Origin: Polaribacter cellanae | Lineage (GTDB): Bacteria; Bacteroidota; Bacteroidia; Flavobacteriales; Flavobacteriaceae | Direction: 5' to 3' | DNA length: 64,000 nt | NCBI RefSeq assembly: GCF_017569185.1 | Contig: NZ_CP071869.1 | Coordinates: 1,054,001 to 1,118,000, forward strand | Part shown: positions 1 to 64,000 of the stretch, piece after piece | How positions within the stretch are numbered: position 1 is the first letter of the stretch | Layout of the letters: every line of letters starts with the position of its first letter | Program-made: the position numbers and the translations under genes | Notes under the pieces: model-generated | What the model saw: only the letters and a program-made list of their open reading frames with translations | What the model was told of the DNA's origin: nothing | The model's database searches: none

Positions 1-2
1 CA

Positions 3-122
3 ATTTTAGGAGAAGAAAATCAAGATAAAAAAGTATTTAGAGTACAATTGGCTAAGAAAGTAGCAGATACAATTAAGTCTGCATTTTCGTTGTTGGGGAT
101 TCAAGTTCCAGAGAGAATGTAG
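3..122 (+). CDS. C-terminal end of an unrecognised protein (partial)
   Basis: An open frame enters from the left edge and ends at the TAG at 120-122, giving 39 residues that finish in LLGIQVPERM. The stretch is charged and helical-looking, with an AKKVADTIKSAF segment, and has ordinary codon use for the window, so it is very likely the true end of a gene. The start lies outside the window and I do not recognise the family from this tail. It is separated from lpdA by a dispersed repeat, so the two are probably not tightly co-transcribed. Confidence 0.6.
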   Translation: MLGEENQDKKVFRVQLAKKVADTIKSAFSLLGIQVPERM

Positions 123-184
123 AAAATAAGTCAACAGTTGCAATATGCAGTTGGCAGTAAGGACAAAAGTTAGTAAATTAGCAA

Positions 185-271
185 GCGTTAAGGATTGAAC
201 GATTTGTTTGAGCTCTTTTTTATTCTTTTTTGAATAAAAAAAGCGAGTAGAGAAAGCCTGTTAAAACGCCC
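185..271 (-). repeat. Dispersed GGGCGTT-type intergenic element, copy 1
   Basis: Read on the minus strand this stretch begins GGGCGTTTTAACAGGCTTT, continues CTCTACTCGC, passes an A/T-rich middle and ends CAATCCTTAACGC. The same start is found inverted at 10403, and the same start and end layout recurs at 15560, 24055 and 24885. It has no coding potential. Confidence 0.75.
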
Positions 272-352
272 AAATAAATATTGAAAAATTAAATAATTAA
301 AAGATTGAAATTGTATTGAATCTTTTAATTTTAAATCTTTAAATAAAGAAAA

Positions 353-1741
353 ATGAAATACGACATCATTATTATCGGAAGTGGACCTGGAGGTTACGTA
401 ACTGGAATTAGAGCAAGTCAATTAGGCTTTAAAGTTGCAATTGTAGAAAAGGAATCTTTAGGTGGAATTTGCTTAAATTGGGGGTGTATTCCAACAAAAG
501 CTTTGTTAAAATCGGCACAAGTGTACGATTATTTAAAACATGTAGATGAATATGGTTTAAAAGCAGAAGCAATTGATAAAGATTTTGATGCTGTAATTAA
601 AAGAAGTCGTGGTGTTGCAGATGGAATGAGCAAAGGTGTTGCTTTTTTAATGAAGAAAAACAAAATCGACATTATTAACGGTTTTGGAAAAATTAAAACA
701 GGAAAAAAAGTAGATGTTACTGCTGAAGATGGAAAAGTAACAGAATATAGCGCAGACAATATTATTATTGCAACTGGTGCTCGTTCTAGAGAATTACCAA
801 ACTTACCTCAAGATGGTAAAAAAGTAATTGGATACAGACAAGCAATGACATTGCCAAGCCAACCAAAATCTATGATTGTTGTAGGTTCTGGTGCAATTGG
901 TGTTGAGTTTGCGCATTTTTACAATGCTATGGGAACTGAGGTTACCATTGTAGAATACATGCCAAATGTAGTACCTGTAGAAGATATTGATATCTCTAAA
1001 CAATTTGAGCGCTCCATTAAAAAAGCAGGAATTAAAGTAATGACAAATTCTTCAGTAGAATCTGTAGATACTTCTGGTGAAGGCGTTGTTGCAACTGTAA
1101 AAACTAAAAAAGGTGAGGAAACTTTAAAAGCAGATATTTTATTATCGGCAGTTGGAATTAAATCGAATATAGAAAATATTGGTTTAGAAGATGTTGGAAT
1201 TATTACTGACAGAGATAAAATTTTGGTAAACGATTATTACCAAACAAATATTCCTGGCTATTATGCAATTGGAGATGTGGTTCCTGGGCAAGCCTTGGCA
1301 CACGTTGCTTCTGCTGAAGGAATTACTTGTGTAGAGAAATTAGCAGGTTTACATACAGAAGCAATTGATTATGGAAACGTTCCTGGTTGTACTTATGCAA
1401 CTCCAGAAATTGCATCTGTTGGTATGACAGAAGCAAAAGCAAAAGAGGCTGGTTACGATTTAAAAGTTGGTAAATTCCCATTTTCTGCTTCTGGAAAAGC
1501 AAAAGCGGCTGGAACTCCAGACGGTTTTGTAAAAGTTATTTTTGATGCAAAATATGGTGAGTGGTTAGGTTGCCACATGATTGGTGCTGGTGTTACAGAT
1601 ATGATTGCAGAAGCCGTTTTAGGACGTAAGTTAGAAACTACTGGGCATGAAGTGTTAAAGACAATTCACCCACACCCAACTATGAGTGAAGCTGTAATGG
1701 AAGCTGTTGCAGATGCTTATGATGAAGTGATTCATTTGTAG
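353..1741 (+). CDS. lpdA: Dihydrolipoyl dehydrogenase
   Basis: Cytoplasmic FAD-dependent E3 subunit that reoxidises dihydrolipoamide with NAD+ in 2-oxo-acid dehydrogenase complexes and the glycine cleavage system. The 462-residue length is normal for the family. An N-terminal FAD-binding GSGPGGY (about residues 9-15) is followed by the redox disulfide CLNWGC (C40 and C45), a second dinucleotide site GSGAIGVEFA near residue 180, the FAD motif YAIGDV, and the C-terminal HPHPTMSE that supplies catalytic His441 and Glu446 across the dimer. The ATG at 353 directly precedes the FAD motif. No E1 or E2 gene is adjacent, so the complex it serves cannot be told from context. It is followed by a GCAAAG-type repeat. 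Confidence 0.95.
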   Translation: MKYDIIIIGSGPGGYVTGIRASQLGFKVAIVEKESLGGICLNWGCIPTKALLKSAQVYDYLKHVDEYGLKAEAIDKDFDAVIKRSRGVADGMSKGVAFLMKKNKIDIINGFGKIKTGKKVDVTAEDGKVTEYSADNIIIATGARSRELPNLPQDGKKVIGYRQAMTLPSQPKSMIVVGSGAIGVEFAHFYNAMGTEVTIVEYMPNVVPVEDIDISKQFERSIKKAGIKVMTNSSVESVDTSGEGVVATVKTKKGEETLKADILLSAVGIKSNIENIGLEDVGIITDRDKILVNDYYQTNIPGYYAIGDVVPGQALAHVASAEGITCVEKLAGLHTEAIDYGNVPGCTYATPEIASVGMTEAKAKEAGYDLKVGKFPFSASGKAKAAGTPDGFVKVIFDAKYGEWLGCHMIGAGVTDMIAEAVLGRKLETTGHEVLKTIHPHPTMSEAVMEAVADAYDEVIHL

Positions 1742-1749
1742 TGTTTTAA

Positions 1750-1776
1750 ACGCAAAGACGCAAAGTTCGCAAAGGA
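1750..1776. repeat. ACGCAAAG-type intergenic repeat
   Basis: Three imperfect copies of an eight- to nine-base unit (ACGCAAAG, ACGCAAAGT, TCGCAAAGG) follow lpdA. This unit is a familiar intergenic repeat of Bacteroidetes and related genomes. A decayed inverted trace (CTTTGCGTCTCTACGAC) lies near 63636-63652. Confidence 0.7.
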
Positions 1777-1894
1777 TTTTTATTTTATATCTTTATTAAA
1801 ATATAAAAAACAGATTTTATAAAACGTTTTGTAAAAATTCTCACTAACTTTCTTAAAAAAGACTTTTCAACGATAAAATAGATACATTTGTCGA

Positions 1895-1925
1895 AAAACC
1901 GAAGTAATTTGCTTCGGTTTTTTTG
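1895..1925 (+). terminator. Rho-independent terminator upstream of the LysM gene
   Basis: AAAACCGAAG at 1895-1904 pairs with CTTCGGTTTT at 1912-1921 around a short loop, followed by a T tract. It would end transcripts coming from lpdA. A TACATTTG sequence at 1883-1890 fits the flavobacterial -7 box TAnnTTTG, so a promoter for the LysM gene may overlap the hairpin. The hairpin plus the following GTATCTTTAAAT recurs after the LysM gene. Confidence 0.75.
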
Positions 1926-1971
1926 TATCTTTAAATTATTATAATAACAATCCAAAAAAAAAAGAATTAAA

Positions 1972-2346
1972 ATGAGAACAAAATATCGAAGTGTTTTAGA
2001 TTTAGGAGAACAGTTAAATATTAAAGATGGTGATGTAAAAGAAGAAAACGGACAATTAAAAGTTTGGGGATTTGCAAAAACACCTTATGAGAAAGACTTA
2101 ATTTGGGACGAAATTAAAAAAATTGGTGGAGAAAACCCAACTGATATTATGGCAGATATAAAAATAGAAGACGATTCTATTTACGCAAGACATACTGTAG
2201 AAAAAGGAGAAACTTTAGGAAAAATTGCAAAAAAATATTATGGAAAAGCTTCTAAATATACCGAAATATTTAAAGCCAATGGAAACATCTTAAAAAACCC
2301 AGATGTTATTCATCCAGGACAGGAATTAGTAATTCCTAACTTGTAG
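1972..2346 (+). CDS. LysM-domain protein, YgaU/Kbp-like
   Basis: A 124-residue protein without a signal peptide. The first half (about 1-65) looks like a small BON-like alpha/beta domain. The C-terminal part, from HTVEKGETLGKIAKKYYG to IHPGQELVIPNL (about 74-124), is a clear LysM module. The order BON then LysM and the size match the YgaU/Kbp family, a cytoplasmic potassium-binding protein in E. coli, but a general glycan-binding role cannot be excluded. The gene stands alone between two almost identical terminators and is therefore probably monocistronic. Confidence 0.85.
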   Translation: MRTKYRSVLDLGEQLNIKDGDVKEENGQLKVWGFAKTPYEKDLIWDEIKKIGGENPTDIMADIKIEDDSIYARHTVEKGETLGKIAKKYYGKASKYTEIFKANGNILKNPDVIHPGQELVIPNL

Positions 2347-2368
2347 GAATTTACTTTTTTAGCATATG

Positions 2369-2398
2369 AAAACCGAAGCAAATTGTTTCGGTTTTTTT
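2369..2398. terminator. Terminator after the LysM gene, bidirectional
   Basis: AAAACCGAAG and TTTCGGTTTT form a stem around CAAATTG, with an A tract on the left and a T tract on the right. It sits between two convergent genes and can serve both. It shares a long match, from TTCGG through GTATCTTTAAAT, with the hairpin at 1895. Confidence 0.8.
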
Positions 2399-2404
2399 GT
2401 ATCT

Positions 2405-3913
2405 TTAAATAAGCGATTTTTGCAATCCCTTCTCAATGTTTTTCCAAAAGTAATTCCAAAACGATTTTGTTTGGTCTCTTTCTAATTTTTCTACTTTAGT
2501 TTTTACCATTCCCTGTTTAGAAGTATCTTTTACAAAAAGATTCGCTAACCAGCTTAAAAACTTCTTTTTATTCTTTTGCTTATCTAAAATCTTAATATTA
2601 AAATTTTTAAAATCAATATTTAATTTTCCGTTGGAAACGGAATTATTTCCTTCAAAATCGAAAAACATCTCATTAATATAACCATCCATTTTTACGTTAT
2701 AAGCAGGTAAAATAAAAGAACTCATATTTTTAGAATTCACATGAAACAAACTTCCTGAAATTCTAAAATCATCGTTTTTATTGTTGATATCGAAACTCCA
2801 TCTTATTTTTAAAGCTGAGTCGGTCATGAACTTCGATTGAATATCTACAACTGTAAATTTTTCTGTTTTGTACTCACTGTTATTTATATTTTTTATTTGA
2901 GCATTCAATTCATCAAAAACTAAAATTCCTGGTTTGTGGTTTTTCTTTGTTTGCTCTTCATAAATTAATTTAGAGTCTTTAATATCTAAACTTTTTACAT
3001 CAATTTTAAAAGGTAAATCACGTAAACTTTTACTGTACAAAGGCTTGAACTTTTTGGAAGCTTCTAAAACTGAAGCATTCAAATACAAATCGAAAAAAAC
3101 ATTGTCTACCAAAATATGATTTGCCGAAAAAGATAAATTGGGCTCCTCTTCTATTTTAATATCAGAAATTTTAATTTGCTTTGCAACCAAGTCTAACAAC
3201 TCCTTTTCGTAAGGGAGATGATAAATATAATTTTTTCTAGATTTTAAAGGTACAATTTGTAAGCTATCGATAACAATATCATTATTTTTAAATTCGAATT
3301 TCTTAAACTTTATTGCTTGAACTTCGGATGTTTTTTTCTCGAAATTGTCTATTTCCACAAAAAGATTATCGTAAGAGAAAGGGATTTTTTTATGGCTGTT
3401 TGCAGATAAATCAAAATCGCTAATTTCTATATTAATATTTGCCATTTTTATGGGATAAGACGCTGCATCCACAACAGAAACATTCAAATTATTTACAATT
3501 ATTGATTCTATAAAAATCTCTTCCTTTTTATGTTGAAGTGTATCTTTTTTTGAAATTGGTTTTGAAGTTTTTTTGGGTAATTTCCCTTCAATTGAAGAGG
3601 TGCTGACTTTAACTTCTCCAATTGAAATTTTATCATTTATTAAAAAGGAATAATAGGAAAAGTCGCTTACAGAAATCGTATTTGACTGAAATTTTAAACT
3701 ATCTTTAGAAAGTTCTACATTATTAATAGCTACATTTCCGAATAAAACATTTACAGAAATATCTCCAGAATATTCAAAGCCTTTTTCTGTTATTTTTTGT
3801 TGAAGAACTTCATCAATTTTATTTTTTGCATAAAAATTCAATCCAAATAAAACAATCGCTATAATTGAAATTACAACTAAAAATTTCTTGTAAAATAACT
3901 TTGTTATCTTCAT
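2405..3913 (-). CDS. AsmA/DUF748-like membrane-anchored protein
   Basis: A 502-residue protein with one N-terminal membrane anchor (about residues 10-28, KFLVVISIIAIVLFGLNFY) and a long beta-rich remainder with many short hydrophobic/charged alternations. The anchor followed by a segment like KIDEVLQQKITEKGFEYSGDISVNVLFGNVAINNVEL resembles the start of AsmA/DUF748 proteins. These span the periplasm and are thought to affect outer-membrane lipid transport or assembly. No catalytic motif is seen and the assignment rests on architecture. It is transcribed alone, divergently from the small membrane gene at 4025. Confidence 0.6.
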   Translation of the reverse strand: MKITKLFYKKFLVVISIIAIVLFGLNFYAKNKIDEVLQQKITEKGFEYSGDISVNVLFGNVAINNVELSKDSLKFQSNTISVSDFSYYSFLINDKISIGEVKVSTSSIEGKLPKKTSKPISKKDTLQHKKEEIFIESIIVNNLNVSVVDAASYPIKMANINIEISDFDLSANSHKKIPFSYDNLFVEIDNFEKKTSEVQAIKFKKFEFKNNDIVIDSLQIVPLKSRKNYIYHLPYEKELLDLVAKQIKISDIKIEEEPNLSFSANHILVDNVFFDLYLNASVLEASKKFKPLYSKSLRDLPFKIDVKSLDIKDSKLIYEEQTKKNHKPGILVFDELNAQIKNINNSEYKTEKFTVVDIQSKFMTDSALKIRWSFDINNKNDDFRISGSLFHVNSKNMSSFILPAYNVKMDGYINEMFFDFEGNNSVSNGKLNIDFKNFNIKILDKQKNKKKFLSWLANLFVKDTSKQGMVKTKVEKLERDQTKSFWNYFWKNIEKGLQKSLI

Positions 3914-4024
3914 AAAAACTGCAATTATTTCGCTCTTTAATTTAGAAAATGAAGATACAGAAATAAATAATTATTTTTAGATTAAAGTTTAAAAAACAGT
4001 ATTTTTACCTTGTATAATTAAATT

Positions 4025-4327
4025 ATGAATTCAAAAGAATATTATAAAACAAAAAACGAAAAGTTTATAAGCTATTGGAAGATAAAAAGAGAAAAACGAC
4101 TTAAATTCTCGTTTCTTCAAACTATTTATTTTGTGCTACCTTTTTGTATAATTATGGAATTATTTGAAATATCAGATGGAAATAAAGGTTTCCTAACTCT
4201 TAAATTTCTAGTGATATTTGTTATTCTGTTTATTATTTATTTTTTATTCACCTATTATTTTACCTATAAAAATCAAGAAAGAAGATTTCAAAATATAATA
4301 AAACAGCCTCAAAATTTTGATCACTAA
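4025..4327 (+). CDS. Small two-TM membrane protein, unknown
   Basis: A 100-residue protein with two hydrophobic segments (about 33-47 and 58-80) and charged ends, consistent with a helical hairpin in the inner membrane. The family is not recognised. The stop codon overlaps the TTG start of the next membrane protein, so the pair is probably translationally coupled and works together. Confidence 0.7.
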   Translation: MNSKEYYKTKNEKFISYWKIKREKRLKFSFLQTIYFVLPFCIIMELFEISDGNKGFLTLKFLVIFVILFIIYFLFTYYFTYKNQERRFQNIIKQPQNFDH

Positions 4328-4919
4328 CAAAAAACAATTTTCCATAGAAATTCTAAAAGCGCTTATAAAATTGATTTTTGCTGGGGTTTTAATTGGTTTA
4401 TTAAAACAATATGATGCAATTATTGCAGGGATTTTAATTCTAAAAATTATTCATAATATTTACAAAGAGATTATAAAACCAAAAACGAATAAGAATTGGT
4501 TGTTATTGGTAGGAATGTTATTAACTGGTTTTGGAGGAATTGTTGGTGAAACTTGGGGTGTAAACAATGGTTATTGGGAATATCATAAAGTTACAAGAGA
4601 ACTGCCTTTATGGTTACCTTTTGCTTGGATGTTGGCTTTCCATTATTTATACAAATTAGAGCGAAATTTAATTCCTCTTTTGAAAAACCAAACTCAGAAA
4701 AATAAAATTATTTTGGCAATTATTTTGGCTTTAATTCTTCCTGCTTTTGGTGAAGTTATAACTATTTATTTAGGAGTTTGGACGTATTATTGGCCTTACC
4801 AACTTTTTGGAGTTCCTTTATATGCTTTTATTTGCTTAGTTTTTGTCCACATGTTAGTGTACACCATTTTACATTTTATTTGTAAAAAATATAAAATTAA
4901 TGATGTTGTTTTTAATTGA
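4317..4919 (+). CDS. Polytopic membrane protein with internal duplication, unknown
   Basis: About five or six membrane helices in 200 residues. The start is a TTG at 4317 inside the end of the upstream gene; the next in-frame Met (about residue 67) would delete two helices. The protein contains two similar halves: GE-x6-G-x-W-x-Y, then PL, then His, at residues 77-109 (G77, E78, G85, W87, Y89, P97, L98, H109) and again at 145-178 (G145, E146, G153, W155, Y157, P167, L168, H178). The family is not recognised. Conserved Glu and His inside membrane segments suggest a catalytic or ligand-binding site, but this is inference. Confidence 0.7.
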   Translation: MITNKKQFSIEILKALIKLIFAGVLIGLLKQYDAIIAGILILKIIHNIYKEIIKPKTNKNWLLLVGMLLTGFGGIVGETWGVNNGYWEYHKVTRELPLWLPFAWMLAFHYLYKLERNLIPLLKNQTQKNKIILAIILALILPAFGEVITIYLGVWTYYWPYQLFGVPLYAFICLVFVHMLVYTILHFICKKYKINDVVFN

Positions 4920-4923
4920 TTAT

Positions 4924-4979
4924 TTCACAGAGATTCACAGAAAAAAAAGACACAGATTTCACGGATTACACAGATTATT
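4924..4979. repeat. CACAGATTTCACGGATT-type intergenic repeat
   Basis: Several imperfect repeats of a CACAGATT-like unit (TTCACAGAGATTCACAG, then CACAGATTTCACGGATT, then ACACAGATTATT). The same unit forms an inverted pair at 5941-6084. Noncoding and probably a dispersed repeat. Confidence 0.7.
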
Positions 4980-5001
4980 ACCTGTTATTAATTCAGATGA
5001 T

Positions 5002-5048
5002 GACTGCCAACTGATAACTGCCAACTGAATACTGAATACTGCCTACTG
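5002..5048. repeat. Degenerate heptamer tract (NNNNCTG)n
   Basis: Consecutive seven-base units ending in ACTG (CCAACTG, ATAACTG, CCAACTG, AATACTG, AATACTG, CCTACTG). The last unit contains the rlmF stop codon. Similar tracts occur at 131-165, 16169-16198, 42700-42726 and 59561-59664. Confidence 0.7.
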
Positions 5049-5900
5049 AAACCTCCAACAAACTATCCTCGTTACTTTATTTCCTTGACTTAATGGAATT
5101 ACTTTAAACTCAATTACGCCCAATTTTTTGGATGATTTTTCTAAACTCTCTACATTTTCCTTTTTAGAAACCAAGCTTGTAAACCATTTACTTGACGTTT
5201 TGTATAAAGAACTTTCATATAAATAATTATGCAAAAATGCTTTTTCGCCTCCAACATACCATAATTCGTTGTTGTTTCCAGAGAAATTTCGAACAGCACT
5301 ATTTCCTAAATTTCTATTTTTACGCTTGTTTGCACCTTGTGCTTCTTCTGCAGATTTGTAAAAAGGCGGATTACACATGGTTGCCAAAAATGAGTCTTCA
5401 CCCTCAATAACTCCTTTTAAAATATTGTTTTCATCAAATTGCTGACGTAAAGTAATATTTTGCTCCAATTTATTATCGTCTATAATATCTTGTGCTGTGT
5501 CCAAAGAATCTAAATCGATATCTGTAGCCACGAAATTCCAATTATATTCTGCAACTCCTAAAAGCGGATAAATACAGGTTGCTCCTGTTCCAATATCTAA
5601 TATTTTTATGTTTTTTTCATCAGCAAGTAAATCTGCCAAATGATGTATGTAATCTAGTCGCCCAGGAATTGGCGGACATAAATTTTCGTCAGGAAAATCC
5701 CAAACAGAAATTTTATCAAAAGAAAACAGTAAACCTTTATTGAGTTCTTTTACAGCTTTTGGATTCGAAAAATCAATAGTTGTTGTTCCATATTTGTTTT
5801 CTGAAACAAATTCTTTTAAAGGTGGATTTACTTTTATTAATTCATTAAAATTATATCCTTTATTAAATTTATTTTTTGGGTGCAATCCTTTGTCTTTCAT
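5043..5900 (-). CDS. rlmF: 23S rRNA (adenine(1618)-N6)-methyltransferase
   Basis: SAM-dependent enzyme methylating A1618 of 23S rRNA. The 285 residues are slightly fewer than the roughly 308 of E. coli RlmF. The N-terminal KDKGLHPKNKFNKGYNF is typical of the family. The SAM-binding strand is KILDIGTGATCIYPLLG (about 98-114) and the N6-adenine catalytic motif NPPF appears in TMCNPPFYKSAEEA. The stop codon is supplied by a heptamer repeat tract. It is followed on the plus strand, after another repeat, by the start of the bshC region, and appears to be transcribed alone. Confidence 0.9.
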   Translation of the reverse strand: MKDKGLHPKNKFNKGYNFNELIKVNPPLKEFVSENKYGTTTIDFSNPKAVKELNKGLLFSFDKISVWDFPDENLCPPIPGRLDYIHHLADLLADEKNIKILDIGTGATCIYPLLGVAEYNWNFVATDIDLDSLDTAQDIIDDNKLEQNITLRQQFDENNILKGVIEGEDSFLATMCNPPFYKSAEEAQGANKRKNRNLGNSAVRNFSGNNNELWYVGGEKAFLHNYLYESSLYKTSSKWFTSLVSKKENVESLEKSSKKLGVIEFKVIPLSQGNKVTRIVCWRFQ

Positions 5901-5940
5901 GTTTGTTGATTGTAATGATGATGATTAGTGATAAAAAAGT

Positions 5941-6084
5941 AACACAGATTTCACTGATTTTCATTGATAAAATAGATATGCTTTTAAATTTAATTTTATA
6001 AAACATAAAAGTTCGTGCTAATTCGTGAAATTCGTATCTTATTTTTACCACAAACATCTGTGAAAATCCGTGAAATCTGTGTCT
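5941..6084. repeat. Long inverted repeat of the CACAGATTTCAC family
   Basis: The left arm (ACACAGATTTCACTGATTTTCA, from 5943) and the right arm (TGAAAATCCGTGAAATCTGTGT, to 6082) are near-perfect complements, with GTTCGTGCTAATTCGTGAAATTC between them. It fills the gap between rlmF and bshC, which are both on the minus strand, and could fold as a large hairpin in RNA. Confidence 0.75.
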
Positions 6085-6090
6085 AAAAAA

Positions 6091-7704
6091 TTAAATCTCT
6101 AAAATCGTAAACTCTAATTTTAAAGGTTTTAACGATTTCTTTAAAGCATCGATAAAATCTTCACCATATTCTAAATAATATTCAGAAAAATTACGTTGTC
6201 TTTCTTCTAAACTTTGGTTTGGTAAAATTTGGTTTTGCAATGCTGTAATTCTTTTTACCAAATCGTTTTGTCTTCTTTTTTCTGCTTTTAACAAACGTTT
6301 TTCTAAATTTTGTAATCCTTTTATTTGTTTTACTTCTTGGGCTTTTACAGCACCAATAAAAGAAACATCTGTTTTTTCTGCGACTTGTTTTAATTCGGCA
6401 AACTGTTCTTCTAAATAATTTATTTTATCATTGAAACTAATCTTAATATCAGAATTTTCTACTACTTTTTTGGATAGTAATTTATGCTGATTCAAAAATA
6501 ACTCTTCATGAGAAATATTTAAATTATTTAATTTTTTTTGTTGTTTTGTAGAAATCACTTGTACAGAATTTCGCAACAATAAAATAGGAAAAGGAATAGT
6601 TACTTTCTTAAAATAGTTCTTTAACTCAAACCAATATGCCATTTCTCCTCCTCCTCCAATGTAACATAAGTTTGGTAAAATAACCTCTTGGTATAAGGGT
6701 CGCATAATTACGTTTGGCGAAAATGCTAAAGGATTTTTAGCTACTTCTTTTAAAATTTCATCTTTAGAAAAAGTGATTTCAGTATTGTTTACTTTGTAAA
6801 TTCCATCTTCAAAAACAATACGTTCACGAGAGCTTTCACTCAAATAAAACAAATTTATCTCCCTTGGATTTACTTGTATTTTATATTCCTTTTCTAATTT
6901 TGTAATCGTTTTAGAAACTTCGTTAAACGAAGTTTCATGCTCTAATTCGTCTTTTACAAACGGAATAAATAGTTCTTTTAAAGTTGTATCATCACCATCA
7001 ATAATTACCAAACCGTATTCTTTAAACAATTCGTTGGCAATAAAACGAGTGGCATCTGCTAAATTATTGTGTTCTAAATATCCTTTTTTAAAAAGTGCTT
7101 TTAATTGCTCTGCATTTTTAGAATTCCCTAATTGATTCGAAAAAACTTCAAAAACAGTTTCTAAACCTTCTGTGGAAAATCGCCCAACTGCGCCACCATC
7201 TTTTCTGTTCCACAATACTTTTTTTCCTTCGAAATTGAAGTAATTAATCTCGTCAAAATCATGGTCTTCTGTTGCCATCCAATAAATAGGAACGAAATTT
7301 TTATCTGTAAATTTTTCTGATAATTCTTCCGCTAAATTAATCGCAGAAATAATTTTATATAAGAAATACAAAGGACCTGTAAATAAATTTAATTGATGTC
7401 CTGTTGTTATCGTAAATGTATTTTGCTGTTTTAATAAGGCTATATTTTCTTTCGTTTTTTCTGAAACTGCATTGTCATTTAGAGCGGAGTCGAGAAATTT
7501 ATATTGATTTTCCAGTGCATTTACCAAGGTCAATCTCGATTGTAACCTGTAAGATTTTTGTTTTTCTTCGATCTGATTATGGAAACCTGTAATATCTGGA
7601 AAATTATTATAAAATGGTTTTATCGTTTCTTTTTGCTCTAAATAATCGAGCATTGTTTTAGAGAAAAAACCAGTGTTTTTAAAAGGAATTTGTGTTACTT
7701 TCAT
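6091..7704 (-). CDS. bshC: Bacillithiol biosynthesis cysteine-adding enzyme BshC
   Basis: Putative final enzyme of bacillithiol synthesis, adding cysteine to glucosaminyl-malate. The 537 residues and the whole layout match the family: N-terminal QIPFKNTGFFSKTMLDYL, a Rossmann core with TTGHQLNLFTGPLYFLYKIISAINLAEEL (about 97-125), the PIYWMATEDHDFDEIN motif, and IMRPLYQEVILPNLCYIGGGGEMAYW (about 330-355), followed by the C-terminal coiled coil (LEKRLLKAEKRRQNDLVKRITALQNQIL). Bacillithiol is the low-molecular-weight thiol of many Bacteroidetes. bshA and bshB are not in the window. Confidence 0.93.
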   Translation of the reverse strand: MKVTQIPFKNTGFFSKTMLDYLEQKETIKPFYNNFPDITGFHNQIEEKQKSYRLQSRLTLVNALENQYKFLDSALNDNAVSEKTKENIALLKQQNTFTITTGHQLNLFTGPLYFLYKIISAINLAEELSEKFTDKNFVPIYWMATEDHDFDEINYFNFEGKKVLWNRKDGGAVGRFSTEGLETVFEVFSNQLGNSKNAEQLKALFKKGYLEHNNLADATRFIANELFKEYGLVIIDGDDTTLKELFIPFVKDELEHETSFNEVSKTITKLEKEYKIQVNPREINLFYLSESSRERIVFEDGIYKVNNTEITFSKDEILKEVAKNPLAFSPNVIMRPLYQEVILPNLCYIGGGGEMAYWFELKNYFKKVTIPFPILLLRNSVQVISTKQQKKLNNLNISHEELFLNQHKLLSKKVVENSDIKISFNDKINYLEEQFAELKQVAEKTDVSFIGAVKAQEVKQIKGLQNLEKRLLKAEKRRQNDLVKRITALQNQILPNQSLEERQRNFSEYYLEYGEDFIDALKKSLKPLKLEFTILEI

Positions 7705-7907
7705 TATATAATAACACTTTTAAAGCAACAATTAATTTCTGATGTTAGGTGCATTTGGCTCATTTAATTTTTTATAAAAATACGAATATTTTATGCTTTG
7801 TCGGAACTTCATTTTCAATCTAACAAAGTTTTAACAACTAAAAAAAGAGTTTTAAAATATTAAAAAAAATAATCCTTACTTTTGGTTTTCTAATCCGTTA
7901 CTTACAC

Positions 7908-10391
7908 ATGAAAATTAAAGCATTTTTAGTCGTTCTTGTTCTTTTTACAGGAACCCTTTTTTCTCAAACTTTACAATCTCCATCCGAATTTTTAGGCTAT
8001 GAAATTGGTTCTCGTTTTACGAGACATCACAGGGTTGTAGACTATTTCCAATATGTTAGCAACACTTTATCGAACGTTAAAATGGAAAAATACGGAGAAA
8101 CAAACGAACACAGACCTTTGTATTTGAGTTATATTTCTTCACAGGAAAACATCAATAATTTAGGTCAAATTAGAAAAGAAAATCTTTCTCAAACTGGAAT
8201 AGTTTCTGGGAATGCTACTAATAAAAAAGCCATTGTTTGGCTAAGCTACAACGTTCATGGAAATGAGGCTTCAAGTACAGAAGCGGCTATGTTAACACTT
8301 TATGAATTGGTTACCAATAAAAAAGATTGGTTAAAAAACACGATTGTAATTATAGACCCATGTGTAAATCCTGATGGAAGAGACAGATATGTAAATTGGT
8401 ACAATCAAGTTAAAAGTATGCCTTTTAATATAGATCAAAACGCAAAAGAGCACAAAGAACCTTGGCCCTCTGGAAGACCAAATCATTATTTATTTGATTT
8501 AAATAGAGACTGGGCTTGGGTTACACAAGTAGAATCTGCACAAAGAATTAAAATGTACAATAAGTGGATGCCACATGTTCATGTCGATTTTCATGAGCAA
8601 TATATTAACAATCCTTATTATTTTGCGCCTGCTGCAGAACCTTTTCACGAAATAATTACGGATTGGCAACGTGATTTTCAAACTCAAATAGGTAAAAATC
8701 ACGCAAAATATTTCGACAAAGAAGATTGGTTATATTTTACAAAAGAAAGTTTCGATTTGTTGTACCCAAGTTATGGAGATACCTACCCAACTTACATGGG
8801 CGCAATTGGAATGACGTATGAACAGGCTGGTCATGGAATGGCTGGTTTGGGAATACATACAGATGAAGGCGAAGTTTTAACCTTAAAAGACAGAGCAATA
8901 CATCATATGACAACTGGTTTATCTACAGTTGAAATTTCTTCACAAAATGCAGAAAAACTGAATACCGAATTCAAGAAATTCTTTAATAATGCAGATTTAA
9001 ATTATAAAAGTTACGTTTTAAAAAACGATAACGAAGATAAAATGAATCGTTTAAAAGCATTGTTAGACAAACACGAAATTAAGTACGAAAATGCCAAAAA
9101 AGGTTCTGTAAAAGGGTACAATTATGCAAATCAAGAAAACGAAAAATTTGATACTTCTACCAACGATTTAGTAATTCATACGAATCAACCAAAAGGTAAA
9201 ATGGTAAAAGTTTTATTTGAGCCAAATGCCAAATTAGCAGATTCTTTAACCTACGATATTACAGCTTGGTCTTTGCCTTATGCACATGGAATTAATGCTG
9301 TAGCATCCACTTCTAAAGTGGCTTCTTCTATAAATAATGGTAAAAAAATCATTAATAATAGTATCAATAAATCTGCTTATGCCTACATTTCTAAATGGAA
9401 TAGTATCGATGATGCTACATTTTTAGCCGATTTATTAAAAAATGATATGGTTCCAAGATTCACACAAAAAGCATTTTCTGCAAATGGAAAATCATACAAA
9501 GAAGGAACCTTAATTATTTTAAGAAACGACAATAGAAATAAAAATTTTGATTCCAAATTAATAAAAATTGCGGATAGAAATATGCGTCAATTAACAGCTG
9601 TTTCCTCTGGATTTTCTCAAACTGGAGCAGATTTTGGTTCGCCATCTATAAAACCTATCAACAAACAAAAAATTGCAGTTATTTCTGGTAAAGCAACATC
9701 ATCATTAAGTTTTGGAGAAGTTTGGCACTTTTTTGAAACACAATTAAAATACCCAATTACCAATATAAATTCTGATAATTTTTCATCTACAGACCTTTCT
9801 AAATATGATGTAATTATTTTGCCAAGTGGAAATTACAATGCTGTTTTAGATAAATCTACTTTAGAAAAAGTAAAAAAATGGACACATTCTGGAGGAACTT
9901 TAATCGCTATTGGAAATGCAGTTAGCAGTTTTGCGAACAAAGATGATTTCTCTTTAAAAACAAAGGTTTCCGAAGATAAAAAAGACGAAAAAGACATTAA
10001 TTTAACGCCATTTGCAGACAGAGAGAGAAAAGATGTTGCCAATTTAATCACGGGAAGTATTTTTAAAAGTACTTTAGACAACACACATCCTTTGGCTTTT
10101 GGGTATGGAAAGGAATATTTTTCTCTAAAATTAGGCGGAACTTCTTATGAGTATTTAAAAGACGGCTACAATGTTGGGTATTTCGACGAAAACACGAAAA
10201 ATGTTTCGGGGTATGCAGGAAGTAAAGCTGTAAAAAACGTGCCAAAATCGTTGTTTATTGGCGAGCAACCAATGGGCAATGGAAGCGTTATTTATATGGT
10301 AGACAACCCTTTATTTAGAGCTTTCTGGGAAAATGGAAAGTTATTTGTAGCGAATGCAGTTTTCTTATTAAATTCAGATAAGTTGAAGTAA
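7908..10391 (+). CDS. Secreted M14-family zinc carboxypeptidase
   Basis: An 827-residue exported protein with a signal peptide (about 1-20, ending TLFSQ). The M14 zinc site is visible as HGNE (H117, E120) and VDFHE (H229), with NPDGR (154-158) as the substrate carboxylate/Arg region. The part after about residue 350 is not the peptidase fold. It contains a segment like a class I glutamine-amidotransferase/ThuA-type flavodoxin fold (KIAVISGKATSSLSFGEVWHFFE, then YDVIILPSGNYNAVL). No sorting domain for type IX secretion is seen at the C-terminus, so it is probably periplasmic. A TACTTTTG -7 box lies at 7877-7884, 24 bases before the start. Substrate unknown. Confidence 0.88.
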   Translation: MKIKAFLVVLVLFTGTLFSQTLQSPSEFLGYEIGSRFTRHHRVVDYFQYVSNTLSNVKMEKYGETNEHRPLYLSYISSQENINNLGQIRKENLSQTGIVSGNATNKKAIVWLSYNVHGNEASSTEAAMLTLYELVTNKKDWLKNTIVIIDPCVNPDGRDRYVNWYNQVKSMPFNIDQNAKEHKEPWPSGRPNHYLFDLNRDWAWVTQVESAQRIKMYNKWMPHVHVDFHEQYINNPYYFAPAAEPFHEIITDWQRDFQTQIGKNHAKYFDKEDWLYFTKESFDLLYPSYGDTYPTYMGAIGMTYEQAGHGMAGLGIHTDEGEVLTLKDRAIHHMTTGLSTVEISSQNAEKLNTEFKKFFNNADLNYKSYVLKNDNEDKMNRLKALLDKHEIKYENAKKGSVKGYNYANQENEKFDTSTNDLVIHTNQPKGKMVKVLFEPNAKLADSLTYDITAWSLPYAHGINAVASTSKVASSINNGKKIINNSINKSAYAYISKWNSIDDATFLADLLKNDMVPRFTQKAFSANGKSYKEGTLIILRNDNRNKNFDSKLIKIADRNMRQLTAVSSGFSQTGADFGSPSIKPINKQKIAVISGKATSSLSFGEVWHFFETQLKYPITNINSDNFSSTDLSKYDVIILPSGNYNAVLDKSTLEKVKKWTHSGGTLIAIGNAVSSFANKDDFSLKTKVSEDKKDEKDINLTPFADRERKDVANLITGSIFKSTLDNTHPLAFGYGKEYFSLKLGGTSYEYLKDGYNVGYFDENTKNVSGYAGSKAVKNVPKSLFIGEQPMGNGSVIYMVDNPLFRAFWENGKLFVANAVFLLNSDKLK

Positions 10392-10402
10392 AGTTTTTAT
10401 TT

Positions 10403-10464
10403 GGGCGTTTTAACGGGCTTTCGCTACTCGCTTTTTTTTCTGAAAAAGAAAAAAGAGCTTGCAG
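10403..10464 (+). repeat. Dispersed GGGCGTT-type element, copy 2 (right end missing)
   Basis: Starts GGGCGTTTTAACGGGCTTT and continues CGCTACTCGC and AAAAAGAGCTT, matching the inverse of the copy at 185-271. The usual CAATCC-TAACGC end is absent; instead it runs into the palindrome at 10482. Confidence 0.75.
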
Positions 10465-10481
10465 GAAATTTCACAACCCAC

Positions 10482-10514
10482 AACCCAGAAAGGGTTTGAA
10501 ACCCTTTCTGGGTT
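10482..10514. repeat. Perfect palindrome, 16-bp arms
   Basis: AACCCAGAAAGGGTTT, one central G, then the exact complement. It lies between the convergent M14 peptidase and Dph6-like genes and could act as a transcript-end hairpin for both, though it lacks a proper T tract. In style (GGTTT-x-AAACC centre, arms of 14-16 bp) it resembles the palindrome hit by the IS110 element at 25283. Confidence 0.8.
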
Positions 10515-10554
10515 AAAACCATAAAATTAATAAATAGCTCAACCTTACAATAAT

Positions 10555-11292
10555 TTATTTCGGAATCAAATCGCAATACCAAAAACTGGTGTCGTAGTTT
10601 TTTTCTTCTTCTTTATCTTTTGATTGATAGCAATTATCATCATCATTACTATGCAAAGTATAAGAACGCAACGTTTTTTCACCAATTGTAAAATCTACAG
10701 GTTTGCTAAAATTTGGCCCATCAAAAACAAAAGTATGAAACTCGCCATTTTCTCCACAAACATCTACATTTTCTGGTAAATCTTTTATAAATTGTTCGTC
10801 AATAATTCTACCGACAAATTCTTCGCCTAACATTTTCGAATTTACACAAACTGTAATTGCTTTAAAACCCAATTCTAAAAATTCGGCTATAACTTCTTTT
10901 GTGTCTTTCTTCCAAAGTGGGTATATTCCTTTCATGCCAACTTCTTTTAATTTAGAATCGCGATATTCTTTTAAATCTTCTAAAAAAATATCGCCAAAAA
11001 CGGCATATTCATATTCTTTTTCTATTAAAGAATCCATTGCTATTTTCATGGTTTTAGAATAAGAATCCATAGTTACATTTGCAGGAAAAGAAATTGTTTG
11101 AAGTGGAAGTTCTAAAGATACTATTTGTTTTTCGAGTAACTCTTTTCGCAAACCATGCATAGAAACCCGTTTATAATCTTCATTTACAGTCGTAACCAAC
11201 AAACTTACATCGTAATCAGGATTCTGTTGCATTTTATACAATGCCAAAGCAGCATCTTTCCCTGAACTCCAATTAAAATATGTTTTTTTCAT
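10555..11292 (-). CDS. Dph6/DUF71-type ATP pyrophosphatase
   Basis: A 245-residue adenine nucleotide alpha-hydrolase-fold protein. The PP-loop is NWSSGKDAALALY (about 6-18), and the family's EELG/G-D-I motif appears in AVFGDIFLEDLKEYRD. These enzymes are named diphthine-ammonia ligases after the eukaryotic/archaeal member. Bacteria lack diphthamide, so the true substrate here is unknown and likely another amidation or adenylation. It lies downstream of rimO on the same strand but is separated from it by a terminator. Confidence 0.8.
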   Translation of the reverse strand: MKKTYFNWSSGKDAALALYKMQQNPDYDVSLLVTTVNEDYKRVSMHGLRKELLEKQIVSLELPLQTISFPANVTMDSYSKTMKIAMDSLIEKEYEYAVFGDIFLEDLKEYRDSKLKEVGMKGIYPLWKKDTKEVIAEFLELGFKAITVCVNSKMLGEEFVGRIIDEQFIKDLPENVDVCGENGEFHTFVFDGPNFSKPVDFTIGEKTLRSYTLHSNDDDNCYQSKDKEEEKNYDTSFWYCDLIPK

Positions 11293-11304
11293 CGTATTTT
11301 TTCA

Positions 11305-11332
11305 CAAAAAAATCCTACACAAGTAGGATTTT
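11305..11332 (-). terminator. Rho-independent terminator of rimO
   Basis: AAAATCCTAC (11309-11318) pairs with GTAGGATTTT (11323-11332) around a four-base loop. On the minus strand the stem is followed by a T tract, directly after the rimO stop. Confidence 0.85.
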
Positions 11333-11338
11333 AAAAGT

Positions 11339-12691
11339 TTATTTTTTCCTTTGATTTAAAGGAACTGGTTTTTCTTGCTTTTTAACAGGCGTTCCATACA
11401 AATCGTAATCTCCAGCATCGTGAATTTTCACATCAATAAATTCTCCAATCTTAATGTAGTGTTCTTTAGCATCTACCAAAACATCATTATCTACATCTGG
11501 AGAATCCGATTCTGTTCTTCCGTAGAAATATTCTCCGTCTTTTCTATCGAACAAACATCTAAAAGTTTTTCCTATTTTTTCTTGGTTTAATTCCCAAGAA
11601 ATTTGAGACTGAACTTCCATAATTTCATTTACACGTTTAAACTTTACATCTGCAGGAACATCGTCTTCTAAAACATAAGCGCCAGTATTTTCTTCGTGCG
11701 AATATTCAAAAGCTCCCAAACGTTCGAAACGCATTTCTTCTACCCAATCTTTTAATTCTTGAAACATTTCTTCAGTTTCACCCGGGTAACCAACAATTAA
11801 CGTAGTTCTAATTGCCATTTCTGGAACTGCTTCTCTAAATTTACGGATTAAAGCCGTTGTTTTTTCGTGTGTTGTTCCTCGTTTCATCGACTTTAACAAC
11901 TCTGTATTAATGTGTTGTAAAGGAATATCTAAATAATTACACACTTTTGGTTCGCGTTTCATTACTTCTAAAACATCCATTGGAAAACCTGTTGGAAATG
12001 CATAATGCATACGAATCCATTCAATTCCATCTACTTTTGCCAAAGCTTCTAACAAATCTGCCAAAGCGCGTTTTTTGTAAATATCTAATCCGTAATATGT
12101 TAAATCTTGTGCGATTAACATAATTTCTTTAATGCCTTTTTCTGCTAATTTTGTTGCTTCTGTAACAATATCTTCAATAGGTGTAGAAACGTGTTTTCCT
12201 CTCATTAAAGGAATCGCACAAAACGAACAAGGTCTATCACAACCTTCTGCAATTTTTAAATATGCGTAATGTTTTGGAGTGGTTGTTAAACGTTCGCCTA
12301 TTAATTCGTGCTTATAATCTGCTTCTAAAACCTTTAATAAATTCGGCAAATCGTGTGTACCAAAATATTGGTCTACATTGGGTATTTGCTCTTCCAAATC
12401 TGGTTTGTAACGCTCACTTAAACATCCTGAAACAAAAACTTTATCGATTTCTCCTGCTTCTTTTCTGTTGGCATAGTGTAAAATCGTATCAATAGATTCT
12501 TCTTTTGCTTTTCCGATAAAACCACAAGTATTAATCACAACAATATTTCCATCATCATTTTCATCTTCATGCACCACGTTTTTACCATTGGCTTTCAACT
12601 GCCCCATTAACACTTCCGAGTCGTAAATGTTTTTAGAACAACCTAAAGTAACAACGTTAATTTTATTTTTTTTGATGGTTTTTGTACGCAT
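11339..12691 (-). CDS. rimO: Ribosomal protein uS12 methylthiotransferase RimO
   Basis: Radical-SAM enzyme adding a methylthio group to the conserved Asp of ribosomal protein S12. The N-terminal UPF0004 domain has cluster cysteines C18 (TLGCSKN), C56 (INTCGFI) and C90 (VSGCLSERY). The radical-SAM cluster is CDRPCSFC (C151, C155, C158), and a C-terminal TRAM domain follows (from about 375, ending in DYDLYGTPVKK). The motif GCDRPCSFCAIPLMRGKH distinguishes RimO from MiaB. The 450-residue length is normal. It belongs to the conserved block running from the ribosomal protein genes through ftsY to rimO, here interrupted by an amidase gene. Confidence 0.95.
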   Translation of the reverse strand: MRTKTIKKNKINVVTLGCSKNIYDSEVLMGQLKANGKNVVHEDENDDGNIVVINTCGFIGKAKEESIDTILHYANRKEAGEIDKVFVSGCLSERYKPDLEEQIPNVDQYFGTHDLPNLLKVLEADYKHELIGERLTTTPKHYAYLKIAEGCDRPCSFCAIPLMRGKHVSTPIEDIVTEATKLAEKGIKEIMLIAQDLTYYGLDIYKKRALADLLEALAKVDGIEWIRMHYAFPTGFPMDVLEVMKREPKVCNYLDIPLQHINTELLKSMKRGTTHEKTTALIRKFREAVPEMAIRTTLIVGYPGETEEMFQELKDWVEEMRFERLGAFEYSHEENTGAYVLEDDVPADVKFKRVNEIMEVQSQISWELNQEKIGKTFRCLFDRKDGEYFYGRTESDSPDVDNDVLVDAKEHYIKIGEFIDVKIHDAGDYDLYGTPVKKQEKPVPLNQRKK

Positions 12692-12749
12692 TGTATTTTG
12701 TTTTAAGCGAGTGCAAAAATACGAGTTTTAAAATGATTAATAATTGCTT

Positions 12750-14399
12750 CTATTGATAGTTTTTAGGCATTTTTCTAACTTTCGTTAATTGCTCAAAAGC
12801 ATACCCAATTTCTAATAAATTTCTTTCGGAAAAAGGCAAACCAATAAAAGTTAAACTTACAGGTTCTCCAGATTCTTTATATCCCATAGGAACTGTTAAT
12901 GTTGGGTATTTTGCAACGGCTGCAATGCCTGAATGATAGTTATTTATCGATAAAATGGCATCTAATTTCTCCTTATTTAAAGCTTGTAAATATTTTTGTC
13001 CTTCCAAATTTAAGTTTTTCTTTATTTTTTTAAATTCTAATGACATTGTTTTATCATTTACAATTCCTTCAAATAATTGTTGTCCATAAGGAGCTCTTAA
13101 AACAGAATCTTTTTTATTGAAGTTTATAATATCATTTACATTCTTTACTTCTATATTTTTGCTGGCATTGTTTTTTAGATATTTTGGTAAATCGTGCTTC
13201 ATATCGATATTTAACAACGTAACAAAACCATCAAAAGAGATTTCTGGAGGTGTAATCTCGACAATTTCAACACCTACTTTTTTTAGTTTTTCGATTGTTG
13301 AATTGTAAATAGAATCGGATAATAATTGTTTTATTACTCCAATTTTTCTGTTTTCAAACTTATTTCTAAATCCGTTTTGAATGTAATCTTCTTCTATTTT
13401 TTTTGAAGCAGCATCACTTTTATCAAAACCTCTTAAAGCATTCATAAAAATGGCATTATCAACAACACTTTTTGTCATAGGCCCAGGTGTATCTAATGTT
13501 GAAGAAATTGGAACAATTCCTGTTCTACTTAAAACACCAATGGTTGGCTTTAAACCTACTACAGAATTCTGACTTGAAGGCGAAGTTATAGAGCCAGCAG
13601 TTTCTGTACCTACTGCTGCAACTGCATAATTTGCTGCGACTGTTACTCCACTTCCTGCAGAACTTCCTCCTGTTTCAAATTTTCCTCTTCCATAAGGGTT
13701 TAAGGTTTGTCCACCAATTGCTGAATATCCTAAAGGACAACCATCACAGAAAAAATACGCCCATTCACTTAAATTGGCTTTGCCCAATATAATTGCACCA
13801 TTTTCTCTTAATTTCTGAACGATAAAAGCATCTTCCGAAGTTTTATTATCTGCCAAAGCAATTGCTCCTGCAGTTGTTTTCATATCTTTTGTGTTGATAT
13901 TATCTTTTAATAAAATTGGCATTCCATAGATTGATAATTCTGAAACATCAACTTTATTTTTATCCTTTTCTCTAGCTTCCTTTAAAACATTTGGGTTTAA
14001 AGCAATAATACTATTTAACGATAATGTTGAATCACTTTCGAATTTTCGAATTCTGTAAAGATAAAAAAGTGTAAGCTTTTCGTAAGATAGTTTTCCTTCT
14101 TTTACATTTTTTTGAAGTTGAGGAATGTTTTGTTCTAAAATTAGCGGTTTTAGTGCTTCGTAGTTTTCTTCAGAAAAAGTAGCCAATTCTTTTTGAAATG
14201 GTTTAAAAACAACATTCATATCTAAATATTTAGATTGAATTAGTTTAAACTTCATTCGTTCACTTTTGTTTTCTTGCGATTGTGCTAAAGCTTTTGTTTC
14301 GTCATATTTTTTGAAAGCATCTTTAAGAACAACTTCTTTTTTTTGCTGACAACTAACAACGAAAGTTATTAATGTGGTAAGTAGTAGTAATTTTTTCAT
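12750..14399 (-). CDS. Lipoprotein amidase (amidase signature family)
   Basis: A 549-residue hydrolase of amide bonds, predicted on the envelope because of a lipoprotein signal ([17 protein letters not shown], Cys17). The start at 14399 was chosen because it begins exactly at this signal; 13 further codons are open upstream. The amidase triad is visible: Lys165 (PILLKDNI), Ser246/247 in GGSSAGSG, and nucleophile Ser270 in [11 protein letters not shown]. Its place between ftsY and rimO looks like an insertion into a conserved cluster. The natural substrate is not evident; related flavobacterial proteins are annotated simply as amidases. Confidence 0.88.
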
Positions 14400-14434
14400 T
14401 ATTGAAATATTTTTTTGATATCCAAAGATAAGAA

Positions 14435-14471
14435 ACAAAAAAAACTCCTTTCACAAAATGTAAAAAGAGTT
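14435..14471 (-). terminator. Terminator after ftsY
   Basis: On the minus strand AACTCTTTTTACA pairs with TGTGAAAGGAGTT, with two internal mismatches, and is followed by a run of eight T. It separates ftsY from the amidase gene. Confidence 0.8.
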
Positions 14472-14496
14472 GTAAAATATTTATTAAAAATTATTC

Positions 14497-15471
14497 CTAC
14501 TTAAAAAAAGAATCTACAAATTCAATTTTATTGAAGACTTGTAAATCTTCTATTCCTTCTCCTACTCCAATATATTTTACGGGAATTTTAAATTGATCGG
14601 AAATTCCTATGACAACACCACCTTTTGCTGTTCCGTCTAATTTTGTAACTGCCAAAGACGTAACTTCTGTAGCCAATGTAAATTGTTTGGCTTGTTCAAA
14701 TGCGTTTTGTCCAGTTGAGCCGTCTAAAACTAATAAAACATCGTGTGGAGAATCGTCTACCACTTTTTGCATTACACGTTTAATTTTGGTCAGCTCGTTC
14801 ATTAAATTGACTTTATTATGTAGTCTACCAGCTGTATCTATAATTACGACATCTGCATCTTGATTTACTGCCGATTTTAAGGTATCGAAAGCTACAGAAG
14901 CAGGATCTGACCCCATTTCCTGACGAACAATTGGCACACCTGTTCTGTCTGCCCAAACTTGTAATTGATCGATTGCTGCTGCTCTAAAAGTGTCTGCTGC
15001 TCCTAAAACTACTTTTAATCCTTGTTTTTTAAATTGAGAAGCCAACTTACCAATAGTTGTTGTTTTGCCAACTCCATTTACGCCAACTACCATTAAAACA
15101 TAAGGCATTTTCTTTCCTTCAGTATTTTTAGGGATTTTTGGAATTGTAAATTCAGTTTCGTTGCCAACATTTGTTTCCGATAGTAAAGCTGCAATTTCTT
15201 CTCTAAGAATTTTATTTAATTCGTCTGTACCAACATATTTATCTCTGGCAACACGTTCTTCGATTCTTGTAATAATTTTAAGTGTGGTGTTTACACCAAC
15301 ATCAGATGCTACTAAAACCTCTTCTAAATTGTCTAAAACATCGTCATCTACTTTAGATTTTCCAGCAACTGCTTTAGAAAGTTTATTAAAGAAATTTGTA
15401 CTTGTTTTCTCTAAACCTTTGTCTAATGTTTCCTTTTTTTCTTTCGAAAATATTTTTTTAAAAAAACTCAT
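14497..15471 (-). CDS. ftsY: Signal recognition particle receptor FtsY
   Basis: GTPase that docks SRP-ribosome complexes at the inner membrane. It has 324 residues without the long acidic A domain of E. coli, as is usual in Bacteroidetes. An N domain of helices (about 20-100) is followed by the G domain with GVNGVGKTTTIGKL (G1), DTFRAAA, DTAGRL and TKLDGTAKGG. Its RNA partner is also in this window (SRP RNA at 27775). It sits downstream of the ribosomal protein genes but is separated from them by a terminator and a dispersed repeat. Confidence 0.96.
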   Translation of the reverse strand: MSFFKKIFSKEKKETLDKGLEKTSTNFFNKLSKAVAGKSKVDDDVLDNLEEVLVASDVGVNTTLKIITRIEERVARDKYVGTDELNKILREEIAALLSETNVGNETEFTIPKIPKNTEGKKMPYVLMVVGVNGVGKTTTIGKLASQFKKQGLKVVLGAADTFRAAAIDQLQVWADRTGVPIVRQEMGSDPASVAFDTLKSAVNQDADVVIIDTAGRLHNKVNLMNELTKIKRVMQKVVDDSPHDVLLVLDGSTGQNAFEQAKQFTLATEVTSLAVTKLDGTAKGGVVIGISDQFKIPVKYIGVGEGIEDLQVFNKIEFVDSFFK

Positions 15472-15559
15472 TTTTATATTTTATACTATAAAATCAGTAC
15501 GTTAAAAAACGTGCCATTTGTTTGGTTTAGTCAAATTGTCACTAAAAATGTCTTTTGTG

Positions 15560-15661
15560 TTAGGGGTTGAAATGACATCCTTTTTACTTTTTCTGCAAAA
15601 AAATATAACCTTTCGACTCCGCTGAAGATAAATTCCAAGCCCAACCTTTTTAGGTAACGCC
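15560..15661 (-). repeat. Dispersed GGGCGTT-type element, copy 3
   Basis: Minus-strand start GGCGTTACCTAAAAAGGTTGGGCTT, then GGATGTCATTTCAACCCCTAA near the other end. The CCTAAAAAGGT and GGATG-CA-TTCAA blocks match the copies at 24055 and 24885. Noncoding, between ftsY and the DUF4295 gene. Confidence 0.75.
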
Positions 15662-15683
15662 AAAAATACGTAATTATAAGGCA

Positions 15684-15717
15684 CAAAAAAAACTACTTTC
15701 TTAATTTAAGAAAGTAG
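15684..15717 (-). terminator. Terminator after the DUF4295 gene
   Basis: CTACTTTCTTAA (15693-15704) and TTAAGAAAGTAG (15706-15717) are perfect complements. On the minus strand the hairpin is followed by a T tract. It marks the end of the rpmB-rpmG-DUF4295 transcript. Confidence 0.88.
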
Positions 15718-15741
15718 CTCTGAATATTTTTTGGTAAACGA

Positions 15742-15894
15742 TTACTTTTTAGCTAAAAAGTCGTTTACTGATGCAGGATCCATAATTGCTTCTACAAACA
15801 TGTAAGCTCCTGTTTTTGGAGATTTTACCATCTTTATAGCTTTACTTAATCTTTTTGATCCTGTTTGTAACGATGCTACTGATTTCTTTGCCAT
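15742..15894 (-). CDS. DUF4295 small basic protein
   Basis: A 50-residue protein, MAKKSVASLQTGSKRLSKAIKMVKSPKTGAYMFVEAIMDPASVNDFLAKK, given here in two parts by key features: a Lys/Ser-rich N-terminal half and an acidic-aromatic C-terminal half. In Bacteroidetes this DUF4295 protein is regularly encoded right after bL28 and bL33, as here, which suggests a ribosome-associated role. No function is established. The ATG at 15894 is the only reasonable start. Confidence 0.9.
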   Translation of the reverse strand: MAKKSVASLQTGSKRLSKAIKMVKSPKTGAYMFVEAIMDPASVNDFLAKK

Positions 15895-15945
15895 TGTCTA
15901 AATGTTTTAATCTATATGCTCTGTCCTGAGTTCTAGATATTTAAA

Positions 15946-16128
15946 TTACTTAATTTCTTTGTGAACTGTCATTTTATTTAAGATAGGATTAAATTTTTTA
16001 ATCTCCATTCTATCTGGACTGTTCTTTTTGTTCTTAGTTGTAATGTATCTAGAAGTACCTGGTTTTCCAGTTGCTTTGTGCTCTGTACATTCTAAAATTA
16101 CTTGAACTCTGTTACCTTTTTTTGCCAT
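15946..16128 (-). CDS. rpmG: Ribosomal protein bL33
   Basis: A 60-residue 50S protein that begins [17 protein letters not shown] and carries the family core [21 protein letters not shown] (about 26-46). It has only one Cys, so it is the zinc-free (C-minus) form. It lies between rpmB and the DUF4295 gene, with a heptamer tract separating it from rpmB. Confidence 0.96.
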
Positions 16129-16139
16129 CTCTTTAGTTT

Positions 16140-16200
16140 AAAAAGTTTAAAGTTTAAAGTTTAAAGTTTTGCAACTGGAAACTGTAACTGTAAACTGCGA
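16140..16200. repeat. AAAGTTT heptamer tract between rpmB and rpmG
   Basis: About four direct copies of AAAGTTT (16140-16168) run into an ACTG-type degenerate heptamer tract (CAACTGGAAACTGTAACTGTAAACTGC). The tract lies inside a ribosomal-protein operon and will be transcribed. Confidence 0.75.
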
Positions 16201-16208
16201 CTTAATAA

Positions 16209-16448
16209 TTATTTAGTTAAAAATCCGTTAGCTCTCGCTTCTTTTATAACTGCAGAAATTCCTTTCTTGTTAATATTTTTTAATGCAGAAGCAGATACTT
16301 TTAAAGTAATCCATTTATCTTCTTCTGGAATGTAAAAACGCTTGGTCATTAAATTAGCGTCAAACTTTCTTTTGGTTCTATTTAAAGCGTGAGAAACGTT
16401 ATTCCCAACCATTGCTTTTTTTCCTGTTAATTCACAAACTCTAGACAT
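16209..16448 (-). CDS. rpmB: Ribosomal protein bL28
   Basis: A 79-residue 50S protein with the family N-terminus MSRVCELTGKKAMVGNNVSHALNRTKRKF and the basic C-terminal KKGISAVIKEARANGFLTK. It is the first gene of the small ribosomal cluster. The AT-rich stretch of about 170 bases upstream, before cinA, is the likely promoter region. Confidence 0.96.
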   Translation of the reverse strand: MSRVCELTGKKAMVGNNVSHALNRTKRKFDANLMTKRFYIPEEDKWITLKVSASALKNINKKGISAVIKEARANGFLTK

Positions 16449-16622
16449 CTTTTCGACAGTTTTTTAGTGTTATCTCTAAACGAGGTGCAAATCTACAAAT
16501 AATTACAATATTGAACAAAACAATTTTATGAATTTTTTAATCTTTATTACAAATACTTAAAATAAGTGCTTAATTGTTCTCTTTACTAGGATTTACCTTC
16601 TTTAAATTCTCAGAAAAAAGCT

Positions 16623-17864
16623 TTAAGTTAATTCTTTTTGCAACATTTCTAAGGCTTTGCTTACAGTTCTGTTTATTACTTTTTCTCTTGGTTGCCCAAA
16701 ACTGAATTCTTCGACGATTTCTTTTTCATCAGAAATTAATGCTATGTAAACAACACCAACACTTTTATCGGTATTATCGGTTGTTGGCCCTGCATTTCCT
16801 GTAACAGAAATTACATAATCTGTTTTTAGTTTTTCTTTGGCTCCTTTTGCCATTTCTAAAGCAACTTCTTTACTTACAACTGTGTGTGTTTTTATGATTT
16901 CTTCGGAAACTCCTAATAAACTTATTTTTGTTTCTGCTGAATAGGTTACAAAACTTCCTTTATAATAGGCTGATGAACCTGCTACAGAAACCAAGGTAGA
17001 TGCAATTTTGCCTCCTGTTAAACTTTCTGCTGTTGCAATTGTTTTGTTTTTGGATTTTAACAAAACTCCTATTCTTTTTTCCAAAGAAGCATCATCATCT
17101 AAACCTGTAATTATTTCTGGAATGAGTTGGTAAACCTCATTTACTTTTGCATTTAGTTCTTTTTCTAAAATTTCTTTATTCACGCCAAAGGCGGATAATC
17201 GCAAACGAACTTTCCCAAATGAGGGCAAATATGCCAATTTTATATAAGTTGGTAAATTATTTTCGAAATCTTCTATTCTTTCTGCGATGGTGCTTTCTCC
17301 TTGTCCATACGTCATAATTGTTTTATGAAGTATAAATGGTAGTTTAAATTGTTTTTGAATTCTTGGCAACACTTCATTCGTAATTAACCCTTTCATTTCA
17401 TACGGAACACCTGGAAGTGATACAAAAACAGTCTTATTTTCGAAAAACCACATACCTGGAGCTGTACCAAAATTGTTTTTTAATAAGATTGCTTTGGAAG
17501 GCAATTGTGCTTGTGTTCGTTGAATTTCTTTAAATGGATGATTTATTTTTTTGAACAATCCTTTAATATGTGTTATAACTTCTGGATATTCTACAATTTT
17601 ATCGTCATTAAAAAATTTAGCTATTGTTTTCTTGGTAATATCATCTTTTGTGGGGCCTAAACCTCCTGTAATAATTACAATATCTGCTCTTTCTTGCGCT
17701 TCCTTAAAAGCATTTAAAATATGTTGCTCTTCATCTTGAATGGAAGTAATTTGATATACAGAAACACCTATTTTATTTAATTGTTGACCAATCCATTGTG
17801 AATTTGTATCTACAATTTGTCCGATTAAAATCTCGTCTCCAATCGTTATTATTTCTGCTTTCAT
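16623..17864 (-). CDS. cinA: CinA-family nicotinamide mononucleotide deamidase-related protein
   Basis: 413 residues with both domains of full-length CinA. The N-terminal molybdopterin-binding-like domain (MKAEIITIGDEILIGQIVDTNSQWIGQQL; GGLGPTKDD at about 86-94) is a COG1058-type pyrophosphatase. The C-terminal PncC domain starts near 255 with TIATAESLTGGKIASTLVSVAGSSAYYKGSFVTYS, which deamidates NMN in NAD salvage. The start abuts the stop of the small membrane gene at 17865 without a gap, implying co-transcription with it and with the FAH-family gene. Confidence 0.93.
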   Translation of the reverse strand: MKAEIITIGDEILIGQIVDTNSQWIGQQLNKIGVSVYQITSIQDEEQHILNAFKEAQERADIVIITGGLGPTKDDITKKTIAKFFNDDKIVEYPEVITHIKGLFKKINHPFKEIQRTQAQLPSKAILLKNNFGTAPGMWFFENKTVFVSLPGVPYEMKGLITNEVLPRIQKQFKLPFILHKTIMTYGQGESTIAERIEDFENNLPTYIKLAYLPSFGKVRLRLSAFGVNKEILEKELNAKVNEVYQLIPEIITGLDDDASLEKRIGVLLKSKNKTIATAESLTGGKIASTLVSVAGSSAYYKGSFVTYSAETKISLLGVSEEIIKTHTVVSKEVALEMAKGAKEKLKTDYVISVTGNAGPTTDNTDKSVGVVYIALISDEKEIVEEFSFGQPREKVINRTVSKALEMLQKELT

Positions 17865-18179
17865 TTACTTTCCTATTTTTTCTATCTCTTTTTTATCAAT
17901 TTTCTTTTTACGGCTCCAAAAAATACTTAAAAGCTGAAAACTTACTAATATAAATACAAACCCTATAACAAAGGATTTGAAGCTTATAAAAATCAATGAA
18001 GTTTCATTTATTTCTTCAACGTAAAAAAATCTAACATAAAGAGGGTATATTAGTAGACCTGAAAAATAAATAGCAACTCCTAGAAATCCAAATAACCATT
18101 TATTTTTATTATGATTTTCTGCAAGTCTGTAAAAATAAAAACCAACGTAAAATATAAAGATATAGCCTAAAATTTTCAT
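17865..18179 (-). CDS. Small three-TM membrane protein, unknown
   Basis: A 104-residue protein with three hydrophobic segments (about 2-15, 27-49 and 66-89) and a Lys-rich tail (RKKKIDKKEIEKIGK). The family is not recognised. It is packed between the FAH-family gene (8 bases upstream) and cinA (no gap), so it is part of that operon. Confidence 0.75.
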   Translation of the reverse strand: MKILGYIFIFYVGFYFYRLAENHNKNKWLFGFLGVAIYFSGLLIYPLYVRFFYVEEINETSLIFISFKSFVIGFVFILVSFQLLSIFWSRKKKIDKKEIEKIGK

Positions 18180-18187
18180 ACAAATTT

Positions 18188-18796
18188 TTACTTGACTGTA
18201 ATGCGAAATGCTTCCTCACCTGCCAAAATTCCTTTTAAAACATCATTTTCATTTACTTTACCAACTCCTGCTGGTGTTCCTGTAAAAATAATATCTCCTT
18301 TTTTTAAAGTAAAATATTGCGAAACATAAGCAATTAACTCATTTGTTTTCCATAGCATTTCCTTTGTGTTTCCATCTTGTACAAGTTCATTATTCTTATA
18401 TAATTGAAATTTCAAGTTTTCTAAATCGAAATTTTCTTTCGGATAAAACTCCCCCACAATTGCACTTCCGTCAAAGGCTTTTGCTTTTTCCCAAGGCAGG
18501 CCTTTTTCTTTGCATTGTTGTTGTATATCTCTTGCTGTAAAATCGATTCCTAAACCAATTTCGTCATAATATTTATGCGCAAACTTGGCATCTATATGTT
18601 TGCCTACTTTATTAATTTTTACCAAAACCTCTACTTCATAATGGACATCATTTGAAAAAGGTGGAATAAAAAACGGATTTTTCCTCGGTAAAATAGCAGA
18701 ATCTGGCTTTAAAAACACAACAGGATGTGCTGGTTTTTCATTTGCCAATTCTTCGATATGCTTTGCGTAATTGCGCCCAATACAAATTATTTTCAT
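18188..18796 (-). CDS. Fumarylacetoacetase-family hydrolase
   Basis: A 202-residue enzyme close to the YcgM type of the FAH superfamily (acylpyruvase, or 2-oxo-acid hydratase/decarboxylase-like). It has the start MKIICIGRNYAKHIEEL, the catalytic/metal region PVVFLKPDSAIL, the metal-binding glutamates in DVHYEVEVLVKINK, and GIDFTARDIQQQCKEKGLPWEKAKAFDGSAIVG. The C-terminal part contains GDIIFTGTPAGVG. The start at 18796 was chosen because family members begin at MKII; 11 extra codons upstream lie inside a 22-base inverted repeat. The exact substrate cannot be told. Confidence 0.9.
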   Translation of the reverse strand: MKIICIGRNYAKHIEELANEKPAHPVVFLKPDSAILPRKNPFFIPPFSNDVHYEVEVLVKINKVGKHIDAKFAHKYYDEIGLGIDFTARDIQQQCKEKGLPWEKAKAFDGSAIVGEFYPKENFDLENLKFQLYKNNELVQDGNTKEMLWKTNELIAYVSQYFTLKKGDIIFTGTPAGVGKVNENDVLKGILAGEEAFRITVK

Positions 18797-18804
18797 AAAA
18801 ACAG

Positions 18805-19028
18805 CCCATCCTAACCTTCCCAAAGGCAAGGAACTACAAACTGGGTAATACTGTAGTATTCAAATTTATTATTAAAACAAATTTTATAACTCTTTTTTTC
18901 TTAAACAAATTTTTCCTCTTTTGGGAAAAACACTCTTATACTAATTTAATACTCTTTTATTGGAAATGATTTTTTTTTGCAGACTAATTTTCGCAATCGT
19001 TTCTTCCCTTTGGGAAGATTAAGATGGG
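18805..19028. repeat. MITE-like unit with 22-base terminal inverted repeats
   Basis: The left end (18805-18826, CCCATCCTAACCTTCCC then AAAGG) and the right end (19007-19028, CCTTTGGGAAG then ATTAAGATGGG) match as inverted repeats at about 20 of 22 positions. They enclose 180 bases of AT-rich, noncoding DNA. The unit fills exactly the gap between the FAH-family gene and menB. Confidence 0.55.
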
Positions 19029-19029
19029 A

Positions 19030-19869
19030 CTAAGGTATCCACTTTTTAAGAAAATTAGGTTTTCTTTTCTCCAAAAATGCATCCCTTCCTTCTTTTGCTT
19101 CATCTGTCATATAAGCCAAACGTGTTGCTTCTCCTGCAAAAACTTGTTGACCAACCATTCCATCATCCGTTAAATTCATTGCGAATTTTAGCATTTTTAT
19201 AGAGGTTGGTGATTTTTCTAAAATTTCTTGTGCCCATTCGTAAGCAGTACTTTCTAATTCAGCATGAGGAATTACAGCATTTACCATTCCCATTTCATAC
19301 GCTTCTTGAGCTGAATAATTTCTTCCTAAAAAGAAAATTTCTCTTGCCTTTTTTTGTCCCACCATTTTCGCCAAATAAGCAGAACCATAACCCCCATCAA
19401 AAGAAGTTACATCTGCATCTGTTTGTTTAAAAATAGCATGTTCTTTACTTGCTAAGGTCAAATCGCAAACTACATGTAAAGAATGGCCTCCACCTACTGC
19501 CCAACCTGGAACGACACAAATAACCGCTTTTGGCATAAATCTTATTAAACGTTGTACTTCTAAAATATTTAAACGATGGTATCCATCTTCTCCAACATAA
19601 CCTTGATGTCCTCTCGCTTTTTGATCTCCTCCAGAACAGAAAGAATATACTCCATCTTTTGTACTTGGTCCTTCAGCAGATAACAAAACCACACCAATAG
19701 TTACATCTTCTCCTGCATCATAGAAAGCATCATACAATTCTTTGGTTGTTTTTGGGCGAAAAGCGTTTCTAACATTGGGTCTGTTAAAGGCTATTCTAGC
19801 AACACCATTACACTTTTTATAGGTAATATCTTCATATTCTTTAGCTGTTTTCCAATCAGGTTGTATCAT
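19030..19869 (-). CDS. menB: 1,4-dihydroxy-2-naphthoyl-CoA synthase
   Basis: Crotonase-fold enzyme that closes the naphthoate ring in menaquinone synthesis. The 279-residue length is typical. The oxyanion-hole glycines are in YSFCSGGDQKARG (about 78-90) and WAVGGGHSLHVVCDLTLAS (about 123-141). The active-site DADVTSFDGGYGSAYLAK and GRNYSAQEAYEMGMVN are characteristic of MenB. The C-terminus KPNFLKKWIP is also typical. It is on the same strand as menD, about 2.4 kb downstream, with a plus-strand hydrolase gene between. Confidence 0.95.
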   Translation of the reverse strand: MIQPDWKTAKEYEDITYKKCNGVARIAFNRPNVRNAFRPKTTKELYDAFYDAGEDVTIGVVLLSAEGPSTKDGVYSFCSGGDQKARGHQGYVGEDGYHRLNILEVQRLIRFMPKAVICVVPGWAVGGGHSLHVVCDLTLASKEHAIFKQTDADVTSFDGGYGSAYLAKMVGQKKAREIFFLGRNYSAQEAYEMGMVNAVIPHAELESTAYEWAQEILEKSPTSIKMLKFAMNLTDDGMVGQQVFAGEATRLAYMTDEAKEGRDAFLEKRKPNFLKKWIP

Positions 19870-19935
19870 ATTTTTGTATTTTGGTCGTTCTAAAAGAGAA
19901 CAAAAATTTATTGCTTACAAAAATAAACATTCTAA

Positions 19936-21096
19936 ATGATGATTAAGAAATCGCTTTCATTAATATTTTTACTTTTTTCCATTTGTGTTTTTTCACAAAA
20001 AATTATCAAAAAAACAATTGTATCGGATTTTGTAGATTCGAAAAGAACCATAAGAATATACTTGCCTGAAGGTTATGACGAAACGAAGGAAAAAAATTAT
20101 CCTCTGGCCATTGTTTTAGATGCAGAATATTTATTTGATACTTATGTAGGAAACGCTGTTTTATTTGCTTCAAAAGATAAAGCTCCTAAACAAATTGTTG
20201 TGGGAATTGAAATGGAAAAAACTCGAAAGATTGATACTTACTTCAATTTAAACAGTGAAAAATTAACGACAAATAATGAAAAATTTTATCAATTTATAAA
20301 AAATGAGGTCATTTTTGATATTGAAAGTAATTATAAAACCTCTCCTTTTATTTCTATTATTGGAGAAGGAACTTCTGCTAATTTAATTACAAATTTCTTA
20401 AGGGAAAATAAGCCTTTTATAAATTCTTACATTTGTATTAATCCTACTTTTTCTGACTTTATTGAGAACCAACTGCAATCTTTTAGCTTAGAAAGATATC
20501 AAAATGAAGATAACACCTTCTATTTTTACACAAATAACTCCAACTCTTTTTCCGACGCTAAACAATTAAAAATAAGAGAAGTACAAAACGCTTTAACAGG
20601 TTTAGAAATTAAAAACTTTAATGTAATAAACGACAACATAAATACTGCCAGCAGTGTTTCTGCAATTTCTGAAGCAATTCCTAGAGCTTTAAATAAAACT
20701 TTCGAAATTTATTCTGCCATCTCCAAAGAGGAGTTTGACACAAAAGTAAAAGACCTCTCTCCTATTGATGCAATCGCCTATTTAGAAAACAAATACTTGG
20801 AAATCGAATACCTCTTTGGAAGTAACTTAGGTATTAGAGAAAGAGATATTTATGCTGTTGAAAAAATAGTTATTGAAAAAGAAAATGGAGATCAACTATT
20901 AAATTTTGGTAAAATGATTCTAAAATTATTTCCTACTTCACCTTTAGGAGATTATTATTTAGGTAGATATTACGAAAAAGGAAACGATATTAGAAAAGCT
21001 TTAAAATATTATAAAATTGGGTATGGAAAGATGGATCCTTCCGATCCTAATGCAGATGCTTTTTATGAAAACATCTTAAGAATTGGAGGTAGATAA
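19936..21096 (+). CDS. Exported alpha/beta-hydrolase-fold protein (esterase-like, nucleophile absent)
   Basis: 386 residues with a signal peptide ending VFSQ (about 21). The fold of the Fes/IroE-type putative esterase family is visible (TIRIYLPEGYDETKEKNYPLAIVLDAEYLF; YQFIKNEVIFDIESNY). However, the nucleophile elbow expected as G-x-S-x-G reads GEGTSAN (143-149), with Gly145 where the catalytic Ser should be. After about residue 330 there is a TPR-like helical end (GDYYLGRYYEKGNDIRKALKYYKIGY). It may bind rather than hydrolyse a substrate. ATG at 19936 or 19939. It is convergent with the outer-membrane gene, with no space between the two stops. Confidence 0.75.
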   Translation: MMIKKSLSLIFLLFSICVFSQKIIKKTIVSDFVDSKRTIRIYLPEGYDETKEKNYPLAIVLDAEYLFDTYVGNAVLFASKDKAPKQIVVGIEMEKTRKIDTYFNLNSEKLTTNNEKFYQFIKNEVIFDIESNYKTSPFISIIGEGTSANLITNFLRENKPFINSYICINPTFSDFIENQLQSFSLERYQNEDNTFYFYTNNSNSFSDAKQLKIREVQNALTGLEIKNFNVINDNINTASSVSAISEAIPRALNKTFEIYSAISKEEFDTKVKDLSPIDAIAYLENKYLEIEYLFGSNLGIRERDIYAVEKIVIEKENGDQLLNFGKMILKLFPTSPLGDYYLGRYYEKGNDIRKALKYYKIGYGKMDPSDPNADAFYENILRIGGR

Positions 21097-21783
21097 TTAG
21101 CTTTTTTTCGAAGGAATTCTCCAGGTAAATCCTGTTCCTACAAACAAACTATTATTATATCCTATAAGTGTATCTATCTGAAAATTGTTATTTAGAAGAT
21201 AATAGACACCAGAATCGAAATTCAACTGAAAACTATTTAAAAAGTTTCCAAAAGGTTCTAGAAAAACCCCCATTTTCGAATTTATTACATAAGATAAGTT
21301 AAATACATAAATTCCGTTATTAAAGCTAAAATCATTATCGAAATTAATCCCTAAATTAATGGTATAAGAAAGTTTATCGGATAAAGAACTTCCTAAAATA
21401 TAGGTTAATTGAGAATTTTGAATTGTCGTTCCAAAATCGTGAGAAAACTGTAAAGTGGAAGCGTATTTACTATTAACTTCAGACAGATTATACCTTGCTC
21501 CAATGGAAAAAGAAGCGATATCGTTAGCAAATTTATTTCCTGATAAAATAATACCTGAGTTTAACTCAAACTTTTCTGAAAGTCCATATCTAAAATAAGA
21601 ATTTGGAAAGAACTCGGAATTATTGTTAAAAAAATCGATTCCAGCTTGAATTTGAAAAACGTTTTTACCAACTGTATTTACAGACAAAGCTTGTCCTGGT
21701 CTATCTGAAGATAAAGTTTCTGTAAATTGAGCATTTACAACTGTTGCACTAAAAATTAATATATATAGTAAAAAATTTTTCAT
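21097..21783 (-). CDS. Outer-membrane beta-barrel protein, transporter-like
   Basis: 228 residues with a signal peptide (about 1-19, TVVNAQF) and many alternating beta strands ending in an aromatic (FTWRIPSKKS). The opening ETLSSDRPGQALSVNTVGKNVFQIQAGIDF resembles the family annotated as putative transporters of the phenol-degradation/MetA-pathway type, small outer-membrane barrels of unknown cargo. It lies 7 bases downstream of the S1-domain gene on the same strand, so it is probably in the menD transcript. Confidence 0.7.
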   Translation of the reverse strand: MKNFLLYILIFSATVVNAQFTETLSSDRPGQALSVNTVGKNVFQIQAGIDFFNNNSEFFPNSYFRYGLSEKFELNSGIILSGNKFANDIASFSIGARYNLSEVNSKYASTLQFSHDFGTTIQNSQLTYILGSSLSDKLSYTINLGINFDNDFSFNNGIYVFNLSYVINSKMGVFLEPFGNFLNSFQLNFDSGVYYLLNNNFQIDTLIGYNNSLFVGTGFTWRIPSKKS

Positions 21784-21790
21784 CTCTTTG

Positions 21791-22273
21791 CTATTTTACC
21801 AATTCAATTCTATCTTCTTTTATTACGATTAGTTTTTGCTTGTATAAATTACCAACCGCTTTTTTAAAGGCTTTTTTACTCATTTTCATATGAAAACGAA
21901 TAGCATCTGGCGAACTTTTATCTGTTAACATTAAAAAACCTTCTCTGCTGTCTTTTAGTTTTGTTATGACTTTATCAACATCTGAATCTATGACATTTCT
22001 AAAACCTTGTGGACGTAAAGAAACATCTATTTTACCATCTTCTCTAATATTTTTTATATAGCCAGTAACTTCCATATTTTCTTCCAATTCTTGGAAAACC
22101 TCACTTCTAAAAAGCAAACCATCAAATTCATCGTTAATTAAAACAGTATAACCTAAACCTGTTTCTGTTTCAATAACTAAATTTACCTTATCTCCCTCTT
22201 TAAAATTATAATCATGTTCTTGAAAATCATTTTCATTTTCGTGTGAATTATTTTCTTCTTCGTGTAAACTCAT
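21791..22273 (-). CDS. S1-domain RNA-binding protein, CvfB/YitL-like C-terminal half
   Basis: 160 residues. An acidic, His/Asn-rich leader (1-25) is followed by an S1-like domain (GDKVNLVIETETGLGYTVLINDEFDGLLFRSEVFQ, then GYIKNIREDGKIDVSLR) and a C-terminal winged helix (MSKKAFKKAVGNLYKQKLIVIKEDRIELV). CvfB proteins have three S1 domains plus the winged helix, so this is a shortened form. Its ATG overlaps the menD stop by one base, implying translational coupling. Confidence 0.8.
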   Translation of the reverse strand: MSLHEEENNSHENENDFQEHDYNFKEGDKVNLVIETETGLGYTVLINDEFDGLLFRSEVFQELEENMEVTGYIKNIREDGKIDVSLRPQGFRNVIDSDVDKVITKLKDSREGFLMLTDKSSPDAIRFHMKMSKKAFKKAVGNLYKQKLIVIKEDRIELVK

Positions 22274-23931
22274 TATTTTATATATTTAAAGTATTCTTTT
22301 AAAACTAAATCATTTTCTTTACTTGGCGTACAAATTTCTAATATTTTTGGTTTTTCTGATGTTTCAAAAAAACCTTGTAATCTTTTTTCTGTACTTTCTT
22401 TTGAATGCGCTTTTACATAATCGAAATTATACATTTTAGCCAAATATTCCGCTGTTAAATTATGCGGAGTTTCAAAATATAGATGCGCATTTGTAGTTCT
22501 TGGGCCGGGAATTATTTTAAAAATTCCACCACCAGAGTTGTTAATTAAAATAATTCTAAAATTCTTTGGAATATAATTATTCCAAAGTGCATTAGAATCG
22601 TAGAAAAAACTTAAATCTCCAGTTATAAAAATAGTTTGTTTTTCACTTGCAAAAGCAGCTCCAATAGCTGTAGACGTACTTCCATCTATTCCACTTGTAC
22701 CTCTGTTACAAAAAACTGTTAGCGACTTTTTTATCGTAAAAAGTTGTGCATATCTTATAATAGAACTATTGCTTATTTGAAGTTGACAATTCTCTGGAAT
22801 GCTATTTAAAATTTGCTCGAAAACAGAAAAATCGGAATATTTTATATCTTTAAAATAAGCTGCATGTTTTTTTCTTCTCTCGTCTCTAATTGCTAACCAT
22901 TTAGGTTGATAATTACTTTTTGGAGATGTAATAAATGTATTAAAATGAGAAAAGAAATCTACTGGTTTTGTTTGAATAAATTCCGACAAACAGAAAAAAG
23001 TATTGGTTGCTTTTCTCTCATCGATATTCCAATGATGTTTTGGTGCATAATCTCTTAAAAATCGTTTGACTCTTTTCGAAACAATCATTCCACCAAAAGT
23101 AATTAATATATCTGGCTGTAATTCTTTAAACTCAGCATCTTCCATAGAAAAAATTAGTTGGTCTATAGAATTTACAGCTTTGTTATGATGCAAATTCGAA
23201 GTTGTTTCTGTAAAAATTAAAACAGAATCATCTCCTGCATACAAATCCATTAAGTTATGAAGTTCTTTATCTGGATAATTTACACCAACAACAATCATTT
23301 TCTTTTCTGAGGTGTTCCAAATTTTTGCTAATTTTTTATAATTAATATGAGAATTATCTAAAGTACTCATACTAATATGTGGAAAATGAAATTCTTTTAA
23401 TTCCGAAACGATTTCATACAAAGGTTCATCAAAAGGGACATTTACATGCACAGGACCTTGTTGCGAAACAGAAATCTGTAATGCTTCTCCAATTAATTGT
23501 GCATTTTTGGCTTTAAATTTTGGATTTTCAATCAAATTTGCAGAAAACAAAATATGATTCGCAAACACATTTTCTTGACGAATCGTTTGTCCATCGCCAA
23601 TATCTATTAAATGTTTTGGCCGGTCTGCAGAAATTATCACTAACGGAATATTACTGTAAAAAGCTTCTGCAATTGCAGGATAATAATTTAACAAAGCAGA
23701 GCCAGAAGTGCATAAAACTGCAACTGGTTTTCTTGTTTGTTGTGCAATTCCTAAAGCAAAAAAAGCGGCACAGCGTTCGTCTACAACACTTAATGTTTCT
23801 ATTTTGGGATGATTCGAAAAACCAACCGTTAAAGGAGCATTTCGTGAACCTGGAGAAATTACAACAGTACCAACATTAAATTGTTTGCATGCAGCAATTA
23901 CCAATTGAGCTAAAGGTTTCTTTGGATACAT
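22273..23931 (-). CDS. menD: 2-succinyl-5-enolpyruvyl-6-hydroxy-3-cyclohexene-1-carboxylate synthase
   Basis: ThDP-dependent enzyme that condenses 2-oxoglutarate with isochorismate in menaquinone synthesis. The 552-residue length is normal. It has the N-terminal PYR domain (VVISPGSRNAPLTVGF; VVDERCAAFFALGIAQQTRKPVAVLCTSGSALLNYYPAIAEAFYSNIPLVIISADRP) and the C-terminal ThDP domain (NRGTSGIDGSTSTAIGAAFA; ITGDLSFFYDSNALW and NNSGGGIF). With menB nearby this is the window's quinone locus. The other men genes are outside. Confidence 0.95.
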   Translation of the reverse strand: MYPKKPLAQLVIAACKQFNVGTVVISPGSRNAPLTVGFSNHPKIETLSVVDERCAAFFALGIAQQTRKPVAVLCTSGSALLNYYPAIAEAFYSNIPLVIISADRPKHLIDIGDGQTIRQENVFANHILFSANLIENPKFKAKNAQLIGEALQISVSQQGPVHVNVPFDEPLYEIVSELKEFHFPHISMSTLDNSHINYKKLAKIWNTSEKKMIVVGVNYPDKELHNLMDLYAGDDSVLIFTETTSNLHHNKAVNSIDQLIFSMEDAEFKELQPDILITFGGMIVSKRVKRFLRDYAPKHHWNIDERKATNTFFCLSEFIQTKPVDFFSHFNTFITSPKSNYQPKWLAIRDERRKKHAAYFKDIKYSDFSVFEQILNSIPENCQLQISNSSIIRYAQLFTIKKSLTVFCNRGTSGIDGSTSTAIGAAFASEKQTIFITGDLSFFYDSNALWNNYIPKNFRIILINNSGGGIFKIIPGPRTTNAHLYFETPHNLTAEYLAKMYNFDYVKAHSKESTEKRLQGFFETSEKPKILEICTPSKENDLVLKEYFKYIK

Positions 23932-24054
23932 TGTTTTAAATCTTTTTTAAGATTTAAAAGTTTTTAGTTGTTGGTTTTTAGCTTATTAGTGAGTACTAAA
24001 AACCAACAAATTAAGAACTGTTTATAATTTTGCTATTTACTTCTAAATAAGTTT

Positions 24055-24118
24055 AGCCCTGATTGAAACGACATCCTTTTTGCTTTTTTTTCAGCAAAAA
24101 GATATAGTGGAAAGCAGG
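24055..24118 (-). repeat. Dispersed GGGCGTT-type element, copy 4 (left end missing)
   Basis: On the minus strand it reads CCTGCTTTCCACTATATC, then an A/T-rich hairpin-like TTTTTGCTGAAAAAAAAGC, then AAAAGGATGTCGTTTCAATCAGGG. It matches the right part of the copy at 24885. It lies in the menD-fsa gap together with direct copies of TACTAAAAACCAAC at 23995 and 24157. Confidence 0.65.
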
Positions 24119-24193
24119 AAATAGCTTCTAATAATTAAATTAAAAGTTATGAGTAAGTACTAAAAACCAACTACTAATAACTAAAAACTAATT

Positions 24194-24847
24194 TTAATTT
24201 CCTTTCTTATAGTCTGCCAAAAATTTTGCCAAACCAATATCTGTTAGAGGGTGTTTTAACAAACCTTCAATAGCGCTTAAAGGGCCAGTCATAACATCTG
24301 CACCTAATTTTGCGCAATCTATAATATGCATTGTATGACGCACAGAAGCTGCTAAAATTTCAGTTTCGAAACCATAATTATTGTAAATTAAACGAATTTC
24401 TGAAATTAGGTTTAAACCATCTGTAGAAATATCGTCTAAACGTCCAATAAATGGCGAAACATACGTTGCACCTGCTTTTGCTGCCAATAAAGCTTGCCCA
24501 GCAGAAAATACTAAAGTTACATTCGTTTTAATTCCTTTCGAAGAGAAATATTTACATGCTTTTACTCCGTCTTTTATCATCGGTAATTTTACCACAATTT
24601 GCGGATTTAAAGCAGCCAAAGCTTCTCCTTCTTTAACCATACCTTCGAAATCTGTAGAAATTACTTCTGCAGAAACATCTCCATCTACCAACTCGCAAAT
24701 TTCTTTATAATGGTTAATAATATTTCCTTCGCCAGTAATGCCTTCTTTCGCCATTAAAGACGGATTCGTAGTTACACCATCTAAAATACCTAAAGCTTGC
24801 GCCTCTTTAATTTGTTCTAAATTTGCTGTGTCAATAAAAAATTTCAT
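24194..24847 (-). CDS. fsa: Transaldolase / fructose-6-phosphate aldolase family
   Basis: 217 residues, the short transaldolase subfamily (about 215-220) rather than the 310-residue TalB type. It begins [16 protein letters not shown] and [13 protein letters not shown], with the Schiff-base Lys87 in [10 protein letters not shown]. It also has the [31 protein letters not shown] and [23 protein letters not shown] motifs. It acts in the cytoplasmic pentose phosphate pathway; members of this subfamily are either transaldolases or F6P aldolases, and I cannot choose from sequence alone. It is transcribed alone and surrounded by repeats. Confidence 0.92.
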
Positions 24848-24884
24848 TCGTTTATTTTTAGTTGTATATATTTTTTAATTATTA

Positions 24885-25035
24885 GGGCGTTCCCTAAAAA
24901 GGTCGGGCTTTACGTTGTATCTTTTTTTTATGCAGAACTTGTTTCAGTATCTCAACTATTCAAACAAATTTCTTATGCAAAAGAAACTGTGAACTATTTT
25001 ATAAAAAAAAGGATGCCACTTCAATCCCTAACGCA
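24885..25035 (+). repeat. Dispersed GGGCGTT-type element, copy 5 (longest)
   Basis: Begins GGGCGTTCCCTAAAAAGGTCGGGCTTT and ends AAAAGGATGCCACTTCAATCC then CTAACGC. The 150-base length includes an interior stretch not seen in the shorter copies. It lies just upstream of the palindromic repeats and IS110 element, in the 454-base gap between fsa and the IS. The rest of that gap holds only the palindrome described next. Confidence 0.78.
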
Positions 25036-25153
25036 GGCCTATTTACCAACAACAAAGATAAGAACAAAAATGATTTTACTTTTAAAAAGGTAATTGATTT
25101 ATTAGTAGTTTATAAACAATATAGAAAATAGAAACTAATTTTTTGTAAATAAT

Positions 25154-25230
25154 TTGTCATTTCGAATGAAACGTAGTGAAATTGAGAAATCTTTACTTTG
25201 TTAAGATTTCTCCATAAAGTCGAAATGACA
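25154..25230. repeat. Nested palindrome of the GTCATTTCGA family
   Basis: Outer arms TTGTCATTTCGA (25154-25165) and TCGAAATGACA (25220-25230) enclose a second stem GAGAAATCTT (25184-25193) with AAGATTTCTC (25203-25212). A third half-copy, TTGTCATTTCGAA, follows at 25236. A looser relative with TGTCATCTTTAAAG and GCGTGACAA ends lies at 27668-27729. These are dispersed noncoding palindromes. Confidence 0.75.
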
Positions 25231-25282
25231 TTCGTTTGTCATTTCGAAAAAAACACTTCAGCAACAAATCTAACGCAACAAG

Positions 25283-25304
25283 ACCTCACAGGTTTTAAAA
25301 ACCT
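25283..25304. repeat. Left part of a palindrome split by the IS110 element
   Basis: ACCTCACAGGTTTT (25283-25296), one central A, then AAAACCT (25298-25304). The missing half of the right arm, GTGAGGT, is found at 26701-26707 directly after the IS. Rejoined, the two arms are exact 14-base complements, which fixes the insertion point. Confidence 0.85.
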
Positions 25305-25371
25305 CGTATGTTTGTGTTTGATTAAATTGAAGAATAAAAATACATAAAGTTCATTGAAAAAAGGATAAAAA

Positions 25372-25570
25372 TGTTTTGTTTTGATACTTAAACAAACAAA
25401 GAACTAGGTAAGTGCAAGAAACAAACCTTGATAATGCATTTGCATATATCGTCTTTCAGAATATCCTCTTACCTAGCTTTCTTTCTTTAGAACCTGAACA
25501 GTATTTTAGGAATAATTTCAATAATTATATCCAGTATTATTACGAGGTTAGGCTGTGGGAAGAATTCTTT
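25372..25570 (+). ncRNA. Candidate IS110 bridge RNA (target loop then donor loop)
   Basis: A fold found by eye. 5' hairpin: TGTTTTGTTT (25372-25381) with AAACAAACA (25390-25398). Target loop: stem CTAGGTAAG (25404-25412) with CTTACCTAG (25468-25476), apical hairpin 25430-25450, AAACCT (25423-25428) on the 5' side equal to the target's left half, and TTTCAG (25454-25459) on the 3' side pairing partly with CTGTGA. Donor loop: stem AACCT (25491-25495) with AGGTT (25545-25549), apical hairpin 25509-25532, ACAGTATTT (25498-25506) against the right end ACAGTATCT, and TACGAG (25541-25546), the exact complement of CTCGTA at the left end. IS110-group bridge RNAs are known to lie upstream of the transposase in this order. 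The exact RNA ends are inferred. Confidence 0.8.
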
Positions 25571-25584
25571 GTAAATCTAACAAA

Positions 25585-26592
25585 ATGGACAAAGTAATTA
25601 AACAAGTAGTAGGCATTGATGTTTCTTGTAAGAAATTTGATGTATGTTTTCAAGAGCAAACACAAACAGGAAGTTTAAGTATTAAAGGCACACGTAGTTT
25701 TAGTAATGATCTAAAAGGCTTTAAAGACTATTTAATATGGTTTTCTAAACGTAAAAAGGAAGTTTATTTAGTTCATATTATGGAGGCTACAGGTGTTTAT
25801 CATGAGAATTTATGTTATTTCTTATTTGAACAGCAAGAAAAAGTAAGTGTACAATTAGCACAAAAGATAAAATATTTTGGAAAAAGTTTACATCAAAAAA
25901 CAAAAACAGATAAAGCTGATGCTAAATTAATCGCTCTTTTTGGGTTTTCATTTTCAGTAGCATTATGGGAACCAATTAGTGAACATTTTCAAGCCATAAA
26001 AGACTTGTGTAGAATGTTATCACAATTAAAAAAATCTAAATCTGCAACACAATCTCAATTGCATGCGTTTGAGAGTAAACACGGTGTTTTGGAAGAAGTG
26101 CTTACAATTATGAATAAGCTATTGGTTCAGCAAGAAGATAGTATAAATGAGTGTGAAAAAGAAATAAAATTATGGGTCTCAAAAGACAAAGATTTAGAAG
26201 AAAAAATTAATAGAATAACAGCAATTAAAGGCATTCAAATGCTTACTGTTGTTAAATTATTAGCAGAAACAGATGGTTTTAGAAAATGTAGTAGTATTCG
26301 TAAATTAGTCAGTTATGCTGGTTTAGATGTTGTAGAAAATCAATCTGGAACTAAATCAGGGCGAACTAGAATTTCAAAAAAAGGGAACTCGCATATAAGA
26401 GAAGCGTTGTATATGCCAGCACTTTGTGCTTCTAGATTTGATCAGAGAATGAAAACTTTCTATAAAAGATTAAATGAAAAACAAAATACTAAAAAACAAG
26501 GAGTTATTGCTGTGATGAGAAAACTATTAATTGTAATTTATACCTTATGGAAAAATGAGCAACAGTATAATCCAGAATATCAATGGAAATAA
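25585..26592 (+). CDS. IS110-family transposase (DEDD recombinase)
   Basis: 335 residues. The N-terminal RuvC-like domain shows all four acidic residues of the IS110 type: D12 (GIDVS), E67 (IMEATGVYHENL), D109 and D112 (KTDKADAKLIA). A coiled-coil stretch (about 135-200) is followed by the Tnp_IS116/IS110/IS902 domain with IKGIQMLTVVKLLAETDGF and YAGLDVVENQSGTKSGRTRISKKGNSHIREALYMPA. That segment carries the conserved Ser that attacks DNA in IS110 enzymes. The start at 25585 was chosen because upstream codons lie in the bridge RNA region. Complete, with no frameshift. Confidence 0.95.
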   Translation: MDKVIKQVVGIDVSCKKFDVCFQEQTQTGSLSIKGTRSFSNDLKGFKDYLIWFSKRKKEVYLVHIMEATGVYHENLCYFLFEQQEKVSVQLAQKIKYFGKSLHQKTKTDKADAKLIALFGFSFSVALWEPISEHFQAIKDLCRMLSQLKKSKSATQSQLHAFESKHGVLEEVLTIMNKLLVQQEDSINECEKEIKLWVSKDKDLEEKINRITAIKGIQMLTVVKLLAETDGFRKCSSIRKLVSYAGLDVVENQSGTKSGRTRISKKGNSHIREALYMPALCASRFDQRMKTFYKRLNEKQNTKKQGVIAVMRKLLIVIYTLWKNEQQYNPEYQWK

Positions 26593-26596
26593 AAAA

Positions 26597-26614
26597 GGGC
26601 GAAATGAATCGCCC
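26597..26614. other. Hairpin in the right end of the IS110 element
   Basis: GGGCGA and TCGCCC form a six-base-pair stem around AATGAA, five bases after the transposase stop. No T tract follows on the plus strand. It may end the transposase message or be a structural part of the right end. Confidence 0.5.
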
Positions 26615-26720
26615 ACAGGATAATCATAAAATTGATTTCCTAAATGAAATATAAAAATAGAAAATTAATATAAATAAATTAGGATTTTAACACAGTATCT
26701 GTGAGGTTTAGAAATAGTAT

Positions 26721-27524
26721 TTATAACTTATAATGATTCATTAACAACTTCTCGAACCAAGTATCTGGTAAAATTCGTTTCAAAACAATCGAGAATTTCT
26801 CTAAAAACCCACCCACTTTATAATGTATTTTCGGATTTTTAGTATTGATGATTTTAAAGACTTTTTCAGCCATTTCAATTGGGTTTTTCCCAGTGTTTAC
26901 ATGAGCATCCATCAAATCTAAATTGGCTTTGTAGTTTTCTTTGTACACGGAATCGTCGAAAAGTGGTGTGTGGTACCTTCTGGAAATAATATCTGTCGCA
27001 AAATCTCCTGGAGCCACATTTACCAAATCTATTCCATATCTTTTTACTTCCATTCTTATGGCTTCTGTTACCAGTTCTAAAGCTCCTTTAGATGATGAGT
27101 AAATTCCTCTAAAAGGCAACCCCATATAACCAGCAATGGAAGTTGTGTTGATTATAAGTCCACATTTTTGCTCACGCATGTAAGGCAAAACTGTTTTAAT
27201 AACATCAATTGCTCCAAAAAAGTTGGTGTTAAATGCGTTTCGCATTTCGTCTGTTGGTGTTTCTTCAATTGGTCCAGTAACTCCAATCCCTGCATTATTT
27301 ACTAAAATATCTATCTTACCTTCAACACTTATAATAGAAGATATTGTGGCTTTAATAGTTTCAACATTTAAAACATCTAAAGCAATTAATTTGAAGTTAA
27401 AATCTTCTATATTTTTAGGGTTTCTGCTGGTTCCATAAACAATAAATCCTTTTTCAGATAAAAAAGTAGCAATTGCTTTCCCTATTCCAGAAGAAGCGCC
27501 AGTAACTAATACAACTTTAGACAT
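26721..27524 (-). CDS. Short-chain dehydrogenase/reductase
   Basis: 267 residues with the classical SDR marks: nucleotide loop TGASSGIGKAIA (about 8-19), NNAGIG (about 85-90), catalytic Ser in INTTSIAGYMG, and the YSSSKGALE motif with Tyr and Lys (about 153-157). The substrate is unknown; the extended C-terminal part (FEKFSIVLKRILPDTWFEKLLMNHYKL) resembles membrane-associated retinol- or lipid-type SDRs. Its stop lies 14 bases from the rebuilt palindrome next to the IS, so the palindrome may be its native terminator and the IS has split it. Confidence 0.88.
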   Translation of the reverse strand: MSKVVLVTGASSGIGKAIATFLSEKGFIVYGTSRNPKNIEDFNFKLIALDVLNVETIKATISSIISVEGKIDILVNNAGIGVTGPIEETPTDEMRNAFNTNFFGAIDVIKTVLPYMREQKCGLIINTTSIAGYMGLPFRGIYSSSKGALELVTEAIRMEVKRYGIDLVNVAPGDFATDIISRRYHTPLFDDSVYKENYKANLDLMDAHVNTGKNPIEMAEKVFKIINTKNPKIHYKVGGFLEKFSIVLKRILPDTWFEKLLMNHYKL

Positions 27525-27774
27525 GTTTTGGTTTCAAATTCAATATTTAAAATTCAATATTTGTAGTTGAACTTTAAAGTTTTGCAAATATCTTAAAATA
27601 TTAATAAAGAAAACGAGAAATTTTATAAGAAGTAATGTTTTATAAGCAAAGTCTCTATACAGTTTGTCATCTTTAAAGAATCCTACGATTTGCTGCTCAC
27701 TCGTGTGTGAGGCACTTTCAGCGTGACAACCTAAAAAATAAAAAAAAATAATCTAAATTTAGGGTACAAAAAAT

Positions 27775-27868
27775 GGCAAGCTATCTACATCACACTGCTA
27801 CAACCTAATACCTTTGCTGTGTTCCCACCCTGGAGGATTCAAAGGGAGCTAGTTGTGTAGGACTTGCC
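27775..27868 (-). ncRNA. ffs: Signal recognition particle RNA (bacterial small type)
   Basis: Read on the minus strand, GGCAAG (27863-27868) pairs with CTTGCC (27775-27780) to close the helix. The tip carries the conserved domain IV signature CCAGG-GTGGGAACACAGCAAAGG (27811-27833), including the GGAA tetraloop and asymmetric AGCA bulge that bind Ffh. The intervening strands (TCCTACACAACTAGCTCC against GGTTGTAGCAGTGTGATGTAG) pair imperfectly along the length. At about 94-100 nt it is the usual size for Bacteroidetes. Ends are estimated from pairing. ftsY, the SRP receptor gene, is also in this window. Confidence 0.9.
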
Positions 27869-28046
27869 ACTGCAAATTTACAATAGATTTTTATTTTAAC
27901 AATTAAAAAATCTTAAAAATTTTGTAACATTTTTAAATGTTTGAATACTAATTAATTGTTGCAATAGTTTTTAGAAAAAAACTAAAAACAGAATACTATT
28001 TCGACGAAATGAATATATTTGTATAACTAACTAAATCAGTAAAAAA

Positions 28047-28568
28047 ATGGAAAATCAAGCAAGTAGTAAAAGTATTATTTTAAATTATGGATTAACACTT
28101 GGTATTATAAGTGTTGTAATTAACTTAATTGTATATGCAATGGGTATGCATTTAGACCCACATTGGTCAGTTGCTTTAATATCTGGAATTTTATTTATTG
28201 TTTTTATCATATTTGGTATAAAAAAGTTTAAAGAAACCAATGGTGGATTTATGTCTTGGGGTCAAGGTGTAAAAGTTGGTGTAGGTGTAGCGATAATAGC
28301 AGCACTTATTGGTGTAATTTACAATTACATTTTTATGAATTTTATTGAACCAGAATTTATGAATCAAGTTATGGAAGTTCAAAATCAAAAACTAATGGAT
28401 CAAGGTATGACTCAAGAACAAATTGAGAATGCAAATGAAATGGGAAAAGCATTTAGAGGACCTGGAATGATGGCTGCAATGGGAATTATTGGAAGTGCTA
28501 TTGGTGGTTTTGTAGTTGCAGCAATCGCAGCAGCAATCATGAAAAAATCTGAAGAAGAAACATACTAA
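28047..28568 (+). CDS. DUF4199 membrane protein
   Basis: 173 residues with four hydrophobic segments (about 10-30, 40-57, 78-98 and 142-165) and a Met/Gln-rich loop (EPEFMNQVMEVQNQKLMDQGMTQEQIENANEMGKAF). This is the layout of the DUF4199 family, common in Bacteroidetes, inner-membrane and of unknown function. A TATATTTG at 28014-28021 fits the -7 box. The gene is the first of a plus-strand series, usually next to a family 2 glycosyltransferase in flavobacteria, as here. Confidence 0.85.
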   Translation: MENQASSKSIILNYGLTLGIISVVINLIVYAMGMHLDPHWSVALISGILFIVFIIFGIKKFKETNGGFMSWGQGVKVGVGVAIIAALIGVIYNYIFMNFIEPEFMNQVMEVQNQKLMDQGMTQEQIENANEMGKAFRGPGMMAAMGIIGSAIGGFVVAAIAAAIMKKSEEETY

Positions 28569-28581
28569 ATCTTAAAGTTCG

Positions 28582-28612
28582 TTGTTCCATATCTAATAAA
28601 ATAGTAACTTTG
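28582..28612 (+). promoter_or_regulatory. Flavobacterial-type promoter before the GT2 gene
   Basis: TTG at 28582-28584, a 20-base spacer, and TAACTTTG at 28605-28612 match the Bacteroidetes -33 TTG and -7 TAnnTTTG consensus at near-ideal spacing, 33 bases before the glycosyltransferase start. It would drive the GT2, mutase, exporter and LTA-synthase-like genes. Confidence 0.6.
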
Positions 28613-28644
28613 AACATTCAAATTTAGAACTCTGAACCTTATAT

Positions 28645-29601
28645 ATGGAAATTTCGGTAGTAATACCACTTCTTAACGAAGAAGAATCTTTACAAGAATT
28701 ACACGATTGGATTGCAAAAGTTATGCAATCCAATCGTTATTTATATGAAATTATTTTTATTGACGATGGTAGTACAGATACTTCTTGGAAAGTAATCGAA
28801 AAACTATCTAAAAAACACGACTCTGTAAAAGGAATTCGTTTTCAAAAAAACTATGGTAAATCGCAGGCTTTAGATGCAGGTTTCGAACTTGCACAAGGAG
28901 ATGTTGTCATAACAATGGATGCAGATTTGCAAGACAATCCAGAAGAAATTCCAGAATTATACGACCTGATTGTAAAAGAAGATTTCGATCTTATTTCTGG
29001 TTGGAAAAAGAAACGTTACGATAATGTAATTACCAAAAATATTCCTTCAAAATTATTTAATGCGGCTGCAAGAAAAACTTCAGGCTTAAAATTACACGAT
29101 TTTAATTGCGGTTTAAAAGCTTACAAAAACGAAGTAATTAAAACCGTAAAAGTAAGTGGAGAAATGCACAGATACATTCCTGTTTTGGCAAAAAACGAAG
29201 GTTTTACAAAAATCGGCGAAAAAGTGGTGCAACACCAAGCTAGAAAATATGGTGTTACAAAGTTTGGTATGGATCGATTTGTAAATGGTTTTCTCGATTT
29301 AATTACCATTTCTTTTTTATCGAAATTCGGAAAAAGGCCCATGCACTTTTTTGGACTTTGGGGAACTTTTATGTTCTTATTCGGAACCACAAGCGCGTTT
29401 TATATTGGTGTTTTAAAGTTATACAAACTCTACAATGGTATTAAAACTATTTTAGTAACTGACAATCCCTGGTTTTACATTGCTCTTACTTCTATGATTT
29501 TGGGAACTTTATTATTTTTAGCAGGTTTTATTGGCGAATTAATAATAAAGACCAAAAGCAACGAAAAACACTATTCAATAAAGGAAAAACTCAATTTCTA
29601 A
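28645..29601 (+). CDS. Membrane-bound family 2 glycosyltransferase, DPM1/ArnC/GtrB type
   Basis: 318 residues with a GT-A domain (VVIPLLNEEESLQELHDWIAKVM; FIDDGSTDTSW; DXD-type MDADLQDNPEEIP at about 92-104; HDFNCGLKAYKNEV). Two C-terminal membrane helices follow (about 233-256 and 272-300). This is the architecture of enzymes that transfer a sugar from a nucleotide to undecaprenyl or another lipid phosphate at the inner membrane. The sugar cannot be predicted. It is followed by a phosphosugar mutase, an exporter and an LTA-synthase-like enzyme, so it is likely part of envelope glycan or glycolipid modification. Confidence 0.9.
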   Translation: MEISVVIPLLNEEESLQELHDWIAKVMQSNRYLYEIIFIDDGSTDTSWKVIEKLSKKHDSVKGIRFQKNYGKSQALDAGFELAQGDVVITMDADLQDNPEEIPELYDLIVKEDFDLISGWKKKRYDNVITKNIPSKLFNAAARKTSGLKLHDFNCGLKAYKNEVIKTVKVSGEMHRYIPVLAKNEGFTKIGEKVVQHQARKYGVTKFGMDRFVNGFLDLITISFLSKFGKRPMHFFGLWGTFMFLFGTTSAFYIGVLKLYKLYNGIKTILVTDNPWFYIALTSMILGTLLFLAGFIGELIIKTKSNEKHYSIKEKLNF

Positions 29602-29639
29602 AATGTATATTTGTATTTTATTCATAAAAATTAACTAAA

Positions 29640-31355
29640 ATGAACGAAATCTTAGATAAAGCAAAAAAGTGGCTCTCTCCTACTTTCGATATTGAAACAC
29701 AACAAGAAATTCAGCAATTGGTAAGTTCAAATTCTTCAGATTTGGCAGACAGATTTTATAAAGACATGGAGTTTGGAACTGGTGGAATGCGTGGAATTAT
29801 GGGAGCAGGAACTAACAGAATAAATAAATATACATTAGGAAGAGCAACACAAGGTTTATCTAATTATTTAAATAAAAACGTACAAAACGAACAATTAAAA
29901 GTTGCAATCGCGTACGATTGCAGGCATAACAGCAAAAAGTTCGCAAAAATTGTTGCAGATGTTTTATCAGCAAACAATATGAAAGTATTTTTATTTGAAG
30001 ATTTAAGACCCACACCAGAATTATCTTTTGCTGTACGTCATTTAGGCTGTGATGCAGGTATTGTATTAACAGCCTCTCACAACCCGCCAGAATACAATGG
30101 TTACAAAGTGTATTGGGCAGATGGTGGGCAAATTGTGCCTCCACATGATAGTGGAATTATTAATGAAGTAAATTCTTTAGATTTTTCGGAAATTAAATTC
30201 GAAGCAAATGAAAATTTAATAGAAATTATTGGTAAACAAGTAGATGATGCTTTTATTGAAGGTTCTGTAAAAAACGGAAAACTTTTTGATAAAATAAATC
30301 GTAACAATTTAAAAATAGTTTTTACTTCTTTACATGGAACTTCGATTGTTTCTGTGCCAGATGCTTTACAAAAAGCAGGTTATACAGATGTACATATTGT
30401 TGAAAAACAAAGAGAACCAAATGGAGATTTCCCAACTGTAAAATCGCCAAATCCAGAAGAGCCAGAAGCTTTAAAAATGGCAACTGACTTAGCCAATAAA
30501 ATTGATGCAGATATTGTGATTGGTACAGACCCAGATTGTGATAGATTGGGAGTCGCTGTTAGAGATACAAATGGAAATATGAAATTGATGAATGGAAACC
30601 AAACCATGGTTGTTATGACGGAGTTTCTATTAAGAAAATGGAAAGAAGAAGGCAAAATTAATGGAAACCAGTTTGTAGGTTCTACCATTGTTTCTACAGA
30701 ATTAGTAAATGATGTTGCTACCAATTATGGTGTAGAAACCAAAGTTTGCTTAACTGGTTTTAAATGGATTGCAAAATTAATTAGAGATGCATCTAATTTA
30801 GATTTTATTGGTGGTGGAGAAGAGAGTTTTGGATATATGGTAGGCGATTTTGTAAGAGATAAAGATGCAGTAACTGCAACACTTTTAGCTTGTGAAGTTG
30901 CGGCTCTAGCAAAACAAAATGGAAGTTCTTTTTATGAAGAATTATTAGCAATTTATGTTCGAAATAATTTTTACAAAGAGCATTTAATTTCTATTACCAA
31001 AAAGGGCATGGATGGCGCTACAGAAATAAAGCAAATGTTAAGCGATATGAGAAATAACCCTTTAACTGAAATAGATGGAGAAAAAATAGAAACGCTTACA
31101 GATTACGATGCTTCTATTCAAAAAAACTTACTTACGGGTAAAGAAACAACAATCGATTTACCAAAGTCGAATGTTTTAATTTATCAAACAGAAAAAGGAA
31201 CTAGAGTTGCTGCAAGACCAAGTGGAACTGAGCCTAAAATTAAATTTTATTTCAGTGTAAATGCTCCTTTAGATGTAAAAGAAAATGCAGGTAAGATAGA
31301 AACTGCATTGGATGCTAAAATTCAACGTATTATTAAAGAAATGAAGCTAAATTAA
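29640..31355 (+). CDS. Phosphoglucomutase/phosphomannomutase family enzyme
   Basis: 571 residues, an alpha-D-phosphohexomutase of the longer PgcA-like bacterial subgroup. Substrate and metal sites are visible: GTGGMRGIMG near the N-terminus, the phosphoserine loop TASHNPPEYNGYKVYW (Ser about residue 146), the metal-binding DPDCDRLG (about 298-305), the sugar-binding GGGEESFGYM, and the phosphate-binding RPSGTEPKIKFY. It interconverts hexose 1- and 6-phosphates to feed nucleotide sugar supply. Its stop overlaps the start of the exporter gene (TAATG). Confidence 0.93.
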   Translation: MNEILDKAKKWLSPTFDIETQQEIQQLVSSNSSDLADRFYKDMEFGTGGMRGIMGAGTNRINKYTLGRATQGLSNYLNKNVQNEQLKVAIAYDCRHNSKKFAKIVADVLSANNMKVFLFEDLRPTPELSFAVRHLGCDAGIVLTASHNPPEYNGYKVYWADGGQIVPPHDSGIINEVNSLDFSEIKFEANENLIEIIGKQVDDAFIEGSVKNGKLFDKINRNNLKIVFTSLHGTSIVSVPDALQKAGYTDVHIVEKQREPNGDFPTVKSPNPEEPEALKMATDLANKIDADIVIGTDPDCDRLGVAVRDTNGNMKLMNGNQTMVVMTEFLLRKWKEEGKINGNQFVGSTIVSTELVNDVATNYGVETKVCLTGFKWIAKLIRDASNLDFIGGGEESFGYMVGDFVRDKDAVTATLLACEVAALAKQNGSSFYEELLAIYVRNNFYKEHLISITKKGMDGATEIKQMLSDMRNNPLTEIDGEKIETLTDYDASIQKNLLTGKETTIDLPKSNVLIYQTEKGTRVAARPSGTEPKIKFYFSVNAPLDVKENAGKIETALDAKIQRIIKEMKLN

Positions 31356-33184
31356 TGGGCTACTTTAAGGACATTTTAAAATATGAGAAAAAGTACAGGA
31401 AATTTACGGTTTTAAACATTGTATTTAACATTCTGTATGCTATTTTTAATGTGCTTTCTGTTTTAGCTTTTATTCCTGTTTTAGGAATTCTTTTTGGGAC
31501 GGATAAAAAAGTAACCAGCAAACCTACTTACGAGGGAATTACTAAAATAGGTTCGTTTTTAAAAGAGAATTTCTATCATTTTATTTCTCAAAAAATTGAA
31601 ACGAATGGAGAAATAAATACACTTTTTTTTATCTGTCTATTAGCATTGTCTTTGTTTTTTCTTAAAAATTTATTTCGCTATTTAGCTTCTTATGTAATTA
31701 CATTTTTACGAACTGGAGTTGTAAAAGATTTACGTGATAAATTATATCGTAAAATTATAGAATTGCCTATTGCTTATTTTTCAGAAAAAAGAAAAGGAGA
31801 TATTATTGCACGAATGACTTCTGATGTGCAAGAAGTAGAAAACTCTATTTTAACTTCTATTGAAGTAATGGTAAGAGAACCATTAACAGTGGTAATTTCT
31901 ATAAGCATTATGTTGTTTATGAGTATAAAATTAACACTCTTTGTATTTGTTTTATTACCAGTTTCTGGTTTTATAATTTCTTCTATCAGTAAAAAATTAA
32001 AAGCTAGCTCTGTTAAAGCTCAAAAAGAGACTGGAAATTTTTTATCATTTATTGAAGAAACCCTAACTGGTTTAAGAATTATTAAAGGATTTAATGCAGA
32101 AAATGTAATTGAGAAGAAATTCAATAATTCTACAAGTAGTTTTAAGCAACTAATGACAAGTGTTTTCCACAGACAATCTTTAGCTTCTCCAATGAGTGAA
32201 TTTTTAGGGTCTGCAACTATAATTGCCATTCTTTGGTATGGAGGAACAGAAGTTTTATCTAAAACAAGCGCCTTACAACCAGATGAATTTATGGGATATA
32301 TTGTGTTGTTTTACACTGTTTTAAACCCTATTAAATTAATTACTACCACTTTTTACAATATCCAAAAAGGAGAAGCTTCTGCAGAAAGAATTATGCAAGT
32401 TTTAAATACAGAAAACAGTATAAAAGACAAACCAAATGCCATTGTAAAACAAAATTTTACAGATAAAATTGAGTTTAAAAATATTTCTTTTAAATACAAA
32501 AACGATTATGTTTTAAGAGATTTCTCTTTAACGATTAATAAAGGAGAAACTGTTGCTTTGGTTGGGCAATCTGGAAGTGGAAAATCTACTTTAGCCAATT
32601 TAATTACCCGTTTTTACGATGTAAACAAAGGAGACGTTTTTATCGATGGCGAAAACATAAAAAATATTACTAAAAAATCGTTGCGTGATTTAATGGGAAT
32701 TGTTTCTCAAGATTCAATTTTATTTAACGATACCATTGAAAACAATATTAAATTAGGTGCACAAAATGCCACTGAAGAACACATTTTAGAAGCTGCTAAA
32801 ATTGCAAATGCCTACGAGTTTATAAAAGAGTTACCAGAACAATTCAACAATAACATTGGAGATAGTGGAAATACTATTTCTGGCGGACAAAAACAACGTT
32901 TATCCATTGCAAGAGCGGTTTTAAAAAACCCACCAATTATGATTTTAGACGAAGCCACCTCTGCCTTAGATACAGAATCTGAACAATTGGTACAAGTTGC
33001 TTTAGAAAAAATGATGCAAAACAGAACTTCGTTAGTGATTGCTCACAGATTATCTACCATCCAAAAAGCAGATAAAATTGTGGTACTAAAAAAAGGAAAA
33101 ATTGTAGAACAAGGTAAACATGAAGAGTTACTTGTCAAAAAAGGTGAATATTTTAAATTGGTTACCATGCAAAGTTTAAGCTAA
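31355..33184 (+). CDS. ABC exporter, MsbA-like lipid flippase type
   Basis: 609 residues, a half-transporter with an N-terminal six-helix membrane domain (about 20-335) and a C-terminal ATPase. The ATPase has Walker A GQSGSGKST (about 404-412), Q-loop VSQDSILF, signature SGGQKQRLS, Walker B IMILDEATSALD and the H-loop IAHRLSTI. The family includes MsbA, which flips lipid A, and other lipid or peptide exporters. The genes on both sides argue for lipid-linked glycan export. Its ATG overlaps the preceding stop, so expression is coupled. Confidence 0.9.
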   Translation: MGYFKDILKYEKKYRKFTVLNIVFNILYAIFNVLSVLAFIPVLGILFGTDKKVTSKPTYEGITKIGSFLKENFYHFISQKIETNGEINTLFFICLLALSLFFLKNLFRYLASYVITFLRTGVVKDLRDKLYRKIIELPIAYFSEKRKGDIIARMTSDVQEVENSILTSIEVMVREPLTVVISISIMLFMSIKLTLFVFVLLPVSGFIISSISKKLKASSVKAQKETGNFLSFIEETLTGLRIIKGFNAENVIEKKFNNSTSSFKQLMTSVFHRQSLASPMSEFLGSATIIAILWYGGTEVLSKTSALQPDEFMGYIVLFYTVLNPIKLITTTFYNIQKGEASAERIMQVLNTENSIKDKPNAIVKQNFTDKIEFKNISFKYKNDYVLRDFSLTINKGETVALVGQSGSGKSTLANLITRFYDVNKGDVFIDGENIKNITKKSLRDLMGIVSQDSILFNDTIENNIKLGAQNATEEHILEAAKIANAYEFIKELPEQFNNNIGDSGNTISGGQKQRLSIARAVLKNPPIMILDEATSALDTESEQLVQVALEKMMQNRTSLVIAHRLSTIQKADKIVVLKKGKIVEQGKHEELLVKKGEYFKLVTMQSLS

Positions 33185-33190
33185 ATAATT

Positions 33191-35134
33191 ATGAAGAAAA
33201 ATTTATTTTTAAAAGAATTTAGTAATCTTTTGTTTTTTTGGTTTATTGGGGTATTTTTTTTCTTTGTCTTTAGATTAACTTTTATCTTAATTTATAGTTC
33301 AGATATTCAAAACCCTTTACTCATTTCAGACTATATAAATTCTTTTTTTATGGGGTTTCGGTTTGATATTACTGCAATATCTTATTTTTTAATAATTCCT
33401 TTTTTGTGTTTATATATTTTACTTCCTTTTTTTAAAGGTCGATTTACAAAAAATATTAGAATTATTTTTCAGTATTTATTTATAATTTTGTCTGTTATTT
33501 TTTCAGTAGTAACCATTAACTATTACAAAGAATATAAAGACCAGTTTAACCATTTTCTTTTTATGGGGTTATATGATGATAAAAAAGCTGTTTTTGAATC
33601 GATTTTATCTGACTTTAATCCAATTTTTAATAGTTTTATTATAATTACCCTAATTTTTATATTTTTAAAAATCTTCACCTTTTATGAAAATAGCAATAAG
33701 ATTTATAATTTTCTAAATAAATTTAATTTTAAATATAAAAATATTACATATAAAATTTTAGCTTTAGTTCTATTTATTGGAAGCATTAGAGGTTCCTATA
33801 CAAAGTATCCTGTAAGGCGTTTTTATGCAGCAGTTTCTCCTGATAATTTTATAAACAAAACAATAACAAACCCTTTTGTATCTCTAAATAACGCTATTTC
33901 AGATTATAATGAAATAAATAAATCTTATGATAAAAATCCTTTTGGAGAGATACCTTTAAGTATTCAAAATAATTTCTCTCCAATTAATAATCTCTTAAAA
34001 AAAGAAACAATTAATAATTCAATTTTAATTGAAAAACCAGAACAAGTTTTTTTAGTGGTAATGGAAAGTTATGATTCTTGGCCTTTAATGAAAAAGTACA
34101 GAAATTTAAAATTAAGTTCAGAATTAACAAATATTGAAAATAAAGCCATAAGTTTTAAGAACTTTACTCCTGCAGCTTCTACAACAATGAATTCTTTTGG
34201 TACAATTGTAACAAGTGTGCCTTATTGTGGAATAAATATCAGTAAAATTGGTGCTTTAAGAACTTTTCCAACATCAATATTTGAACAATTTAAAAAAATG
34301 GGTTATGAAACTAATTTCTTTTACGGAGGTTATTTATCTTGGCAAAATATTGATAATTTTGTAAGAAAACAAGGTGCAGAAAACGTTTATGGTGCTGCAA
34401 ACTCTAAAGCTTCAAAAGGTATCTGGGGGATTGATGATGAAGCACTTTACAAAATGGTTTTAAATAAAGTAAATAATACAAAAAAATCATTGAATGTAAT
34501 TCTTACTATGAGTTATCACTCTCCTTACGAAGTAGATATATACAAAAAAGGTTTTTTTTATAAGAAAAAGAGCGATTTACCTTTAGAATTTCAAAAAAAA
34601 TATAATGAAGAACAAACACCTGTAAAAGCCTTGGGGCACTTATGGTATGCAGACAAAACGTTGGGAGAATTTGTAAAAAAAGCAGAAAAGAAATTTAAGA
34701 GTTCTTTATTTTCTTTTACGGGAGATCATTTTGGAAGAAAATTCATCAATAATAAACCTACACTTTATGAATCTTCAACAGTTCCGTTTATAATTTATGG
34801 AAAGAACTTAAAAAGTAATTTAGTTGAAACAAAAACCGCTGGAAGCCATAAAGACATAGGTGCAACTTTATATGATTTAGTGTCTCCTGCAAATTTTAAA
34901 TATTATAGTTTTGGTAATTCCTTAATTAATTCTAAAAAGAACATTGGGTACAGTTACGATAAGGTAAATACACGAGATGAAATAATAAGTTTTACCAAAA
35001 CTTATGGAGCGAAAACATATTATATTAATAAGCCTAATAGTTTTAAACATACCAAAAATTATTACAAAAAAGAATTAGATAGTGTAATGTCTTTGGCTTG
35101 GCACTACACAGTAAAAGGCGATACCATTAAATAA
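33191..35134 (+). CDS. LTA-synthase-like sulfatase-fold membrane enzyme
   Basis: 647 residues with five N-terminal membrane helices (to about 205) and a C-terminal periplasmic alkaline-phosphatase/sulfatase domain. It has VFLVVMESYDSWP (metal-binding Glu), the nucleophile region NFTPAASTTMNSFGTIVTS (Thr about residue 330), and late metal ligands in SLFSFTGDHFGRK and VPFIIYG. LtaS enzymes move glycerol phosphate from phosphatidylglycerol. In diderm bacteria, relatives add phosphoglycerol or phosphoethanolamine to periplasmic glycans or lipid A. It is a very AT-rich gene with many Asn and Lys. The direct neighbour MsbA-like exporter supports work on exported glycolipids. Confidence 0.85.
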   Translation: MKKNLFLKEFSNLLFFWFIGVFFFFVFRLTFILIYSSDIQNPLLISDYINSFFMGFRFDITAISYFLIIPFLCLYILLPFFKGRFTKNIRIIFQYLFIILSVIFSVVTINYYKEYKDQFNHFLFMGLYDDKKAVFESILSDFNPIFNSFIIITLIFIFLKIFTFYENSNKIYNFLNKFNFKYKNITYKILALVLFIGSIRGSYTKYPVRRFYAAVSPDNFINKTITNPFVSLNNAISDYNEINKSYDKNPFGEIPLSIQNNFSPINNLLKKETINNSILIEKPEQVFLVVMESYDSWPLMKKYRNLKLSSELTNIENKAISFKNFTPAASTTMNSFGTIVTSVPYCGINISKIGALRTFPTSIFEQFKKMGYETNFFYGGYLSWQNIDNFVRKQGAENVYGAANSKASKGIWGIDDEALYKMVLNKVNNTKKSLNVILTMSYHSPYEVDIYKKGFFYKKKSDLPLEFQKKYNEEQTPVKALGHLWYADKTLGEFVKKAEKKFKSSLFSFTGDHFGRKFINNKPTLYESSTVPFIIYGKNLKSNLVETKTAGSHKDIGATLYDLVSPANFKYYSFGNSLINSKKNIGYSYDKVNTRDEIISFTKTYGAKTYYINKPNSFKHTKNYYKKELDSVMSLAWHYTVKGDTIK

Positions 35135-35251
35135 TAATCTCTCGTCTTTTTCATCAGAAATTAGAGGTTGTTATTTGTCATTTCTTTAATTTTACTATTG
35201 AAATGGTATTGTTTTTATACTAATTTTAATAACTTAATTTATAACATATAT

Positions 35252-35416
35252 ATGTTCAATTTGAAAAAATTATTTAGGAAAAATCCTGAGAATAAAAATT
35301 TAAAAATCCAGAAAGAAAGATGTAAACCTTGGTTTAAAGCAAATGGAGATAAAACTTTAAGTTGGTTACTATGCAATCACTTGCATAATCTTAATCAATA
35401 TCTTGGTGCGTTTTAA
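35252..35416 (+). pseudogene. Broken FkbM-family methyltransferase, N-terminal remnant
   Basis: The first 36 codons from the ATG at 35252 (MFNLKKLFRKN through RCKPWFKANGDKTL) look like the start of a FkbM-type sugar methyltransferase, where one expects a segment leading to a SAM-binding FDLGGYEGQ motif. Instead the frame changes character at about 35360 and ends 18 codons later inside the 3' end of the convergent DUF1647 gene. The rest of the gene is missing, so a deletion or rearrangement has joined it to its neighbour. An additional 28 open codons upstream of 35252 do not look coding. Confidence 0.55.
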
Positions 35417-36158
35417 AACCTAACTTCTTAAAAATCATTTTTTTTGCAATATTCGGAATATCTCTATAAGCCAAGACAGACAAAACAGCTTGGTCCTGCC
35501 TATGATTTTCTCTGCTACTGCCTTCTGGAGCAATACAATCTTTGTTCTTAGCACAATCACTCCAATTTTTAATTAAATTTCGAGCATTTAAATTATTATA
35601 ATCTGCACAAACACAAGCTCCATTTAAATTGCGTTGTTTTAATAAAGATTTATTATTTAAAACTCCTAAAAAATCGAGTGTTTTTGGATGTGTCCAATCC
35701 GAAATAACTCCTTTTGAAAATGGAGAATAAAAACCATATAATTTTAAAAGTTTTCTAATGGAATTTAAAGTTTTCACTACTTTATTACCTCCATCTAACC
35801 AACAAACAGCAGTTTTAAATTCATTTAAAACGTCGTTAATAATAACTGGTTTCCAAGCATATTCTCCTGCACTTATTTTAATATTAAAATAGGATGGATA
35901 TTTTGAGTAATCAAATTTTCTTACTTCAAATTCAGGAAAATTATTTTTTAGAATCTCATTTTCGTCTGTAGTTAAACCTAAATCGTAAACAATTTTTTTA
36001 GATTTTTTTTCGTGAATTTTTAAGCTCTCTAAAAGTTGTAATAAGCTTTTAAAATGAGAACTATCTGAACCTGTAACAATTACCAAATCTTTTGAAAATG
36101 AATGGAATGACAATTGAATTTGTAAAAAAAGAGTCCTTATTTCAGTTAATAATTTCAT
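35391..36158 (-). CDS. DUF1647-like protein, putative glycosyltransferase
   Basis: 255 residues. It has the DUF1647 layout: DLVIVTGSDSSHFKSLLQLLESL (about 24-46), KKIVYDLGLTTDENEIL, FDYSKYPSYFNI, GEYAWKPVIINDVL and the acidic AVCWLDGGNK (about 117-126), which takes the place of a DXD-type motif. Near the end HRQDQAVLSVLA is also typical. Such proteins are found in surface glycan clusters and are presumed GT-A-like transferases, without proven activity. Its 3' end overlaps the broken FkbM gene, and it follows the CCA-enzyme gene by 5 bases. Confidence 0.7.
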   Translation of the reverse strand: MKLLTEIRTLFLQIQLSFHSFSKDLVIVTGSDSSHFKSLLQLLESLKIHEKKSKKIVYDLGLTTDENEILKNNFPEFEVRKFDYSKYPSYFNIKISAGEYAWKPVIINDVLNEFKTAVCWLDGGNKVVKTLNSIRKLLKLYGFYSPFSKGVISDWTHPKTLDFLGVLNNKSLLKQRNLNGACVCADYNNLNARNLIKNWSDCAKNKDCIAPEGSSRENHRQDQAVLSVLAYRDIPNIAKKMIFKKLGFKTHQDID

Positions 36159-36163
36159 ACCTT

Positions 36164-37579
36164 CTAATTTATCATTTTTAACCCCAATTGTTTTCCTTTT
36201 TCAATCATAAAATTATAACAAGCTTTATGCTCATTAGGTATTTTACCATCTAAAATAGCTTCTTTTATCGCTTCTTTTATTTGACCTATTTCTCTACAAG
36301 GTTTTAGGTTGAAAGCTGTCATAATCTCTTCACCAGAAATTGGCGGTTGGAAATTACGGACTTTATCTCGCGCTTCTACTTCTTTTATTTTAGCACGTAC
36401 CAAATCGAAGTTTTGATGATATTTTTTAAATTTCTTTGGATTTTTAGTAGTAATATCTGCTTCACAAAGTGTCATTAAAGAATCGATATCTTCACCAGCA
36501 TCAAAAATTAAACGTCTTACTGCAGAATCTGTAACTTCACTTGCCAACACAATTGGTCGTGAACTTAACAACACCATTTTCTGAACAAATTTCATTTTGT
36601 TATTCAATGGCATTTTTAAACGTTTAAATATTTTATAAACCATTTTAGAACCCACAAATTCGTGTGCATGGAAAGTCCACCCTACTTTTTTACTAAATTT
36701 TTTAGTAGGCGCTTTTCCAATATCGTGCAATAACGCTGCCCAACGTAACCAAACATTTTCGGTTTTTTTAGCAATATTATCTACCACTTCGAAAGTGTGA
36801 TAAAAATTATCTTTATGTTTTTGCCCTTCTACCTCCTCTACTCCTTTCAAAGCCACGATTTCAGGAAGAATTTGTGGCAACAAACCTGTTTTATACAATA
36901 ACAAAAAACCTATTGACGGCTTTGAAGAAGCTAAAATTTTATTTAATTCATCAACAATACGTTCTCTAGTAATTATTTTTAATCTTTCTGAGTTTTTAGA
37001 AATCGCAGCCAAAGAATTTTCTTCAATTTTAAAATGTAATTGTGTTGCGAAACGAATGGCACGCATCATTCTTAAAGGATCGTCTGAATAGGTAATATCT
37101 GGATTTAAAGGTGTTCTAATCTTCTTATTTTCTAAATCTTCAATTCCGTTAAATGGATCTAATAAATCACCAAAATTTGCTGCATTTAAACTTAGAGCTA
37201 ACGCATTTATGGTAAAATCTCGCCTATTTTGGTCGTCTTGTAAAGTACCTTCTGTAACTTCAGGATTTCTACTATTCTCTGAATACGATTCTTTTCTTGC
37301 GCCAACAAACTCAATTTCCACATCTTTAAAACGCAACATTGCTGTACCATAGGTTTTAAAAACTTGTACTTTTGGCTTGTTTGGTAATAAAGAAGATACT
37401 TTTAAAGCTAATTCGATTCCACTTCCAACAGCAACAACATCTATGTCTTTTGCATCGCCTCTTTTCAACAGAAAATCGCGAACAAAACCACCAATAACAT
37501 AACTTTCGACTTTTAATTGTTTCGATGCTTTTGAAATGATTGTAAAAATTTCTGAAGATATGGCTTCTTTGTAATTCAT
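36164..37579 (-). CDS. CCA tRNA nucleotidyltransferase family, with HD domain
   Basis: 471 residues. The class II polymerase-beta head has GGFVRDFLLKRGDAKDIDVVAVG (about 27-49; catalytic DxD in KDIDVV), TARF-type arginines in QNRRDFTINALALSL (about 118-132), and the RNA-binding RMMRAIRFATQL. An HD phosphohydrolase domain follows (HTFEVVDNI, LHDIGKAP at about 288-295). The family adds or repairs CCA on tRNA; some members are A-adding only. With no partner seen I keep the broad name. It is co-directional with, and close to, the DUF1647 gene. Confidence 0.9.
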   Translation of the reverse strand: MNYKEAISSEIFTIISKASKQLKVESYVIGGFVRDFLLKRGDAKDIDVVAVGSGIELALKVSSLLPNKPKVQVFKTYGTAMLRFKDVEIEFVGARKESYSENSRNPEVTEGTLQDDQNRRDFTINALALSLNAANFGDLLDPFNGIEDLENKKIRTPLNPDITYSDDPLRMMRAIRFATQLHFKIEENSLAAISKNSERLKIITRERIVDELNKILASSKPSIGFLLLYKTGLLPQILPEIVALKGVEEVEGQKHKDNFYHTFEVVDNIAKKTENVWLRWAALLHDIGKAPTKKFSKKVGWTFHAHEFVGSKMVYKIFKRLKMPLNNKMKFVQKMVLLSSRPIVLASEVTDSAVRRLIFDAGEDIDSLMTLCEADITTKNPKKFKKYHQNFDLVRAKIKEVEARDKVRNFQPPISGEEIMTAFNLKPCREIGQIKEAIKEAILDGKIPNEHKACYNFMIEKGKQLGLKMIN

Positions 37580-37699
37580 AAGTATTAAAAAGTGATGGCA
37601 AATTTATTGTTTATATTCCTTTAAACATAAAATTGATGAAAGAAAATTATAATAACATTTGTACTTTTGCTTATATCTTTTAAAAAGTTTTTATTAATA

Positions 37700-38503
37700 A
37701 TGATAATTGTAAGAATTCTTGGTGGTTTAGGAAATCAAATGTTTCAATATGCCTATGCAAAAGCATTAGAACAGCAAGGGTTTGATGTAAAATTAGATGT
37801 TTCTGGCTTTAAAAATTACAAATTACATGGTGGCTATCACTTAGATACTTATAAAATTGATTTAAAACATGCTACTAACTTTTCCATTTTTCTCTCGAAA
37901 ATCAACCTTTTTCAATACAAAAAAGAAAAAAGCTTATTATTTGACGCCTCTTTAAACTCTTTAAAAGGAAACGAATATGTTAAAGGTTATTTCCAAACAG
38001 AAAAATATTTTTCGGAAATAAGAACTGTTTTACTGGAACAATTTACAATTGCTGATGAACTATCGACATCAACAAAAAACTATCAAAAACAGATTTTAGA
38101 TGCCAATACAAGTTGTTCTTTACACATTCGAAGAGGAGATTATGTTTCCGATAAAAAAGCAAACACGATTCATGGCACTTGTAGTTTAGAGTATTATAAA
38201 GAGGCTGTTCAATTAATAAAACAAGAAAACAAAGACGTTCAATTTTTTATTTTTTCTGATGATATTTCTTGGACGAAAGAAAATTTACCCTTAAAAAATG
38301 CTGTTTATATCGATCATAAAACCATTCCACATGAAGATATATATTTAATGAGTCTTTGCAACCACAACATTACTGCCAACAGTAGTTTTTCTTGGTGGGG
38401 AGCTTGGTTGAACAAAAATGAGAACAAAACTATTATTGCACCAAAACAGTGGTTTGTTAGTAAAGAAAATGAAATAGCCTGTGAAAATTGGATAAAAATA
38501 TGA
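37700..38503 (+). CDS. Alpha-1,2-fucosyltransferase (GT11)
   Basis: 267 residues counted from the ATG at 37700, which starts right at the family N-terminus MIIVRILGGLGNQMFQYAYAKAL; an in-frame TTG upstream is not needed. The GDP-fucose-binding HIRRGDYV is at about residues 143-150, followed by the C-terminal NHNITANSSFSWWGAWLN motif. These enzymes put fucose in alpha-1,2 linkage on surface glycans such as O-antigen. Its stop overlaps the ATG of the GT25 gene (ATGA). A TACTTTTG -7-like box sits at 37662-37669. Confidence 0.9.
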   Translation: MIIVRILGGLGNQMFQYAYAKALEQQGFDVKLDVSGFKNYKLHGGYHLDTYKIDLKHATNFSIFLSKINLFQYKKEKSLLFDASLNSLKGNEYVKGYFQTEKYFSEIRTVLLEQFTIADELSTSTKNYQKQILDANTSCSLHIRRGDYVSDKKANTIHGTCSLEYYKEAVQLIKQENKDVQFFIFSDDISWTKENLPLKNAVYIDHKTIPHEDIYLMSLCNHNITANSSFSWWGAWLNKNENKTIIAPKQWFVSKENEIACENWIKI

Positions 38504-39246
38504 GTTTATACAAAGTATATTATATCAATTTAGACAAAAGTCTAGAGCGCAGGAATTTTATGGAACATCAATTTAAAAAATTGAACATTCCGTTAACAAG
38601 AATGCCAGCAGTTTATGGAAAAGAATTGCCACAAGATTTTCTGAAAAAAGCAAAAAACCAACACAATATTTTAACACATTACCCATATTTGAACGATGGC
38701 GAAATAGGCTTAACCAAAACATATTTCGATTTGTGGAAAATAATTGCTACTCAAAAAGAAGATTTTGCGTTGGTTTTAGAAGATGATGCTTTATTAACAA
38801 AAGATTTTTTTAAGGATTTAGATGCGCTTTTAAAATCAATTTCTAAGAACGATTTTTTAGATATTTCTGGTAGAAAAGGTTTTTTTAAGTTGAAGTCAAA
38901 CACTTTAATTAGTACATTTCTAATTCCTGCTTTACAAACAACAGGACAAATAATTGGTAAAAAAGCGGCAGCAACACTTTCTAAAAACTTAACCAAGTAT
39001 TATTCGCCAATAGATGTTTTAAAACAAGATGTTTTTAAACATAAAACACCTGTTTTAACTACCAACAAAAGGTATGTTAGTAGTAATGATAAAAATGTGG
39101 GTGGCACTACCATTCAGCAAAAGAAAATGCCGAAGTTCAAGAAAGTACTGAGAGAAATTATTCGTCCTTTTTGGCAACTTGTTACTTTAATTACTTATAA
39201 AACATATCGGTTTATAAGAAATTATTCTTTTTACAAAAGCAACTAA
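38500..39246 (+). CDS. Family 25 glycosyltransferase (LPS type)
   Basis: 248 residues from the ATG at 38500, which overlaps the fucosyltransferase stop as ATGA. GT25 marks: YYINLDKSLERRNFMEHQFKKLNIPLTRMPAVYG near the N-terminus, EIGLTKTYFDLW, and the DXD-type LVLEDDALL at about residues 87-95. GT25 enzymes add galactose or similar sugars to lipooligosaccharide. Coupled translation with the fucosyltransferase implies action on the same glycan. It is convergent with the next gene, overlapping it by four bases. Confidence 0.88.
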   Translation: MSLYKVYYINLDKSLERRNFMEHQFKKLNIPLTRMPAVYGKELPQDFLKKAKNQHNILTHYPYLNDGEIGLTKTYFDLWKIIATQKEDFALVLEDDALLTKDFFKDLDALLKSISKNDFLDISGRKGFFKLKSNTLISTFLIPALQTTGQIIGKKAAATLSKNLTKYYSPIDVLKQDVFKHKTPVLTTNKRYVSSNDKNVGGTTIQQKKMPKFKKVLREIIRPFWQLVTLITYKTYRFIRNYSFYKSN

Positions 39247-39998
39247 CTCTCTTTAATTCCCTTATTTAAAAGCCATAATTTTATATATCTGGTAAGTACA
39301 GAATATGCTAAAGTTTTTGCTAAAATAATACCCGCAAATCCATCTAAAAAACCCAACCTAATTATATAATGAATAAAAAATCTGGCAGGTGGTTTTACAA
39401 GAATGTGAAACAAACCAACTTTCTTTCCTCTTTTGTGCAAATCTCTCGCTTTTAAAGAAGCATAATGATGAATTTTAGCGATAAAATGATTGTAACTTCT
39501 GTACCCAAAATGATCTATTTTGTGCTTAAAAAAACCTAATTCGCCAATTGTTTTTATTCTTTCGTGAACAACTCCTACATATTTACAATGTTCTTTTAAA
39601 AACAAACGAACTACTTTATCTCTTTGCCAACCACAATAATTTATTTTTTGATTTGCAAAATAAAAAGTTCTGCGCACATAAAAACCGACAAAACCATTCG
39701 GATTTTTAACGGCTTCTAAAATTTCTTTTTTAACTTTTGGAGTTACTCTCTCATCTGCATCTAAAAGATAAATCCACGGATGTTTGGCTTGAGAAATTGC
39801 AAAGTTTTTCTGAGAAGAAAAATCATCAAACTTTCGCTTGATGATTTTTACATTGTATTTTTCTGCTATTGATACAGTTTTATCTGTACTAAAAGAATCT
39901 ATAACTATAATTTCATCAACAAAACTTACAGATTTTATTGCATCTGTTATATGAATTTCTTCATTTAATGTAGGTATAATTGCCGATATTTTTGTCAT
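39243..39998 (-). CDS. Family 2 glycosyltransferase, WaaE/KdtX-like
   Basis: 251 residues. It has ISAIIPTLNEEIHITDAIKSVSFVDEIIVIDSFSTDKTVSIAEKY (about 4-48) and the DXD-type DADERVT at about 91-97 within HPWIYLLDADERVTPKVKKEI. The WaaE-type C-terminal region follows, with HERI, DKVVRLFLK and a hydrophobic end (GFLDGFAGIILAKTLAYSVLTRYIKLW). WaaE/KdtX adds glucose to the first heptose of LPS inner core; the same role here is inference. It is on the same strand as, and 12 bases from, dapD. Confidence 0.9.
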   Translation of the reverse strand: MTKISAIIPTLNEEIHITDAIKSVSFVDEIIVIDSFSTDKTVSIAEKYNVKIIKRKFDDFSSQKNFAISQAKHPWIYLLDADERVTPKVKKEILEAVKNPNGFVGFYVRRTFYFANQKINYCGWQRDKVVRLFLKEHCKYVGVVHERIKTIGELGFFKHKIDHFGYRSYNHFIAKIHHYASLKARDLHKRGKKVGLFHILVKPPARFFIHYIIRLGFLDGFAGIILAKTLAYSVLTRYIKLWLLNKGIKES

Positions 39999-40010
39999 AG
40001 TATTTTACTC

Positions 40011-40826
40011 TTAAACTGCAACGTCATACTCACGCAACGCGTCGTTTAAAGAGGTTTTCTTATTAGTACTTTCTTTTCTTTTTCCAATAATTAATGCACA
40101 AGGAACATTAAATTCTCCTGCCGCAAATTTCTTTATATAACTCCCTGGAATTACTACAGATCTTGCAGGAACTCTACCTTTCATTTCCACAGGTTTGTCT
40201 CCAGTTACATCTATAATTTTGGTACTCATAGTCAATACAACATTTGCCCCTAAAACAGCTTCCTTTTCTACTTTTACACCTTCTACAACAATACATCTCG
40301 AACCAATAAAAGCGCCATCTTCTATAATTACTGGAGCCGCTTGTAATGGTTCCAAAACACCACCAATTCCTACACCTCCAGATAAATGAACGTTTTTACC
40401 AATTTGTGCACACGAACCTACTGTTGCCCAAGTATCTACCATGGTTCCTTCATCTACATAAGCACCAATATTTACATAACTTGGCATTAAAATAGTACCT
40501 TCAGAAATGTAAGCTCCATGCCTTGCAACTGCATTTGGTACCACTCTAATTCCTCTTTCTGCGAAATTTTTCTTTAAAGGAATTTTATCATGATATTCAA
40601 AAATACCCGCTTCTAAGGTTTCCATTTTCTGAATTGGAAAATACAAAACAACTGCTTTTTTTACCCATTCGTTTACTTGCCAACCATTAATTGTTGGTTC
40701 TGCAACTCTTAACGCTCCTTTATCTAATAAATCGACTACTTTTCTAATAGTATTTATCGTGTTTTGTTCTTTTAACAAATCGCGATTTTCCCAAGCCAAT
40801 TCTATAATTTCTCTAATTTCTTTCAT
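40011..40826 (-). CDS. dapD: Tetrahydrodipicolinate N-succinyltransferase
   Basis: 271 residues, normal length. It succinylates tetrahydrodipicolinate using succinyl-CoA in the lysine/diaminopimelate pathway. The N-terminal helical domain is followed by the left-handed beta-helix with hexapeptide repeats (GTILMPSYVNIGAYVDEGTMVDTWATVGSCAQIGKNVHLSGGVGIGGVLEP) and the characteristic C-terminus with GAEFNVPCALIIGKR-type sequence. The adjacent glycosyltransferase is unrelated in function. Confidence 0.96.
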   Translation of the reverse strand: MKEIREIIELAWENRDLLKEQNTINTIRKVVDLLDKGALRVAEPTINGWQVNEWVKKAVVLYFPIQKMETLEAGIFEYHDKIPLKKNFAERGIRVVPNAVARHGAYISEGTILMPSYVNIGAYVDEGTMVDTWATVGSCAQIGKNVHLSGGVGIGGVLEPLQAAPVIIEDGAFIGSRCIVVEGVKVEKEAVLGANVVLTMSTKIIDVTGDKPVEMKGRVPARSVVIPGSYIKKFAAGEFNVPCALIIGKRKESTNKKTSLNDALREYDVAV

Positions 40827-40947
40827 GATAATATATTAATTTCTACAAATATAAATTTATCTGCAAAAACTAAAAGCGAAGATACATTTTTTAAACAGAT
40901 ATTTCTGCTTTGTTTAAAAAACGTATTTTTGCATCAAAAAATTATAA

Positions 40948-41358
40948 ATGTCAAGAATTTTAGCCATAGATTTTGGAAAAAAACGAACAGGAATTGCAGT
41001 TACAGACGAAATGCAAATAATTGCTTCTGGTTTAACCACAGTTAATACCTCTGAGTTAATTCCGTTTTTAAAAGCCTATGTTCAAAAAGAAAAAGTAAGT
41101 CTTTTTTTGGTTGGAGAACCAAAACAAATGGATAATTCCGAAAGTGAAAGCGAAGCCTTAATTCTTGCTTTTCTAAAAAAATTAGCACAACAAATTCCTA
41201 CAATTTCAGTTATAAGAGTAGATGAGCGTTTTACATCTAAAATGGCGTTTCAAACTATGATTAATAGTGGAATGAAGAAAAAACAACGCAGAAACAAATC
41301 TTTGGTAGACGAAATTAGTGCAACCATAATTTTACAGTCGTATTTATATAGCAAGTAA
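40948..41358 (+). CDS. ruvX: Holliday junction resolvase-like pre-16S rRNA nuclease YqgF
   Basis: 136 residues. It has the RNase H-like core with LAIDFGKKRTGIAVTD (catalytic Asp8) at the N-terminus, LFLVGEPKQMDNSESE, VIRVDERFTSKMA (catalytic Glu-type position) and SLVDEISATIILQSYL (last Asp). It acts in 16S rRNA 5'-end maturation and possibly in recombination. The gene is upstream of def, as often in Bacteroidetes, but about 210 bases away. Confidence 0.93.
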   Translation: MSRILAIDFGKKRTGIAVTDEMQIIASGLTTVNTSELIPFLKAYVQKEKVSLFLVGEPKQMDNSESESEALILAFLKKLAQQIPTISVIRVDERFTSKMAFQTMINSGMKKKQRRNKSLVDEISATIILQSYLYSK

Positions 41359-41571
41359 AATTGTTGAAATGTGTAATTATGTAATCGTATTAATTACTTA
41401 AAAGTACAATTGTGTAATTGAATCGCTTTAAATAACATAAACAAAATAATAAACAATTGTAGTGTTTTAGCCAATTTAATTTGAAACTCTAAATAAATAA
41501 AATTCGCAATTTAAAATTCGTAATTAATTATTCTAAGTTGTACTTTTGCATTCTTAAAAAATAATAAGAAA

Positions 41572-42162
41572 ATGATTTTACCAATTGTTGCTTACGGAGA
41601 CCCAGTTTTAAGAAAAGTAGCTGTAGATATAGAACCAGATTATAAAGATTTAGACAAATTAATCGCCAATATGAAGGAAACTATGTACAATGCTTCTGGC
41701 GTTGGTTTGGCGGCTCCACAAATTGGCAAAGCGATTCGTTTGTTTATTATTGATGCTTCTCCTTTTGCGGAAGATGAAGTTTTGTCTGAGAAAGATAGAG
41801 AAACATTAAAAAACTTTAATCGTGTTTTTATAAATGCTCAAATTTTAGAAGAAGAAGGAGATGAATGGGCTTTTAACGAAGGTTGTTTAAGCATACCTGA
41901 TGTTCGTGAAGATGTTTTTCGTAAGCCAAAAATAACCGTTGAATATCAAGATGAGGACTTTAAAATGCACACAGAAACTTTAGACGGTTTGGCTGCAAGG
42001 GTTTTTCAACACGAATACGATCATATAGAAGGAATTTTGTTTACCGACAAACTTTCATCATTAAAGAAAAGAATTATTAAAAAGAAATTAAACAATATTT
42101 CTAAAGGAAAAATTAACGCAGAATACAGAATGCGTTTTCCGAATGTTAAAAAAGGTAAATAA
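41572..42162 (+). CDS. def: Peptide deformylase
   Basis: 196 residues. It removes the formyl group from the N-terminal Met of new proteins. All three motifs are present: GVGLAAPQIG (about 43-52), EGCLSIP (Cys metal ligand, about 103-109) and QHEYDHIEG (the two His ligands and Glu, about 144-152). The C-terminus, rich in Lys (KKRIIKKKLNNISKGKI), is typical of Bacteroidetes type 1 PDF. A TACTTTTG -7-like box lies at 41541-41548. Confidence 0.96.
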   Translation: MILPIVAYGDPVLRKVAVDIEPDYKDLDKLIANMKETMYNASGVGLAAPQIGKAIRLFIIDASPFAEDEVLSEKDRETLKNFNRVFINAQILEEEGDEWAFNEGCLSIPDVREDVFRKPKITVEYQDEDFKMHTETLDGLAARVFQHEYDHIEGILFTDKLSSLKKRIIKKKLNNISKGKINAEYRMRFPNVKKGK

Positions 42163-42167
42163 AAAAA

Positions 42168-42243
42168 TAGGTCTTTTCAAGAGCGCTCGAAAACGATAAG
42201 TTTTCGATAAAAACAACCTCTCGACTGCGCTCGAGGAGACATT
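42168..42243. repeat. CTCGACTGCGCTCGAG-type palindromic repeat region
   Basis: Between def and the DUF5606 gene. A short palindrome CTCGACTGCGCTCGAG (42222-42237) and an earlier hairpin CGAAAAC-GATAA-GTTTTCG (42187-42205) occur in an unusually GC-rich spot. Similar 'agcgcagtcgag' pieces are familiar dispersed repeats of flavobacteria. Confidence 0.5.
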
Positions 42244-42257
42244 TAAAAACTATATAT

Positions 42258-42683
42258 ATGAAATTTAATAAAATAATCTCAGTAACAGGAAAGTCTGGTT
42301 TGTACCAAGTAGTTTCTCAATCTAAAAACGCAATTATTGTAGAATCTTTAACAGACCAAAAACGTTTGGCAGTGAATGCAACACAAAATGTTAGTTTGTT
42401 AGAAAATATTGCCATTTATACTTTCGAAGAAGACAAACCTTTGTTAGAAGTTTTTAAAGCTATGTACGAAAAAACTGAAGGTAAAGAAGCAATTTCTCAC
42501 AAAGAAAGTGGAAAAAAATTAGAAGCTTTTTTTGCTGAAGTTTTACCAGATTATGATGATGAAAGAGTGTACACTTCGAACATTAAAAAAGTAATTCAAT
42601 GGTTTAACTTATTAGTAAAATCTGGAATGGATTTTACTAAAGTAGAAGCAACTGCTGAAGTTTCTCCCGAAGAAAACGAATAG
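42258..42683 (+). CDS. DUF5606 protein
   Basis: 141 residues. It has a small beta-barrel-like N-terminal part (FNKIISVTGKSGLYQVVSQSKNAIIVESLTDQKRLAVNATQNVSLLENIAIYT) and a helical C-terminal part (EVLPDYDDERVYTSNIKKVIQWFNLLVKSGM). It matches the DUF5606 family of Bacteroidetes, usually located next to def and mazG, as here. Function unknown; the fixed genome position beside translation and nucleotide-hygiene genes suggests housekeeping. Confidence 0.85.
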   Translation: MKFNKIISVTGKSGLYQVVSQSKNAIIVESLTDQKRLAVNATQNVSLLENIAIYTFEEDKPLLEVFKAMYEKTEGKEAISHKESGKKLEAFFAEVLPDYDDERVYTSNIKKVIQWFNLLVKSGMDFTKVEATAEVSPEENE

Positions 42684-42798
42684 AATTTAGTTCTTAGTGG
42701 CAGTTTTCAGTGGCAGTCGCAGTTTATAATTGATAAACGCTGTATTTTTGAAACTTAAAAAATTACATCTTCACGACTTTGCAAGAAAAACCATAAAA

Positions 42799-43578
42799 AT
42801 GAACACAAGAAAACAGCAATTAGCAGCATTTAATCGTTTGTTAGATATTATGGACGAGCTTCGTGAGCAATGTCCTTGGGATAAAAAACAAACTTTAGAA
42901 AGCCTACGTCATTTAACAATCGAAGAGACGTACGAATTGGCTGATGCAATTCTTGATAACGATTTACAAGAGATAAAAAAAGAACTAGGAGACGTTTTAT
43001 TGCATATTGTTTTTTATGCAAAAATCGCTAGTGAGAAAAAATCCTTTGATATTGCAGACGTCGCCAACTCTATTTGCGACAAATTAGTTTCCAGACATCC
43101 ACATATTTATGGAGAAATTAAAGTTAAAAGCGAGGAAGATGTAAAACGAAATTGGGAACAATTAAAACTCAAAGAAGGCAAAAAATCTGTTTTAGAAGGT
43201 GTTCCTAAAAGTTTGCCTGCTGTTGTAAAAGCGAGTAGAATTCAAGAAAAAGTAGCTGGTATTGGTTTCGATTGGGAAAAACCAGAACAAGTTTGGGAAA
43301 AAGTACAAGAAGAACTGGGCGAATTAAACGAAGAAATAAAAGCAGGAAATAAAGAAAACATCGAAAAAGAATTTGGAGACGTTTTATTTTCTATGATAAA
43401 TTACGCTCGTTTTATTGATGTAAATCCAGAAAATGCTTTAGAAAGAACAAATAAGAAGTTTGTAAATCGTTTTCAATATTTAGAAAAAACAGCAAAAAAA
43501 GAAGGTAAAATTCTCTCTGATATGTCTTTAACAGAAATGGATGTTTACTGGGAAAAATCGAAAGAGTTTTTCAAATAA
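42799..43578 (+). CDS. mazG: Nucleoside triphosphate pyrophosphohydrolase MazG
   Basis: 259 residues from the ATG at 42799, which begins at the family start MNTRKQQLAAFNRLLDIMDELREQCPWDKKQT; the 23 upstream open codons start with TTG and overlap a repeat. Two tandem MazG domains: residues about 25-115 with EETYELADAI and ELGDVLLHIVFYA, and about 165-240 with EELGELNEEI and EFGDVLFSMINYARF. The metal-binding EExxE and ExxD motifs are intact in both. It hydrolyses non-canonical NTPs in the cytoplasm. Confidence 0.94.
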   Translation: MNTRKQQLAAFNRLLDIMDELREQCPWDKKQTLESLRHLTIEETYELADAILDNDLQEIKKELGDVLLHIVFYAKIASEKKSFDIADVANSICDKLVSRHPHIYGEIKVKSEEDVKRNWEQLKLKEGKKSVLEGVPKSLPAVVKASRIQEKVAGIGFDWEKPEQVWEKVQEELGELNEEIKAGNKENIEKEFGDVLFSMINYARFIDVNPENALERTNKKFVNRFQYLEKTAKKEGKILSDMSLTEMDVYWEKSKEFFK

Positions 43579-44024
43579 TTATTTTGTAATAAAGTAACAA
43601 TTTATTCATAAAACAAGAATCAATAGCAATGGTTTTTACCCTATTGTATAATGTTTTCAATTAAACATTAACTTTAACCTAACTGCCCTTAAAAAGACTA
43701 AATATTTTGGCTAAAGCCACCTGTAGAGAATATTTATCTGACGTCCAGCTAAAGCTGTACGCAATTGACAAAGCCTTATACCCCCAGATTTATAATTTAA
43801 CTTCCTTCTAAACTATAACTTCTACAAAGAATATTTAAGTTTTCAACTTAACAATTGCTTTTTATATGACACAAAATCATCAAAAAAGGAGTCTTTTTTC
43901 GTTAACCTTTACCTTACTACTTTCTATAGTTTGCAACTGCCTTTTTTTTGATGTAAGTTAGCCTACATTTTTGAAATATTGTAATCTTTCAAATATTAAT
44001 TTTATTCTAAATCAATTCTAAAAA
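43579..44024. other. 446-base gap between mazG and the GH95 gene
   Basis: No full gene is seen. A GGCTAAAGCCACC-type palindromic bit lies near 43709. A 31-codon ORF at 43866-43961 reads like an N-terminal secretion signal (MTQNHQKRSLF, then SLTFTLLLSIVCN) and stops at once. It may be what is left of a lost exported gene. The last 60 bases are the likely promoter region of the GH95 gene. Confidence 0.5.
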
Positions 44025-46460
44025 ATGAATACCAAAAAATCTACCTCTCACTTCATTAAATTATTTGCCATTAGCTTTTTACTTTTTTTATCAGCTTGCC
44101 AAGAATCAGAAAAAAAAGAAGATTACAATTCGCTTAAACTTTGGTACAAACAACCTGCTTTAGCTACAGTAGCAGACAACCATAATGGATGGAAAGACGA
44201 CCCAGAATGGCTAAAATCTTTACCTTTAGGAAATGGCGCTTTAGGTGCAATGGTTTATGGAGATGTAAACAAAGAACGTATTCAACTGAACGAAGAAAGT
44301 ATGTGGTCTGGAAGTTCAAGTGATGATGACAACCCGAAAGCTTATCCAGCGCAAGCGAAAATTAGAAAATTACTTTTTGAAGGAAAATATAAAGAAGCAA
44401 CACTTTTAACACAACAAACTCAAGTTTGTATTGGCAAAGGAAGTGGACATGGAAATGGTGCAGAAGTTCCTTTTGGGTGTTTTCAAACCATGGGAGATTT
44501 ATGGATTGATTTCAATAAAAACAGTAATTATGAAAGTTATAATCGTGAATTAGATTTAGACGATGCTGTTGTTAGAGTGAGCTACAAACAAGATGGTGTA
44601 AACTACAAAAGAGAAATTTTTGTTAGTGAACCAGACCAAGTAATGGTTGTAAAATTAACTGCAGACACACCTGGTAAAATATCGTTTAAAAGCACAATAA
44701 CAAGGCCAGAAAGATTTAAAACTTCAACAAAAGACGACCAATTAATTATGCAAGGTGCACTTTCTGATGGTAAAGGAGGTACAAATTTAGAATACTTAAC
44801 ACGTTTATCTGCCGTAAATAAAAATGGAACTGTTAAATACGAAGGCAAAAATTTAATTGTAGAAAATGCAGATGAAGTTACCTTATATTTAACAGCTTCA
44901 ACAAATTATGTTTTAGAATTTCCTACTTATAAAGGAAGAGATTATAAAAATATTACAGCGACAAATTTACAAAAAGCAAAGAAAACAGCTTATAAAGAGC
45001 TTTTAAGAAGGCACAAAGAAGAATATCAACAATATTACAAAAGAGTCGATTTAAAACTTACTTCAAATGCTTTAGACACCATTCCTACAGATGTTCGCCT
45101 TAAAAATATAAAAGCAAAAAAAGAAGATTTACGTATGGTGGAATTGCTGTTTCAATATGGTAGATATTTATTAATTTCTTCTTCGAGACCAGGAACTTTA
45201 CCTGCAAATTTACAAGGAATTTGGGCAAATAAAATTCAAACTCCTTGGAATGGAGATTTCCATACAGATGTAAATGTTCAAATGAATTATTGGTTGGCAG
45301 AAAGCACCAATTTAGGTGAAATGCATTTACCATTGTTCGATTTAATGGGAACTTTAAAAGAAGCAGGTAAAAGTACAGCAAAAGTACATTACAATGCAAG
45401 TGGCTGGGTTTTACACCCAATTACAAATGCTTGGGGATTTACAGCTCCTGGAGAAGAGTCTAGTTGGGGAATGCATTTGGGTGGTGGTGCTTGGTTAACG
45501 ACACACATTATGGAACATTATTATTATACATTAGATAAAAAGTTCTTAAAAGAAAAGTTTCCTATTTTAAAAACTTCTACTCAGTTTTATTTAGATTGGT
45601 TAATTCCAGATCCAAAAACTGGTAAATTAATTTCTGGACCTTCTGTTTCTCCAGAAAACAGCTTCTTAGCACCAGATGGAAGTAATAGTAAAATTTGTAT
45701 GGGACCTTCTCACGACCAACAAGTAATTTGGCAACTTTTTAAAAATTATATAGATGCTTCCAATGCTTTAGGTATAAATGACGAATTATTACAAAAAGTA
45801 ATAAAAGCGCAACAAAATTTAGCACAAACAAAAATTGGTTCAGATGGACGTTTAATGGAATGGAGAGAAGAATTTAAAGAATTAGAACCCGGTCATAGAC
45901 ATATTTCTCATCTATTTGCATTGCACCCAGGATATCAAATTGATATTGTTAAAACTCCAAAATATGCAGAAGCTGCAAGAAAATCTTTAGATTATAGAAT
46001 TAAAAATGGTGGTGGACACACAGGTTGGAGTGCTGCTTGGTTAATTAACCAATATGCAAGATTGGGCGATGCAGAAAACGCTGAAAAAAGTTTAAATATG
46101 GTTTTATCTAAAAGTGTAAGCCCCAACTTATTTGGCTTGCATCCTCCTTTTCAAATGGATGCAAATTTTGGAACATCAGCAGGAATTGCAGAAATGTTAT
46201 TACAGAGTCAGTCTGGAGAAATTAGATTGTTACCAGCCTTATCAAAAAACTGGAAAAATGGTTATGTAAAAGGATTAAGCGCAAGAGGTGGTTTTGTTGT
46301 TGATATTGATTGGAAAGCAGGAAAATTAGAAAATGTACGTATTTTCTCTAAAAAGGGTGGCTCTTGTATCTTAGAATACAATGGAAAACAAATTGCTTTA
46401 AATACGAAAGCAAATACCGAGTATTTTCCTTTGAAAGATGGAAGAAATTTCGGTGTATAA
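44025..46460 (+). CDS. GH95 alpha-L-fucosidase-family lipoprotein
   Basis: 811 residues with lipoprotein signal FLLFLSAC (Cys about 26). The N-terminal GH95 domain starts LWYKQPA and shows LPLGNGALGAMVYGDVNKERIQLNEESMWSG. The (alpha/alpha)6 barrel includes NLQGIWANKIQTPWNGDFHTDVNVQMNYWLAESTNLGE (about 400-440), and the late part has the usual HPPFQMDANFGTSAGIAEMLLQS. GH95 enzymes remove alpha-1,2-linked fucose (or L-galactose). In the Bifidobacterium enzyme an Asn-x-Asn pair helps catalysis; here the corresponding spot appears to be D415-V-N417. There is no SusC/D pair or sulfatase nearby, so it is not in a recognisable PUL. Confidence 0.92.
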   Translation: MNTKKSTSHFIKLFAISFLLFLSACQESEKKEDYNSLKLWYKQPALATVADNHNGWKDDPEWLKSLPLGNGALGAMVYGDVNKERIQLNEESMWSGSSSDDDNPKAYPAQAKIRKLLFEGKYKEATLLTQQTQVCIGKGSGHGNGAEVPFGCFQTMGDLWIDFNKNSNYESYNRELDLDDAVVRVSYKQDGVNYKREIFVSEPDQVMVVKLTADTPGKISFKSTITRPERFKTSTKDDQLIMQGALSDGKGGTNLEYLTRLSAVNKNGTVKYEGKNLIVENADEVTLYLTASTNYVLEFPTYKGRDYKNITATNLQKAKKTAYKELLRRHKEEYQQYYKRVDLKLTSNALDTIPTDVRLKNIKAKKEDLRMVELLFQYGRYLLISSSRPGTLPANLQGIWANKIQTPWNGDFHTDVNVQMNYWLAESTNLGEMHLPLFDLMGTLKEAGKSTAKVHYNASGWVLHPITNAWGFTAPGEESSWGMHLGGGAWLTTHIMEHYYYTLDKKFLKEKFPILKTSTQFYLDWLIPDPKTGKLISGPSVSPENSFLAPDGSNSKICMGPSHDQQVIWQLFKNYIDASNALGINDELLQKVIKAQQNLAQTKIGSDGRLMEWREEFKELEPGHRHISHLFALHPGYQIDIVKTPKYAEAARKSLDYRIKNGGGHTGWSAAWLINQYARLGDAENAEKSLNMVLSKSVSPNLFGLHPPFQMDANFGTSAGIAEMLLQSQSGEIRLLPALSKNWKNGYVKGLSARGGFVVDIDWKAGKLENVRIFSKKGGSCILEYNGKQIALNTKANTEYFPLKDGRNFGV

Positions 46461-46564
46461 CAGAGAATTAAATATCACTTTTTTTAGATAAAATAAATTT
46501 TATAAAAACGCTTTATACAACTCTTTTAACTCTTTTTTCTGATGAGTTGAACTCTCATCAAAAA

Positions 46565-47239
46565 TTAAAATAATTGATAAAGAGTCGTTAGAATAACACC
46601 TTTCGACTCTTTTAAATTTGTAGCTAACAATTGTTTTTCTCCTTTCACTTTAAAATTAAAAGGAGGTTTTAATAGGTTTAATCCGCTTTGTTTTTTCAGT
46701 CGAATTCCTTGTCCAGAAATAATATCTTCATTGGGAGTAAAATTGCCATTTGGCAAATGTTCTGTTAAAATAATGTATTTAAAATTAGAGAGTTTTGTTA
46801 GTATTTTAGAAATTTCGGTATTAGATAAATGCTGCAATACTTGTCTCAATAAAACACAATCTCCAGAAGGCAAATTATCTTTTGAAATATCTAAACAACG
46901 GAATTCTAGGTTTTCTGCTTTAAATTTCTCTTTATTTCGTTTGATTAAATCTTCAACAATATCAATCGCGAAATATTTCTTAGAAAACTGCACCAATTCT
47001 TTACCTACATTAAAATCGCCACAACCTAAATCGCAAACTACAAGCCGTTTTTCGAAGGAATTTAAAAACAACTTTACAACATCTAAATAGGGATTTACAA
47101 TAGCCAAATTATAAGAACCTTCACCAGAATAAAAATCGGTATTATTATCGCCCCAAAGTTTCATTTTATAGACTTGTTCCATTGCTTTTTTTGTCGGCCA
47201 TGGCTTCTTTTTTTTATGGGTTTCTTTTTTATTGTTCAT
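46565..47239 (-). CDS. SAM-dependent methyltransferase
   Basis: 224 residues. A class I SAM fold with VVCDLGCGDFNVGKEL (motif I, about 66-81), KYFAIDIVEDLI (motif II) and CVLLRQVLQHLSNTEISKIL. The substrate is unknown. The very basic N-terminus (MNNKKETHKKKKPWPTKKAM) resembles the family annotated as class I methyltransferases near polysaccharide loci. It is transcribed alone, convergent with the GH95 gene. Confidence 0.8.
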   Translation of the reverse strand: MNNKKETHKKKKPWPTKKAMEQVYKMKLWGDNNTDFYSGEGSYNLAIVNPYLDVVKLFLNSFEKRLVVCDLGCGDFNVGKELVQFSKKYFAIDIVEDLIKRNKEKFKAENLEFRCLDISKDNLPSGDCVLLRQVLQHLSNTEISKILTKLSNFKYIILTEHLPNGNFTPNEDIISGQGIRLKKQSGLNLLKPPFNFKVKGEKQLLATNLKESKGVILTTLYQLF

Positions 47240-47402
47240 TATAAATACAATCTCTAATTAAACAAACTTACAAATTATAAGTTTTGGGTTTTAAATACAA
47301 ATAATTTGGTTTGTTTCTAAACCTAAAAAAAATACAACTTTGTTGAGTTTTGAAATAAATCTTTAAAACGATATCTTCAATGTTAAGTTAGCCAATCAAA
47401 AA

Positions 47403-47437
47403 AAAAAAGCCTCTTTTTCACAAAAAAAAAGGCTTTT
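47403..47437 (-). terminator. Rho-independent terminator of lon
   Basis: Minus strand: AAAAGCCTTTTTTTTTGTG then AAAAAGAGGCTTTTTTTT, a stem of AAAAGCC with GGCTTTT enclosing a second A/T stem and followed by a long T run. It begins about 25 bases after the lon stop. Confidence 0.75.
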
Positions 47438-47462
47438 CAGTTCAATATAAAAAACTAAAAAC

Positions 47463-49916
47463 TTACACTAATTTCTTAGCATTTTGTACTTTTTGCTTTG
47501 TAAGTGCTATTTCAATTACTTGTTTCATGTCCGAAACATAATGGAATGTAAGACCTTTTAAATAACTTTCGTTTATTTCTAAAATGTCTTTTCTGTTGTC
47601 TTCACAAAGAATTATTTCCTTGATATTTGCTCTTTTAGCAGCTAATATTTTTTCTTTGATTCCACCAACTGGTAATACTTTTCCACGTAACGTAATTTCG
47701 CCAGTCATAGCCAACTTGTTTTTTACTTTTCGCTGTGTATAAGAAGAAACCAAAGAAGTTAACATGGTAATACCTGCACTTGGTCCGTCTTTTGGTGTGG
47801 CACCTTCAGGAACGTGAATATGGACGTTGTATTTTTCCATAGTTTCTGGCTTTATACCAAATTCTTCTGCATTCGATTTTATGTATTGTAAAGCAATGGT
47901 TGCAGATTCTTTCATTACATTTCCTAAATTACCAGTAATGGAAAGCGTTCCTTTTCCTTTCGATAAAATAGATTCTATAAATAAAATATCTCCACCAACG
48001 CTTGTCCATGCTAATCCAGTAACCACACCTGCAACTCCATTATTTTCGTATTTGTCTCTATTTCTTGGAGTTCCCAATATTTTTTCGACATCTTCACTCG
48101 TAATAGAAATGTTGTATTCTTCCTCTAAAGCAATCGATTTTGCCGCAAAACGCACCATTTTTGCTATTTTCTTTTCCAAACCACGAACACCAGATTCTCT
48201 TGTATAGCCTTCTACAATTTGCTCTAACTGTTTTTTGCCAATTTTTAAATGCTCGGTTGATAAACCATGTTCTTTTAATTGCTTTGGCAACAAATGTCTT
48301 TTGGCGATTTCTATTTTTTCTTCAATCGTGTAACCAGTTACATTTATTATTTCCATTCTATCACGCAAAGCCCAAGGGATTTGTCCTAAATTGTTTGCAG
48401 TGGCTATGAAAAGGATTTTCGATAAATCGTAACCAACTTCTAAATAATTGTCGTAAAAAGATTCGTTTTGCTCTGGATCTAAAACCTCTAACATTGCAGA
48501 AGATGGATCTCCTTGATGACTTTGCCCTAACTTGTCTATTTCATCCAACACAAAAACTGGGTTCGAGCTTTCGGCTTTTTTCAAATTCTGAATTAAACGT
48601 CCAGGCATCGCTCCAATATAGGTTTTTCTGTGTCCTCTAATTTCTGCTTCGTCTCGCAAACCTCCTAAAGACATACGAACGTATTTTCTTCCTAAAGCTT
48701 CTGCAACGGATTTTCCTAACGAAGTTTTACCAACTCCTGGAGGTCCGTACAAACATAAAATTGGAGATTTCATATCGTTTCTTAGCTTTAAAACCGCTAA
48801 ATGTTCTATAATTCTGTCTTTTACTTTATCTAAACCAAAATGGTCTCTGTTTAAGATTTTTGTCGCTCTTTTTAAATCGAACTTATCTTTTGTGTATTCG
48901 CCCCAAGGCAATTCTAACAACAATTCTAAATAGCTTCTTTGAACGCCATATTCCGCCATTTGCGGATTCATTCTCTTTAAACGACCTAATTCTTTTTCAA
49001 AAGTTTTCTCAACTTCTTTCGTCCATTTTTTAGCTTTTCCTTTTGTACGCATTTCTTCCAACTCTTGGTCGTTGGAAACACCTCCCAATTCTTCTTGGAT
49101 GGTTTTTAATTGTTGATGTAAATAATATTCTTTTTGTTGTTGGTCTAAATCTTCTCTTGTTTTAGACTGAATATCGTTACGCAATTTTAATTTCTGAAGT
49201 TCTTTGTTTAGGTTTTTTAATGTTAACAATGCACGTTCTTTTAGATTGTCTTTTTCTAAAATTACTTGTTTTTGCAACACACTTAAATCCATATTCGATG
49301 AAATAAAACTCACCAAAAAAGAACTCGATTGAATATTTTTTATCGCAAAAGAAGCTTCTGAAGGCAAAATTGGGTTTTCTTTAATTACTTCTAAAGCTTG
49401 TTCTTTAATAGAATCTATAATTGCTTCAAACTCTTTTTTATCGTTAATAACTTTGTCTTCAAAAGCTTCTTTTACAGTAGCTTTTAAATATGGTTTATCT
49501 TGAATAAGTGTATCAATTTCAAACCGTTTTTTACCCTGAATAATAACAGTTGTGTTTCCATCTGGCATTTTTAAAACACGTAAAATCTGTGCAACAACAC
49601 CAGTTGTATGGATATCTTTTAAACTAGGCTCTTCTACTTCTTCATTTTTTTGTGCAACAACTCCAATAACTTTATCGCCTTTATTAGCATCTTTAATCAA
49701 TTGAATAGATTGATCTCTACCAGCTGTAATTGGAATTACAACTCCCGGAAATAAAACCGTATTTCTTAAAGGTAATATTGGTAAAATTTCTGGAACGCTT
49801 TCGTTATTGATAATTTCTTCATCTTCTGGCGTCATTAAAGGAATTAACTCAGAATCTTCATTTAGCATGCTATGAAGCGACATATTGTCTAATCTCATTA
49901 CTTTTGGTTTGCTCAT
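47463..49916 (-). CDS. lon: ATP-dependent protease Lon
   Basis: 817 residues from the ATG at 49916, the likely start ([21 protein letters not shown] resembles flavobacterial Lon N-termini); 19 more open codons extend upstream. The LON substrate-binding domain ([23 protein letters not shown]) and coiled coil come first. The AAA+ module has Walker [10 protein letters not shown], Walker [12 protein letters not shown] and arginine finger region [11 protein letters not shown]. The Ser-Lys protease domain has the nucleophile in PKDGPSAGI and Lys in [21 protein letters not shown]. It degrades misfolded and regulatory proteins. Confidence 0.95.
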
Positions 49917-49973
49917 CTTCTTTATATCTGTCATACTGACATTGATTGGTTTATCTAAGATAATCAACATCAA

Positions 49974-50301
49974 ATTTATTTTTATTAAAATATTGATAAT
50001 CAGAATCTTAAAAAACAGACATCTGCTTACCTAAAATTAATAAGACAATTGTTGTGCCAATGTCTATAAAAATTTAAGAATACTTCAACATACAAAACAA
50101 CACTATAAGTTTAACTACTTAAAATACATATTTTAACTGATAAACTTTACAGTTTGATAGTTATTGTAAAGCTATAATAAATAGTAAATGCTTTTATGCT
50201 CAATTATTTTAAGCATTCGCTAAAAATAAAAAGTTTACTTTTATTTTCAGAAAAGTGTCACAAATTAAAGATGGTTTTGTCTTTAACATAGAAACGTTTT
50301 A
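49974..50301. other. 328-base divergent promoter region, lon and ECF sigma
   Basis: No gene is seen. Two perfect short hairpins occur: CTTTACA with TGTAAAG (50145-50171) and AATGCTT with AAGCATT (50187-50217). Neither is followed by a T tract in the sigma direction, so they could be operators or part of a leader. No convincing TTG/TAnnTTTG pair is visible. Confidence 0.4.
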
Positions 50302-50871
50302 TTGGAAACTAATCAACCACATATAACCAACCTTATAGAACGCTGCAAAAAGTCGGACAAAAACGCGCAATTAGAAATTTACAAAGGGTATTACAGAGCC
50401 ATGTACAATGTTTCTTTTCGTATTTTAAAAGATAAATTTGAAGCGGAAGATATCATGCAAGAAGCCTTTTTAACAGTCTTCACAAAAATGCACACCTATA
50501 AAGGTAAAGTTACATTTGGAGCGTGGTTAAAGAGAATTGTTATCAATAAAAGTTTAACACAATTAAAGAAAAATGCAAGATACCAAGAGGTAAAAATGGA
50601 AGTAATTCCTAATGATGATAATGTGCAAGAGGAAACACTTGAATATGCTGGTTTAAAACCTGAAATCGTTTTAAATTGCATGCAAAACTTGAAAGAAAAT
50701 TATAGATTGTTACTAAATTTAAACTTAATTGAAGGCTATGATTATGAAGAAATTGCGCAAATATTAAATTATACCAACGAAAATGTTAGAACTACAGTTT
50801 CGAGAGCTAAGAAAAAATTAAAGCAGGTTTTACTTGCAGAGAATATAAAAACACAAGCATATGGAAGATAA
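50302..50871 (+). CDS. ECF-type RNA polymerase sigma factor
   Basis: 189 residues. Region 2 has EIYKGYYRAMYNVSFRILKDKFEAEDIMQEAFLTVFTKMHTYKGKVTFGAWLKRIVINKSLTQLKK (about 25-90). Region 4 has LNLIEGYDYEEIAQILNYTNENVRTTVSRAKKKLKQVLL (about 138-178). Translation must start at the TTG at 50302: an in-frame stop lies 18 bases upstream, no ATG intervenes, and the next Met would remove the start of region 2. It controls, by inference, the three downstream genes. The next gene overlaps it by 11 bases. Confidence 0.92.
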   Translation: METNQPHITNLIERCKKSDKNAQLEIYKGYYRAMYNVSFRILKDKFEAEDIMQEAFLTVFTKMHTYKGKVTFGAWLKRIVINKSLTQLKKNARYQEVKMEVIPNDDNVQEETLEYAGLKPEIVLNCMQNLKENYRLLLNLNLIEGYDYEEIAQILNYTNENVRTTVSRAKKKLKQVLLAENIKTQAYGR

Positions 50872-51385
50872 ATTAAAACATTTTTTTTCTGAAAATAATT
50901 TCGATTTAAAAGAACCTCATTCTGGGCATTTAGAACGTTTTGAGCGTAAACTGAATCTGCCAAACAAAAAAGCAAAAACTCCTTGGAAATGGTTAAGTGT
51001 GGCTGCGTCTGTAATTTTAGTTTTAGGTTTTTCGTTAGGAAGCAATCACCAAAAAAGACAAATGGATTTGGCAGATGTTTCTCCTAAAATGGAAGAAGTT
51101 CAAAATTACTTTGTTTCCACAATTAATGCCGAAATTAAAACTTTAGAACTCAATAGAAGTTTAGACACAGAAACAATTATAGAAAGTGCTTTGGACGAAT
51201 TAGAGGAATTAGAAGATAATTATAAAATTTTTGTACAAGAACTTACCAAAAATGGAATGCAAAGAAGAGTTATTGCTGCTATGATTAAAAATTACCAAAG
51301 ACGTTTAGATATTTTAGAACGCACCTTACAACAAATCGATAAAATTAAAAATACTAATAACCTAAATAATGAAATTTATATATAA
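50861..51385 (+). CDS. Membrane anchored protein, likely anti-sigma partner
   Basis: 174 residues with one membrane segment (about 44-62, WKWLSVAASVILVLGFSLG) after a basic, Pro-containing stretch. The N-terminal cytosolic part (MEDKLKHFFSENNFDLKEPHSGHLERFERKLN) and a periplasmic helical part (ALDELEELEDNYKIFVQELTKNGMQRRVIAAMIKNYQRRLDILERTLQQI) follow the plan of a membrane anti-sigma factor. No ZAS zinc motif is seen. It overlaps the sigma gene by 11 bases and the next gene by 17 bases. Confidence 0.75.
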   Translation: MEDKLKHFFSENNFDLKEPHSGHLERFERKLNLPNKKAKTPWKWLSVAASVILVLGFSLGSNHQKRQMDLADVSPKMEEVQNYFVSTINAEIKTLELNRSLDTETIIESALDELEELEDNYKIFVQELTKNGMQRRVIAAMIKNYQRRLDILERTLQQIDKIKNTNNLNNEIYI

Positions 51386-52448
51386 AATTACATTCTTATT
51401 GCTTTTTTTTCCACTGATTTCCTCTGCAAATGACAAAGATAAAAAACACGAAAAATCGAAAACAATTACAAAAGAATACAACGTAAATTCAAATGCTTTA
51501 GTTTCTTTAAATAACAAGTATGGCGATTTAAACGTTACTACTTGGGATAAAAATAGAGTAGAAATTGAAGTAAAAATTACAGTAAAAGGAGACGATTTAG
51601 AAGATGTTAAAGAAAAATTAAAATCAATAAATATAGCATTTAATGCCAGCAGTTCTAAAGTAAGTGCAAAAACTACTTTTGGAGAAAAGAAAAGTAGTTG
51701 GTTTTGGTGGAAAAAGAGTAAAAATGTAAACTACAAGATTAACTATATTGTAAAAATGCCAAAAACAAATAGTGTCGATTTAGATAACGATTATGGCAGT
51801 ATTTATTTAGGAAATATTTCTGGATCTGCAGATATTAATTGCGATTATGGAAAAATTATTGTGGGCGAATTGTCTTCTAATGATAATAATATTAATTTAG
51901 ATTACTGTTCTGCTTCTACTATTGCATATATGAAAAGTGGCGATGTAAATATCGATTATTCTAAATTATCGATTGAAAATTCGCAAGACATTAAAGTAAA
52001 TGCAGATTATTCAACTTTAAAGTTCGATAAAGCTGGTGCTATCGATTTTAATGCAGATTATGGTTCTATTACTATAAATGATGCAGAAGATATCAATGGA
52101 AATTCCGATTATGTAAGTCTGCGTTTTGGAACTGTAAGAAAAAACTTAATTATAGATACAGAATATGGTTCGCTTATAGTAAAAAACTTAGTAGAAGGTT
52201 TCGAAAAAGTAGATATCTCTGGACAATATACAGGCATTAAAATTTATGTAGAACCAACAATTTCTTTCAACTTTAAAATAGATTTGCAATATGGAAGTTT
52301 TAAAAGGAATAACGATAAATTAGAACTTACAAAAAGCATTTCCAAATCCACAAAAAAATATTACGAAGGAAAATATGGTAAAGGAAAATCGAGTGGAAAT
52401 TTAAAAATAAATTCTCAATATGGAAGTGTTAGAATTAAAGAAAACTAA
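51369..52448 (+). CDS. Exported beta-solenoid-like protein with DYGS repeats
   Basis: 359 residues with a signal peptide (about 1-20, PLISSAND). It has about 12 tandem repeats of roughly 20 residues, each near a (N/D)xDYGSxxφ core (NKYGDLNV, DNDYGSIYL, NCDYGKIIV, NADYSTLKF, NADYGSITI, NSDYVSLRF, DTEYGSLIV, NSQYGSVRI). This points to a right-handed beta-helix similar to DUF4097 adhesin-like domains. Its role is probably at the cell surface or periplasm; no enzyme motif is seen. It follows the anti-sigma-like gene with overlap, so it is a likely target of that sigma factor. Confidence 0.75.
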   Translation: MKFIYKITFLLLFFPLISSANDKDKKHEKSKTITKEYNVNSNALVSLNNKYGDLNVTTWDKNRVEIEVKITVKGDDLEDVKEKLKSINIAFNASSSKVSAKTTFGEKKSSWFWWKKSKNVNYKINYIVKMPKTNSVDLDNDYGSIYLGNISGSADINCDYGKIIVGELSSNDNNINLDYCSASTIAYMKSGDVNIDYSKLSIENSQDIKVNADYSTLKFDKAGAIDFNADYGSITINDAEDINGNSDYVSLRFGTVRKNLIIDTEYGSLIVKNLVEGFEKVDISGQYTGIKIYVEPTISFNFKIDLQYGSFKRNNDKLELTKSISKSTKKYYEGKYGKGKSSGNLKINSQYGSVRIKEN

Positions 52449-52477
52449 ACAAAATTAATAACCAAAACTAATATATT

Positions 52478-53212
52478 ATGAACAAAAAAATAATTTTAAC
52501 CTGCTTAATTTTTACGATTGCATTTTCTATGAATGCGCAAAACTGGTGGGGAAATAGCAAAAAAATAAAAGGAAATGGAAATGTGGTTACTGTAAATAGA
52601 ACCACACCTAATTTCGATGGTGTTACTGCAGGTGGCTCTTTTGATGTAATTCTTGTAAAAGGAAAAGAAGGAAACATTAAAATTGAAGGAGAAGAAAACA
52701 TTATTCCTTATATAAAAACAGAAGTTAAAAGAAATACCTTAAAAATAAATTACAAGAAAAATACCAATATTAGAACCACAAAAAGATTAACTATAACTGT
52801 ATTTTACAATGATATTGAAAGTGTTTCTTTGGGGGGGTCTGGAAATATTTCTAGCAAAGAAAAAATTACTGCACGAGATTTTAATGCGAGTTTAGGAGGT
52901 TCTGGAAAAATAGATTTACATATACAAGCTAAAGAAGTTAGTGCATCTATTGGTGGTTCTGGAGATATCGATTTAAAAGGAAATACCACAAAATTAACTT
53001 GTTCTATTGCAGGTTCCGGAAGCATTAGGGCTTTCGATTTAAAAACCGATGAAGTAAAAGCAACTGTTGCTGGTTCTGGAAGTATTAAAACAACTGTAAA
53101 ATCTAAAATAAAAGCAAAAATAGTAGGCTCTGGAAATCTATATTACAAAGGAAACCCAAGTCATATAAATACAAAATCTGTAGGTTCTGGAAGTGTTATT
53201 GATAGGAATTAG
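52478..53212 (+). CDS. DUF2807 (head GIN domain) exported protein
   Basis: 244 residues with a signal peptide ending FSMNAQ (about 21). It begins with IKGNGNVVTVNRTTPNFDGVTAGGSFDVILVKGKEGNIKIEGEENIIPYIKTEVKRNTLKI, the DUF2807/GIN domain. Seven GSG-centred repeats follow (GGSGNIS, GGSGKID, GGSGDID, AGSGSIR, AGSGSIK, VGSGNLY, VGSGSVI). Such repeats form a beta-helix with a Gly-Ser turn ladder. Function is unknown. It is 29 bases after the DYGS-repeat gene and ends the sigma operon at a strong terminator. Confidence 0.88.
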   Translation: MNKKIILTCLIFTIAFSMNAQNWWGNSKKIKGNGNVVTVNRTTPNFDGVTAGGSFDVILVKGKEGNIKIEGEENIIPYIKTEVKRNTLKINYKKNTNIRTTKRLTITVFYNDIESVSLGGSGNISSKEKITARDFNASLGGSGKIDLHIQAKEVSASIGGSGDIDLKGNTTKLTCSIAGSGSIRAFDLKTDEVKATVAGSGSIKTTVKSKIKAKIVGSGNLYYKGNPSHINTKSVGSGSVIDRN

Positions 53213-53245
53213 TTTTTTTTGACTTTTAATTTTAAAACTTTAGAC

Positions 53246-53288
53246 AAAAAAAGCGTAAAAATGATAAATCATTTTTACGCTTTTTTTT
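53246..53288. terminator. Bidirectional terminator between DUF2807 and GlmU-like genes
   Basis: GCGTAAAAATGAT (53253-53265) and ATCATTTTTACGC (53268-53280) are perfect complements, flanked by a seven-base A tract on the left and an eight-base T tract on the right. It serves both convergent genes. Confidence 0.92.
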
Positions 53289-53341
53289 CTTAATTCTTAG
53301 TTCTTGATTCTTGATTCTTGATTCTTAATTCTTAATTCTTA
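53289..53341. repeat. Heptamer tract (TTGATTC/TTAATTC)n
   Basis: About seven units alternating TTAATTC, TTAGTTC, TTGATTC (three) and TTAATTC (two) in direct tandem. It runs from the terminator's T tract up to the stop of the GlmU-like gene. Confidence 0.85.
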
Positions 53342-53346
53342 AACTA

Positions 53347-54522
53347 CTAATAATTCCTATACTCTTTCGTAATTTCAAAAACATGATTTAAAATTCGTTG
53401 GTCTTTATCATCAAAAACTAAATTTTTACGTTTCATAACAGCTGTTGCAACTTCCAATACTTTTCTCATTTGAAATGTTGTAAAACCTGCTGCTCCACCC
53501 CAACTGAAAGAAGGGATAAAATTTCTTGGAAAACCTGTTCCAAAAATATTTGTACTTACACCAACCACAGTTCCTGTGTTAAACATAGTGTTAATACCAC
53601 ATTTGGAGTGATCTCCCATCATTAAACCGCAAAATTGCAAACCCGTTTTTGCAAAATTTCCAGTTTCGTATTTCCATAATTTAACTTCTGCATAATTATT
53701 TTTTAGGTTCGAGTTGTTTGTATCTGCCCCTAAATTACACCATTCTCCTAAAACAGAATTTCCTAAATAACCATCATGTCCTTTACTTGTATAACCAAAT
53801 AAAACAGAATTATTAATTTCTCCACCAACTTTACAATAAGGCCCAAGTGTAGTACCTCCATAAATTTTGGTTCCCATTTTTACAACGGCTTTCTCACTCA
53901 TAGAAAATGGCCCTCTAATAGAAGCGTTTTCCATTATTAAAGCATCTTTACCAATATAAATAGGACCATTGGAAGCATTTAAAGAAGAGAAAATAACCTC
54001 TGCTCCTTCTTCAATAAAAATATTTTCTTTATTAATTACTTGAACTCCTTCTGGAATTGGTTGCGACGTTCTATCTTCTGTAATTAAATCGAAATCTTCT
54101 TTAATTGCTTTTCCATTGAAGGTAAAAATATCCCAATTTTCTTTAATTTGAAGTAACTCTTCTTCAAACTCGATTTGTGTATATTCATCGAAATTTACTT
54201 CCTCTTGAGAATCGGATGTGTAAAAAGCAATTACATCTTCACCTTTAAAAATAGCTTCGTTTTCACCTAAGTTTTTTACTTTTTCTACTAAAGAATTTGT
54301 AGGACAAAAAGAAGCATTTATTAAAATATTCTCTTCCATTTCTACCATTGGAAACTTCTCTTCCAAATATTCTTCAGTAATAGTTGTGGTAGTTAAACCC
54401 AAATGCTTTTCCCATTTTTCTCTAATGGTTAAAATACCAATTCTAATATCTGCAACTGGTCTTGTAAAAGTAAATGGTAACAGCGAATTTCTAACATCGC
54501 CATCGAATAAAATATAATTCAT
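53347..54522 (-). CDS. GlmU-like putative sugar nucleotidyltransferase
   Basis: 391 residues from the ATG at 54522 (MNYILFDGDVRNSLLPFTFTRPVADIRIGILTIREKWEKHL); seven codons upstream are open but unlikely. The N-terminal half (about 1-180) is a shortened and altered nucleotidyltransferase-like domain. The C-terminal half is a left-handed beta-helix with hexapeptide repeats (GPIYIGKDALIMENASIRGPFSMSEKAVVKMGTKIYGG) and the GlmU-like CNLGADTNNSNLKNNYAEVKLW. The usual GxGTRM-type nucleotide loop is missing, so the activity is uncertain. Function unproven. Confidence 0.82.
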   Translation of the reverse strand: MNYILFDGDVRNSLLPFTFTRPVADIRIGILTIREKWEKHLGLTTTTITEEYLEEKFPMVEMEENILINASFCPTNSLVEKVKNLGENEAIFKGEDVIAFYTSDSQEEVNFDEYTQIEFEEELLQIKENWDIFTFNGKAIKEDFDLITEDRTSQPIPEGVQVINKENIFIEEGAEVIFSSLNASNGPIYIGKDALIMENASIRGPFSMSEKAVVKMGTKIYGGTTLGPYCKVGGEINNSVLFGYTSKGHDGYLGNSVLGEWCNLGADTNNSNLKNNYAEVKLWKYETGNFAKTGLQFCGLMMGDHSKCGINTMFNTGTVVGVSTNIFGTGFPRNFIPSFSWGGAAGFTTFQMRKVLEVATAVMKRKNLVFDDKDQRILNHVFEITKEYRNY

Positions 54523-54752
54523 TTTAGAATTTTTTTTTTGCAAATATATAGGAATGCTTGTAATATGTGAAGAAAAGTTTGTGCAATATCACTTTAAAAC
54601 ATCGATAAAAAACATCAATTAACTTACAAACAACAATTATAAAGAGATAAAGCGTTAATGTTTCTAAACTTACCTTAAAGAAAAAAATAACTTTTATACC
54701 ATTTTAATTTCAACAATTTTAAGAATACTAAATTATAATCGTATTTTTGAAT

Positions 54753-55121
54753 ATGAAAAAAATTATAGGAATCTTATTAACTGTCGTAATTTTAATTACG
54801 TTATTATATTACGTTTTTATTTATAATATTACGTTTAGTGAAGGGGTTCGTTCTGGCGAATTAATTAAAATTAGTAAAAAAGGAGTTTTGGTAAAAACTT
54901 GGGAAGGAGAAATTAGTCAAGGTATTTCTGGGGCACAAATTTTTGCTTTTTCTGTAGAAGATAAGAACAAAAAAGTAGTCGAAAATTTACAAAAATTTCA
55001 AGGACGTTATGTAAAACTTACTTATATAGAAAGATATGCTACGTTTTTCTGGTTGGGTGATACCAAGTATTTTGTTACCAAAGTAGAAGAAGATCAATCT
55101 CCACATTTTAGGAAAAATTAA
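54753..55121 (+). CDS. Small membrane-anchored protein, unknown
   Basis: 122 residues with one N-terminal membrane helix (about 4-25) and a soluble part containing SEGVRSGELIKISKKGVLVKTWEGEI and an SH3-like set of beta strands. The ATG at 54753 is favoured over a TTG two codons upstream. Small proteins like this are common in Bacteroidetes without a known role. It is followed within 5 bases by the thioesterase gene. A TATTTTTG -7-like box sits at 54742-54749, only three bases before the start, so a leaderless or short-leader message is possible. Confidence 0.75.
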   Translation: MKKIIGILLTVVILITLLYYVFIYNITFSEGVRSGELIKISKKGVLVKTWEGEISQGISGAQIFAFSVEDKNKKVVENLQKFQGRYVKLTYIERYATFFWLGDTKYFVTKVEEDQSPHFRKN

Positions 55122-55126
55122 AAAAG

Positions 55127-55675
55127 ATGAAAAAAAAATTTAAACATATTGAAGAATCTCAATTAACCATTACAGAGTTAATGTTGCCATCGCATTCTAA
55201 TTTTAGTGGAAAAATTCATGGTGGACATATTTTAAACCTAATGGATCAAATTGCGTTTGCGTGTGCCTCGAAACATTCCGAAAATTATTGCGTAACTGCT
55301 TCCGTAAACAAAGTAGATTTTTTAAACCCTATTGAAGTTGGTGAATTAGTAACCTTAAAAGCTTCCATAAATTATACAGGAAGAACTTCTATGGTTGTGG
55401 GGTTACGTGTAGAATCGGAAAATATTAGAACTGGCGAAAAGAAACATTGTAATTCTTCTTATTTTACAATGGTTGCTAAAGACCAAGCTGGAAAAAGTGC
55501 GCAAATTCCTGGCATTATTTTAACTTCTAAAGATGAAATAAGACGTTTTGCAAGATCCATTACAAGACAAAATGAAGGTAGAAACAGAACGTCTCGTTTT
55601 AGTAGTAAAATTTTTAAAACGGATGCATACATTCATCTATTAAAGGAAAGTAATTCTAGAATTGAGTTGAAATAA
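55127..55675 (+). CDS. Acyl-CoA thioesterase (hotdog fold, YciA/BFIT-like)
   Basis: 182 residues. A single hotdog domain with LMLPSHSNFSGKIHGGHILNLMDQIAFACASKHSENYCVTASVNKVDFLNPIEVGELVTLKASINYTGRTSMVVGLRVESENIRTGEKKHCNSSYFTMVA. The conserved N/HGG-x-LxxxD (Asp about 40) is the likely catalytic site. It hydrolyses acyl-CoA esters in the cytoplasm. A basic C-terminal tail (RSITRQNEGRNRTSRFSSKIFK) extends beyond the domain. It is co-transcribed with the small membrane protein. Confidence 0.88.
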   Translation: MKKKFKHIEESQLTITELMLPSHSNFSGKIHGGHILNLMDQIAFACASKHSENYCVTASVNKVDFLNPIEVGELVTLKASINYTGRTSMVVGLRVESENIRTGEKKHCNSSYFTMVAKDQAGKSAQIPGIILTSKDEIRRFARSITRQNEGRNRTSRFSSKIFKTDAYIHLLKESNSRIELK

Positions 55676-56202
55676 AGTAAGTTCTATAGAAATAATTTTA
55701 ATTGACTTTTCTAAAATCAGAAGACGCAGCCCTAAAGTTATAGACTAATATTGCTAAAGAACACCTCGATTAGAAATCTTATTATAAGACTTTACTAGTT
55801 TCTAAATAATTCGTTTATATTTTAAAGACAAAATTATTTTCCATAAAACAATAAAAAATAGAGAGAATTTAGGTAGTTATAAATCACACTTAAAAACTTT
55901 AAAATATACGAATCTAAAAAATTAACAAACAGAGTTTTATTTACATTCCTATACAATTTCTAAAATAAGTATTAAAGTTAATTTTCCAATTCTCATAATT
56001 TTTATTTTGAGTTATATTTTATAGATGCAGAAATTCCGAAATAGTTGCGTGAAATTACTGCCAAGACCTAATGTAAATCATTAAAACGATTTCATATTCG
56101 TCTATTAGCGAAAACAAAAAAGCATCCAACTTTTAAACTAACAATTGCATGCTTTTTAAATATAAATAACAGAGCTTTACATTCCCTCTAAAAAAATAAA
56201 TT
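55676..56202. other. 527-base gap with no clear gene
   Basis: AT-rich stretch between the thioesterase and leuB. Apart from the leuB terminator at 56116-56157 I see no conserved motif, repeat family or plausible ORF. It may be decayed sequence. Confidence 0.6.
56116..56157 (-). terminator. Terminator of the leu operon
   Basis: AAAAAGCAT (56116-56124) pairs with ATGCTTTTT (56149-56157) around a 24-base loop. On the minus strand a T tract follows. It lies about 45 bases after the leuB stop. Confidence 0.65.
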
Positions 56203-57258
56203 TTATATATGTTCTGCCAACCAGTCTCCTACTTCTTTTGTTCCGTAAGATTTTCCTCCGTCAGCTAAATCTTCTGTTACAATTCCTTTATTTAAAGCAT
56301 TGTTTACAGCATCTCTAATTGCTTTTCCTTCTTTTTGTAAACCAAAGTTTTCGAACATCATAGCTGCAGATAAAATAGTTGCCATCGGATTTGCAATATT
56401 TAAACCTGTTGCTTGTGGATAAGAACCATGAATTGGCTCAAATAAACCAATATCTGCTCCTAAAGAGGCACTTGGCATTAACCCCATAGAACCAGATATT
56501 ACAGAAGCTTCATCTGTTAAAATATCTCCAAATAAATTTTCCGTAATTAAAACATCGTAACTATTTGGCCATTGAACCAAACGCATCGCAACTGCATCTA
56601 CAAACTCATAAGAAACTACCACTTCTGGATACTCTTTTTCCATTGCTTGCACAGTTTCTCTCCATAATCTTGATGTTTCTAAAACGTTCGCTTTATCTAC
56701 ACAACATAATTTTTTAGAACGAGTCATTGCCAATTCAAACCCTTTTTTTGCCAATCTTTGTACCTCTGCTCTTGTGTACACACAGTTATCGAAAGCAGTT
56801 TCTCCTTCATCTCTTCTCCCCTTTTCTCCGAAATAAATTCCACCTGTTAATTCACGTAAAAAAACCAAATCTGTTCCTTCGATTCTTTCTCTTTTTAAGG
56901 GAGATTTATCTAACAAAGAAGAAAATGTAAATGTTGGACGAACATTCGCAAACAGCCCTAATTTCTTACGCATTTTTAGTAAGCCTTGTTCCGGACGAAC
57001 TTTTGCAGAAGGATCGTTATCGAAACGTGGATGCCCAATTGCACCAAATAACACAGCATCTGAAGACGCACAAATTTTATGTGTTTCATCTGGATAAGGT
57101 TCTCCAACTGCATCAATTGCGGCTGCTCCTGTTAAGGCTGGTTTCCAATTAATTTTATGATTGAACTTTTTAGCAATAGCATCCGACACCTTTACTGCTT
57201 GGTCTATTACTTCTGGTCCAATTCCATCTCCTGCTAATAATGCGATATTTAATTTCAT
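56203..57258 (-). CDS. leuB: 3-isopropylmalate dehydrogenase
   Basis: 351 residues, normal. It oxidatively decarboxylates 3-isopropylmalate, or the methylmalate analogue in the citramalate route. It has LLAGDGIGPEV at the N-terminus, RPEQGLLKMRKKLGLFANVRPT, the substrate-binding FLRELTGGIYFGEKG, CVDKANVLETSRLWRE (catalytic Lys), the metal-binding DAVAMRLVQWP and ENLFGDILTDEAS, and the nucleotide-binding EPIHGSYPQATGLNIANP. It is the last gene of the leu operon. About 65 bases with octamer repeats separate it from the synthase gene. Confidence 0.95.
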   Translation of the reverse strand: MKLNIALLAGDGIGPEVIDQAVKVSDAIAKKFNHKINWKPALTGAAAIDAVGEPYPDETHKICASSDAVLFGAIGHPRFDNDPSAKVRPEQGLLKMRKKLGLFANVRPTFTFSSLLDKSPLKRERIEGTDLVFLRELTGGIYFGEKGRRDEGETAFDNCVYTRAEVQRLAKKGFELAMTRSKKLCCVDKANVLETSRLWRETVQAMEKEYPEVVVSYEFVDAVAMRLVQWPNSYDVLITENLFGDILTDEASVISGSMGLMPSASLGADIGLFEPIHGSYPQATGLNIANPMATILSAAMMFENFGLQKEGKAIRDAVNNALNKGIVTEDLADGGKSYGTKEVGDWLAEHI

Positions 57259-57267
57259 TTTTATTTA

Positions 57268-57327
57268 TTAAAAGATTAAATAATTGAAAGATTAAACCTT
57301 TCAATTTTTGAATTTTTGAATTTTTAA
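57268..57327. repeat. AT-rich short tandem repeats between the synthase gene and leuB
   Basis: Units such as AAAGATTAAATAATTG, ATTGAAAGATTAAA and three TTTTTGAA octamers follow each other. The last unit reaches the stop codon of the synthase gene at 57324. Confidence 0.65.
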
Positions 57328-58844
57328 ATAATATTCAACATTTTCTCTGTTGCTTTAATTGCAGATACTGTTTGATCTGAATCTAAACCACGTGTTATAA
57401 ACTCGTTTTTTTCTCTTTTCCAAGTGATAATTGTTTCACACAAAGCATCAGAATGACTTCCTGGTGGAATTCTAACGGCATAATCTATTAAACTTGGCAA
57501 TTCTTTTTTACTATGTGTTTTGTATAATTTCTTTAATGCATTCATAAAAGCATCAAACTGTCCATCTCCTTGTGCGTGTGCTTCGTAACGAAATCCTTCC
57601 AAGATTAACTGTAAAGTGGTAGAAGGCTTCATTCCTTTTGCGTGTCCTAAAACATAATTTTCTACAATAACACGTTTTTCAATAGTATCAGAATCTAAAA
57701 CATCAGAAATAATATAAGGTAAATCGTCTTGAGAAACCACTTCTTTTTTATCTCCTAATTCTATAATTTTTTGGGTTACTTTCTTTAATTCTTCATCATT
57801 TAAGCTGATACCTAAATCTTGTAAATTCTTTTGAATATTTGCTTTTCCAGAGGTTTTCCCTAAGGCATATTTACGTTTTCTTCCAAAACGTTCTGGCATT
57901 AAATCATTGAAATATAAATTATTCTTATTATCACCATCAGCATGAATTCCAGCAGTTTGCGTAAAAACATTGGCACCAACAACAGGTTTATTAACAGGAA
58001 TGCGAAAACCTGAAAATGTTTCTACCAATTTACTTACTTTATTCAATGCTGTTTCATTTACAGTCACTTCAACTTCTTTTAAAAAGTCGTTAATTACAGC
58101 AATTACACTTGCTAAAGGTGCATTTCCTGCACGTTCTCCCATTCCGTTTATGGTTAAATGCAATCCGTTAGCACCTGCTTTTACAGCTTCCATAACATTG
58201 GCAACACCTAAATCATAATCATTATGTCCGTGAAAATCGAAATGCGTATTTGGGTATTTATTGCGAACTTCTAAAATAAATGCAAAGGTTTCATCTGGAG
58301 TTAAAATTCCTAAAGTATCTGGTAATAAAATACGTTCTATATTTTGAGCAGTCAAAAAATCTAAATACTCAAAAACATATTCTTTGGAATTTCGCATTCC
58401 ATTAGACCAATCTTCTAAATAAACATTGGTTTTTATATTGTTTTTAGTCGCTAATTCAATAATAGATTTAATATCTACAAAATGTTGCGTTGGAGTTTTT
58501 TTAAGTTGATGTGTTAAGTGATTTAAAGAACCTTTGGTTAATAGGTTCTGGACTTTCGCACCAGATGCTACCATCCAATCAATAGATTTTCCACTATCAG
58601 CAAAGGTTAACACTTCAATTTTTTCTAATTGATTATTTTCTGAAGCCCAAGAAGTAATTTTTTGAACAGCTTCTAATTCTCCTTTAGAAACTCTTGCAGA
58701 GGCAATTTCTATACGATCTACTTTTAGTTCTTCTAACAATAATTTTGCAATGGTTAGTTTTTCTGAAACAGAAAACGACACTCCTGATGTTTGTTCGCCA
58801 TCACGCAGTGTCGTGTCCATTATTTCTATTTTTCTTTGGGTCAT
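57324..58844 (-). CDS. Citramalate synthase-type alpha-isopropylmalate/homocitrate synthase family enzyme
   Basis: 506 residues with N-terminal HMGL-like TIM barrel and C-terminal LeuA-type regulatory domain (from about 385). The DTTLRDGEQTSGVSFSVSEKL start (catalytic R14, D15), RIEIASARVSKGELE, NLLTKGSLNHL, NVYLEDWSNGMRNS, LLPDTLGIL and FHGHNDYDLGVANVMEAVKAG resemble the Leptospira citramalate synthase more than standard LeuA, from memory. The regulatory domain has the QGDGQFDAFMNAL and DYAVRIPPGSHSDALCETIITW patterns. The operon has leuC, leuD and leuB around it, which can serve either product. So it may be citramalate synthase (isoleucine from pyruvate) or a diverged LeuA. Confidence 0.85.
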   Translation of the reverse strand: MTQRKIEIMDTTLRDGEQTSGVSFSVSEKLTIAKLLLEELKVDRIEIASARVSKGELEAVQKITSWASENNQLEKIEVLTFADSGKSIDWMVASGAKVQNLLTKGSLNHLTHQLKKTPTQHFVDIKSIIELATKNNIKTNVYLEDWSNGMRNSKEYVFEYLDFLTAQNIERILLPDTLGILTPDETFAFILEVRNKYPNTHFDFHGHNDYDLGVANVMEAVKAGANGLHLTINGMGERAGNAPLASVIAVINDFLKEVEVTVNETALNKVSKLVETFSGFRIPVNKPVVGANVFTQTAGIHADGDNKNNLYFNDLMPERFGRKRKYALGKTSGKANIQKNLQDLGISLNDEELKKVTQKIIELGDKKEVVSQDDLPYIISDVLDSDTIEKRVIVENYVLGHAKGMKPSTTLQLILEGFRYEAHAQGDGQFDAFMNALKKLYKTHSKKELPSLIDYAVRIPPGSHSDALCETIITWKREKNEFITRGLDSDQTVSAIKATEKMLNII

Positions 58845-58952
58845 TTTATCAACTTGAAAAATATTTCTTTTTATTTTTTTATAGATTCCTATGTTTCGCT
58901 ATTGCTTCAATCGGAATGACAAAGCGATGTTATTTCAACTTTGTGAAGAAAT

Positions 58953-59552
58953 CTAAAACGGTCTTGTTTCCGCAAATGCAGCAATTTCGTTTTCCATATT
59001 TTTTAAATAATCAATATCATCGAAACCATTTAACATATTATCTTTTTTATAGGCATTAATGTCAAAAGATTCGCTTTCACCAGTGGCAACCAATGTTACT
59101 TTCTGGTTTGGTAAATCTACTTTAATTTCCGTTTTTGGGTCTGCCATAATTGCATCAAATAATTTGTCTGCAAATTCTGGAGAAACTTGAACTGGTAATA
59201 CACCAACATTCAAGCAATTTCCTTTAAAAATATCTGCAAATGCAGAAGAAATTACACAACGTAATCCAAAATCGTATACGGACCAAGCTGCATGTTCTCT
59301 TGAAGAACCAGAACCAAAGTTTCTACCTCCAACTAATATTTTAGAACCTGCATAAATCTTTTTATTTAAAGGGAAATCTGTTTTTGGTGTTCCATCTTGG
59401 TTGTATCTCCAATCACGAAAAAAGTTTTTATCAAAATCTACACGTTCTGTTGCTTTTAAGAAACGAGCAGGTATTATTTGATCTGTATCTACATTTTCTA
59501 TTGGTAATGGATATGCTGTACTTGTTAATACTTCAAATTTATCGTAAGCCAT
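58953..59552 (-). CDS. leuD: 3-isopropylmalate dehydratase small subunit
   Basis: 199 residues, the swivelling domain subunit of the aconitase-like isomerase. It has PLPIENVDTDQIIPARFLK near the N-terminus, the ILVGGRNFGSGSSREHAAWSVYDFGLRCVISSAFADIFKGNCLNVGVLPV core (about 73-122), and a C-terminus with long EIAAFAETRPF. The 199-residue length is usual. It lies about 110 bases downstream of leuC, with a heptamer tract in the gap. Confidence 0.95.
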   Translation of the reverse strand: MAYDKFEVLTSTAYPLPIENVDTDQIIPARFLKATERVDFDKNFFRDWRYNQDGTPKTDFPLNKKIYAGSKILVGGRNFGSGSSREHAAWSVYDFGLRCVISSAFADIFKGNCLNVGVLPVQVSPEFADKLFDAIMADPKTEIKVDLPNQKVTLVATGESESFDINAYKKDNMLNGFDDIDYLKNMENEIAAFAETRPF

Positions 59553-59560
59553 GTTTTTTA

Positions 59561-59664
59561 GTATTCAGTTGCCAGTATCAGTTGGCAGTAATTGTTTAAT
59601 TTTAATAAAATATTTTAATTCCATTCAGTTTTGTGACTGTAAACTGCCACTGAAAACTGCTAAC
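59561..59664. repeat. Degenerate CAGT/ACTG heptamer tract between leuC and leuD
   Basis: ATTCAGTTGCCAGTATCAGTTGGCAGT (N3CAGT units, 59562-59588) followed by CATTCAGTT, GACTGTAAACTGCCACTGAAAACTGC (to 59660). The last unit contains the leuC stop codon (CTA on the plus strand at 59660). Confidence 0.75.
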
Positions 59665-61060
59665 TAACAAGTAGCGTTCTTGGATCTGTAACTACTCCTT
59701 CTACTGCAGATGCTGCAGCTACTAAAGGACTTGCTAATAACGTTCTGGATCCTGGTCCTTGTCTTCCTTCGAAGTTTCTGTTCGATGTTGAAACTGATAA
59801 TTTTCCTGCTGGAATTTTATCATCATTCATTGCCAAACAAGCAGAACAACCTGGTTCTCTTAAAACGAAACCTGCATCTGTAATTATTTTATCTAATCCT
59901 TCTGTGTTAATTTGATCTACCACTTTATGCGAACCTGGAACCAACCAAGCAGTAACATTGTCTGCTTTTTTTCTTCCTTTTACAATAGAACAAAATGCTC
60001 TAAAATCTTCTATTCTTCCATTTGTACAAGATCCTAAAAAGACAAAATCAATGGGCTTACCAATCATAGAATCGCCTTCACTAAAAGACATATATCCTAA
60101 CGATTTTTTATACGTTTCTGCTCCTCCTTCAACATTTGCAGCTGTTGGAATCGATTTTGTTACGCCCATTCCCATTCCTGGGTTTGTTCCATAAGTAATC
60201 ATTGGCTCAATATCTGAAGCATCGTAATTAAATTCTGCATCAAATTCTGCATTTTCATCAGTATATAAAGTTTCCCAATATTTCATGGCTTTGTTCCAAT
60301 CTGCTCCTTTTGGAGTTAAAGAACGTCCTTTTATATATTCGAAAGTTTTTGCATCTGGAGCAATCATTCCTCCTCTTGCACCCATTTCTATTGACAAATT
60401 ACAAACTGTCATTCTACCTTCCATAGACATGTCTTTAAAAACATCTCCTGCATATTCTACAAAATAACCAGTTGCACCAGAAGTTGTTTGTTTGCTAATA
60501 ATGTACAAAGCAACATCTTTTGGAGTAACGCCTATACCTAATTTTCCGTTTACGTTAATGCGCATTTTTTTAGGTTTTGGTTGCATAATACATTGTGTAG
60601 ACAAAACCATTTCTACTTCCGAAGTTCCAATACCAAAGGCAATTGCACCAAATGCACCATGTGTAGATGTGTGAGAATCTCCACAAACAATGGTTGCTCC
60701 TGGTAAGGTAATTCCGTTTTCTGGACCTACAACATGTACAATTCCATTATTTTTATCTCCTAAACCCCAGTGAGAAATCCCATGCTTTTTCGCATTGTTT
60801 TCTAAGGCATCTAATTGATTCGCAGATAATGGATCCTCTACTGGTAAATGTTGATTTACTGTTGGTGTGTTATGATCTGCAGTCGCAAAAGTACGCTCTG
60901 GATATACAACTGTATTTCCTCTGCCTTCTAATCCTAAAAACGCAACAGGACTGGTAACTTCATGAATAAAATGACGATCGATAAAAAACACATCTGGTCC
61001 GTCTTTTACACTACGAACTACATGTGAGTCCCATACTTTGTCAAATAATGTTTTTGCCAT
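59660..61060 (-). CDS. leuC: 3-isopropylmalate dehydratase large subunit
   Basis: 466 residues, the aconitase-like [4Fe-4S] subunit. The cluster cysteines are in [14 protein letters not shown] and [11 protein letters not shown]. The N-terminal [13 protein letters not shown] and [33 protein letters not shown] are also typical. With LeuD it isomerises 2- to 3-isopropylmalate; the same enzyme works on citramalate in organisms that use that route. First gene of the operon, preceded by a 563-base noncoding gap that should contain its promoter. Confidence 0.96.
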
Positions 61061-61623
61061 TTTTATTTTATATTTAGTAACTATTTCTTGTATCAGCTAT
61101 CAAATATAAAGCTTTCATTAGATTTTTAGGTTTTAGAAGTGTTTCTTACATTATATTCAACTGTTAAAGTTGTTTTTATGTATTTGATTTACAGTTTTTT
61201 AACCTATTTTAAAATACGATGTCTATTTGTTTTGTAGAATTTTTTATTATGTTAAAAATTAAAAATGCTAAAATTGAATATTACAGTGAAATTGATATAA
61301 ATTCTAAAATGAGAACTGAACTTGAAATAATAGGAATTCTTTTTATATTACCATAAATACTGAAGGAATTATTATTTAGAAAGGAATCTTAAACTACCTA
61401 ATTTCTAACTAACTTCTAGAATAATTAAAAGCTAATTATAAACTTTAATATTTTAGTCGTTTCTTATAAATCTCTCTCGAAGCTTAAATTTTTTTGTTTA
61501 ATTTTAAACTATTTCTGGTTAAAGATATTTATTTGGTAACAATAGTTTAATTTATTTTGAAAAAATTGTAACAAAATGAATAAATTAGTCGTCTAAATAG
61601 AGGATTAATTTACGAAACTACCT
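61061..61623. other. 563-base gap upstream of leuC, possible small ORF
   Basis: AT-rich divergent region between leuC and the TPR lipoprotein gene. A 45-codon ORF at 61219-61356 (plus, starting MSICFVEFFIMLKIKNAKIEYY) is not recognised and could be chance or a remnant. No leader peptide with Leu or Ile codons was noticed on the minus strand and no terminator-like hairpin stands out. Confidence 0.45.
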
Positions 61624-62307
61624 ATGAAAACCTATATATATCCATTATTTCTTTTTATTTTATGCATTGGCTGTACTTCTCAAAAAAATTCTGATGAATT
61701 TATAAAAGCAACTGAAGGTCGTTATTTATTTAACGAAAACGAAGTAATTGAAATCTATTTTAAAGATAAAGTATTAAAAGCAAAATGGCGTGGAAACAAC
61801 GATATTGATTTGCTAAAAGTAAACGATAGTGCTTTTTATATGAAAGAGTTGAACGAAAAAATGGTTTTTGTAAGCACTCCAAAAATGCATATAGAATTGG
61901 CTCCAAAAAAAGAACATAATGGCGTTATTTATCATTTCAAAAAATTAAATAAAAGCGAAAAAACTCCTAACGAATATTTCGAAGCAGAAGAATATGACAA
62001 AGCTCTAAAAGCTTTTTTACTCGTTAAAGAACAAGATTCTTTAAGCCCTATAATTAAAGAACGAAGAATTAACTCTATAGGTTACAAACTTTTAAAAGAA
62101 GGAAAAGCAAAAAAAGCAGTAGAAATTTTTAAAATAAATATTGCCTTGCATCCTAAAAGCTCGAATGTTTACGATAGCACAGCAGAAGCGTATCTTGTAT
62201 TAAATAAGAAAGAAAAAGCAATTGAATATTATAAAAAAGCATTGGTTATTAATCCCGAAAATTACAATGCAAAAAGAGCCTATAAAAAATTAACAGAAGA
62301 AAAATAA
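61624..62307 (+). CDS. TPR-containing lipoprotein
   Basis: 227 residues with lipoprotein signal FLFILCIGC (Cys about 17). An N-terminal beta domain (about 25-105, DEFIKATEGRYLFNENEVIEIYFKDKVLKAKWRG) precedes two or three TPRs from about 115: YFEAEEYDKALKAFLLVKEQD, GYKLLKEGKAKKAVEIFKINIALHPKSSNVYDSTAEAYLVLNKKEKAIEYYKKALVINPENYNAKRAYKKL. Such TPR ends resemble those after serine hydrolase domains in Bacteroidetes. Role unknown; probably protein binding in the periplasm. Confidence 0.85.
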   Translation: MKTYIYPLFLFILCIGCTSQKNSDEFIKATEGRYLFNENEVIEIYFKDKVLKAKWRGNNDIDLLKVNDSAFYMKELNEKMVFVSTPKMHIELAPKKEHNGVIYHFKKLNKSEKTPNEYFEAEEYDKALKAFLLVKEQDSLSPIIKERRINSIGYKLLKEGKAKKAVEIFKINIALHPKSSNVYDSTAEAYLVLNKKEKAIEYYKKALVINPENYNAKRAYKKLTEEK

Positions 62308-62512
62308 TGGATTTAGGACTTAAAATCTAAACCAGCTAAACGAAACGAATATCTGGCTGAGCCTGTAGAACCTTCAGTTACAGTTTTTAGTAGCAGTAAC
62401 AAATTAAATCTTTTTGGTGTCTGCAACTTTGCTAGAAAAAAAAACTCAAAACAATATTTAATTTTATTTTTTTTGAAAATACTTGTATATTTAAACCTTA
62501 AGTTATTAAATA

Positions 62513-62974
62513 ATGAAAACCGCACAAGAATGGTTTGATGAGTATGCTATAAGTCATCAAAATAAAACCAACCAATTGGTACACTATATTTGTGTTCCAT
62601 TAATTTTCTTTAGCGTAATCGGACTTTTAATGAGTATTCCAACTTCGCTTTTAGAAAATACTTTTCGTTTATATAATCCGCTTATAGAAAATTGGGCAGT
62701 AGTAATTGGTATTGTAATTTCTTTCTTTTATTTGCGTTTGGGATTTTGGTACTTCTTAAATATGTTATTTGTAATCTTGCTTTGCATTGTTGGAAATTTC
62801 TGGTTGGGAAATACTACAAATCTTTTATATACCTCGATAATTATTTTTGTTTTGGCTTGGGTTGGTCAGTTTTGGGGACATAAAGTGGAAGGTAAAAAGC
62901 CTTCTTTTGCAAAAGATTTACAGTTTTTGTTGATTGGCCCACTTTGGGTGATTCAAAAATTGAGGAGGAAGTGA
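62513..62974 (+). CDS. Mpo1-like (DUF962) membrane protein
   Basis: 153 residues with four hydrophobic segments. It has the family mark DEYAISHQNKTNQLVHYICVPLIFFSVIGLL (about 9-40), containing the H-x4-N-x3-H pattern that binds iron in yeast Mpo1, a dioxygenase of 2-hydroxy fatty acids. A late GQFWGHKVEGKKPSFAKDLQFLLIGPLW motif adds the other conserved His. Dioxygenase activity in bacteria is inferred. It stands apart from the preceding gene by about 200 noncoding bases. Confidence 0.85.
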   Translation: MKTAQEWFDEYAISHQNKTNQLVHYICVPLIFFSVIGLLMSIPTSLLENTFRLYNPLIENWAVVIGIVISFFYLRLGFWYFLNMLFVILLCIVGNFWLGNTTNLLYTSIIIFVLAWVGQFWGHKVEGKKPSFAKDLQFLLIGPLWVIQKLRRK

Positions 62975-63051
62975 TAACTATTAGGTTTCAATTGAGAAGA
63001 TAGACACTAAGTTTACAAATTATGACTGCCAACTTATGATAAAAATAAAAT

Positions 63052-63390
63052 ATGAAACCAGAAATAACTTTCGATGATTTTTTAAAAGTTGATATTAGAA
63101 TAGGAACCATTATAGAAGTCAACGATTTTCCGAAAGCTAAAAAACCAGCCTATCAATTAACCATAGATTTTGGTGGTTTAGGAATTAAAAAGTCAAGCGC
63201 TCAAATAACAGATTTGTATTCAAAAAAAGATTTGTTAAACAAACAAGTTTCTGCCATCGTTAACTTTAAGCCAAGACAAATTGCTAACTTTATAAGTGAA
63301 GTTTTAGTAGTTGGTATTTATAACACTAATGGAAATGTGGTTTTACTACAAGCTTCTAAGAAGGTTAAGAATGGAGAGCAGGTTAGTTAG
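63052..63390 (+). CDS. csaA: tRNA-binding protein CsaA
   Basis: 112 residues, single EMAP/Trbp111-type OB fold. It has the family sequence ITFDDFLKVDIRIGTIIEVNDFPKAKKPAYQLTIDFG near the start, then KKSSAQITDLY, VSAIVNFKPRQIANFISEVLVVGIYN and a C-terminal KVKNGEQVS. CsaA dimers bind the outer corner of tRNA and have been called export chaperones. The length matches closely (about 110). It is transcribed with a short gap after the Mpo1-like gene. Confidence 0.95.
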   Translation: MKPEITFDDFLKVDIRIGTIIEVNDFPKAKKPAYQLTIDFGGLGIKKSSAQITDLYSKKDLLNKQVSAIVNFKPRQIANFISEVLVVGIYNTNGNVVLLQASKKVKNGEQVS

Positions 63391-63666
63391 GGTCTTCAAG
63401 TTTAATATCGTGAGTTCGATTTAAGAAACAATATATGACTGTATCTTAGTTTTTTGACAGACAACCACTTATACTTCCACTTCCTGTAATCTCGACAATA
63501 GGAAAAATTTAATAGTTTATAACTATAATTTGTAAGATTCCTGCGTCATCCAAATAACATTGATTTTTTTTTAAGAAAAATATTTAAATAATTAATTAGT
63601 AGTTTGTCGAACTTACGTTAAATAGTAAAATAAAAACTTTGCGTCTCTACGACTTTTCGAGAAACA

Positions 63667-63825
63667 TTAATTCTTAGAATTATTCAAAATAACCAACGCT
63701 CCAATTATACCTGGAATCCAGCCACAAAGCGTTAATAAAAAGATAATTACAAAAGAACCACAGCCTTTATCTATTACCGAAAGTGGTGGAAAGAAAATGG
63801 CAAAAAATACTCTAAAAAGACTCAT
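63667..63825 (-). CDS. YqaE/Pmp3 family membrane peptide
   Basis: 52 residues with two membrane helices: MSLFRVFFAIFFPPLSVIDKG, then SFVIIFLLTLCGWIPGIIGALVIL. The FFPPLSV and GWIPGIIGA motifs define the UPF0057/Pmp3 family, small inner-membrane proteins linked to salt or membrane stress. The ATG at 63825 and stop at 63667 are clear. Nothing else is seen in the 275 bases on its right-hand neighbour side towards csaA, apart from a decayed GCAAAG-type repeat, or in the 175 bases to the window end. Confidence 0.9.
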   Translation of the reverse strand: MSLFRVFFAIFFPPLSVIDKGCGSFVIIFLLTLCGWIPGIIGALVILNNSKN

Positions 63826-64000
63826 AATATAATGTTGATTTAGATATTATTAAGACGATTAAAAGCTGTTTTTGTTACAAACCATCTATTATTTAAGCAC
63901 TTTTAGAAGACAATAAACACCTCTGTATACCAATTAAATAAGCCCATTTACATTATCGTAACATTTAAAAAGAAACTTAAAATCTTAAAAAAATTATAGT

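Follow-up and report, generated by a model that had tools for sequence, protein, structure and literature searches.

Results

Organization of the locus

The window, a 64,000-nucleotide stretch of the Polaribacter cellanae genome whose positions are used throughout, contains four genes, SIG, ANT, TR1 and GIN, that lie on the forward strand behind a conserved ECF-type promoter and form the ECF sigma operon described in a first-pass annotation of this DNA. The ORF coordinates bear out the overlaps given there, 11 bases between SIG and ANT and 17 between ANT and TR1, while 29 bases separate TR1 from the start of GIN. The features of the locus are as follows.

50256..50285, forward strand: ECF-type promoter TGTCAC-N18-TCTTTA, 16 bases 5' of the SIG start codon
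50302-50871, forward strand: SIG, ECF sigma factor with regions 2 and 4 (TTG start, 189 residues; Pfam, NCBIfam)
50861-51385, forward strand: ANT, probable anti-sigma factor (174 residues; AlphaFold2 model, conserved N-terminal residues)
51369-52448, forward strand: TR1, predicted exported Toastrack-fold beta-helix protein with D-Y-G repeats (359 residues; AlphaFold2, Foldseek, VIA-align)
51690..51722, forward strand: basic tryptophan-rich loop KSSWFWWKKSK of TR1, a low-confidence loop of the model
52478-53212, forward strand: GIN, predicted exported DUF2807 (head GIN) Toastrack protein with seven GSG units (244 residues; PF10988)
53246..53287, forward strand: hairpin of 19 pairs followed by a T run, the probable end of operon transcription

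In genome coordinates, the promoter lies at G000:C1:1104256-1104285. The terminator-like hairpin is one site against 1.1 expected in shuffled sequence, which makes it weak by number alone.

The sigma factor and its membrane partner

SIG matches Pfam Sigma70_r2 (4.1e-15, residues 27-93) and Sigma70_r4_2 (2.2e-12, residues 122-173), both over the cut-off, as well as the NCBIfam model TIGR02937 (3.6e-27), and the Pfam search gave no region 3 match. It is an ECF sigma factor, having sigma-70 regions 2 and 4 without region 3. A narrower assignment as a PG0214-type sigma factor was set aside, the NCBIfam model matching at 5.1e-26, below its own cut-off.

The AlphaFold2 model of ANT (mean pLDDT 77.3) comprises a short N-terminal part, one membrane helix at about residues 43-60 and a three-helix exported domain at residues 75-170, the blocks of exported helices reaching pLDDT values of 76-97. 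The input alignments for modelling, counting the window sequence, comprised 41 of 80 possible rows for ANT and 40 of 78 for TR1. H23, R26, F27 and L31 are conserved in the N-terminal part, which a basic stretch before the membrane helix, read by eye, would place in the cytoplasm. ANT has no Pfam or NCBIfam match over the cut-off, the best being DUF3379 at 3.2e-5, below it, and a Foldseek search of the PDB with the model returned no fold match at E 0.001, all matches having E values of 0.08 or higher and being for the most part helical bundles. The gene adjoins a sigma gene in all 80 named loci, the best 80 of at least 569 confirmed places. This neighbourhood, together with the single membrane helix and the cytoplasmic placement of the N-terminus, makes ANT a probable anti-sigma factor.

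Two repeat-built Toastrack proteins

The first-pass annotation had described the last two products as exported beta-solenoid proteins, a description that now draws on the predicted model for TR1, on family membership for GIN and, for putative export, on the signal-peptide-like N-termini of both, read by eye from the sequence. Its estimate of about 12 DYGS-type units in TR1 also held: ten [D/E/Q]-Y-x units recur at a spacing of 17-21 residues between residues 141 and 307, with further units at residue 350 and, in the form KYG, at residues 50-52. Likewise, GIN has exactly the seven GSG units counted earlier, at residues 120, 141, 160, 179, 199, 217 and 236.

The structure prediction proposed for TR1 gave a beta-helix (mean pLDDT 90.5) that matches Toastrack structures. 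The 11 Foldseek matches with an E of at most 0.001 are all to 4qrk (4.9e-9), 4opw (2.8e-5), 3pet, 3ljy or 3lyc, and VIA-align superposed 218 residues on 4opw_B with a Z of 16.7 and an rmsd of 3.1. The Foldseek TM-scores are low (0.18-0.31), so that the match runs along the ribbon rather than being rigid. No Pfam or NCBIfam family matches TR1 over the cut-off, neither DUF4097 nor DUF2807 appears in Pfam at E 1 or better, and a profile search of PDB sequences gave no match at E 1, the relation being revealed by the predicted fold only. Judged by its model, TR1 has the Toastrack fold, the same as GIN. GIN matches PF10988 (DUF2807) over the whole model (4.3e-53, 180.2 bits against a cut-off of 24.2), with 3jx8, 3lyc, 4opw, 3ljy and 3pet as PDB relatives, and is on this sequence evidence a DUF2807 member, with the Toastrack fold predicted by family.

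Both proteins carry tryptophans. The loop of TR1 falls below a pLDDT of 50 at residues 108-116, and two or three tryptophans occur within residues 100-130 in 75 of 80 TR1 orthologues (the best 80 of at least 569); in GIN, residues 23-24, which directly follow the putative signal peptide, are both tryptophan. Tryptophans were counted in 80 TR1, 79 GIN and 22 pentapeptide-repeat proteins, the last recognised by a text filter in 31 loci.

DUF2807 is called “putative auto-transporter adhesin head” in Pfam, and there are PDB titles reading “putative adhesin”, which raises the alternative that TR1 and GIN are surface adhesins whose stress control is incidental, and TR1 does weakly resemble autotransporter passengers in structure (VIA-align Z about 10). 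We regard this as very improbable, since Pfam recognises no surface-export domain in the 359 residues of TR1 or the 244 of GIN, the TR1 model contains none, and the repeat-protein genes are strictly linked to the SIG/ANT pair.

Conservation of gene order

Three sets of loci were compared, all picked by their TR1 match and with genomes partly overlapping: the named set, a family set of 30 loci from the best-matching among 153 genomes that had a match, and a phylum set of 28 new loci taken best first from 101 genomes with a match. SIG, ANT and TR1 stand in this order on one strand in every locus of the named (80/80, the best 80 of at least 569 places), family (30/30) and phylum (28/28) sets, and GIN is also present in 79 of the 80 named loci (again the best of at least 569), the sole miss, L101, lying at a contig end. 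Some loci have about 700 bases between TR1 and GIN, a gap in which the four loci searched hold no same-strand ORF of more than 120 codons. In other families of the class, SIG-ANT-TR1 is kept in 7/7 loci, and GIN was not seen in any of the seven within the 1.1-1.5 kb of downstream DNA examined.

Because all three sets were picked by TR1, only a count anchored on ANT tests the loss of TR1. Within the genus, TR1 adjoins ANT in 49 of 52 ANT orthologues (E below 1e-40) and the remaining three have GIN beside them, so all 52 keep a Toastrack gene. In these three genomes (G492, G505 and G523) TR1 is gone while SIG, ANT, GIN and the promoter remain; TR1 is therefore not indispensable. The co-occurrence of the four genes, which the first-pass annotation proposed to test, thus stands for SIG-ANT-TR1, but GIN was not seen outside the family in the 1.1-1.5 kb of downstream DNA and TR1 is missing in 3 of the 52 genus operons, and the scattering of genes in relatives, named there beforehand as the finding that would speak against the operon, did not occur for SIG-ANT-TR1. 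Because the genomes are related, none of these counts is independent, and differences in genome size and completeness confound the co-occurrence. SIG-ANT-TR1 is a conserved module, its arrangement being conserved far beyond chance.

The P. cellanae genome has a second SIG-ANT-Toastrack-like operon elsewhere (L002), with the promoter TGCAAC-N18-TCTTTA and a TR1-like gene in the corresponding position. The first-pass annotation mentions neither this operon nor the promoter of the SIG operon nor the likely further regulon member described below. This paralogous arrangement bears on another account of TR1, namely that it acts mainly as a sensor or co-inhibitor, setting the stability of ANT by binding to its exported domain, the operon link then reflecting signalling rather than output. 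TR1 is the tightest-linked partner, staying with SIG and ANT in the seven loci of other families where GIN was unseen, and in many loci its gene and that of ANT overlap. RseB offers a precedent, as it controls the stability of RseA by binding its exported domain. A second precedent is LiaX, which inhibits signalling by its C-terminal domain and interacts with daptomycin through its N-terminal domain, according to PMC11601895. The three genomes without TR1 weigh against this account, for the pair needs no TR1 there unless GIN substitutes for it, and we hold it to be a minority possibility. The feedback from TR1 to ANT that the first-pass annotation had mentioned is possible, and the losses of TR1 argue that it is not obligatory. 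We continue to favour TR1 and GIN as outputs of the operon.

The operon promoter and a wider promoter set

The pattern TGT[AC]AC-N18-TCNNTN lies 5' of the SIG operon in 79 of the 80 named loci (the best 80 of at least 569), and the sole miss, L113, lies at a contig end. Across the genus, 35 operons were found by the strict pattern and 16/16 further ones when their upstream DNA was taken, which gives 51 of the 52 genomes with ANT, G535 having been left out of the count. The earlier suggestion that the repeat proteins are a regulated output agrees with the position of the operon, directly behind a conserved ECF-type promoter in the window and in relatives.

In the genome of the window, a scan with a looser pattern (N17-19) yielded 14 sites and the control 15, no better than chance, and 11 of the 14 sit in a stop-free frame of more than 100 codons. 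No one-genome regulon was therefore called, and the genus was used instead. There, the strict pattern occurs at 121 sites in 78 genomes, compared with 12 for the reversed pattern; 35 of the 121 precede the SIG operon and 16 precede a gene for an exported pentapeptide-repeat protein. Sites before other genes, among them putative DUF5916-like and hydrolase genes, recur in too few genomes to be counted as regulon.

The pentapeptide gene has a promoter score of at least 13 in 55 of 58 upstream regions of genus genomes (45/58 with the 18-base spacer only), against 4 of 362 control ORFs, the four coming from two loci, and 8 of 2900 shuffles; the gene's 58 regions span 310 to 721 bases, the 362 control regions 310 bases each, and G515, a weak match of 66 residues, is left out. 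The fourth base of the -35 box (A/C) agrees between the SIG and pentapeptide promoters in 45 of 50 genomes, and all five genomes with A at the SIG promoter have A at the pentapeptide promoter (Fisher 1.2e-4). Moreover, the gene occurs in 51 of 52 genus genomes with ANT versus 7 of 26 without it. On these sequence patterns, it is likely a further member of the SIG regulon, and the conserved promoter suggests that SIG activates the operon that encodes it together with at least one more exported repeat protein.

Among the seven genus genomes that have the pentapeptide gene and no ANT orthologue, the promoter is kept in five. One of them, G518, is 99% complete, its best SIG-like match being only 30% identical, and the other four (G512, G514, G522 and G546) are 57-76% complete, so that ANT may be absent from the assembly only. 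The two without a promoter are G529 (83% complete) and G552, where the gene is a fragment. The five kept promoters weaken the assignment of these sites to SIG, and a SIG search of ten genus genomes gave 4 to 20 resembling places per genome, meaning that other ECF factors are at hand. Outside the genus the gene is rare: strong matches occur in 6 of 199 family genomes, two of them in the genus, so that it is nearly confined to the genus, whereas TR1 is family-wide. The four strong matches in other genera all have the promoter (4/4); that count covers these four among 17 family genomes with a match and leaves out 11 weak ones (E 5.5e-7 or worse), and one of the four genomes, G066 (80% complete), lacks a TR1 orthologue.

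Another 22 genus sites, counted by eye, have a conserved spacer of the TTTTGGCA type, and the three sites of this type that were read out precede a 47-codon ORF. This ORF was set aside as a regulon member, as the site type occurs in G543, a genome without ANT, and the TTTTGGCA spacer is itself conserved; the spacer may be an operator or a sigma-54-like element.

Promoters kept without ANT, at the pentapeptide gene in G518 and the four incomplete genomes and at the 47-codon ORF type in G543, would be expected if these sites were a pool shared by several ECF sigma factors, the output being set by the overlapping set and not by SIG. In Flavobacterium psychrophilum, PMC9723704 reports an ECF motif not assignable to one of seven factors. 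The association of the pentapeptide gene with ANT across the genus and its common A/C base with the SIG promoter count against such a pool, which strikes us as somewhat unlikely, and we retain SIG as the probable reader of these promoters.

Discussion

Proposed mechanism

Taken as a whole, the locus is best explained, with a fair degree of probability, as an autoregulated ECF envelope-response operon with exported beta-helix outputs. ANT, a one-helix membrane anchor, would hold SIG inactive through its short cytoplasmic part until an envelope signal at its exported helical domain freed SIG. The freed factor would then read the conserved site TGT(A/C)AC-N18-TC before its own gene, and since SIG would read its own promoter, SIG, ANT, TR1 and GIN would be made together, probably along with the exported pentapeptide-repeat protein, whose gene lies elsewhere. 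TR1 and GIN, whose signal peptides suggest export, would reach the periplasm or a membrane surface and would there most likely be outputs with a protective or scaffolding role, docking on the membrane or cell wall and perhaps using their tryptophan-rich basic loops to do so. After envelope repair they may damp the response, the least certain step of the scheme.

A bolder extension, which we put forward as speculative and consider unlikely, is that the operon represents a Bacteroidota branch of Toastrack stress signalling outside the cytoplasm. The ECF pair would control the exported TR1, GIN and pentapeptide protein, each with a few tryptophans in one short basic loop that inserts into damaged membrane or binds lipid A or wall precursors, and TR1 would report surface loading to the exported ANT domain.

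The operon brings together Toastrack proteins with signal peptides in a small conserved unit, its own promoter, natural deletions and marine Flavobacteriaceae with many named strains. It thereby makes two matters testable together, the ligand of an extracytoplasmic Toastrack and the place of a Toastrack as the output of an ECF switch or as part of the sensor.

Comparison with known systems

The literature matches listed, from a search outside supplements and most subscription papers, include no paper on the SIG-ANT-TR1-GIN operon. An iron-stress study of Bacteroidetes (PMC10434189) contains the term DUF2807 once. The first-pass annotation had called the function of either family unknown, which is not wholly the case: GIN belongs to DUF2807 and TR1 has a predicted Toastrack fold, and the Toastrack superfamily (DUF4097, DUF2154 and DUF2807) occurs in PSP/Lia-type modules of envelope-stress signalling, as set out in PMC11237479. 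There, Toastrack domains are described as pan-bacterial and as partners of envelope-stress systems, and are proposed to act as intracellular interaction surfaces. TR1 and GIN share this fold, the Foldseek and VIA-align matches 4QRK and 4OPW being the two structures named in that text, and also the operon link to a transcription regulator, as the same text has an operonic sigma factor in another Toastrack context. Here, however, the regulator is an ECF sigma factor whose membrane partner has one helix, the operon shows no match to the PspC family, and TR1 and GIN carry signal peptides, in contrast to the intracellular location argued in PMC11237479. By Pfam, none of the four operon genes is PspA, PspC or LiaF; PspC-domain genes lie at three other places of the genome, one of them no more than about 1.5 kb from a further DUF2807 gene.

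RseA/RseB with sigma E resembles the SIG operon in combining a membrane anti-sigma factor with an exported partner in one operon, although RseB, unlike TR1, is not a Toastrack. Enterococcus LiaX is a Toastrack protein. LiaX/LiaFSR of Enterococcus likewise couples an extracytoplasmic protein to envelope stress control (PMC11601895), yet it is a two-component-type, Gram-positive system with a two-domain protein and no sigma factor. PMC12791056 calls Listeria LiaX a Toastrack protein and places the Toastrack gene of YvlABCD in Bacillus subtilis at least partly under an ECF factor, sigma W; unlike here, the four genes named in it do not include the sigma gene, and it restates the proposal that the Toastrack is cytosolic or sits on the inner face. 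The F. psychrophilum pair THC0290_1774/1773 (motif SM6), from the same bacterial family, has an ECF sigma gene followed by an anti-sigma gene, both behind an ECF-type promoter, but PMC9723704 describes SM6 by a CGT box and counts type IX secretion genes in its set.

Gene order and fold of the operon

The window's genome, a single contig of 4.14 Mb, has its nearest named relatives at the operon locus in Polaribacter, among the matches listed.

50302-53212, plus strand: SIG, ANT, TR1 and GIN, in that order (ORF reading)
53246-53287, 3′ of GIN: hairpin of 19 pairs followed by a T run

The gene overlaps described in the first-pass annotation are borne out, with 11 bases shared by SIG and ANT and 17 by ANT and TR1, and a gap of 29 bases separates TR1 from GIN. 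SIG is an ECF sigma factor (Pfam, NCBIfam), while the same family searches returned nothing over the cut-off for ANT, which is modeled with a single membrane helix between a short N-terminal part and an exported domain of three helices. GIN belongs to DUF2807 (Pfam), and TR1 has no Pfam match over the cut-off.

The TR1 model, built from 40 sequences (mean pLDDT 90.5), finds its best PDB matches by Foldseek in 4qrk (4.9e-9) and in entries of DUF2807, including 4opw. VIA-align superposes it on 4opw_B with a Z of 16.7 over 218 residues at 3.1 Å, about 6 units over the first unrelated β-helix row (10.1). Both 4QRK and 4OPW are named as Toastrack structures in the consulted part of Ravi et al. (PMC11237479). 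Because the TR1 model matches both, TR1 and GIN share one fold, and on this predicted structure they are two branches of it rather than two unrelated families.

SIG-ANT is the operon core

Co-occurrence of the four genes, the check first proposed, largely holds within the family; beyond it, GIN was not seen in the downstream DNA inspected. SIG-ANT-TR1 is present in 80/80 and GIN in 79/80 of the named loci (the best 80 of at least 569 confirmed TR1 places, chosen by TR1 match), with TR1 and GIN at most 110 bases apart in 68 of those 79; the 30 best family loci give 30/30 and 29/30. A phylum-wide search added 28 loci, all with SIG-ANT-TR1; GIN follows in 20 of the 21 inside the family and was not seen in the 1.1-1.5 kb of downstream DNA inspected at the seven outside it (four families). 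At E 0.001, and with paralogues counted, TR1 matches occur in 153/199 family and 101/296 phylum genomes.

Anchoring the count on ANT (orthologues at E below 1e-40) places the gene in 52 of 78 genus genomes, and TR1 adjoins it in 49. In the other three (G492, G505 and G523; loci L215, L216 and L246) the order is SIG-ANT-GIN, with GIN about 30 bases past ANT; these natural TR1 deletions are useful for a test. Together with the GIN-less loci, they make SIG-ANT the operon core, in which the absence of either Toastrack gene is tolerated, and at least one Toastrack gene is retained in all 52 genomes.

At L069, L071, L080, L081, L083, L084, L089, L095 and L102, about 700 bases lie between TR1 and GIN; the two gaps examined (L071, L080) hold, on the opposite strand, a small ORF (95-100 codons) that includes hydrophobic stretches.

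A conserved promoter and a paralogous operon

TGTCACAAATTAAAGATGGTTTTGTCTTTA lies upstream of SIG in the window, and the pattern TGT[AC]AC-N18-TCNNTN precedes SIG in 79/80 named loci. The strict form is found at 35 of 52 genus operons; the upstream sites read at 16 of the remaining 17 each score above 13. An ECF gene behind its own promoter type is the usual sign of self-activation. The SIG start is apparently the TTG at 50302, only 16 bases past the end of the −10 box, so the leader must be very short; TTG is also the start picked in 23 of the first 30 loci by a script that favors ATG.

G000:C1:308358-311738, outside the window: paralogous ECF sigma, membrane partner and TR1-like operon (L002)

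This second operon lies behind TGCAAC-N18-TCTTTA, with gene overlaps of 17 and 20 bases. Its sigma factor and ANT are 41% and 29% identical to those of the window, and its third gene encodes a 458-residue TR1-like protein with a long charged insert.

A pentapeptide-repeat gene shares the promoter

The strict pattern, scanned over the 78 genus genomes, gave 121 sites versus 12 for the reversed pattern used as control: 35 before the SIG operon, 16 before a gene family for an exported pentapeptide-repeat protein (Pentapeptide_3, 1.3e-24), and 70 elsewhere, 22 of the latter being of the TTTTGGCA-spacer type. The pentapeptide gene occurs in 58 genus genomes (strong or long matches). With a matrix trained on SIG promoters only (cut 13 bits, spacer 18 or 19 bases), 55/58 pentapeptide upstream regions reach the cut, versus 4/362 control ORFs from SIG loci and 8/2900 shuffles; an 18-base spacer alone retains 45/58. 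TGTCACATTTTAAGTTTTGAGTGGTCATTT precedes the gene in the window's genome (G000:C1:325560-326333), and the promoter is also present in 4/4 strong matches from other genera. At the A/C position of the −35 box, the SIG and pentapeptide promoters carry the same base in 45 of the 50 genomes having both (SIG/pentapeptide C/C 40, A/A 5, C/A 5, A/C 0).

The pentapeptide gene is found in 51/52 genomes with ANT versus 7/26 without (Fisher 1.7e-11, on related genomes), many of those lacking both genes being small or incomplete. The promoter is kept in five of the seven ANT-less carriers, including G518 (99% complete, no close SIG), which counts against exclusive reading by SIG. Since the gene is rare outside the genus, it is not the main output of a family-wide operon, for which TR1 is the better candidate.

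The tryptophans of TR1 gather in one basic loop, unordered in the model (residues 108-116), with two or three in this region in 75/80 orthologues. By eye, about 5/7 distant relatives keep two or more there, and three from one genus (G391, G360, G445) have no cluster in the region. The pentapeptide protein has just two, in one loop of [K/R]-rich-W-W or W-F-x-W form (22 proteins read), and four outgroup proteins have one or two; in 61/79 GIN proteins, one tryptophan or a pair follows the signal peptide, near residues 16-40. This clustering may mark a membrane or wall contact, or it may be a coincidence.

L217:1465-1605 (G000:C1), minus strand, and L218:1482-1622: conserved 47-codon ORF with an ECF-like promoter

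This ORF, with no Pfam family over the cut-off, adjoins serS-like and TPR-like genes (recognized by eye). Its site has the conserved TTTTGGCA-type spacer and also resembles a sigma-54 element.

Comparison with known systems

Toastrack, DUF2807 and ECF pairs are already known. The consulted part of one study links Toastrack contexts to a sigma factor in a single sentence, in a DUF2089 context (PMC11237479). Our literature search, mostly at title level, found no account of the Bacteroidota SIG-ANT-TR1-GIN operon or its promoter, nor of exported Toastrack proteins controlled as a set by a single ECF factor. The window's genome holds a separate PspC-Toastrack locus, where a single strand carries a PspC-domain gene and a further DUF2807 gene no more than about 1.5 kb apart.

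G000:C1:95079-97208, outside the window: PspC-Toastrack locus

Gene order, conserved promoter, fold, natural TR1 loss and the promoter common to the pentapeptide gene are shown. Beyond these, ANT would act as the anti-sigma factor, SIG would read both the operon and pentapeptide promoters, and the products, probably exported, would act on the envelope, with TR1 perhaps feeding back. Of the two roles first suggested for the repeat proteins, output or signal to the membrane partner, the natural losses favor TR1 as output over obligatory sensor. Precedents exist, as far as the portions of the sources consulted describe them: LiaX, which acts outside the cytoplasm, holds an envelope response back until stress comes (PMC11601895), and the yvl operon places a Toastrack gene at least partly under the control of an ECF factor (PMC12791056).
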